A stretch of DNA of 33,440 nt from Pseudomonadota bacterium (GTDB taxonomy: Bacteria; Pseudomonadota; Alphaproteobacteria; Rhodospirillales; Magnetospirillaceae). The notes under the pieces were generated by a model. It ran no database searches. It worked only from the letters and a program-made list of their open reading frames with translations, and had not been told where the DNA came from. Shown in pieces: positions 1 through 33,440 of the stretch (positions are counted from its first letter, which is position 1; each line of letters begins with the position of its first letter). Made by a program: the position numbers and the translations under genes. The stretch is from assembly GCA_021818185.1 (NCBI GenBank), contig JAKAFA010000005.1:1-33440 (forward strand), in the 5' to 3' direction.

Positions 1-678
1 CGCCGACTGGCTCGCTCGCGCATCGGGGCCCAAGCCGCGAAGCTGGTCGGTAACCTGTCGGGCCAGGACGACCCCGCCGGCATCCACCGGCAGGCCGGCG
101 GCATGCAGCCCGCCGGCGGTAAAGGTGTTGCAGGTCCGCGTCAGGTCGTAGCTGGTGCCGGACGCGTAGAAGACGCTGCCGGGATAGGGCCCCGGCCCCA
201 GGGGAACCGCCCGTCCGTCCGGGCCTTTTGCCAGGTAGCCCCACAGATAGACGCCGAGGCGGTCGAGTCCCGGCCGGGAAACGCCGAGAGAGACGATCTC
301 CGCCCCCGGAAAGGTCCCGGCGGGCGAGGCGGCGATGGGGATGACCAGCATCACCGCGTCGCTGGGGAGGATGGCGCCCAGCATGTCCCCCGATCCGGGA
401 TGGGCCGCCATGTAATAGTCGCGCTCTCCCCAGCCGAAGACCAGTTGGCGCGCGTCAGGGAAGGCGGGCAGCAGCGTGGCCAGCGGGCCATGGATGTCGG
501 CGGCCGCCAAGCCGATTTCGGTATGCCAGGACCGGGCGACGACGACGAGGGAGGCATCCTGCGGCGCGCTCCCCGCATAGGGCGGCACCGGACTCCACGC
601 GCCGCAGCCCGGCAGAACCGCGGCCAGCGCCGCGGCCAGCACTGTCCGCCGCCGGACTCCTCGCCGATCTGCCGCCAT
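1..678 (-). CDS. DUF2459-type lipoprotein, 3' end outside window
   Basis: This gene is absent from the ORF track because no stop codon occurs before the window edge; I translated it by hand. The 226 visible codons begin with an Arg-rich n-region and a hydrophobic stretch ending in the lipobox LPGC (Cys25), so a lipid-anchored envelope protein is expected. Later motifs WHTEIGL, FGWGERDYYM and TCNTFTAGGLHAAGLPV match my memory of the DUF2459 family (TIGR02117, sometimes found near urease genes), whose biochemical function is unknown. The ATG at 678 has GGAGG about 8 nt upstream, and that Shine-Dalgarno overlaps the end of nuoN, whose stop lies 4 nt before this start. Translation is therefore probably coupled to nuoN. 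The C-terminus is likely nearly complete at position 1. The family call is moderately sure; any role in complex I is only suggested by position. Confidence 0.75.
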   Translation of the reverse strand, partial: MAADRRGVRRRTVLAAALAAVLPGCGAWSPVPPYAGSAPQDASLVVVARSWHTEIGLAAADIHGPLATLLPAFPDARQLVFGWGERDYYMAAHPGSGDMLGAILPSDAVMLVIPIAASPAGTFPGAEIVSLGVSRPGLDRLGVYLWGYLAKGPDGRAVPLGPGPYPGSVFYASGTSYDLTRTCNTFTAGGLHAAGLPVDAGGVVLARQVTDQLRGLGPDARASQSA

Positions 679-682
679 CGGC

Positions 683-2107
683 TCAGCCTCCAAGAGTCGC
701 TCGCCGGATCAACGCCATCAAGGGCGCCGGCGCCATTCCCAGCCAGACCAGCACGCCGGTCAGCATCGCCAGGACCAGGGCGCCGGCCCAGCGGGTCGGT
801 TCCGGCACCGCTTCCACCGGCCGGCCCGCCGCCATCAGGGCGATGACCCGCAGGTAGTAGAATAGGCCGATGACGCTGCCGGCCACCAGGGCGCCGACGG
901 CGGGCCACCAGCCGCCGTGGATGCCGGCCATCAGCACGGTGAGCTTGGCGAAGAATCCCATGGTCAGCGGCATGCCGGCCAGGGCGAACAGCATCAGGAC
1001 CAGCACGGCGGCCAGCCAGGGACGCCGCCACATCAGCCCGCGATAGGCGCTCAACTGTTCGATATCGTCGCCGGCCTGACCGGCCGAAAGCTGGGTGATG
1101 ACGCCAAAGGCGCCCAGGGTCATGACCGCATAGGCGGCAAGGTAATAGGCCGCCGCCTCGGCCCCCAGAACGCCGCCGGCCAGCACGGCGAGCAGCAGGT
1201 AGCCGAAATGGGCGATGGAGGAATAGGCCAGCAGGCGTTTGAAATTGTCCTGCAACAGCGCCAGCAGGTTGCCGGCGAGGATGGTGGCGACGGCGATCGC
1301 CTGGATCACCGTTGCGCCGGGGCCGGAGGCCAGCGGCGTGTCGTGGGCCAGGCGCAGCAGCAGCGCGAACACCGCCCCCTTGGACACCACCGCGATGAAT
1401 CCGGCCACCGGGGCCGAAGCCCCCTGGTAGACGTCGGGCGCCCACATATGGAAGGGCACCAGCGACAGCTTGAAGCCGATCCCGGCGATCACCAGGGCGA
1501 AGGCCAACAGGATTGCCGGATCGCTCCCCGCCCGGCCCAGCGCAAACGCAATTCCGGCGAAGGAGAGACTGCCGCACCTCAGGTAGAGCAGCGCGATGCC
1601 GAACAGCAGGATGGCCGAAGAAAATCCGGCCAGGATCAGGTATTTGAGCCCCGCCTCGATGGGGCGTTCGCGGCCGTGGGCATAGGCGATCAAGCCGAGC
1701 AGGGCGACGCTCAAGGTCTCCAGGCCGAGGATGAACGAGGCGAAATGGTCGCTGGCCGCCACCGCCATCGCTCCGAAGGCCGCCAGCAGAAGCAGCAGGG
1801 AATGCGCTTCCCGCGGCTCGGGCCGGCGGTGGAGATAGCCAAGGGACAGCAGCAGGACGGCCAGGGTGGCCGCCAGCATCAGGCCGGCGAAGTACAGGGC
1901 GTAGCCATCGATCATCAGCAGCGGCGTCACCTGCCGCGGTACCACGCCGGCCGCCGGCCACAGGGCGGCGAAGGCCAGCACCGTTCCCAGCGCCGCGAGG
2001 CTGGCGGCCAGGGCCGGGCGGCGGAAGGCGGCCGCCAGGGTGACGGCCGGCACGGCGACGCCCATCACCAGGAAGGGGAGGAGGGCCGTCAGGTCGCCGC
2101 CGGTCAT
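683..2107 (-). CDS. nuoN: NADH-quinone oxidoreductase subunit N
   Basis: This is one of three antiporter-like proton-pumping subunits of the membrane arm of complex I. The 474-aa product is almost wholly hydrophobic, with about 14 predicted membrane helices, the normal size for the family. The conserved glutamate region FILGLETLSVALLGL and the following GLKYLILAGFSS with its lysine match the charged residues of the proton channel. The ATG at 2107 overlaps the stop of nuoM (ATGA), so I reject the far upstream start in the ORF track, which runs back through nuoM in another frame. It is the last nuo gene of the operon, but the lipoprotein gene follows after 4 nt without a terminator. Confidence 0.95.
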   Translation of the reverse strand: MTGGDLTALLPFLVMGVAVPAVTLAAAFRRPALAASLAALGTVLAFAALWPAAGVVPRQVTPLLMIDGYALYFAGLMLAATLAVLLLSLGYLHRRPEPREAHSLLLLLAAFGAMAVAASDHFASFILGLETLSVALLGLIAYAHGRERPIEAGLKYLILAGFSSAILLFGIALLYLRCGSLSFAGIAFALGRAGSDPAILLAFALVIAGIGFKLSLVPFHMWAPDVYQGASAPVAGFIAVVSKGAVFALLLRLAHDTPLASGPGATVIQAIAVATILAGNLLALLQDNFKRLLAYSSIAHFGYLLLAVLAGGVLGAEAAAYYLAAYAVMTLGAFGVITQLSAGQAGDDIEQLSAYRGLMWRRPWLAAVLVLMLFALAGMPLTMGFFAKLTVLMAGIHGGWWPAVGALVAGSVIGLFYYLRVIALMAAGRPVEAVPEPTRWAGALVLAMLTGVLVWLGMAPAPLMALIRRATLGG

Positions 2108-3564
2108 GGCGCGGCGGTCCCGGCGACGGCGCCGAGGCTGGGCCCGGCGAGGTCGAAGACGGGCTGCGGATAGAGCCCGAACCACACCAGCCCGGCCACC
2201 ATCACCGCCATTACCGCCAGGTGGCCGAAAGAAAAATCGGCGGCGGCGGCGCGGGCCGGTCCGTGGAAGGTCCGCTGCACCAGGGTCAGGGCATAGACGA
2301 CGCTGACCACCAACCCCAGGGCGCCGATGGCGGCGAAGGCCGGTGCCGCGGCCCAGCTTCCCAGCAGGACCAGGAACTCGCCGACGAAATTGCCGAGCCC
2401 TGGCAAGCCGAGGGAGGCGAGGGCGAGGACCAGCCCGGCGGCCGACAGGCGCGGCATCGACGCCCACAGGCCGCCCAGACGGTCGAGGTCGCGGGTGTGC
2501 AGGCGCTCCTGCACGGCGCCGACCACCATGAACAGGCCGCCGGTGGACAGACCGTGGGCCAGCATCTGCATGACCACGCCCTGGAGCGCCAGGCGGTTGT
2601 CGGCGTAGATGCCGAGCAGCACGAAACCGAGATGGCTGACGCTGGTATAGGCGACCAGGCGCTTGGCGTCGTCCTGGGCGAAGGCCAGCATGCCGCCATA
2701 AAGGATGCCGGCCACCCCCAGGGCCATCGCCACCGGCGCAAAGGCGTGCGACTGGGCGGGAAACAGCGGCACGGCGAAGCGCAGAAGGCCGTAGGCGCCG
2801 GTCTTCAGCAGCAGGCCGGCCAGGACGACGCTGCCGGCGGTGGGCGCCTCGGTGTGGGCGTCGGGCAGCCAGGTATGAAGCGGCACCGCCGGTAGCTTGA
2901 CGGCGAAGGCGAGGAAGAAGCCCAGCATCAGCAGCCATCCCGTCACTCCGCCGGGCGCATGGCCGATCAGGGCGAAATAGTCGAAGCGGCGCAGCCCGGC
3001 AGAGGGGGCGGCCAGGACCCCCAGGGCGAGGATCGCCACCAGCATCAGCAGGCCGCCGCCCTGGGTGAACAGGAAGAACTTGATCGCCGCCCGCATCCGG
3101 TCCTCGTGGCCCCAAAGCGCGATCAGGAAAAACATCGGGACCAGCATCAATTCCCACAGCAGGAAGAACAGGACGAGGTCGAGGGCGAGGAACACCCCGA
3201 CGATGCCGCCCAGGGTCCACAGCAGGTTGAAATGGAAGAAGCCGACCCGGTCGCCGATTTCGGTCCACGAGGCGCCGACCGCCAGGATTCCCAGCACCAG
3301 GGTAAGCAGGATCAGCACCAGGCTGAGGCCGTCGAGGCCGAGATGCAGGCCGATGCCAAGCGACGGGATCCAGGGCCGGGCGAAATCCGCCAGCCATCCG
3401 CCGGCAGCGGGAAGGGCCTTGCTCCACACGGCCAGCACCAGAGCCAGGTCGACGGCTAGGGCGGCCAGCGCCACTCCCCGCACGGCGGTGCCGCCGGCCC
3501 GCTGGACCGCCCAGGCCAAGGCACCGCCCATCAGGGGCACGAGGATCAGCCAGGGCAGCATCAT
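2104..3564 (-). CDS. nuoM: NADH-quinone oxidoreductase subunit M
   Basis: This is the middle antiporter-like proton pump of the complex I membrane arm. The 486-aa product has about 14 membrane helices. LLWELMLVPMFFLIALWG holds the essential TM5 glutamate, and the downstream AAIKFFLFTQ, KLPAVPLHTWLPDAH and DDAKRLVAYTS segments are family hallmarks containing the channel lysines. Two consecutive ATGs (3564 and 3561) overlap the nuoL stop; I chose the first because it gives the usual 4-nt overlap. Its own stop overlaps nuoN. The ORF-track version (1114 aa) is an artificial extension through nuoL in the wrong frame. Confidence 0.95.
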   Translation of the reverse strand: MMLPWLILVPLMGGALAWAVQRAGGTAVRGVALAALAVDLALVLAVWSKALPAAGGWLADFARPWIPSLGIGLHLGLDGLSLVLILLTLVLGILAVGASWTEIGDRVGFFHFNLLWTLGGIVGVFLALDLVLFFLLWELMLVPMFFLIALWGHEDRMRAAIKFFLFTQGGGLLMLVAILALGVLAAPSAGLRRFDYFALIGHAPGGVTGWLLMLGFFLAFAVKLPAVPLHTWLPDAHTEAPTAGSVVLAGLLLKTGAYGLLRFAVPLFPAQSHAFAPVAMALGVAGILYGGMLAFAQDDAKRLVAYTSVSHLGFVLLGIYADNRLALQGVVMQMLAHGLSTGGLFMVVGAVQERLHTRDLDRLGGLWASMPRLSAAGLVLALASLGLPGLGNFVGEFLVLLGSWAAAPAFAAIGALGLVVSVVYALTLVQRTFHGPARAAAADFSFGHLAVMAVMVAGLVWFGLYPQPVFDLAGPSLGAVAGTAAP

Positions 3565-5441
3565 GCCAGCACCGAAATTGCGACGGTCAGGATGGTGCCG
3601 GCACCGATCCAGGCGGCGTACCAGCGCACCTGTCCGGTCTGCCAGCGGCTGAGCATGGCGTGGCTCTGGCGGCAGAAGGCGGCCAGCGCGTCGAATCCAG
3701 CATCGATCACGTCGGCGCGGCCGGCGCGGGCGGTGGCCACCAGCGGGCGGACCAGCAGCCGGTCGTAAAGCCAGTCGAACCCCCAGCCGGCCGCCCAGCA
3801 GCGGCGCATCGCTTCGGCCGCCGGATGGCGGAGGATCGTGGCGACCATGGCGGGGCGGCGGCAATAGGCGACATAGGCGGCGAACACCCCGGCCAGGGCG
3901 ACCAGCGCCGCGAATATGCTGGCTGCCGCCTCGCCGCCAGGATCGCCGGGCGGGGGCGGGCCGGGAAAGACCGGCGCCAGGAAATCGGTCAGCGCCGGCA
4001 CGCCGCCGAAGAAGTCGGGCGTTTCGACGAAGCCGCCGATCAGGGCCAGGACCGACAGCACCACCAGCGGGACCGCCACCGCCGGTCCGATCCCCCCCCG
4101 CGGCGGGGTGCGGACCGGTCCCAGGAACACCACGAACACCGCGCGGAAGATGTAAAGGCCGGTCAGGAAGGTGCCGAGGATCCCGGCGGCCCACAGCGCC
4201 CTGCCGAAGGGGCCGGCCGACCAGGCCCGCCACAGGATCAGGTCCTTGCTGTAGAAGCCGGCGGTGACCAGCGGCAGGGCGGCCAGCGACGACGCCCCGA
4301 TCAGGAAGGCCCAGAACACCAACGGCAGCCGCTGCCGCAATCCGCCCATGCGGAAGATGTCGTGTTCCTCGTGCAGACGCTGGATCACCACCCCCGCGGC
4401 CAGGAACAGCAGCGCCTTGAAGAAGGCATGGGTCATCAGGTGGAAGATGGCCGAGGCCCACGCTCCGACGCCCAGCGCCAGCACCATGTAGCCGATCTGG
4501 CTGATGGTGGAATAGGCCAGGATGCGCTTGAGGTCGGTCTGGCTGAGGGCGCTGAATGCCGCCAGCACCAGGGTGGCGGCACCGATGGCGCCGACCGCGT
4601 CGCGGACGGCCGGTGCCAGGTCGAACAGGGCATGGGTCCGGGCGATGAGGTAGATTCCGGCGGTTACCATGGTGGCGGCGTGAATCAGGGCGCTGACCGG
4701 GGTCGGGCCGGCCATGGCGTCGGGCAGCCAGGTCTGGAGCGGCAGCTGCGCCGACTTGCCGATGGCGCCGCCCAGCAGCAGCGCAGCGGCGGCCACCGCC
4801 AGCGGCGCGCCGGCCGGCCATTGCCCCTGGGCGCGGCCCATCAGCGCCTGGATGTCGGTGGTGTCCAGGTGGGTGAACAGCAGCAGCAGGCCGATGGCGA
4901 AGGCGGTGTCGCCGATGCGGGTGACGATGAACGCCTTGCGCGCCGCCCGGCCGTTGGCCGGGTCGCGATACCAGAAGCCGATCAGCAGGTAGCTGCACAG
5001 GCCGACGCCTTCCCAGCCGAGATAAAGCAGCAGCAGGTCGGCGGCCAGCACCAGGACGAGCATGGCGGCGACGAACAGGTTCATGCTGGCGAAATAGCGG
5101 GCGTATCCCTCGTCGCCGGCCATGAACTCGGCGGAATAGAGGTGGATGAGGACGCCGATGACGGTGACCACCAGCACCATGATCAGCGACAGCGCGTCGA
5201 GCCGGAAGCCGATGCGCGGGGCGAAGCCGTCGACGGTCATCCAGGTCCAGGCCGAGACCTCGACCGGGACCGGCGATGCCAGGAACCAGGCCGTCAGCCC
5301 CAGCGCCATGCCGGCGGCGATTCCCACCGACCCAACTCCGACCACCGCGATCCCGCGGGCGCCCAGACGCGCCCCGGCCAGGAACAGCATCAGGAAGCCG
5401 AGCAAGGGAAGGACGGGAATCAGGGCTGCCAGCACGCCCAT
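3561..5441 (-). CDS. nuoL: NADH-quinone oxidoreductase subunit L
   Basis: This is the distal antiporter-like proton pump, which in known structures carries the long lateral amphipathic helix along the membrane arm. The 626-aa length agrees with the family (about 610-660). Conserved blocks seen are YLGWEGVGLCSYLLIGFWY (TM5 glutamate), GKSAQLPLQTWLPDAMAGPTP and SQTDLKRILAYSTISQIGYM. The C-terminal portion after about residue 510 would supply the lateral helix and the last membrane segment. The start at 5441 follows the nuoK stop by 3 nt and has GGGGGTGA as a possible ribosome site. The 709-aa ORF on the opposite strand is a shadow. Confidence 0.96.
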   Translation of the reverse strand: MGVLAALIPVLPLLGFLMLFLAGARLGARGIAVVGVGSVGIAAGMALGLTAWFLASPVPVEVSAWTWMTVDGFAPRIGFRLDALSLIMVLVVTVIGVLIHLYSAEFMAGDEGYARYFASMNLFVAAMLVLVLAADLLLLYLGWEGVGLCSYLLIGFWYRDPANGRAARKAFIVTRIGDTAFAIGLLLLFTHLDTTDIQALMGRAQGQWPAGAPLAVAAAALLLGGAIGKSAQLPLQTWLPDAMAGPTPVSALIHAATMVTAGIYLIARTHALFDLAPAVRDAVGAIGAATLVLAAFSALSQTDLKRILAYSTISQIGYMVLALGVGAWASAIFHLMTHAFFKALLFLAAGVVIQRLHEEHDIFRMGGLRQRLPLVFWAFLIGASSLAALPLVTAGFYSKDLILWRAWSAGPFGRALWAAGILGTFLTGLYIFRAVFVVFLGPVRTPPRGGIGPAVAVPLVVLSVLALIGGFVETPDFFGGVPALTDFLAPVFPGPPPPGDPGGEAAASIFAALVALAGVFAAYVAYCRRPAMVATILRHPAAEAMRRCWAAGWGFDWLYDRLLVRPLVATARAGRADVIDAGFDALAAFCRQSHAMLSRWQTGQVRWYAAWIGAGTILTVAISVLA

Positions 5442-5444
5442 GGC

Positions 5445-5753
5445 TCACCCCCGCAGCCGCGAGGCGGCATCGGCGTCCAGAGTCGCCGCCTGGCGGTGGA
5501 TCCGCAGCACCAGGGCCAGGCCGACCGCGACCTCGGCGGCGGCCAGCGTCAGCACCACGATGAACAACACCTGGCCGTCGGCCTGGCCCCAGCGGGCCCC
5601 GGCCGCCACGAAGACCAGGCCGGCGGCGTTCAGCATGATTTCCAGCGCCATCAGGATGAAGACCAGATTGCGGCGGGCCAGGACGCCGGCCAGTCCCAGG
5701 GTGAACAGCAGGCAGGCGAGCAGCACGGCGGCCTCGGGCGGGACGGCGGTCAT
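5445..5753 (-). CDS. nuoK: NADH-quinone oxidoreductase subunit K
   Basis: This small membrane-arm subunit (102 aa, three membrane helices) helps form the connecting proton path between the quinone site and the antiporter subunits. The two buried glutamates known to matter in the family are visible in MALEIMLNAAG and LAAAEVAVGLAL. I set the start at the ATG at 5753, which overlaps the nuoJ stop as ATGA and gives the normal NuoK length. The ORF track begins 81 codons earlier inside nuoJ. Confidence 0.95.
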   Translation of the reverse strand: MTAVPPEAAVLLACLLFTLGLAGVLARRNLVFILMALEIMLNAAGLVFVAAGARWGQADGQVLFIVVLTLAAAEVAVGLALVLRIHRQAATLDADAASRLRG

Positions 5754-6253
5754 CGGTCGGGCTCCTTTCCGGCGGATCGGCCCAGATGATGGGCGGTCAC
5801 CAGGGCGGCCAGCAGCAGCAGGGAGGCGAGTTCGACGGCCAGCAGATAGGGGCCGAACAGCAGGGCGCCGACCGCACCCGGCCCCACCTCGCCCCCCGAT
5901 GCCGGGCCGGTCGCCCGCCACAGCAGGGCCAGCAATTCCGCCAGCAGCGCCAGTGCCAGCACCGCCGGGCCGGCCCAGGTGCGCGGCGCCATCCACTGCC
6001 GCTCGCGGCGGGCGGCGGGCTCGCCCAGGTTCATCATCATCACCACGAAGATGAATAGGACCATGATGGCGCCGGCATAGACCAGCGCCTCCAGCGCGGC
6101 GGCGAACGGGGCGCCTAGGGTGTAAAACACCACGGCGACCGCCAGCAGCGAGACCACCAGATAAAGCAGCGCGTGCACGGCGCGGCTGGCGGTGATCACC
6201 CGCAGGGTGGCGAGGGCGGCGACGATCGCGGAGATGATGAAGGCGGCGGCCAT
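5750..6253 (-). CDS. nuoJ: NADH-quinone oxidoreductase subunit J
   Basis: This is a membrane-arm subunit with five predicted helices and 167 aa. The signature ALVYAGAIMVLFIFVVMMMNL is the third helix, which in solved structures contains the pi-bulge and conserved tyrosine linked to coupling between quinone chemistry and proton pumping. The ATG at 6253 is preceded by GGAGGAG at good spacing, so I prefer it to the upstream start in the track. There are 22 nt between the nuoI stop and this start. The stop overlaps nuoK. Confidence 0.94.
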   Translation of the reverse strand: MAAAFIISAIVAALATLRVITASRAVHALLYLVVSLLAVAVVFYTLGAPFAAALEALVYAGAIMVLFIFVVMMMNLGEPAARRERQWMAPRTWAGPAVLALALLAELLALLWRATGPASGGEVGPGAVGALLFGPYLLAVELASLLLLAALVTAHHLGRSAGKEPDR

Positions 6254-6275
6254 GTCTCCTCCACCGGTCCGGCGG

Positions 6276-6791
6276 TCACGGCAGAAGCCCACGCACGTCG
6301 ACGGGCGGTTCCTCGGCGGCCGCCTCGCCCTTGTCCTTGCCGGCGATGGCCAGGCCGGCAATCCGGTAGAAGTTGTAGCCGGGATACTTCCCCGGCCCGC
6401 TGATCAGCAGATCGCGCTTCTCGTAGACAAGGTTGGGACGGAGGTATTCGCTCATCTCGAAATCGGGGGTGAGCTGGATGGCGTCGGTCGGGCAGGCCTC
6501 CTCGCAATAGCCGCAGAAGATGCATCGCGAGAAATTGATGCGGAAGAAGGCGGGATACCAGCGGCCATCCGGCCGTTCCGCCTTTTGGAGCGCGATGCAA
6601 TCGACCGGGCAAGCCACGGCGCAGAGATAACAGGCGACACAGCGTTCCTCGCCGTCGGGGTCGCGTGACAGAATGATGCGGCCGCGGTAGCGGGGGGGAA
6701 GGTCGGGTTTCTGTTCGGGGTATTGCACCGTCACCCGCCGGTGGAAGAGGTGGAGGAACACCGTCCAGAGGGTCCGCAACTGGCTGAACAT
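6276..6791 (-). CDS. nuoI: NADH-quinone oxidoreductase subunit I, 2x[4Fe-4S] ferredoxin-like
   Basis: This peripheral-arm subunit passes electrons through clusters N6a and N6b toward N2. The 171-aa protein has two CxxCxxCxxxC ferredoxin motifs, [15 protein letters not shown] and [15 protein letters not shown], with an N-terminal amphipathic segment that docks it to the membrane. The C-terminus, after roughly residue 145, carries a charged Lys/Glu-rich tail of ordinary length. The ATG at 6791 has TAGGAGG a few nt upstream, and the gap from nuoH is 9 nt. All eight cluster cysteines are present. Confidence 0.97.
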
Positions 6792-6800
6792 GATCGCCTC

Positions 6801-7757
6801 CTACCGGCCGGCGAGAAGGATGGCGCCGGTGGCCGTCAGGTTGAGCAGAGCGAGGGGCAGCATCGCCTTCCAGCCGAAGGCCATCAGTTGGTCGTAGCGT
6901 GGCCGTGGCAGCGCGGCGCGCATCAGGATGACCAGGCCGATCAGCACCGCCAGCTTGATCAGGAACCACAGCAGGGGCGGCAGCGCCGGACCCAGCCAGC
7001 CGCCCAGGAACAGGGTGACGGCCAGGGCGGCCACCAGCACGATGCCGATGTATTCGCCGACAAAGAACATGCCGAATTTCATGCCGGAATATTCGACGTG
7101 GTAGCCGGCGACCAGTTCGCTCTCCGCCTCCGGCAGATCGAAGGGCAGCCGGTGGATGCCGGCCATGCCGGCCAGCAGGAACAGCAGGAAGCCGACGCAT
7201 TGGGGGGCGGCGTACCACAGGCCGCGCTGGGCGGCGACGATGGCGCGCAGGTCGAAGCTGCCGGCCTGCATGACCACGCCCATGACCGACAGGCCGAGGA
7301 ACACCTCGTAGCTCAGCATCTGTGCCGCCGCGCGCAGCCCGCCCAACAGGGAATACTTGTTGTTGGATGCCCAGCCGGCCAGCACCGTGCTGTAGACCGA
7401 CAGGGCGATCATGGCGAGGGCGAAGGGCAGGCCGATGCCGTCAAGGTCGGTGACCCCGATGCCGGGGGCGACGGGAACAACCGCGAAGGCCAGCAGCAGC
7501 GCGGTCATGGCGATGGCCGGCGCCAGGACGAAGGCGGCCCGGTCGGCAAAGGGCGGGACCCAATCCTCCTTGAACAGGATCTTCACCATGTCGGCGACCA
7601 CCTGCAACACGCCGGCCGGCCCCACCCGGTTGGGGCCGTAGCGGTCCTGCCACAGGCCCAGCAGGCGGCGCTCGATCCAGGTCAGCCCCGCCCCCAGCCC
7701 GACCAGCACCACCAGGATGCCGAAGGCGTTGGCCAGGCCGCTTGCCGTGGCGCTCAT
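6801..7757 (-). CDS. nuoH: NADH-quinone oxidoreductase subunit H
   Basis: This membrane subunit joins the peripheral arm to the membrane arm and forms much of the quinone-binding cavity. The 318-aa protein has about eight membrane helices. Family landmarks are [12 protein letters not shown] near the N-terminus, the acidic loop [20 protein letters not shown] and the C-terminal [15 protein letters not shown]. The acidic loop is the segment proposed to couple quinone reduction to proton movement. The start ATG (7757) overlaps the nuoG stop by 4 nt. Confidence 0.97.
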
Positions 7758-10447
7758 GCCAAAGCGCTCCCTTTGGCGACGATTCCCCAGGCCGGCAGCG
7801 CCGGCAGCGCCGGGAACAGCCCGGCGAGCCCACCGGGCAGGCCGAGGCCGATACGGGCGGTGAGGGACAGGCTGGCCCCGGCCAGTTCCAGGATGACGGC
7901 ATCGCCCTCGCCCAGCCCCAGGCGGGCGGCATCCCCGTCCGCCAGGGCCAGGTAGGGCGCCGGCACGCGTTCGGCGACCGCCGGGGCCAGGCGGCTTAGT
8001 TCATCGCTGCCGAACACCTCGTGCATCGGCACGATCAGCCATTGCCCGGCGCGCGCCGCGAAAGCCGCCGGGACGCCGCCGCCATAGGAGGCCGTCGCGT
8101 CGGGCCGCGGTTCGATCAGCCGGCATCCGGGGGGGCCGCCCAGCAAGTCGCCGCCGACCTCCTGCTGGAACTTGTTGATCGCCTGGACCGAGTTCCATCC
8201 CGGCGCCCAGGCGTAGGGCAGCAGGGCGGGCGGCATCGGGCCGTAATAGCCTTCCATGGTGAAGGCCAGCGGTGTGTCGGGATCGTCGGGCGGCTTGGCC
8301 TCGTGCACGGAGATCTCGGCGGCCAGCGCGGTACGCCCGCTGGTGCGGGAAGGCTCGCGGGCGATGCGGGCGCCGGCGATGCGGAACGATGCCGGCGGCG
8401 CCGCCCCGACGATGGCGGCCATGTCCGGCAGATGGTGGGCGCAGGCGGCGGTCACCTCGTCCAGGCCGGTCCAGCCGGCGAAGTCAGGCCGGCCGGCGGC
8501 GATGCCGGCATCCCGCAGCCAGCGCCAGCTTTCCCGGATGGCCCCTGCCGGGACGAAGGCCTGGACGAAGCGTTGCGCCCGGCCTTCGTTGCTGACCAGG
8601 GTCCCGTCGGCTTCGGCGAAGGCGGCGGCCGGCAGGATGATGTCCGCCCGGTCGGTGGTCGGCGTCCGCACCTGATCGAGGACGATGACATGGCGGGCGG
8701 CGGCCAGCGCCGTATCCACGTCGGCGGCAGCGGCGCAGCGGTAGAGGTCGGTTTCCAGCGCGATCAGCGTTTCCGCCGTCCCGGCGGCGAGCGCGGCAAG
8801 GGCGTCGTCGAGGCTGCGGCCGCCCATCAGGGCCAGTCCCTGGCTGTTGCAGGCCGGCACCACCGGATGGAAGCGGGCACCGGGCCGGCCGCGGCGATGA
8901 AGCGCCAGGGTAATATTGGCGGCGGCCTCGATCACTGCCGAACTGGCGCAGCCGGTGCCGGTCACCACCAGCGGCCTGTGGGCTTCGGCCAGGGCGCGGG
9001 CGGCGTCCTCCGCCAAAGCCGCCAGGTCGGCCGGCAATCCCGGTACCGCCGGGGCGCCGCCGTCCAGCGCGTGGGCGATGGCGAAGCCCAGGCGGGCGAT
9101 GTCGTCGGGGGCCAGACGGGCGGCCCGTGCCGCCACGTCGTCCAGCCGGGTGGCGGCCGGGGTGGCGACGATCAGCGGCGAGCGGACCGGTTGGGCGGCG
9201 GTGCGGACCGCTGCCTCATGCCAGCGGGGGATGCCCAGGGTTTCGGCGAAGACGAAACTGCCCTCGCGCACCGCCTGGCGCAGGGCCAGCGCCAGCCGGG
9301 GGGCGGTGTTGGGCAGGTCTTCGCCCAGCACCAGCACGGCATCGGCCCGCTCGGCCTCGCTGATCGGCGCGATGGTCACCGGGCCGGCGGTGATCCGGCG
9401 GATCGCTGCCATCTGGCGGGCTTCGGCGGCCGGCAGGCCGAGATGAAAGTTGGCTGGGCCGACCAGGTGCCGCAGGGCGAAATTGGCTTCCAGCGAGGCC
9501 CGCGGCGAGCCGATGCCGATGGCCGTCCCTTGCGCCAGGATGTCGGAGATCCGGGCCAGCGCCTGGTCGGGCGGTACCGGCCGGCCACGCAGCAGTGGGG
9601 CGCGGAGGCGCTGGCCGGACGTGGTGAAGCCGTGGCCGAAGCGGCCGCGGTCGCAGAGGAAATAGCCGTTGACCGCCGGGTGGTAGCGGTTGAGCACCCG
9701 CCGCAACCGGCCGGCCCGCGCGTTGACGGTGGTGTTGCAGCCAAGGCCGCAATGGACGCAGAGCGACGGCGCGCCGCGCAAATCCCACTTGCGCGCGTAA
9801 TCGGTCTCCAGGGGCTTGTCGGTGAAGACGCCGGTCGGGCAGATTTCCGCCAGGTTGCCGGCGAACTCGCTGTCCAGCACGCCGTCGGCATGGCGGCCGA
9901 AATAGACGTCGCGATGGGTGGCGAAGACGTCGAAGTCGCGCCCGCCGGCATAATCGCGGTAGAACCGCACACAGCGGTAACAGGCGATGCAGCGGTTCAT
10001 CTCGTGCTGAAGGAACGGGCCGAGATACTGGTTGCGGAAGGTGCGTTTGGTGAAGCGATAGCGCCGCCGCACATGGCCGGTCATCACCGTCATGTCCTGG
10101 AGATGGCATTCGCCGCCTTCGGGACAGACCGGGCAGTCGTGGGGATGGTTGGTCATCAGCCATTCGATCACCCCGGCCCGGAAGGCCCGGGCCTCGGGAT
10201 CGGCGATGGCGATGCGCATGCCCTCGGCCACCGGGGTCATGCAGGCCATGACGATCCGCCCGCTCCGCCGGTCGCCGTCGCCGTGGATCTGTTTGACGGC
10301 GCATTGCCGGCAGGCCCCCACCGATCCCAGCGCCGGATGCCAGCAGAAATAGGGCAGGTCATAGCCCAGGGACAGGCAGGCACGCAGCAGGTTGTCGCCC
10401 GCCGCCACCGTCACCGCGCGACCGTCGATGCTGATTTGGACGGTCAT
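7754..10447 (-). CDS. nuoG: NADH-quinone oxidoreductase subunit G, long form with N7 cluster
   Basis: This is the large iron-sulfur subunit of the NADH module, 897 aa. In order I see a [2Fe-2S] ferredoxin domain ([15 protein letters not shown], then a further Cys in ACMTP), the His/Cys N5 site ([12 protein letters not shown]), the N4 site (CIACYRC with a later CPTG) and, near residue 225, CVHCGLGC followed by a fourth Cys in [10 protein letters not shown]. That last set is the ligand set of cluster N7, present in E. coli and Thermus but lost in many other NuoG proteins. The remainder is a molybdopterin-oxidoreductase-like domain without active-site features. The ATG at 10447 overlaps the nuoF stop; the 1256-aa ORF-track start lies inside nuoF in another frame. 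Sequence style is E. coli-like. Confidence 0.96.
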
Positions 10448-11718
10448 TTCCACGGGCAGCCTCCTTCCGCGATGTGACGCTCGAAATCGGCGCGGAAATG
10501 CTTCAGGCCGCTTTGCAGCGGCTCCATCGCTCCCGGCGCATGGGCGCAGAACGTCCGTCCCGGGCCGAGGGCCTGGGTGTGCCAAGCCAGCAGCGCGAGG
10601 TCGTCGGGCTGGCCGTCGCCGGCCTCGATGGCCGCTAAGATGCGCTCGACCCAGGGCAGGCCGTCGCGGCAGGGGGTGCACCAGCCGCAGGATTCGCGGG
10701 CGAAGAAGCGTTCCAGGTTGTGGACCATCGCCACCGGACAGGTACGGTCGTCGAGGATGATCATGGTGCCGGTTCCCAGCCGGCTCCCCGCCTTTTCGAC
10801 CGAGGCGAAATCCATGGCGACGTCCAGATGCTCGGCCAAGAGGAAGTCGGTGGATGCGCCGCCGGGGAGCAGTCCGCGCAGCCGGTAGCCGGCCCGCATG
10901 CCGCCGGCATGGTCCTCGACGATTTCCCGGATGGTGGTCCCCATCGGCAGTTCCCAGGCGCCCGGACGCTTCACCCGGCCGCTGGCCCCGTAGATCTTGG
11001 TGCCGCCGTCCGCGCCCCGCGCCAGACCGCGGAACCACTCGGCGCCGTTGGCGACGATGTGAGGGACGTTGGCGATGGTCTCGACGTTGTTGACCACCGT
11101 GGGGTCGCCCCACAGGCCGCTGGCGGCGGGGTAGGGGGGCTTGGCCCGCGGGATGGCGCGGCGGCCCTCCAGCGACGACAGCAGCGCGGTCTCCTCGCCG
11201 CAGATGTAACGTCCGGCGCTGACATGCAGCCGCAGCTCCAGCGAGAAGCCGCTGCCCAGGATGTCGCGCCCCAGCCAGCCGCCGGCTTCGGCCTCGGCGA
11301 TGGCGGCGGCCAGCGCCTGGGCGGCCAGCGTGTATTCCGCCCGCAGGAAAATCGTCGCGGTGCCGGCGCCGATGGCGAAGGCGCTGATCAGCGCCCCTTC
11401 GATGATCTGGTGGGGGTCGCCTTCCAGAAGCAGCCGGTCCTTGAAGGTACCCGGTTCCATTTCGTCGGCATTGACCACCAGAACGCGCGGCCGGCGGTCT
11501 TCGGCCTTGGGCAGCAGGCTCCATTTCCGGCCAGTGGGAAAGCCGGCGCCGCCGCGGCCGCGCAGGCCGGACGCGGCGACCTCGGCGATCACCGCGGCCG
11601 GGTCCATCCGAGTGAGCGCCCGGCGCGCCGCCTGATAGCCGCCGACCCGCAGGGTGGCGGCAAGATCGGGCGGGGGTCGGCCGGGTCGGATGTTGCGGGT
11701 CAGCGGGCGTTCCCTCAC
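10444..11718 (-). CDS. nuoF: NADH-quinone oxidoreductase subunit F, FMN/NADH-binding
   Basis: This is the catalytic entry subunit, which oxidises NADH at FMN and passes electrons to cluster N3. The 424-aa protein shows the flavin/NADH loop GRGGAGFPTGRKW, the Rossmann-like GAGTATIFLRAEY, CGEETALLSSLEG, and the N3 ligands in SCGWCTPCRDG plus a later Cys in TFCAHAPG. It starts with GTG at 11718, overlapping the nuoE stop as GTGA; GGAGG lies about 7 nt upstream and supports this start. Length and motifs are normal for the family. Confidence 0.96.
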   Translation of the reverse strand: MRERPLTRNIRPGRPPPDLAATLRVGGYQAARRALTRMDPAAVIAEVAASGLRGRGGAGFPTGRKWSLLPKAEDRRPRVLVVNADEMEPGTFKDRLLLEGDPHQIIEGALISAFAIGAGTATIFLRAEYTLAAQALAAAIAEAEAGGWLGRDILGSGFSLELRLHVSAGRYICGEETALLSSLEGRRAIPRAKPPYPAASGLWGDPTVVNNVETIANVPHIVANGAEWFRGLARGADGGTKIYGASGRVKRPGAWELPMGTTIREIVEDHAGGMRAGYRLRGLLPGGASTDFLLAEHLDVAMDFASVEKAGSRLGTGTMIILDDRTCPVAMVHNLERFFARESCGWCTPCRDGLPWVERILAAIEAGDGQPDDLALLAWHTQALGPGRTFCAHAPGAMEPLQSGLKHFRADFERHIAEGGCPWK

Positions 11719-12182
11719 CGGTAATCCTCCAGCAGGCGGTCGAGCTTGGCCGGATCGAGGTCGCCGTGCAGGTCGCCGTCGATCATCAGCGCCGGGGCAT
11801 GGTCGCAGGCGCCGAGGCAGACGATGGGCAACAGGGTGAAGCGGCCGTCGGGGGTGGTCTGTCCGGGGGCAATCCCCAGCCGCGTTTCAAGGCCGCCACG
11901 CAGCTCGTCGCAGCCCATGATCCAGCACGACACGCTGTCGCAGACCAGGACGACATGGCGGCCCACCGGGCGGCGGAAGATCAGGTTGTAGAAGGTGGCC
12001 ACCGAATCCAGCTCATCGGCGGTCATGCCCAGCACTTGCGCCACCTCGCCCAGGGTCTCGTCCGAGATCCAGCCGCGCCGGCGTTGCACCGCGCGCAGGG
12101 CCTCGATGGCGGCGCCGTGGGGCTGGGGTTCGCGACGGGCGAGACGGGAGATCTCGGCGAGTTCGTCGGCGTTCAAGGCCAT
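11715..12182 (-). CDS. nuoE: NADH-quinone oxidoreductase subunit E, [2Fe-2S] N1a
   Basis: This is the 24-kDa-type subunit (155 aa) of the NADH module, carrying the off-path [2Fe-2S] cluster N1a next to FMN. The thioredoxin-like C-terminal half shows the four ligands as Cx4C (VCDSVSC) and Cx3C (CLGAC). The N-terminal helical part holds the typical MTADELDSVATFYN segment. The ATG at 12182 has GAGGAG upstream and lies 9 nt after the nuoCD stop. It overlaps the nuoF GTG start. Confidence 0.96.
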   Translation of the reverse strand: MALNADELAEISRLARREPQPHGAAIEALRAVQRRRGWISDETLGEVAQVLGMTADELDSVATFYNLIFRRPVGRHVVLVCDSVSCWIMGCDELRGGLETRLGIAPGQTTPDGRFTLLPIVCLGACDHAPALMIDGDLHGDLDPAKLDRLLEDYR

Positions 12183-12191
12183 GGCAACTCC

Positions 12192-13928
12192 TCAACGATC
12201 GACGTCGGCCATGACGAAATCGATGCTGCCCAGGATGGCGATAAGGTCGGCCAGCATCTCGCCGCGGCACATCAGCGGGATCATTTGCAGATGGGCGAAG
12301 GACGGCGTGCGGATGCGGGTGCGATAGGACAGGGGGCCGCCGTCGCTCACCAGGTAATAGGCGTTGAGCCCCTTGGTCGCCTCGACGGTGACCGCGGCTT
12401 CGCCGGCCGGGATCACCGGACCCCAGCTGACGCCGAGGAAATGGGCGATCAGGGTTTCGATGTCGCGCAGTGCAAGGTCCTTGGGGGGCGGGGTGGTCAG
12501 CGGATGGTCGGCCTTGGTGGGGCCGGCCGGCATGTTGTTCAGGCATTGGCGGATGATGCGCAGGCTTTGGCGGATTTCCGCCGCCCGGACCGCGGTGCGG
12601 TCGAAGCAGTCGCCACGGCTGCCGGTGGGGATGTCGAACTCGAAGCGCTCGTAGCCGGAATAGGGCCGCCGCTTGCGATAATCCCAATCCAGGCCGCAGG
12701 CCCTGAGCGACGGGCCGGTGGCGCCCCATTCGATGGCAGTGTCGAGGCCGTAGGCGCCGACGCCCTTGGTGCGCCGCTGGAACAGGCGGTTGCGCAGCAC
12801 CAGGGTTTCGTATTCGTCCAGCCGCGGCGGCAGGTAATCGACGAACTCGGCGACCAGGCGGTCCCAACCCTCGGGCAGGTCCTGGGCGATGCCGCCGATG
12901 CGGAACCAACTGGGATGCATGCGCGCGCCGCAGATGGCCTCGATGATCCGGAACACCCGCTCGCGGTCGGTGAACATGTAGAACACCGGCGACAGCGCGC
13001 CGACGTCCTGGGCCATGGTGCCGTAGAACACCAGATGGCTGGCGATGCGGAAGAACTCGGCCAGCATGACCCGGATGACCTGGGCCCGGTCCGGAACGAC
13101 GATGCCGGCCAGCCTTTCCACCGCCAGGACATAGGGCAGGTTGTTCATCACGCCGCCCAGGTAATCGACCCGGTCGGTATACGGGATGTAGGAATGCCAC
13201 GACTGGCGCTCGCCCATCTTCTCGGCGCCACGGTGGTGGTAGCCGATGTCGGGCACGGCATCGACGATGTCTTCTCCGTCAAGTTGCAGCACGACGCGGA
13301 ACACGCCGTGGACGCTGGGGTGGTTGGGCCCCAGGTTGAGGAACAAATAGTCGGTGCCGTCGCCGTGCCGCCGCATGCCCCACTCTTCGGGGTGGAAGCG
13401 CAGGGCCTCCTGCTCCGCCGCTTCCTTGTCCGGCGTCAGCCGGAACGGCTCGCGTTCCGTGGCGCGGGCGGGATAATCCTTGCGCAGCGGATGGCCCTCC
13501 CAGGTGGGGGGCAGCAGGATGCGGCGCAGCCGCGGATGGCCGTCGAAGGCGATGCCGAACATATCCCAGGCCTCGCGTTCGTACCAATCGGCCGCCGGCC
13601 ACAGGTCGATCACGCTGGGCAGGCGGGGCGAATCGCCGCACAGGGCCACCTTGAGGCGGATGTCCTGGTCGCGCTGGTAGGAAAGCAGGTGGTAGACCGC
13701 GCTGAAATCGCCCTGCGGCTGCCCCGGCCGATGCCGGCGGAAGCGCTCGTCGATGGCGGTGAGGTCGAACAGGGTGCGGAAGGGTCGCTCGATCCCGGAC
13801 CTGAGGTGGCCGAGCACCGGCCGGAGCCGGTCCGCATCCACCCAAAGGGTTGGCACGCCGTCGGCCGTCTCCTGGCGGGTGACGCCGCCGAACCGGGCCT
13901 CGATGTCGCTCACGAGGTCGGCCGCCAT
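12192..13928 (-). CDS. nuoCD: NADH-quinone oxidoreductase fused subunit C/D
   Basis: This is a single 578-aa polypeptide combining NuoC (about residues 1-175) and NuoD (about 190-578), which are separate proteins in canonical alphaproteobacterial and mitochondrial complex I but fused in the E. coli type. The NuoC half has [13 protein letters not shown] and HPLRKDYP. The NuoD half has [29 protein letters not shown] and the C-terminal [12 protein letters not shown]. The HHRG and downstream tyrosine/histidine region lines the quinone headgroup site. The reading frame is continuous across the linker, so the fusion is real and not a frameshift artefact within the given sequence. Only 1 nt separates it from nuoB. 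Confidence 0.97.
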
Positions 13929-13929
13929 C

Positions 13930-14553
13930 CTAGACCTCGTCCGGCGGGCGCAGCCGCTCCTGGGCCTGACGGGCGGCGCGTTTGACGTCGCGGAAGCTGG
14001 GGGCGGCGGGACTTTCGACGCCCTGGGGGCCGACGACCCAGCTTAAGGGGCGCCGTTCCTGGCCGATGGCCCGTTGCAGCAGGGTCAGCCCCTCCAGCAG
14101 GGCATCGGGGCGCGGCGGGCAGCCCGGCACGTAGACGTCGACCGGCAGGAAACTGTCCACCCCCTGCACCACGCTGTAGATGTCGTACATGCCGCCGGAA
14201 TTGGCGCAGGAGCCCATCGAGACCACCCAGCGCGGCGCCATCATCTGCTCGTACAGCCGCTGGATGACCGGGGCCATCTTGGCGAATACCGTTCCCGAGA
14301 TGACGATCAGGTCGGCCTGGCGCGGGCTGGCGCGCAGGACCTCGGCGCCGAACCGGGCGATGTCGTAGCGGCTGGTGAAGGCGGTCGCCATCTCGACGTA
14401 GCAGCACGACAGGCCGAAATTGAACGGCCACACCGAGTTCTTCCGGCCCCAGGCGACCATGTCCTGCAAGCGGGCGAGAATCAGGTTGCGGCGGACCGCA
14501 TCCTCGAAAGATCCCGCCAGGGCGGAGGCCGTTGATTCCGGCATGGGCAGCAC
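13930..14553 (-). CDS. nuoB: NADH-quinone oxidoreductase subunit B, cluster N2
   Basis: NuoB (207 aa from the GTG) holds the terminal [4Fe-4S] cluster N2 that reduces quinone. The ligand cysteines are visible as the adjacent pair in LSCCYVEM, then GSCANSGG and PGCPPRP. The C-terminal tail RLRPPDEV resembles the extended E. coli NuoB rather than the short alphaproteobacterial one. The start is uncertain: the track uses GTG at 14553, while an ATG at 14544 would remove three residues; neither has a strong Shine-Dalgarno at ideal spacing, though GGGGG lies upstream of the GTG. It follows nuoA after 22 nt. Confidence 0.95.
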
Positions 14554-14575
14554 CGAACCGAAGGATTACCCCCGG

Positions 14576-14965
14576 TCAACGCCCGCCGCTCCGGCGAGTT
14601 CTCGCCGGCCCCCAGTCGAGGGCGCCCATCCGCCACAAGTAGGCGAGGGCCACCGCGAGGGCGCCGACGAACACCGTGGCCCCGCCATAGGCGGTCCAGC
14701 CGAGGCCGCGGAAGGCGATGGCCCAGGCCAGCAGGTAGACGGCCTCGATGTCGAAAATGACGAAGGCCACGGCGACCATGTAGAATTTGGCCGGGAACCG
14801 GAACGGCGCTTGGCCGACGCCCACCACCCCGGACTCGAACGGCTCGTCGGTTGCCGCCTCGCGGTGCCGAGGCCCCAGCAGCGCGGAGGCGCCCAGCATG
14901 CCGGCAACCAGGGCGAGGATGGCGGCGAAGAAGACGGAAAGCGGCCAGACCGGGCTCGTTCCCAT
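14576..14965 (-). CDS. nuoA: NADH-quinone oxidoreductase subunit A
   Basis: This is the first gene of the complex I operon. The 129-aa membrane subunit has three predicted helices. FESGVVGVGQAPFRFPAKFY is the cytosolic loop near the quinone cavity, and FVIFDIEAVYLLAWA contains the conserved Asp/Glu pair of the second helix. The C-terminus ends in a short Arg-rich tail. The ATG at 14965 has only a weak CAGG immediately upstream, so initiation may be inefficient or a leader structure may matter. An inverted repeat lies 32-47 nt upstream (separate entry). Confidence 0.95.
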   Translation of the reverse strand: MGTSPVWPLSVFFAAILALVAGMLGASALLGPRHREAATDEPFESGVVGVGQAPFRFPAKFYMVAVAFVIFDIEAVYLLAWAIAFRGLGWTAYGGATVFVGALAVALAYLWRMGALDWGPARTRRSGGR

Positions 14966-14996
14966 CCTGAACCCATTACGGTGAAACGGCGCGGGG

Positions 14997-15012
14997 GAAG
15001 ATCCCGATCTTC
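14997..15012. promoter_or_regulatory. Inverted repeat upstream of nuoA
   Basis: GAAGATC-CC-GATCTTC is a perfect 7-bp inverted repeat with a 2-nt centre, located in the short gap between the ABC importer operon and nuoA, about 32-47 nt before the nuoA start. It could be an operator for control of the nuo operon or a short leader hairpin. I cannot name a regulator that fits. Confidence 0.4.
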
Positions 15013-15020
15013 AAACAGGA

Positions 15021-15053
15021 GAGGCCGGCGGCCGTTCCCGCCGGCCCGGCCTC
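15021..15053 (-). terminator. Possible terminator after livF
   Basis: Directly at the livF stop, GGCCGGCGG and CCGCCGGCC form a 9-bp GC stem around a 6-nt loop, extendable by outer GAGGCC/GGCCTC pairing. Read on the minus strand it is followed only by a weak U-containing tract (TCCTGTTTG), so termination may be partial. If inefficient, the importer operon could read into nuo. Confidence 0.45.
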
Positions 15054-15768
15054 AGTGCCGCTTGGCCTCGGTTACGCCGAACAGGCGGGCCAGATGCTCG
15101 GAATCGTCGAGCAGCGGCCGGCTGGGGCCGTCATAGACGATGCGGCCGCGGTCCAGCACCACGGCGCGCGCCGCGAACTCCAGGGCGATGCGCGCATATT
15201 GTTCGACCAGCAGGATGGTCAGGCCCTCGGCCTGCTGGAGGCGCAGGAACGCCGCCATCAGCAGGTCGATGATGACCGGCGCCAATCCCTCAAGCGGTTC
15301 GTCGAGCAGCAGCAGCTTGGGGTTGGTCATCAGGGCGCGGCCCACCGCCAGCATCTGCTGTTCGCCGCCCGACAGGTGGTTGCCCATGTTGCGGCGCCGC
15401 TCGGCCAGGCGGGGGAACAGGTCGTAGACCCGCGCCAGCGTCCACGCCCCCGGGCGGCGGGCCACCGTCAGGTTTTCCTCGACGGTCAGGGACGGAAAGA
15501 TATCGCGCTCCTGGGCGACGAAGCCGATGCCGGCCAGGGCGCGGCGATGCACCGGCAACCCGCCCAGGTCGCGGCCCAGGAAGCGCAATTCGCCGCGATG
15601 GCGGCGGGTATGGCCCATCACCGTCCGCATCAGGGTGGATTTGCCCACCCCATTGCGGCCGAGGATGGCCAGGGTCGCGCCCTCGGGCACCGCCAGGGAC
15701 ACGTCTTCCAGCACCACGGTTTCGGCGTATCCCGCCGACACCCCCTCCAGGGCCAGGCACTCAGTCAT
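15052..15768 (-). CDS. livF: Branched-chain-type ABC transporter ATPase LivF
   Basis: This is the second ATP-binding subunit of a HAAT-family (branched-chain amino acid/amide/aromatic acid) importer. The 238-aa protein has Walker A GRNGVGKST, signature LSGGEQQMLAVGRAL, and Walker B LLLLDEPLEGLAP. The length is exactly typical for LivF. It overlaps livG by 8 nt and ends the operon before a GC hairpin. Operon context and the upstream TetR-type operator suggest the cargo is the acid degraded by the neighbouring CoA pathway rather than amino acids, but no residue here defines substrate. Confidence 0.92.
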   Translation of the reverse strand: MTECLALEGVSAGYAETVVLEDVSLAVPEGATLAILGRNGVGKSTLMRTVMGHTRRHRGELRFLGRDLGGLPVHRRALAGIGFVAQERDIFPSLTVEENLTVARRPGAWTLARVYDLFPRLAERRRNMGNHLSGGEQQMLAVGRALMTNPKLLLLDEPLEGLAPVIIDLLMAAFLRLQQAEGLTILLVEQYARIALEFAARAVVLDRGRIVYDGPSRPLLDDSEHLARLFGVTEAKRH

Positions 15769-16516
15769 GGCGGCGCTCCCCCAGATAGACCTCGCGCACC
15801 CGCGGGTCGGCCAGGATTTCGGCCGGGCTTCCCTCGGTCAGCACGGCGCCCTGCACCAGGACGGTGATGCGCCGGGCGAAGCGGAACACCAGATCCATGT
15901 CGTGTTCGATGATCAGCACCGCCATCTCCGCCGGCAGTTCGGCCATGACGTCCAGGATCAGCGCGGTTTCGGCCGAGGGAACGCCGGCCGCCGGCTCGTC
16001 GAGCAGCAGCACCTTCGGCTTCAGCCCCAGGGCGATGGCGATTTCCACCAGGCGCTGGCGGCCATAGGCGATGGTGCGGACCGGTCGCAACGCGTCGTCG
16101 GCCAGCCGCAGGCGTTCCAGCAGGTCGTAGGCCTCGTCGATGATGTCGCGGCGCGATCCGGCCGGCCGGAACAGGTCCCCGCCGCGGCCCTGGCGCTCGG
16201 ATACCGCCATGACGACGTTTTCCAGCACGCTGAGGTCCGGGAACAGGGTGTTGATCTGGAAGGTCCGGCCCAGGCCGCGCTTGACCCGCGCCTCCTGGGG
16301 CAGGGCCGAGACGTCTTCGCCGTCCAGCAGCACGCATCCGGCGCTGTGGGGAATCCGGCCGGTGATCAGGTTGATGAAGGTGGTCTTGCCGGCGCCGTTG
16401 GGCCCGATCAGGGCGTGGCGCGCGCCGCGCTCCAGCTTGAAGTCCACCTCGTTGGTGACCACCAGGGCGCCGAAGCTCTTGCTCAGACGGCGGGTTTCGA
16501 GCGCGGGGGACGTCAT
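15761..16516 (-). CDS. livG: Branched-chain-type ABC transporter ATPase LivG
   Basis: This is the first ATP-binding subunit of the importer, 251 aa. Walker A is GPNGAGKTTF, and the LivG-type signature YGRQRLVEIAIAL replaces the classical LSGGQ. Walker B is LLLDEPAAGVPSAET, with the switch histidine in IIEHDMDLV. The start at 16516 (MTSPALE) overlaps the livM stop as ATGA; the longer ORF-track versions read back into livM. The C-terminal LADPRVREVYLG is the usual LivG ending. Confidence 0.92.
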   Translation of the reverse strand: MTSPALETRRLSKSFGALVVTNEVDFKLERGARHALIGPNGAGKTTFINLITGRIPHSAGCVLLDGEDVSALPQEARVKRGLGRTFQINTLFPDLSVLENVVMAVSERQGRGGDLFRPAGSRRDIIDEAYDLLERLRLADDALRPVRTIAYGRQRLVEIAIALGLKPKVLLLDEPAAGVPSAETALILDVMAELPAEMAVLIIEHDMDLVFRFARRITVLVQGAVLTEGSPAEILADPRVREVYLGERRHD

Positions 16517-17505
16517 GGCCACCTCCGCCGCACGCCGTCGACGCAGCCGAGGATGCCGCCGCGGGCGAACAACACCACCAGCACCAGCAGCAGGCCGACC
16601 CAGAAGAACCAGTAGACCGGGTCGAGGCGGGACAGCATGTCCTGCGCCACCATGTAGATCGGCGCACCGACGAAGGCGCCGTACAGGCGGCCGGCCCCGC
16701 CGAAGATCAGGATGATCAGCACCGCCGCCGACAGGTGGAAGCTGATGACGTTGAGGGCGACGAACTGGGTGGTCTGCGCCTGCAACGCCCCGGCCACCCC
16801 GGCCACCGCCGCGCCGATCGCATAGGCGGTGACCAGCCGGCGGCGCACCGGGGCGCCGATGGCGTGCATGCGCAGGCGGTTTTCGCGGATGCCGGTCAGG
16901 GAGCGGCCGAAGGGCGAATGCACCAGCCGGCGCACCACGTACCACATCACCAGCAGCACCGCCGCGCAATACAGGTAGGCGGTCCGGCCGTAGAGGTCGA
17001 AGTCGAAGCGGCCAAGCAGCGGGTTGATGACGATGCCCTGTAGGCCGTCGGCGCCACCGGTGATGGAATCGGCCTTGTTGGCCGCCTCGGCCAGCAAAGA
17101 CACCACCGCCAGGGTCAGCATCAGCAGGGTCAGCCCGCTGGTCCGCAGTATTATGGCGCCGCTGGCCGCGCCGAACGCCCCGGCCACCACGGCGGCGGCG
17201 AACAGGGCGCTGATCGGCTCGCTCCAGCCGTGGGCCGCCAGCAGGCCGGCGGTATAGGCGCCAAGCCCGAAAAAGGCGGCATGGCCCAGGGTGACGATGC
17301 CGGCATAGCCCAGGACCAGATCCAGGGACAGGGCGAACAGCACCATGATCAACACCTGCGATCCCAGGGCCAGGTACGACGGGAACAGCAGATAGGTGGC
17401 GGCGATCAGCAGCCAGGGCAGCGCCTCGGGCCAGCGCAGGCGGTGGCTGTGGGCGATGTGGTCCACCGGGTGAACGGCGGCGGTGCGGCGGTCGAGCTTG
17501 GTCAT
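16513..17505 (-). CDS. livM: Branched-chain-type ABC transporter permease LivM
   Basis: This is a membrane permease of 330 aa with about ten hydrophobic segments. The family landmark GYAGIVTLGHAAFFGLGAY follows the third helix. The cytoplasmic coupling loop appears as SPFGRSLTGIRENRLRMHAIG. The ATG at 17505 overlaps the livH stop by 4 nt and gives a hydrophilic N-terminus with several histidines before the first helix. The 460-aa ORF in the track is an upstream extension through livH in another frame. Confidence 0.91.
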   Translation of the reverse strand: MTKLDRRTAAVHPVDHIAHSHRLRWPEALPWLLIAATYLLFPSYLALGSQVLIMVLFALSLDLVLGYAGIVTLGHAAFFGLGAYTAGLLAAHGWSEPISALFAAAVVAGAFGAASGAIILRTSGLTLLMLTLAVVSLLAEAANKADSITGGADGLQGIVINPLLGRFDFDLYGRTAYLYCAAVLLVMWYVVRRLVHSPFGRSLTGIRENRLRMHAIGAPVRRRLVTAYAIGAAVAGVAGALQAQTTQFVALNVISFHLSAAVLIILIFGGAGRLYGAFVGAPIYMVAQDMLSRLDPVYWFFWVGLLLVLVVLFARGGILGCVDGVRRRWP

Positions 17506-18374
17506 GCGCGTCCGAACAGGCCGGCGGGCCGCCAGAGGAGAAGGATGAACAGGGCGATGTAGATGAACACGGCGCCGATCTCGGGGAAAAGGTACTTGCA
17601 GGCGGTATCGCCGATGCCCAGCAGCAGGGCGGCGAAGAACGGCCCGCGGATCGAGCCCATGCCCCCCACCGCGACTACGATCAGGAAATAGACCAGATGT
17701 TCGATGGCATAGGCCGGATGGATGCTCAGGATTTCCGCGCCGATCCCGCCGCCCAGGGCGGCCAGGCCGCCGCCCAGGGCAAAGGTCAGGCTGAACAGCC
17801 GGTCGGTGTCGATGCCCACCGAGCGGGCCATGGCCCGGTTGTCCACCGCGGCGCGGATCATCGCCCCGAAACGGGTCCGCTCGATTCCCGCCCACAGGCC
17901 CAGGGCGGTGGCGAAGCCCATGACGATGACGAAGGCGCGGTAGGTGGGGAACTGGCGGCCGACCAGCGGGATATCGCCCTGCAAGGCCGCGGGAAGGGCC
18001 AGATGCTGCGGCGACGGCCCCCAGAAGAAGGTCGCGGCCGCCGTCGCCATGTAGACCAGGCCGATCGTGAACAGCACCTGGTCGATTTCGCTCGCAGTGT
18101 AGAGGCGGGCGTAGAGCGTGCGTTCCAGCACCACGCTGGCCGCGGCGACCGCCAGGATCGCCACGGCCAGCGCCGGCAGGAAGCCGACCCCCAGCGCCGC
18201 CATCAGGGTAATGGTCAGATAGCCTCCGGCCATGGCGAAGACGCCGTGCGCCAGGTTGGCGAAGCCCATCAGCCCCATGGTTACCGACAGACCGACCGCC
18301 GCCAGGTACAGGACCATGGCGTAAGCGAGTCCGTGGAACAGGATGCTGACCAGGGCCGGCAAGAACTGGCTCAC
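17502..18374 (-). CDS. livH: Branched-chain-type ABC transporter permease LivH
   Basis: This is the partner permease, 290 aa and very hydrophobic, typical LivH size. MGLMGFANLAHGVFAMAGGY is the conserved second/third-helix motif, and RTRFGAMIRAAVDNRAMARSVG is the coupling loop that contacts the ATPase. Translation starts at GTG (18374) with AGGGGGA about 6 nt upstream. The gap from livK is 16 nt. Together with LivM it would form the translocation pore. Confidence 0.91.
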   Translation of the reverse strand: MSQFLPALVSILFHGLAYAMVLYLAAVGLSVTMGLMGFANLAHGVFAMAGGYLTITLMAALGVGFLPALAVAILAVAAASVVLERTLYARLYTASEIDQVLFTIGLVYMATAAATFFWGPSPQHLALPAALQGDIPLVGRQFPTYRAFVIVMGFATALGLWAGIERTRFGAMIRAAVDNRAMARSVGIDTDRLFSLTFALGGGLAALGGGIGAEILSIHPAYAIEHLVYFLIVVAVGGMGSIRGPFFAALLLGIGDTACKYLFPEIGAVFIYIALFILLLWRPAGLFGRA

Positions 18375-18390
18375 GGCGTCCCCCTGCCGG

Positions 18391-19587
18391 TCACTTGGGC
18401 GGATTGAGCTTCGGCCAGGGGTCCTGAACCATCGGTATGGTTTCGACCTCGACGTTGGCGAGCTTGCCGTTCACCCGCTCCAGCTTGCGGATGTACATGT
18501 TCTGCACGATGTCGCGGGTCTGGGGGTCGATCATGATCGGTCCGCGCGGGCTGTCGTCGTCGCGCCAGCCCTTGAGGAGCTGCATGGTGCGGTCGGGATC
18601 GATCTTGCCGTGCTGGGCCTTGACCACGTGGAAGATGGCGGCCATGCCGTCCCAGGCGCCGACAGCGAACGGGCTGGGGACGGCATCGGGGCCGTATTCC
18701 GCCTTCCACGCCGCCACGAAGGCCTTGTTGGCCGGCCGGTCGGCCACCGCGGAATACAGGCCGATGGTGACCACGCCGTCGGGGACGTTGCCCATCTCGG
18801 CCAGTTCGTTGTCGGGAACAATGTCGCCGGTGCCGATCAGCCGGACGCCGGCGGCGGCCAGGCCCAGGTCGGAATAGGCCCGCATCAGGGCGGCGGCGTC
18901 CCGGCTGCCGGGGACGAAGACGAACAGGGCGTCGGGCTTCTCATCCTTGATGCGTTGCAGGAACGGCACGTAATCGGCGTTCTTCAGCGGCATCTCCACA
19001 TGGCCGACCACCGTGCCGCCGGCCTCGGTGAAGCCCCTGGCGAAGGCGGCTTCGGCGTCGTGGCCGGGGCCGTAATCGGTCACGGCGATATAGGCGCGCT
19101 TGATGCCGTGGTGGCCGGCCCATTGCCCCAGGGGATAGCTCTGCTGCCACAGCGTCTGCGACACGCGCACCAGATAGGGCGACAGCCGGATGGACGCCGA
19201 GGTGGCGGCGTTCATGATGATCACCGGCACCTTGGCCTCGGTGGCCAGCGGCGCGACGGCGTTGATGTTGGGGGTGAAGTAGAATCCGGCCAGCAGGTTG
19301 ACCTTGTCGCGGGTGATCAACTCGCGGGCCAGCCGCTTGGCCATGTCGGGATTGGGGCCGGTGTCGTCGCGCCGGATCAGGTCCAGCTTGGTGTCGCCCA
19401 GTTCCTTTCCATGCAGTTTCATGTACAGGTTGATGGCCTCGTCCATCTGCTTGACCGAAGCCGCCGCCTGGCCGGAATAGGCGAGGATCACCCCGACCTT
19501 GACGGTTTCCGCCGCGCGTGCCGGCGGCGTCGCCGCCACCGTTGCGCCGAAGGCGAGTGCGCACAGCAAAGTTCCCAGTCTTGCCAT
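18391..19587 (-). CDS. livK: Periplasmic substrate-binding protein, LivK/HAAT type
   Basis: This is a 398-aa solute-binding protein with a Sec signal peptide (MARLGTLLCALAFGATVAAT, cleavage expected after ARA near residue 25). The mature protein has the type-I two-lobe periplasmic fold, beginning VKVGVILAYSGQAAA, with later FYFTPNINAVAPLATEAKVP and GPGHDAEAAFARGF. Homologues in aromatic catabolic clusters bind aromatic or alicyclic acids, but ligand residues cannot be read here. The ATG at 19587 has GGGAGGAA upstream. It heads the operon, and an operator for the local TetR lies 56 nt upstream of the start, so expression is probably induced by the pathway intermediate. Confidence 0.9.
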   Translation of the reverse strand: MARLGTLLCALAFGATVAATPPARAAETVKVGVILAYSGQAAASVKQMDEAINLYMKLHGKELGDTKLDLIRRDDTGPNPDMAKRLARELITRDKVNLLAGFYFTPNINAVAPLATEAKVPVIIMNAATSASIRLSPYLVRVSQTLWQQSYPLGQWAGHHGIKRAYIAVTDYGPGHDAEAAFARGFTEAGGTVVGHVEMPLKNADYVPFLQRIKDEKPDALFVFVPGSRDAAALMRAYSDLGLAAAGVRLIGTGDIVPDNELAEMGNVPDGVVTIGLYSAVADRPANKAFVAAWKAEYGPDAVPSPFAVGAWDGMAAIFHVVKAQHGKIDPDRTMQLLKGWRDDDSPRGPIMIDPQTRDIVQNMYIRKLERVNGKLANVEVETIPMVQDPWPKLNPPK

Positions 19588-19953
19588 ATCGTTCCTCCCT
19601 GATCGCTGTTTGCGGCGCGGATTCTACGTCCGTCGGTCCGATTGAATGATCCTTCGTTCATGAAGGTGCCGTCAAGCCTTGCCGCGGAGCTACCGCCCGC
19701 CCCGCGCTGAGCTGTCGGGATGGGAAATCGGCAACCGGCTGAAAGATGATCGATACCCCCTCCCAAAGATCGTCCCCTCACGATATTGTTCACCACAGAA
19801 ACAAAATGCAAGGGCAGATATCGTTCTGTTGCCAATATACATAACGATGCCGGATATCGTCGGCCGGACGGCCGATCCATGGACCGAGCAGAACATTGGC
19901 GGCGGGCGTCGCGGAACGCCGCCTGGTTCTTCAAGAGGAGGCCTGTCGGGCGG
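19588..19953. other. Intergenic region between livK and ligase
   Basis: This 366-nt stretch holds the livK promoter and operator at its left end. About 19741-19860 is visibly richer in A+T than its surroundings and contains repeated GATAT(C/T)GTT-like words. Near 19898-19923, GGCGGCG/CGCCGCC can form a 7-bp stem downstream of the ligase stop; it lacks a U tract. The small ORFs in the track here have no recognisable domain or convincing ribosome site, so I call no gene. Confidence 0.6.
19643..19660 (-). promoter_or_regulatory. TetR-type operator 1, livK promoter
   Basis: TGAATGA-TCCT-TCGTTCA matches the local consensus TGAATGA-N4-TCATTCA with one mismatch. Read toward livK, a TTGACG box (19675-19670) lies 9 nt upstream, so the operator would cover the spacer and -10 region of the livK promoter. 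Repression by the adjacent TetR protein is inferred. Confidence 0.65.
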
Positions 19954-21597
19954 TCACAATTGCCGGAGCCGGAAGCGCTGGATCTTGCCCGTGGCGGTGC
20001 GGGGCAGGGCGTCCAGGAATTTGATGTCGCGCGGATATTTGTAGGGCGCGATGGTCGCCTTGACGAAATCCTGAATCTCGCGGGCAACATCGTCTCCCGG
20101 CCAATAACCGTCCTTCAGCACGACGCAGGCCCGCACGACGTTGCCGCGGGCCGGGTCCGAGACGCCGACCACCGCGCATTCCTCGACCTTGGGATGGTCG
20201 AGCACCACCCGTTCGACTTCGGAGGGAGAGATATTGTAGCCGGCCGACACGATCATGTCGTCGGCCCGGTCGACGTACCAGAACCAGCCGTCGCTGTCCT
20301 GTTCGGCGATGTCGCCGGTCAGGTTCCAGCCGTTCTTCACGATTCCGCGCTGCCGCTCGGCGTCGGCGAGATAGCGGCAGCCGGTCGGCCCGCGCACCGC
20401 CAGCCGCCCCCGATTACCGGGAGGCAGGGGGCGGAATTCGTCATCGAGCACGCAGGCGGTATAGCCCGGCACCACCTTGCCGGTCGACCCCACCCGCTCG
20501 ACCGCCAGGGTCTCGGAAATGAAATGGGTCAGCAGCTCCGACATGCCGATGCCGTTGACGATCCTGAGGCCGGTGGCGTCATGCCAGGCCTGCCAGACGT
20601 CGAGGCGCAGATGTTCGCCGGCCGAGGTGCATTTGCGGATCGAGGCGAGATCGTAGCGCCCGGCCTCGGTCCGCATGGCGTGGTAGAGGGTGGGCACCGA
20701 ATACAGGCTGGTGACCCGGTGGCGCTCGACCGCATCGAGAATCAGCTCGGGGGTGGGGCGGGGCACCAGCACCGCCGTGGCGCGGTAGCGCAACGGATAG
20801 AGCAGGAACGCGCACAGCCCGTAGGTGAAGGCGAAGGACGGCGAGCCGCAGACCACCTCGTCGCCGTCCACCGGATAATGGTGCGGCCAGCAATCGCATA
20901 CCGCCAGCAGGTCGCGGTGGAAATGCATCGCGCCCTTGGGGTTGCCGGTGGTGCCCGAGGTGAAGGTGATCAGCGCGATGTCGTCGGCCGCGGTGGCGAC
21001 CGGGGCGAAGGCGGCGAGCTTGCCCTCGGCCGCGCGGTCAAGGCCGGACTCGGCGGACGATCCGCGGCCCAGGGGGCTGAAATAGCCGATATGGGCCAGT
21101 CCCGGCGCCTGGGCGCGGGTCGCCTCCATCTCTTCGGCTAGGCTGCCTTCGCACAGGGCGATGGCGATCTGCGCCTTGTCGACGATATAGGCCAGTTCAC
21201 GGGCCCGCAGCAGCGGCATGGTGGTCACGCAGATGCCGCCCGCCCGCAGCACGGCCAGCCAGCAGGCTGCCGCCATCGGATTGTTGCCGGTACGCAGCAG
21301 GACCCGGTTGCCGGGGATCAGGCCGTAATCCTCGACCAGTACCCGGGCGATGCGCTGGGCTCGGTCGAGCAGATGGGCGAAGGTCCACACCCCGTCCTCG
21401 TAGAGGAAGGCCGGCTTGTCGCCGAAACCGGCGACCACCGCGGCGTCCAGCAGGGCGGCCGACGCGTTGAGGCGGTCGGGGTAGCCGGCCAGGTGGGGCG
21501 CCGAATAGTCGAGGTCGGGCCACAACTCGGCGGGGGGCAGCATTTGACGGGCAAAGGGGTCGAGATGGGCGCTCGGCACGCCACCGGGCAGGTGCAT
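19954..21597 (-). CDS. Aryl-CoA ligase, 2-aminobenzoate/benzoate-CoA ligase family
   Basis: This AMP-forming acyl/aryl-CoA synthetase of 547 aa would activate a carboxylic acid to its CoA thioester at the cost of ATP to AMP. Seen motifs are the phosphate loop FTSGTTGNPKGAMHFH, GWNLTGDIAEQDSDGWF, the hinge region VDRADDMIVSAGYNI and the C-terminal catalytic lysine in PRTATGKIQRF (about Lys538). The N-terminal pattern DPFARQMLPPAELWPDL and PGNRVLLRTGNNPM is, from memory, closest to 2-aminobenzoate-CoA ligase (AbmG-like) and the wider benzoate-CoA ligase group; the true substrate is unproven. The ATG at 21597 has GGAGGGAG about 8 nt upstream. It is divergent from tetR, with its own operator and a TTGACC -35 box. 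Confidence 0.85.
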   Translation of the reverse strand: MHLPGGVPSAHLDPFARQMLPPAELWPDLDYSAPHLAGYPDRLNASAALLDAAVVAGFGDKPAFLYEDGVWTFAHLLDRAQRIARVLVEDYGLIPGNRVLLRTGNNPMAAACWLAVLRAGGICVTTMPLLRARELAYIVDKAQIAIALCEGSLAEEMEATRAQAPGLAHIGYFSPLGRGSSAESGLDRAAEGKLAAFAPVATAADDIALITFTSGTTGNPKGAMHFHRDLLAVCDCWPHHYPVDGDEVVCGSPSFAFTYGLCAFLLYPLRYRATAVLVPRPTPELILDAVERHRVTSLYSVPTLYHAMRTEAGRYDLASIRKCTSAGEHLRLDVWQAWHDATGLRIVNGIGMSELLTHFISETLAVERVGSTGKVVPGYTACVLDDEFRPLPPGNRGRLAVRGPTGCRYLADAERQRGIVKNGWNLTGDIAEQDSDGWFWYVDRADDMIVSAGYNISPSEVERVVLDHPKVEECAVVGVSDPARGNVVRACVVLKDGYWPGDDVAREIQDFVKATIAPYKYPRDIKFLDALPRTATGKIQRFRLRQL

Positions 21598-21627
21598 CCT
21601 GGGTCTCCCTCCGGTCCGATCGACAAG

Positions 21628-21647
21628 CTGAATGATTATTCATTCAG
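21628..21647 (-). promoter_or_regulatory. TetR-type operator 2, ligase promoter
   Basis: CTGAATGATTATTCATTCAG is a perfect inverted repeat with 8-bp arms and a 4-nt centre, 31-50 nt upstream of the ligase start. On the minus strand TTGACC (21661-21656) precedes it by 9 nt to the core, and TAATCA inside the operator is 17 nt from that box and could serve as -10. It closely resembles the published Bacillus subtilis FadR box TGAATGAMTANTCATTCA. Confidence 0.8.
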
Positions 21648-21702
21648 TACCGCCCGGTCAAGCCCTGAGAAACGTCGGTCGGGAGGCTTGACGGAGAAGC
21701 GC

Positions 21703-21720
21703 CGAATGAACAATCATTCG
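21703..21720 (+). promoter_or_regulatory. TetR-type operator 3, tetR promoter
   Basis: CGAATGA-ACAA-TCATTCG is a perfect 7-bp inverted repeat with a 4-nt centre. TTGACG (21688-21693) lies 9 nt upstream on the plus strand, placing the operator over the -10 of a tetR promoter, which implies autoregulation. Its centre is 74 bp from operator 2, about seven helical turns. Confidence 0.75.
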
Positions 21721-21813
21721 TTGCCGGGCCGATGCGCCCCGTGGCGCCGGCCGGGGCCAGTCCTGTGCCGGGGCCAGTCCTGTGCCGGGGCCAGTCTTGT
21801 GTCTGCCCGGCAA
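21721..21813. repeat. Three 17-bp tandem repeats inside a 9-bp inverted repeat
   Basis: The unit CCGGGGCCAGTCCTGTG occurs three times head to tail at 21751-21767, 21768-21784 and 21785-21801, the last with one change. The array is bracketed by TTGCCGGGC (21721-21729) and its exact reverse complement GCCCGGCAA (21805-21813). It lies in the tetR leader between operator 3 and the start codon, and could fold as one long stem-loop in the mRNA. Confidence 0.85.
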
Positions 21814-21860
21814 CCAGGGTATGCCGGGGCCGATCGAAACAACGGGGTAGGATGACGGTG

Positions 21861-22559
21861 ATGGCGACGCAGCTTCCCGCCGTGAAAAGCCAGGTGACCG
21901 ACGAGGCATTGGTCGAGCGGCGGCGCAACCAGATCGTCGCGGCGGCGGTAGAACTGTTCGCCCATCAGGGCTATTACCGCACCACCATTCTGGAGATCGC
22001 CCGCAAGGCCGGGGTCAGCAGCGGCCTGATCTACCAGTACGTCGCCGACAAGGAGGACGTGCTGCTGCTGTCGTTGCTCAGCGTACTCGATTCCTACCTC
22101 AAGGAGATCCCGGCGGCGCTGGCCGGGCTGACCGATCCGCTGGAACGCTGCTGTGTGGCGGTGAACGCCTACTGCCGGGTGGTCGACCAGCGGCGCGAAG
22201 CGACGGTGCTGGCCTACCGCTCCACCAAGTCGCTGCCCGGCGAGCGGCGGGAACTGGTCAAGAACGCCGAACTGGAAACCAACGCCCTGGTCTCCGCCTG
22301 CATCCAGGATTGCATCGGAGCGGGGCTCTTCCGCCCCGTCAACGTCGAACTGGTCACCTACCAATTGGTCGCGTTCGCCCATACCTGGGCGCTCAAGCAC
22401 TGGCGGCTGAAAACCCTGTGCAGTCTGGACGAATACATCGCGCAGGGCTTCGATTTCATCGCCCACGCGCTGCTGACGGCCAAGGGCCGGCGCCGGTATG
22501 CCAAGCTGCAGGCCGAGGGGCGCCTTCCGGCTCCGTCGCCGGAGCCGGCCGAGGATTAG
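21861..22559 (+). CDS. TetR/AcrR-family repressor, FadR-like
   Basis: This is a 232-aa regulator. The N-terminal helix-turn-helix spans roughly residues 18-65, with RTTILEIARKAGVSSGLIYQYVADKEDVLL. The rest is an all-helical ligand-binding domain without diagnostic residues. I chose the ATG at 21861 because GGGGTAGG lies 9 nt upstream; an ATG at 21852 is also possible, but the track start at 21732 would place the tandem repeats in the protein and is unlikely. Operators of one design occur at this gene, the ligase, livK and two beta-oxidation operons, so this is the likely pathway-specific repressor, probably released by an acyl/aryl-CoA. The esterase gene follows 4 nt after its stop. Confidence 0.9.
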   Translation: MATQLPAVKSQVTDEALVERRRNQIVAAAVELFAHQGYYRTTILEIARKAGVSSGLIYQYVADKEDVLLLSLLSVLDSYLKEIPAALAGLTDPLERCCVAVNAYCRVVDQRREATVLAYRSTKSLPGERRELVKNAELETNALVSACIQDCIGAGLFRPVNVELVTYQLVAFAHTWALKHWRLKTLCSLDEYIAQGFDFIAHALLTAKGRRRYAKLQAEGRLPAPSPEPAED

Positions 22560-22563
22560 GGCG

Positions 22564-23535
22564 GTGGCCGGGCTGGCGGCGGGTGACATTCGCGTCGGGA
22601 CGGCCGGCGTTCTGGACGCCGACGTGGCCGCGATCCTTGCCCGGGCGGCCGAGTTGGACCTGCCATCGTTGCCAAGCCTGGGGCCGGAGGAGGCTCGGCG
22701 GGAATTCCGCCGCCGCCTGGCCCGGTCCAATCCGCCCGCCCCCCAGGACCTTGCCGTCCGCGACGTGGCCGCCGCCGGGAGTGGCGGGCCGCTGCGCCTG
22801 CGCCTGTACCGGCCCGAGGCGGCGTCAGGTGGCGCTCTGCTGTATTTCCACGGCGGCGGCTTCGTGCTGGGAGACCTGGAGACCGCCGATCCCATCTGCC
22901 GCCTGGTCGCGGCCCGGACCGGCTCGGCGGTCGTCGCCCTCGACTACCGTCTGGCCCCCGAGCATCCCTATCCCGCCGCCGTCGAGGACGCCCTGGCCGC
23001 CCTGCGCTGGCTGGAGGCCGGCCCGCCGGAACTGGGCGGCCGGCCGACGGTCCTCGGGGTGGCCGGCGACAGTGCCGGTGGCACCCTGGCGGCGGTGGCC
23101 GCCCTGCATGCCCGCGACCGGGGGATCGACCTGCGCCGGCAGATCCTGATTTATCCCGCCGTGGACCAGGGGGGCGCGTATCCCTCGCGCGTCCATCTGG
23201 CCCAGGGCTATCTCCTGACCGCCGACGATATCGCCTGGTTCAATCGACAGTATTTCGGCGAATGTGGGGGGGCGGTGCTGGACACTTCGGCCTCGCCGCT
23301 GCGGTCCGTCAGCCATGCCGGCACGGCGCCGGCCTTGGTGTTGACCGCCGGCTTCGATCCGCTGGCCGACGAAGGCCGCGCCTATGCCGCCCGGCTGGCC
23401 GCCTGCGGCGTGCCGGTCCGCCATGTCTGCCTGCATGGCGCCATCCACGGCTGCCTGGGGCTGGCCCGCTTCCTTGAGTGCGGCCGCCGGGCCCTCGACG
23501 AGATCGCCGAGGCCTGGGCCTCCGCGCTGTCCTGA
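22564..23535 (+). CDS. Alpha/beta hydrolase, HSL (family IV) esterase type
   Basis: This is a 323-aa carboxylesterase-like enzyme. It shows the oxyanion-hole motif HGGGFVLGD, nucleophile elbow GDSAGG, the family motif YRLAPEHPYPAA, the acid in AGFDPLADEG and the catalytic His in HGAIHGCLG; all triad members are present. I place the start at the GTG at 22564, just after the tetR stop, because the track start lies inside tetR and adds an Arg-rich non-homologous leader. No signal peptide, so cytoplasmic. It is probably co-transcribed with tetR. It may cleave an ester form of the pathway substrate, but substrate identity cannot be read from the sequence. Confidence 0.85.
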   Translation: MAGLAAGDIRVGTAGVLDADVAAILARAAELDLPSLPSLGPEEARREFRRRLARSNPPAPQDLAVRDVAAAGSGGPLRLRLYRPEAASGGALLYFHGGGFVLGDLETADPICRLVAARTGSAVVALDYRLAPEHPYPAAVEDALAALRWLEAGPPELGGRPTVLGVAGDSAGGTLAAVAALHARDRGIDLRRQILIYPAVDQGGAYPSRVHLAQGYLLTADDIAWFNRQYFGECGGAVLDTSASPLRSVSHAGTAPALVLTAGFDPLADEGRAYAARLAACGVPVRHVCLHGAIHGCLGLARFLECGRRALDEIAEAWASALS

Positions 23536-23560
23536 GTCCGGTCGCGGCGAGGCGAGGGGG

Positions 23561-23612
23561 TTGACATCCTCGGCCAAAATGAATGACTATTCAGTCAGTG
23601 AATGGCCATTCA
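23561..23612 (+). promoter_or_regulatory. Promoter with TetR-type operator 4 and adjoining palindrome
   Basis: TTGACA (23561-23566) is a consensus -35. Operator 4, TGAATGA-CTAT-TCAGTCA (23580-23597), has one mismatch from the local consensus and overlaps the expected -10. One base later, TGAATGGCCATTCA (23599-23612) is a perfect 14-bp palindrome built from nearly the same half-sites but without the 4-nt spacer. Together they sit just upstream of the catabolic operon. Confidence 0.75.
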
Positions 23613-23624
23613 GGCGAGGGGCCG

Positions 23625-24398
23625 ATGACCGAGGCGGTGGTGACCTGCGAAGCCCGTGGTGCGGTCATGGTGCTGACTCTGGCCGCACCGCCGGTCAACG
23701 CCCTGTCCACCCGTCTGATCGACGCCCTGCATCGCGCCCTGGATGCGGTGCGGGCGGCACCGGGGACGCGGGTCCTGCATATCCGCGCCCAGGGCAAGGT
23801 GTTCTGCGCCGGGGCCGATCTGGCCGAGATGCGCGCCAATCTGGCCGATCCTGGGACGGTTGAGGCGCAGATCGCCTTCGTCCGCGACCTGCAAGGCGCT
23901 TTTTCCCGCCTGGAGGGCATGCCGATGGCTACCCTTGCCGAAATCGGCGGCGCCGCCATGGGCGGCGGGCTGGAACTGGCCCTGGCCTGCGACTTGCGCG
24001 TCGCCGCCGCCGAGGCCCGGCTGGCCCTGCCCGAAGCCAATCTCGGCCTGATCCCCGGGGCCGGCGGCACCCAGCGGCTGACCGCCCTGTGCGGGCCGGC
24101 CCTGGCCAAACGGCTGATCCTGGGCGCCGAGGCGGTAACCGGCCAGACCGCCGCCGACCTCGGCTTGGTCCATTGGGCGGTACCGGCGGCGGACCTGCCG
24201 GGCTTCGCCGCCGGGCTGGCCGAGCGGCTGGCCGGCCTGCCCCGCGCCGCGATCGCCGCCGCCAAATCCTGCATCGCCGCTGCCCTCGACCCCGCCCGCG
24301 ACGGTTTCGCCGAGGAATTGGCGGCGACCCGCGACCTGCTGCTCAACGAACCCGAAACGCAAAGCCGGGTGGCGGCCTTCCTGGCCGGCCGCCGCTGA
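23625..24398 (+). CDS. Enoyl-CoA hydratase
   Basis: This crotonase-fold enzyme of 257 aa is expected to hydrate a trans-2-enoyl-CoA (or cyclic 1-ene-carboxyl-CoA). Both catalytic glutamates are present: Glu117 in GGGLELAL and Glu137 in LPEANLGLIPGAGGTQ, 20 residues apart as in the rat enzyme (144/164). The oxyanion loop is FCAGADLAEM. I start at ATG 23625 (MTEAVV) because it follows a GAGGGG ribosome site; the track start at 23583 would translate the operator. It is the first gene of a five-gene operon. A BadK-like role in ring-acid oxidation is possible but not demonstrable here. Confidence 0.88.
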   Translation: MTEAVVTCEARGAVMVLTLAAPPVNALSTRLIDALHRALDAVRAAPGTRVLHIRAQGKVFCAGADLAEMRANLADPGTVEAQIAFVRDLQGAFSRLEGMPMATLAEIGGAAMGGGLELALACDLRVAAAEARLALPEANLGLIPGAGGTQRLTALCGPALAKRLILGAEAVTGQTAADLGLVHWAVPAADLPGFAAGLAERLAGLPRAAIAAAKSCIAAALDPARDGFAEELAATRDLLLNEPETQSRVAAFLAGRR

Positions 24399-24429
24399 CC
24401 CGTCCATTGGCAATCAAGGAGTACGAGGC

Positions 24430-25176
24430 ATGAAGTTCGCAGACAAAGTCGCCCTGGTGACCGGTGGCGCGTCCGGAATCGGGCTGGCCACCGTGCGGTC
24501 GCTGGCCGAACTGGGCGCCGACGTGCTGCTGGCCGACGTCAACGCCGAAGCCGGCGAGCGGGCCGCCGCCGCCATCCGGGCCGACGGGGGCAAAGCGGAG
24601 TTCATCGGCCTGGATGTCACCGACAAAGCCTCCATCGCTGCCTGTCGCGATCGGGTGCTGGGCGGCCGCGGGCGCCTGGACGTGCTGGCCAATGTCGCGG
24701 GTTGGGGCCACATCCAGCCCTTCGTCGACAATGACGACGCCTTCATCGCCAAGGTGATCAACCTCAACCTGCTGGGGGTGATCGAACTGACCCGCGCCTT
24801 CTTCCCGGCGATGATTGCCGCCAAGAGCGGCAAGATCGTCAACGTGGCCAGCGATGCCGGCCGGGTCGGCTCGCTGGGCGAAAGCGTCTACTCGGCCGCC
24901 AAGGGCGGCGTCATCGCCTTCACCAAGTCGCTGGCCCGTGAAGGGGCACGCCACGGCATCAACGTCAATTGCGTCTGCCCCGGCCCGACCGACACCCCGC
25001 TGTTGAAGTCCGAGCCGGAGAAGTTCCTGGACGCCTTCCTCAAGGCCATCCCCATGCGCCGCTTCGGCAAGCCGTCGGAAGTGGCCGATGCCGTGGTGTT
25101 CTTTGCCAGCAACCGCGCCGATTACGTCACCGGCCAGGTGCTCAGCGTCAACGGCGGCATCACCATGGTCGGCTGA
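24430..25176 (+). CDS. SDR dehydrogenase, BadH-like hydroxyacyl-CoA dehydrogenase
   Basis: This is a 248-aa classical short-chain dehydrogenase. The cofactor loop is TGGASGIG (11-18), Asp36 ends beta-2 (favouring NAD), and the catalytic set is Asn113, Ser141, Tyr154 and Lys158. The usual NNAG is NVAG here. The segments [33 protein letters not shown] and [10 protein letters not shown] strongly recall Rhodopseudomonas BadH, 2-hydroxycyclohexanecarboxyl-CoA dehydrogenase, as I remember it. It would oxidise a beta-hydroxyacyl-CoA, likely cyclic, to the ketone. AAGGAG lies about 9 nt before the ATG. It sits 31 nt after the hydratase gene. Confidence 0.87.
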
Positions 25177-25209
25177 CCGTCTTTAACCGCCAACCGGAAA
25201 GGAAATCCC

Positions 25210-26028
25210 ATGCGCACCTTCAAGGCCGCCGAATACGTGGCGGAGCATTTCAAGTGGACTGTCGAGGGCAAGGTTGCGACGCTGACGCTGAACCGGCCCG
25301 ACAAGAAGAACCCGCTGACCTTCGAATCCTATGGCGAACTGCGGGACCTGTTCCGCAATCTGGTCTACGCCAAGGACGTCAAGGCGGTGGTCATCACCGG
25401 CGAGGGCGGCAATTTCTGCTCGGGCGGAGACGTGCACGAGATCATCGGGCCGCTGACCAAGATGGAGATGCCCGGCCTGTTGGAGTTCACCCGGATGACC
25501 GGCGATGTGGTCAAGGCCATGCGCCAATGTCCGCAGCCGATCGTCGCCGCCATCGACGGCGTGTGTGCCGGCGCCGGGACCATGCTGGCCTCGGCCTCGG
25601 ACATCCGCCTGGGCACGGCGCGCAGCAAGGTGGCCTTCCTGTTCGTGCGGGTCGGGCTGGCCGGGGCGGACATGGGGGCCTGCACCCTGCTGCCGCGCAT
25701 CGTCGGGCTGGGCCGCGCCGCCGAACTGCTCTATACCGGCCGCGCCATGGGCGGCGAAGAGGCCGAACGCATGGGCTTCTACAATTCGCTGCACGCGCCC
25801 GAGGAGGTTCTGGCCAACGCCGCCAAGCTGGCCCACGGCCTGGCCGATGGTCCCTCCTTCGGCCACGCCATGACCAAGACCATGCTTTGGCAGGAATGGA
25901 GCGCGGGTCTGGGCGAGTGCATCGAGGCCGAGGCGCAGGCCCAGTCGATCTGCATGCAGACCAACGACTTCGAACGCGCCTATCACGCCTTCGCCGCCAA
26001 GCAGATGCCCAAATTCGAAGGCGACTGA
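25210..26028 (+). CDS. Crotonase-superfamily protein lacking both hydratase glutamates
   Basis: This 272-aa crotonase-fold protein keeps the CoA/oxyanion segments (FCSGGDVHE near 69, VCAGAG near 118), but where hydratases have the two catalytic glutamates it has Met125 (GAGTMLAS) and Val146/Arg147. An aspartate, Asp154 in GLAGADMGA, falls at the position of the acidic residue of dienoyl-CoA isomerase (LAADVG) and 4-chlorobenzoyl-CoA dehalogenase. It is therefore probably an isomerase, hydrolase or other crotonase chemistry, not a simple hydratase. I recall near relatives in 2-aminobenzoyl-CoA/salicylyl-CoA-type clusters, annotated only as enoyl-CoA hydratase family. AAAGGAAA precedes the ATG. 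It overlaps the next start by one base (TGATG). Confidence 0.85.
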
Positions 26029-27215
26029 TGGCCGATTCCTCGTTCCTGGGCTGGCCGTTCTTCGACGCGACGCACCGCGCCTTCGCGGCGTCCGTCGAGG
26101 ACTGGGCGGCGGCAGCCCTGCCCACCGTTTGCCCCGAGGACGAGGCCCACGGTGAGCACATGGACCACACCGCCCGCCGGCTGGTCGGGGAGCTGGGCCG
26201 CGCCGGCCTGCTGGCCGCCTGCGTGCCCGCCGCCCATGGGGGGCGGGCCGCGGGCCTTGATGTCCGCGGCCTATGCCTGGGGCGCGAGATTCTGGCCCGC
26301 CACGCCGGCCTCGCCGATTTCGCCTTCGCCATGCAGGGCCTGGGCAGCGCCGCCATCACCCTGTTCGGCGACGACCGGCAACAGGCGCGCTATCTGCCGC
26401 GGGTGGGGCGGGGCGAGGCCATTGCCGCCTTCGCCCTGTCGGAGGCCGAGGCCGGGTCGGATGTGGGGGCGATGACCACCCGGGCGGTGGCCGACGGCGA
26501 CGGCTACGTCATCGACGGGGCCAAGACCTGGATCTCCAATGCCGGGCTGGCGGATTTCTATACCGTGTTCGCCCGGGTCGGCGAGGCGCCGGGGGCCAAG
26601 GGGCTGGCCGCCTTCGTGGTGGACGCCGACACCCCCGGGCTTACGGTGTCGGGCCGCATCGACGTGATCGCCCCGCATCCCCTGGGCTCGCTGGCCTTCG
26701 ACGGCTGCCGGGTGCCGGCCGCCAGCATGCTCGGCCGGCCGGGGGACGGCTTCAAGGTCGCCATGTCGGTGCTCGACGTCTTCCGCTCGACGGTGGGCGC
26801 GGCGGCGCTGGGCTTCGCCCGGCGCGCCCTGGACGAGGCGGTGGACCGCGCCGAACGGCGCCGGGCCTTCGGCAGCCGGCTGGCGGAGTTCCAACTGATA
26901 CAGGCCAAGATCGCCGAGATGGCGCTGGCCGTCGACGCCGCCGCCCTGCTGATCTACCGCGCCGCCTGGACCAAGGACGTGCTGGGCGGGCGGGTGACGC
27001 GGGAAGCCTCGATGGCCAAGCTGTTCGCCACCGAACAGGCGCAGGTGGTCATCGACCAGGCGGTGCAGATCTTCGGCGGGCTGGGGGTGGTCAGTGGCAT
27101 GGCGGTCGAGAAGCTCTACCGCGAAATCCGCGCCCTGCGCATCTATGAAGGCACCAGCGAGGTGCAGAAGCTGGTGATCGCCGCCAAGGTTCTGGACGGA
27201 TATCGCGGCAACTGA
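26028..27215 (+). CDS. Acyl-CoA dehydrogenase
   Basis: This FAD enzyme of 395 aa would introduce a double bond alpha-beta to a CoA thioester and pass electrons to ETF. Seen motifs are [17 protein letters not shown] (substrate/FAD region), [63 protein letters not shown]; Glu374 in YEGT is at the catalytic-base position of medium/short-chain enzymes. The start ATG at 26028 shares its A with the TGA of the preceding gene, so translation is coupled; the 748-aa ORF-track start is a shadow extension. Related family members include AliB-type cyclohexanecarboxyl-CoA dehydrogenases and AbmD; specificity cannot be decided. Confidence 0.9.
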
Positions 27216-27229
27216 CCGGGGAGGGCGGC

Positions 27230-28054
27230 ATGGAGCACAGCGCTGCGGCAATGGCCGATTCCCGTCCCCTGGACGGCCCCCCCCTCGCCGGACGCCACGC
27301 CCTGGTCACCGGCGGCGGCAGCGGCATCGGTGCCGCCATCGCCCGGCATCTGCTGCGGCTGGGCGCCGCGGTCACCATCGCCGGGCGGCAGGCGGCACGG
27401 CTGGAGGCCGCTGCCGCCGACCTGGCGGCGAACGGCGGCGCGGCGGTCGGCTGGGTGGCGCTGGACGTCACCGATTCCGCCGCCATCCCCGCCGCCTTCG
27501 CCGCCGCCGCCCAACAGCGGGGGCCGGTCGCCATCCTGGTCAACAACGCCGGCATCGCCAAGGCGGCGCCCTTCGCCAAGACCGACCTCGCCCTGTGGGA
27601 CGACATCCTGCGCACCGACCTGACCGGCGCCTTCCTGTGCACCCAGGCGGCGCTGCCCGGCATGCTGACCGCCGGATGGGGGCGGATCGTCAACGTCGCC
27701 TCGACCGCCGGCCTGACCGGGCTGGCGTATTGCACCGCCTATTGCGCCGCCAAACACGGCCTGGTCGGCCTGACCCGGGCGCTGGCGCGGGAACTGGCGC
27801 GCACGGCGGTCACCGTCAACGCCGTCTGCCCCGGCTACACCGAAACCGGGATCGTGACGGCGGCGGTGGCCGACATCGTCGCCAAGACCGGCCGCAGCGC
27901 CGAACAGGCGCTGGCCGGCCTGGCGGCCCACAATCCCCAGGGCCGCCTGATCCAGCCGGCCGAAGTGGCCGATGCGGTCGCCTGGCTGTGCCTGCCGTCC
28001 GCCACGGCGATTACCGGCCAAAGCCTGGCCATCGCTGGCGGTGAAGTGATGTGA
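27230..28054 (+). CDS. SDR-family beta-ketoacyl/hydroxyacyl-CoA oxidoreductase
   Basis: This is a second, different short-chain dehydrogenase (274 aa). The cofactor loop is TGGGSGIG (27-34), with Arg53 after beta-2 (AGRQ), suggesting NADP(H), in contrast to the NAD-type SDR upstream. The catalytic residues are Ser158, Tyr171 and Lys175; the usual helix-4 Asn is Asp130 in the TDLTG motif, a departure from the canonical tetrad. The C-terminal TGRSAEQALAGLAAHNPQGRL resembles SDRs I remember from 2-aminobenzoyl-CoA-type clusters. The ATG at 27230 has GGGGAGG upstream. It is the last gene of the operon and is followed by a hairpin. Confidence 0.86.
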   Translation: MEHSAAAMADSRPLDGPPLAGRHALVTGGGSGIGAAIARHLLRLGAAVTIAGRQAARLEAAAADLAANGGAAVGWVALDVTDSAAIPAAFAAAAQQRGPVAILVNNAGIAKAAPFAKTDLALWDDILRTDLTGAFLCTQAALPGMLTAGWGRIVNVASTAGLTGLAYCTAYCAAKHGLVGLTRALARELARTAVTVNAVCPGYTETGIVTAAVADIVAKTGRSAEQALAGLAAHNPQGRLIQPAEVADAVAWLCLPSATAITGQSLAIAGGEVM

Positions 28055-28074
28055 GCCGGCACCTCGACCGGCTC
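28053..28074 (+). terminator. Hairpin after the catabolic operon
   Basis: GAGCCGG (28053-28059) and CCGGCTC (28068-28074) form a perfect 7-bp stem with an 8-nt loop immediately at the stop of the second SDR. The following bases TCTCCC are pyrimidine-rich but not a U run, so it is a possible but weak intrinsic terminator. Confidence 0.4.
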
Positions 28075-28120
28075 TCTCCCATACGCACCATTTCCCGACG
28101 CGCTGGACAGGGCGGCCCAA

Positions 28121-28142
28121 ATCGGCGACATTTGTCGCCGAT
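28121..28142. promoter_or_regulatory. 22-bp palindrome ahead of riboswitch
   Basis: ATCGGCGACA-TT-TGTCGCCGAT is a perfect inverted repeat with 10-bp arms. It lies directly before the cobalamin aptamer and overlaps a possible -10 (GACATT) spaced 17 nt from TGGACA at 28104-28109. It may be an operator giving a second layer of control over the permease. A terminator is less likely because the loop is tiny and no U tract follows. Confidence 0.5.
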
Positions 28143-28326
28143 GGGTTCCGCGCGGGCCAAGCCCGCTGGATGAAAAGGGAACACGGGAGGGACGACCCAG
28201 ACAGGGGCCCGATCCGTGGCTGCCCCCGCAACTGTGAGCGGCGAGTCCGCGTCCACCATGGCCACTGGGAAACCGGGAAGGCCGGGCGCCAGGGCATCGA
28301 CCCGCGAGCCAGGAGACCTGCCCGTC
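28143..28326 (+). ncRNA. Cobalamin (B12) riboswitch
   Basis: The leader has the recognisable core of the adenosylcobalamin riboswitch: TGAAAAGGGAACACGGG, then GCTGCCCCCGCAACTGTGA, then CCACTGGGAAACCGGGAAGGC, and the B12 box GCCAGGAGACCTGCC at 28308-28322. All are in the family order and spacing. The 97 nt between aptamer and start codon contain CTCCGC (28382-28387), which can pair with GCGGAG at the permease ribosome site (28413-28418 or 28418-28423), suggesting translational shut-off when cobalamin is bound. That mechanism is inferred; the aptamer call is strong. Confidence 0.93.
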
Positions 28327-28423
28327 ATGGCGTAATCGGCTGCGGCGGGCGGCGAGATCGGCTCACACTCCGAGCGTCTTCCTCCGCATCTCAAGTCCCG
28401 CACGGTGGGTGCGCGGAGCGGAG

Positions 28424-29479
28424 ATGACGTTCATGCAGGTAGAATTTTCCGGGGCTGCCGCGGGCGGCCTGCGCGTGAAAGTGGCGGGACTCGGCGCGGC
28501 ATTGATCGCGTTCAATGTTCTCGCCTGGGCCTGGGCGCTGGTCGCCTTCCGGGAATATCCCCTGCTGATGGGCTCGGCTCTGCTGGCCTACAGTTTCGGC
28601 CTGCGGCACGCGGTCGATGCCGATCATATCGCCGCCATCGACAACGTGACCCGCAAGCTGATGCAGGAGGGCAAGCGCCCGGTGGCCATGGGGCTGTTCT
28701 TCTCGCTGGGGCACTCGACCGTCGTCGTTCTGCTGTCGCTGCTGGTGGCGACCACGGCGTCGGCCTTCCAAGACCGTTTCGAGGGTATGAAGGCCATCGG
28801 CGGCCTGGTCGGCACCAGCGTTTCCGCCTTCTTCCTGTTCGCCATCGCCGCCGCCAACATGGTGATCCTGGCGGGCACCTGGCGGAGCTTCCAGGGCATC
28901 AGGGCCGGCCGGCCGCTGGCGGAGGAGGGCCTGGATATCCTGCTGGCCGGCGGCGGCATGATGGCCCGCCTGTTTCGCGGCCTGTTCCGCCTGATCGGGC
29001 GCTCCTGGCATATGTACGGCCTGGGGCTTCTGTTCGGCCTGGGCTTCGAGACCGCGACCGAAGTGGGCCTTCTCGGCGTTTCGGCGGCGGGCGCGTCGAA
29101 CGGCCTGTCGCCCTGGTCGATCATGGTTTTCCCGGCGCTGTTTTCGGCTGGAATGGCGCTGGTGGATACCGCCGACGGCGTGCTGATGCTGGGGGCCTAT
29201 GGCTGGGCTTTCGTCAAGCCGGTGCGCAAGCTCTATTACAACCTGACCATCACCGCGCTGTCGGTGCTGGTCGCGGTGGGGGTCGGCGGCATCGAAACCC
29301 TGGGCCTGGTCGGCGCCCAGTTCAAGCTGAACGGCGTTTTCTGGCAGGCGGTCGGCGCCCTCAACGACAATTTCGGCCTTCTCGGCTATGGCATCGTCGG
29401 GCTGTTCGCCGTGGGCTGGGCGGTCTCCCTGCTGATCTACAAGATCAAGCGCTATGACGAGATCGAAGCGGCCGCCTGA
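28424..29479 (+). CDS. NiCoT-family cobalt/nickel permease
   Basis: This is an inner-membrane secondary transporter of 351 aa with about eight hydrophobic segments. The family signature RHAVDADHIAAIDN (HX4DH metal site in the second helix) and LGFETATEV are both visible, together with FSLGHSTVV. NiCoT proteins carry Co2+ and/or Ni2+; the cobalamin riboswitch just upstream argues that cobalt for B12 synthesis is the physiological cargo. I chose the ATG at 28424, which has GGAG upstream, over the track's GTG at 28409, which would overlap the ribosome site. It is convergent with the 3-hydroxyacyl-CoA dehydrogenase gene, with only 14 nt between the stops and no obvious bidirectional terminator. 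Confidence 0.93.
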   Translation: MTFMQVEFSGAAAGGLRVKVAGLGAALIAFNVLAWAWALVAFREYPLLMGSALLAYSFGLRHAVDADHIAAIDNVTRKLMQEGKRPVAMGLFFSLGHSTVVVLLSLLVATTASAFQDRFEGMKAIGGLVGTSVSAFFLFAIAAANMVILAGTWRSFQGIRAGRPLAEEGLDILLAGGGMMARLFRGLFRLIGRSWHMYGLGLLFGLGFETATEVGLLGVSAAGASNGLSPWSIMVFPALFSAGMALVDTADGVLMLGAYGWAFVKPVRKLYYNLTITALSVLVAVGVGGIETLGLVGAQFKLNGVFWQAVGALNDNFGLLGYGIVGLFAVGWAVSLLIYKIKRYDEIEAAA

Positions 29480-29493
29480 CCGTTTCCGCCCGT

Positions 29494-31035
29494 CTACGGC
29501 TGGCCCTCGGGGGTCAGCAGCGATACTCCCAGTTGGGCGCGGCGGCGCAGCCAGGGGCTGGGCCGCCAGCGCGGCTCGCCGGTCAGGGCGTAGAGCGTGG
29601 TCAGCACCTCCAGCACCCGCCCCGGCCCCAGCCAGTCGCCCCATTCCAGGGGGCCGCGCGGATAGCCCAGTCCGCGGGTCACCGCGGCGTCGATGTCGGT
29701 AGGGGCGGCGACGCGCTGCTGGGCGATGTCGCAGGCGACGTTGACGATCATCGCCAGCACCCGCTGGCTGACGAAGCCGGGACTGTCGGCGATCACGCTG
29801 ACCGGCGTGCCATCGCAGCCCAATGCCCGCCGGGCGGCGGCCCGCATGTCCGGCCGGGTCACCGGCGTCGCCATCGCCACGCGGCGGCGGTCAAGCTCCA
29901 GCAGCGGATCGACGGCCAGGGTCCGCTCGGGGTCGAGCCGCTCGGCTAGGGCGGCGGCGGTGGCGTCGGCCCCCAGGGGAAGCACCAGGCACAGGCTGCC
30001 GCGCCCCGGCCGGGGGCCGGTTTCCACCTCGACGCCGGCGGCGGCCAGGATGGCGGCAAGCCGGAGGGACTGCGCGCCGCCGGCCCGGCTGATCCAGACC
30101 GGCCGGGCCGGGGAGTCCGGTGCCGGCGGTTCAGTCGGCGGTTCGGGGGGGCGCACGATCCGGCCGTCGTGGTATTCGTAGAATCCCCGCCCGGTCTTGC
30201 GCCCCAGCAGCCCGGCCGCCACCCGGGGGGCGACCAGATGCGAGGGGCGGAAGCGCGGCTCGGCGAAGAACTGGTCGAACAGCGAGCCCATCACCGCCGC
30301 CGAAACGTCCAGCCCGACCAGATCGAACAGTTCGAACGGCCCCATGCGGAAGCCGGCCTGCTCGGTCAGGATGCGGTCGATCTCGGCCGGGGCGGCGACG
30401 CCCTCGGCGGCGATGCGCAACGCCTCCGGCCCGAAGCCGCGGCCGGCATGGTTGACCACGAAGCCCGGCGTGTCGGCCACACTCACCGGCAGATGGCCGA
30501 AGCGGTCGGCCAGATCGCGCAGGAACGCCACCGTCGCGGGCGCGGTGCGGCAGCCGGCTACCACCTCGACCAGGCGCATCAGCGGCACCGGATTGAAGAA
30601 ATGGAACCCCGCCACCCGGTCGGGATGCCGCGTCGCCGCCGCCACCGCCGAGACCGACAGGGACGAGGTGTTGGTCGCCAGCACGCAGGAGGCGGGCACC
30701 GCCTCCTCCAGGCGGGCGAACAGCCGCCGCTTGGCTTCCAGGTCCTCGGCGATGGCTTCGACCACCACGGCGCAGCCGGCGAAGGCGGAACCCGGCTCGG
30801 TCGCCAGATGCAGCCGGCCGGCCGCCTGTTCCGCCGCCTGCGGGGTCATCCGGCCCTTGGCCGCCAGCCGCCCGAAAGTCTCGGCCAGCCCGTCGCGCGC
30901 CGCGTCGGCGGCCTCGGGCCGGGCGTCGGTCAGCACCACCCGGCAGCCGGCGGCCAACGCCACCTGGGCGATGCCGCGGCCCATGGTGCCGGCACCCACC
31001 ACCCCCACCGTCAAATCCGGCACGGCAGCGTCCAT
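29494..31035 (-). CDS. 3-hydroxyacyl-CoA dehydrogenase, PaaH/PaaC type
   Basis: This is a 513-aa NAD-dependent dehydrogenase acting on (S)-3-hydroxyacyl-CoA. The Rossmann loop is GVVGAGTMGRGIAQ (about 11-24), followed by VEAIAEDLEAKRRLF, the catalytic-His region GFHFFNPVPLMRLVEVV and the first C-terminal domain (DTPGFVVNHAGRGF). After a Pro-rich linker (PPEPPTEPPAPDSP near residue 295) comes a divergent region and a second C-terminal-like domain (DSPGFVSQRVLAMIVN). This two-copy layout and length are as in PaaH of phenylacetate degradation. The start at 31035 lies 2 nt after the hydratase stop, so the genes are co-transcribed; the 784-aa track ORF is a shadow extension. The product would be a beta-ketoacyl-CoA needing a thiolase, absent here. 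Confidence 0.92.
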   Translation of the reverse strand: MDAAVPDLTVGVVGAGTMGRGIAQVALAAGCRVVLTDARPEAADAARDGLAETFGRLAAKGRMTPQAAEQAAGRLHLATEPGSAFAGCAVVVEAIAEDLEAKRRLFARLEEAVPASCVLATNTSSLSVSAVAAATRHPDRVAGFHFFNPVPLMRLVEVVAGCRTAPATVAFLRDLADRFGHLPVSVADTPGFVVNHAGRGFGPEALRIAAEGVAAPAEIDRILTEQAGFRMGPFELFDLVGLDVSAAVMGSLFDQFFAEPRFRPSHLVAPRVAAGLLGRKTGRGFYEYHDGRIVRPPEPPTEPPAPDSPARPVWISRAGGAQSLRLAAILAAAGVEVETGPRPGRGSLCLVLPLGADATAAALAERLDPERTLAVDPLLELDRRRVAMATPVTRPDMRAAARRALGCDGTPVSVIADSPGFVSQRVLAMIVNVACDIAQQRVAAPTDIDAAVTRGLGYPRGPLEWGDWLGPGRVLEVLTTLYALTGEPRWRPSPWLRRRAQLGVSLLTPEGQP

Positions 31036-31037
31036 GT

Positions 31038-31808
31038 TCAGCGTCCCTCGTAGCTGGGCCGGCGGCGCTCGACGAAGGCCCGCATGCCCTCCTTCTGGTC
31101 GCGGGTGTCGAACAGCAGTTGGAACGCCTTGCGTTCCAGCATCAGGGCGGTATCCAGCGGGGCGTCCATGCCGGCCAGCATCACCTCCTTGATCTGCTGC
31201 ACCGCCAGGGGCGGCATGGCGGCGATGGTGGCGGCCAGGTCCAGGGCGGCCGGCAGGACGTCGGCGTCGGGGACCACCTGGCTGACCAGCCCCATGGCCT
31301 CCGCGGTGCGCGCATCGACCGGCCGGCCGGTCAGCAGCATCAGCATCGCCTTGTACTTGCCGACCGCGCGGGCCAGCCGCTGCGTGCCGCCCGCCCCCGG
31401 CATGATGCCGACCCGCACCTCGGGCTGGCCGAACTGCGCCGATTCGCCGGCGACGATGATGTCGGCATGCATGGCCAACTCGCAGCCGCCGCCGAGGGCT
31501 AGGCCCGCCACCGCCGCGATGACCGGCTTGGGGCATTGGGCGATGGCCCGCCACAGCAGATGGGTCCGGCGCAGCATCATCTCGGCGGCGCCGGCCTCGG
31601 CCATCTCCTTGATGTCGGCTCCGGCGGCGAAGGCCTCGGGATCGCCGGCCAACACGATGACGCGCACCGCCTCCGCGGCGGCGAGGGCCAGGAAGTGCTC
31701 GGCCAGGGCGGTCCGCACGGCGGTGTTGAGGGCGTTCCTGGCCTCCGGCCGGTTGATCCGGACAACGGCGACGGCGTCGCCGCGATGCTCGACCACCACT
31801 TCGCCCAT
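31038..31808 (-). CDS. Enoyl-CoA hydratase, PaaF-like
   Basis: This is a 256-aa crotonase with both catalytic glutamates, Glu110 in GGGCELAMHADI and Glu130 in GQPEVRVGIMPGAGGTQ, and oxyanion loop FAAGADIKEM, so a genuine trans-2-enoyl-CoA hydratase is expected. Together with the downstream dehydrogenase it makes the second and third beta-oxidation reactions. The ATG at 31808 has AGGAGG about 8 nt upstream. It is first in a two-gene operon behind operator 5, 26 nt before the start codon. Confidence 0.92.
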   Translation of the reverse strand: MGEVVVEHRGDAVAVVRINRPEARNALNTAVRTALAEHFLALAAAEAVRVIVLAGDPEAFAAGADIKEMAEAGAAEMMLRRTHLLWRAIAQCPKPVIAAVAGLALGGGCELAMHADIIVAGESAQFGQPEVRVGIMPGAGGTQRLARAVGKYKAMLMLLTGRPVDARTAEAMGLVSQVVPDADVLPAALDLAATIAAMPPLAVQQIKEVMLAGMDAPLDTALMLERKAFQLLFDTRDQKEGMRAFVERRRPSYEGR

Positions 31809-31833
31809 TGCCGCGCCTCCTGTCGCCGTCTGG

Positions 31834-31851
31834 TGAATGATTGGTCATTCA
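31834..31851 (-). promoter_or_regulatory. TetR-type operator 5, hydratase/dehydrogenase operon
   Basis: TGAATGA-TTGG-TCATTCA is a perfect 7-bp inverted repeat with a 4-nt centre. On the minus strand TTGACG (31865-31860) lies 8 nt upstream, and CAATCA inside the operator is 16 nt from it as a possible -10. It is about 10 kb from the tetR gene, extending the regulon past the permease. Confidence 0.75.
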
Positions 31852-31929
31852 TTCGGCGGCGTCAACCGGCTTTTCGCGGCACCGCCGTGCCGTTCGGCCG
31901 GGGTCCTTGGCCGGAGGCGCGGCGGGCGG

Positions 31930-32676
31930 TCAGCCCTTGGCCGCAGGGGTGGGGATCAGGGCGAGCAAGTCGTTGAAGGTATCCGGCAACTGGCCGCCGT
32001 CCTTCAGTTCCATGGCGACGTCCAGGATATGGACGGCTTCCCACCGCGACGGGAAGCCGCCCATGATCTGGGCGATGCCGATGATCTCCAGGATCTCCGC
32101 CGGGCTTACATTGGTTCGGGTCAGAAGCTCCAGCGTATGAAGGCGGACCAACCGGCGTTTCCGCACCACAAGGCTCATCAGCAGGGCGACGAGATTGTAG
32201 AATTTCAGGTTGGCTTCGAGGTCGCTGCTCAGGCGGGGCCAGGATTCGAACCGTCTCCAATACTTGGTGTAGGTGTCGAACAGGAGATAGGTGTCATCGT
32301 CGGCCTGGGCGAGAACGTACAGGGCGATGGCCTTGACCGCGTCGATGACGGATTCCGGCGCTTTGGCCAGGACCGCGCCTTCGATATGGGTCAGCGCGCA
32401 GACCTCGCAATTGTCGACGATGGCCGCGCTGTAGATGAGGATTTCGCTGATATAGCGCTCGTGGGAGAAGACGCCGCGGGAGACCAGAAGACGGGCGAGG
32501 TCGAGGAGGGCGTCGCCCATTTCGACGCCCTTGCGGGCCAGCTTGGCCTCCGGCCCGTCGGTTTCGGCGCCGGCTTCGACGTATTCCTGCATCGCGGTGA
32601 TCAACGCGTTGGCGTTCTTGGCGATGCTGTGGGCATCGCGGATGTCCAGCCGTCCATACGGGAAGTCATGGGTCAT
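31930..32676 (-). CDS. AhpD-like / carboxymuconolactone decarboxylase-fold protein
   Basis: This helical protein of 248 aa has the AhpD-type redox signature: Glu79, then Cys90-x-x-Cys93 and His97 in NCEVCALTHIEG. AhpD members use this CxxC...H set for peroxidase-type chemistry, while other family members are decarboxylases. The C-terminal half (LTRTNVSPAEILEIIGIAQ and following) looks like a second, cysteine-free copy of the helical unit. I start at ATG 32676 with GGAGAGG upstream; the track start is a GTG 13 codons earlier. No signal peptide. It lies downstream of a Crp/Fnr regulator on the same strand. A role in oxidative or anaerobic stress is plausible, not shown. Confidence 0.75.
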   Translation of the reverse strand: MTHDFPYGRLDIRDAHSIAKNANALITAMQEYVEAGAETDGPEAKLARKGVEMGDALLDLARLLVSRGVFSHERYISEILIYSAAIVDNCEVCALTHIEGAVLAKAPESVIDAVKAIALYVLAQADDDTYLLFDTYTKYWRRFESWPRLSSDLEANLKFYNLVALLMSLVVRKRRLVRLHTLELLTRTNVSPAEILEIIGIAQIMGGFPSRWEAVHILDVAMELKDGGQLPDTFNDLLALIPTPAAKG

Positions 32677-32863
32677 GAAGCGCCTCTCCGGGGCCTGTCG
32701 CCGCAATTCCGGCACGGTGTCAGCCCTCGGACATTAGCGCAACCTAAAATTCTGTTACCGGATGTTCCGGGCCGCGATCGCCCCCCTGGCGCCGGCGTGA
32801 GCGGCCCCGCAAGGGGCGCGACACGCAGAATCTAGAGGCGGTTCCGCCTGAGCGGAAACGACG
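32677..32863. repeat. Intergenic region with REP-like palindromic element
   Basis: Just after the regulator gene, TTCCGC-CTGA-GCGGAA (32842-32857) sits inside TCTAG...CTAGA (32831-32868), resembling in style the dispersed CTAGAG-CGGTTCCG palindromes I associate with alphaproteobacterial genomes. A second stem, GCCCC-GCAA-GGGGC (32804-32817), has a GNRA-type loop. The segment 32733-32757 (containing TAAAATTCTGTTA) is the only A+T-rich part and is the probable promoter area for the AhpD-like gene. CCGGA-TGT-TCCGG (32758-32770) is a small palindrome beside it. Confidence 0.45.
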
Positions 32864-33440
32864 CTAGATCTGTTCTTCGCCCTCGTGGCAGAAGGCGGCC
32901 AAGCGGTGCGGATCGGCGATGGTGACCAGGGTGCCGCGGATTTCCACCCCTTCGGCCCGCAGGACGGTAAAGGCGCGCGACAGGGTCTCGCTGCGGATGC
33001 CGATGCGCGCGGCGATGACGCCCTTGGAATGGGCCAGGCGGACGATGGCGGGGCCGTCGCGGCGCGGAAGCTGGCCGATCAGATAGAGCGCCAGCCGTTG
33101 CGCCGCCGATTTCAGCTTCAGATCCTTGATCTCGCGCACCAGCATCCGGTAATGGGAGGCCAGGGACGTCACCATCGACATCGCCAGATCGGGATTGCCG
33201 CGGATGTCGCGCCGCAGTTTCTCGCCCGGCAGGGCGAGGATCCGGCTGTTCTGCAAGGCGTGCGCCGCCATCAGGTAGGGGCGGTCGGTGAGAACGGCGG
33301 CGGCGATAAAGACTTCCCCCGGCTTGAGGATTTCCACCACCGTCTCCTCGCCGTCGCTGACCGCTCCCACCAGCCCCACCTGGCCTTCCAGCACGATATG
33401 CAGGAAGCGGGGGGATTGCCCCTGGTGAAAGATCACCTCG
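32864..33440 (-). CDS. Crp/Fnr-family transcription regulator, 5' end outside window
   Basis: This is the C-terminal 191 codons or so of a CRP/FNR-type regulator. The visible N-terminal part is the cyclic-nucleotide-binding-like beta barrel (EVIFHQGQSPRFLHIVLEGQV, then LKPGEVFIAAAVL), followed by a dimerisation helix and a winged HTH whose recognition helix has the ETLSR motif common in Crp/Fnr/Dnr proteins. Only one cysteine (near the C-terminus, AFCHEG) is visible, and the Fnr-type N-terminal cysteine cluster region is outside the window, so oxygen sensing cannot be judged. The track start (GTG at 33436) is probably internal since the frame is open to the edge. It may control the AhpD-like gene downstream. 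Confidence 0.85.
   Translation of the reverse strand, partial: EVIFHQGQSPRFLHIVLEGQVGLVGAVSDGEETVVEILKPGEVFIAAAVLTDRPYLMAAHALQNSRILALPGEKLRRDIRGNPDLAMSMVTSLASHYRMLVREIKDLKLKSAAQRLALYLIGQLPRRDGPAIVRLAHSKGVIAARIGIRSETLSRAFTVLRAEGVEIRGTLVTIADPHRLAAFCHEGEEQI

Follow-up and report, generated by a model that had tools for sequence, protein, structure and literature searches.

TTGAC boxes precede all five TetR-type operators of a putative acyl-CoA catabolism regulon in a Magnetospirillaceae genome, with a candidate -10 element inside the operator

The DNA analysed here (the window) is a stretch of 33,440 nucleotides from contig JAKAFA010000005.1 of an alphaproteobacterium of the family Magnetospirillaceae (assembly GCA_021818185.1). 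It encodes a TetR-family regulator of FasR/FadR-like type (21852..22559, + strand), in which a TetR_N domain (PF00440, E=3e-14, 53 bits against a cut-off of 24) is accompanied by a TetR_C_24 domain that also scores above its cut-off. Palindromes precede tetR and its proposed targets and occur together with this gene; the regulator is predicted to bind them. On the - strand the targets are a livK-type ABC substrate-binding protein (18391..19587), a benzoate-CoA-ligase-like acyl-CoA ligase (19954..21597) and a second hydratase operon (29494..31808) consisting of an enoyl-CoA hydratase (31038-31808) and a 3-hydroxyacyl-CoA dehydrogenase (29494-31032). The first hydratase operon lies on the + strand; it begins with an enoyl-CoA hydratase (23625..24398) and continues with an SDR, a second hydratase, an acyl-CoA dehydrogenase and a second SDR. 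Three further genes of this region are without an operator: one for a NicO-type nickel/cobalt transporter, located between the two beta-oxidation operons (28409-29479), and, beyond the operator of the second hydratase operon, a carboxymuconolactone-decarboxylase-like gene (31930-32715) and a Crp/Fnr-family regulator (32864-33436).

Each of the five GAATGA-N4-TCATTC operators in the window (19644, 21630, 21704, 23581 and 31835) has a TTGAC on its 5' side in the direction of the gene. On the - strand, the livK operator (19644..19659, GAACGAAGGATCATTC in gene direction, 11/12) is preceded by the -35 box TTGACG at 19670..19675, the ligase operator (21630..21645, GAATGAATAATCATTC, 12/12) by TTGACC at 21656..21661, and that of the second hydratase operon (31835..31850, GAATGACCAATCATTC, 12/12) by TTGACG at 31860..31865. 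On the + strand, the tetR operator (21704..21719, GAATGAACAATCATTC, 12/12), a predicted site of autoregulation, follows TTGACG at 21688..21693, and the operator of the first hydratase operon (23581..23596, GAATGACTATTCAGTC, 11/12) follows TTGACA at 23561..23566. The sequence-only reading of this DNA had described a TTGAC at a fixed short distance before every operator, and all five boxes and operators were located where it had placed them, including the two outermost boxes (livK and second hydratase operon). The word "fixed" is slightly too strong, as four boxes lie at N9-N10 from the 16-bp core (N10 for livK, ligase and tetR, N9 for the second hydratase operon) and the fifth, that of the first hydratase operon, at N14. 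The earlier counts of 9, 9, 9, 13 and 8 nt refer to the same sites and are one smaller because an 18-mer (TGAATGA..TCATTCA) was used instead of the core. The 60 nt upstream of each operator hold a single TTGAC in gene direction, and the 60 nt downstream hold none. The divergent ligase and tetR operators (21630-21719) have their centres 74 bp apart, which corresponds to approximately seven helical turns, and therefore dimers bound to them would occupy the same face of the DNA.

The same reading had proposed that the operator itself supplies the -10 element of the ligase, tetR and second hydratase promoters. We scanned 12.5 kb on both strands for the sigma-70 consensus, without using the operators, and obtained five sigma-70-like sites where 0.7 are expected; four of these are the livK, ligase, tetR and second hydratase promoters, each with a -10 at operator positions 9-14 and with spacers of 18, 18, 18 and 17 nt, respectively. 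The proposed -10 elements are GATCAT for livK (19646..19651, - strand), and AATCAT for the ligase (21632..21637, - strand), tetR (21712..21717, + strand) and the second hydratase operon (31837..31842, - strand). A TTGAC followed, after a spacer of 16-18 nt, by a -10 with A at position 2 and T at position 6 is thus found at four of the five promoters, with 9/12 matches; the hexamer nATCAT agrees with TATAAT at 4/6 positions when n is not T, and carries the A at -11 and the T at -7. The proposal is therefore supported, and extends to livK, but its hexamer was one base off: AATCAT or GATCAT at 17-18 nt takes the place of TAATCA or CAATCA. The latter register (positions 8-13) comes second best, with at most 2/6 matches to TATAAT, and was rejected because its -11 base (position 9) varies between A, G and C while position 10 is nearly invariant.

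The symmetry of the operator is broken at this element. Position 10 is A in 25/26 of the N9/N10 sites, and the mirror T at position 7 is present in none of these, even though positions 8 and 9 vary (positions 7-10 read ATAA, ACAA, ACCA, AGGA, CCAA, ACGA or ATGA). Since a symmetric dimer is blind to the direction of the gene, this asymmetry points to a promoter element, and an A that is kept while its neighbours vary is to be expected if the -11 A is essential. A sign test on the -11 A gives 6e-8, a value that overstates independence, as the sites represent five target groups with shared ancestry. An association between spacing class and the base at position 10 (A in N9/N10, T in N13/N14; P=3.5e-6) was dropped as independent proof of the -10 register, because the compact palindrome of the N13/N14 class (TGAATGATCATTCA) alone fixes the T and its register is ambiguous by 4 nt. 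The base before TTGAC is C in 24/33 sites.

The first hydratase promoter combines a perfect -35 box, TTGACA, with a weak -10, GACTAT (23585..23590, + strand; spacer 18), which lies inside the operator, falls below the scan threshold and matches at only 3/6 positions, with the A and the T kept. The operators of this operon are compact (TGAATGATCATTCAGTC) and allow two readings offset by 4 nt, N9/N10 or N13/N14, since TGAATGA repeats with a 4-nt period; in the window the shifted register is 23577-23592 (9/12), N10 from the box. Either register leaves the -10 at 17-18 nt on the same DNA, and the outlying spacing of 13-14 nt may thus be a mere matter of register. A degenerate tandem second operator (23600..23615, + strand, GAATGGCCATTCAGGC, 9/12) is located 19 nt downstream of the first. 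Such tandem second sites are also found after the first operator at other loci (L021, L037, L053-L059), and in relatives they often follow the ligase and hydratase operators, at approximately two helical turns from the first; for the ligase operator they occur in many genomes of the Magnetospirillum group.

We consider it highly probable that these elements form a local regulon in which a FadR/FasR-type TetR repressor covers the -10 of the ligase, liv uptake and beta-oxidation promoters and of its own, and is probably released by an acyl-CoA. Each target would be transcribed from a sigma-70 promoter with TTGAC as its -35 and a -10 within the 16-18 bp operator. Once bound there, a repressor dimer would occlude this -10 and block RNA polymerase, a form of steric repression that the box-operator geometry suggests. 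An acyl-CoA intermediate of the pathway would then bind the repressor, which would leave the operator and allow the promoter to fire, and the tetR promoter, controlled in the same way, would provide negative autoregulation. A repressor that covers the -10 is a textbook principle, and the layout, though well conserved, is ordinary for a TetR repressor. It does give a promoter and regulon map, in which start sites are predicted to a precision of a few bases, for an apparently undescribed repressor of acyl-CoA catabolism in a Magnetospirillum-related group, and the asymmetric operator lends itself to asking how a single sequence can serve a repressor that is symmetric and a polymerase that is directional. 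We would put at even chances a broader proposal, namely that the composite operator/-10 is regulon-wide, that repressor specificity and promoter strength must co-evolve, with the dyad broken at the -11 A, and that some promoters are tuned by tandem operators lying about two helical turns downstream.

Points against the mechanism are that AATCAT matches TATAAT at only 4/6 positions, that the N10 class needs an 18-nt spacer, and that FasR is an activator. In view of -10 matches of only 3-4/6, and of a TAGAAT located farther downstream at livK, the TTGAC boxes could be real while the -10 lies outside the operator, as would be the case with another sigma factor or a downstream element, leaving the operator to act as a roadblock only. 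We regard this as unlikely, as sigma-70 spacing puts a -10 in the operator at every site, and the asymmetric -11 A is found in nearly all N9/N10 sites. The predicted window promoters moreover fit the patterns reported for Sinorhizobium, CTTGAC-N17-CTATAT (PMC2873474), and for primary promoters of Magnetospirillum gryphiswaldense, cTTGcc / TATaaT with starts 6-9 nt downstream of the -10 (PMC9549626).

The models nearest to the regulator are FasR, BetI and FadR_Bac. Its best NCBIfam match is the FasR model NF053731, with E=2.2e-16 and 60.2 bits against a cut-off of 330, and the Bacillus FadR model NF053878 gives E=1.6e-13 and 50.8 bits against a cut-off of 200; because these scores are far below the equivalog cut-offs of FasR and FadR, ligand and specificity are not transferable from either. 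A Terasakiella contig is among the nearest TetR matches. Bacillus FadR (YsiA) is a TetR repressor of beta-oxidation released by long-chain acyl-CoA, and the system described here is similar to it in regulator family and in having an acyl-CoA ligase and beta-oxidation genes as targets. It differs in that the regulator is not an equivalog, the host is an alphaproteobacterium, and a liv-type transporter and a benzoate-CoA-ligase-like enzyme are among the targets. The operator of Bacillus FadR, which we take to be TGAATGAnTAnTCATTCA, is nearly identical to those of the window. Literature searches with the operator string returned nothing relevant.

The regulator also resembles the structures 5gp9 and 3whb, both of which are FadR structures (PMC6449355). 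In Thermus thermophilus, FadR of the TetR family has sites within or over the core promoters of fatty-acid genes, as here, but its operator, TTRNACYNRGTNYAA, is different (PMC5597230). FadR of Sulfolobus acidocaldarius is likewise a local repressor, of a 30-kb fatty-acid cluster, which recognizes a 16-bp dyad, is released by a ligand and binds its own control region (PMC6449355), although host and transcription machinery are archaeal. By analogy with these TetR-type FadR proteins, an acyl-CoA intermediate is the likely inducer (PMC6449355, PMC5597230). The FadP, LiuQ and PsrA regulons of Proteobacteria, likened here by description, are also governed by TetR regulators of fatty-acid or branched-chain catabolism, FadP and LiuQ being described as unique to betaproteobacteria (PMC5343134). 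FasR of Mycobacterium tuberculosis is similar to our regulator by model match and senses acyl-CoA. It activates fatty acid synthesis (PMC7382501). The window regulator could accordingly be a FasR-like activator whose site at the -10 or spacer helps polymerase to open promoters with weak -10 hexamers. We find this very unlikely: the -35 boxes match well, in relatives, as here, the sites overlie the -10, a position at which a bound dimer would keep polymerase out, and TetR regulators are mostly repressors (PMC7382501).

We examined the conservation of the layout in a comparison set of 119 related genomes, 24 of which encode a tetR orthologue. A TTGAC at N9..14 from a perfect operator is present in 16/24 genomes with the orthologue and in 1/95 without it (P=4e-13), and in that single orthologue-less genome a TetR-like gene lies just downstream of the site. 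Of the perfect operators in orthologue-bearing genomes, 23 of 27 carry the box, versus 1 of 14 elsewhere (P=1.6e-6), so that the boxless operator matches of orthologue-less genomes are a useful internal control. These P values overstate independence because the sites share ancestry. When any distance up to 30 nt between TTGAC and a perfect operator is allowed, 20 genomes are recovered, mostly with N9-N10, and 24/38 matches cluster at these two among the 31 allowed spacings. Of the other eight genomes with the orthologue, five carry a degenerate site (TTGACATGC...) at a distance of 4-5 kb from tetR, and this site resembles the hydratase-operon promoter.

The gene types that recur after the sites in relatives are the ligase, livK, ech1-SDR-ech2, ech3 and tetR. 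At two loci (L025, L026) one operator lies between divergent ech3 and tetR, and the TTGAC of the second promoter is at N23, so that its -10 abuts the operator. Outside the order, one genome carries two N13 sites next to a TetR with 54% identity. The operators could instead be bound by some other regulator of the genome, with the adjacent tetR a bystander. Binding by TetR is a prediction, and no site was found in 3/24 orthologue-bearing genomes; nevertheless, this alternative deserves hardly any credence, given the strong co-occurrence of tetR orthologues with box-operator sites, which are clustered around tetR, and the fact that the three perfect operators found genome-wide are all inside the window.

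That the placement of the boxes is unlikely to be due to chance, as the sequence-only reading had argued, is borne out by probabilities within the window, by shuffling and by recurrence in relatives. TTGAC is rare in this region of 70% G+C, with 43 occurrences on both strands of the 33-kb window; boxes at all five operators would arise by chance with a probability of 1.8e-12 when N8-14 is required and of 1.2e-8 when a TTGAC anywhere within 40 nt is accepted, and in 20,000 Markov shuffles never more than two of five operators had a box. Coincidence or selective counting, which the unequal spacings (9, 10, 10, 10 and 14) might suggest, is therefore a negligible prospect, with a probability of ~1e-8 or less, and is already refuted by the independent recurrence of the box-operator spacing in relatives.

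Elsewhere in the same genome a sixth case was identified, a divergent copy of livK on contig C169 with TTGACG-N10-GAACGAAGGATCATTC. Its promoter is 86% identical to that of livK in the window over 335 bp, with box and operator kept, and this degree of identity indicates that the gene is a paralogue and not the same locus. This copy belongs to a second livK-H-M-G-F transporter cluster on that contig (L001, G000 contig C169, 1-4671). Operator-like matches on contigs C331, C28, C127, C200 and C129 are without a box and mostly within open frames, and are probably due to chance.

N8 sites in three genomes of another alphaproteobacterial family (G160, G286 and G382) were set aside, since they probably belong to a different regulator whose operator is similar. 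There TTGAC-N8-GAATGAAC-N2-TCATTC occurs in five places (L085, L086, L087, L090 and L091), each time with TAGAATGAAC. Finally, the leader of tetR in the window, approximately 128 nt from predicted start site to start codon, contains about three tandem copies of GCCGGGGCCAGTCCTGT (21751-21801).
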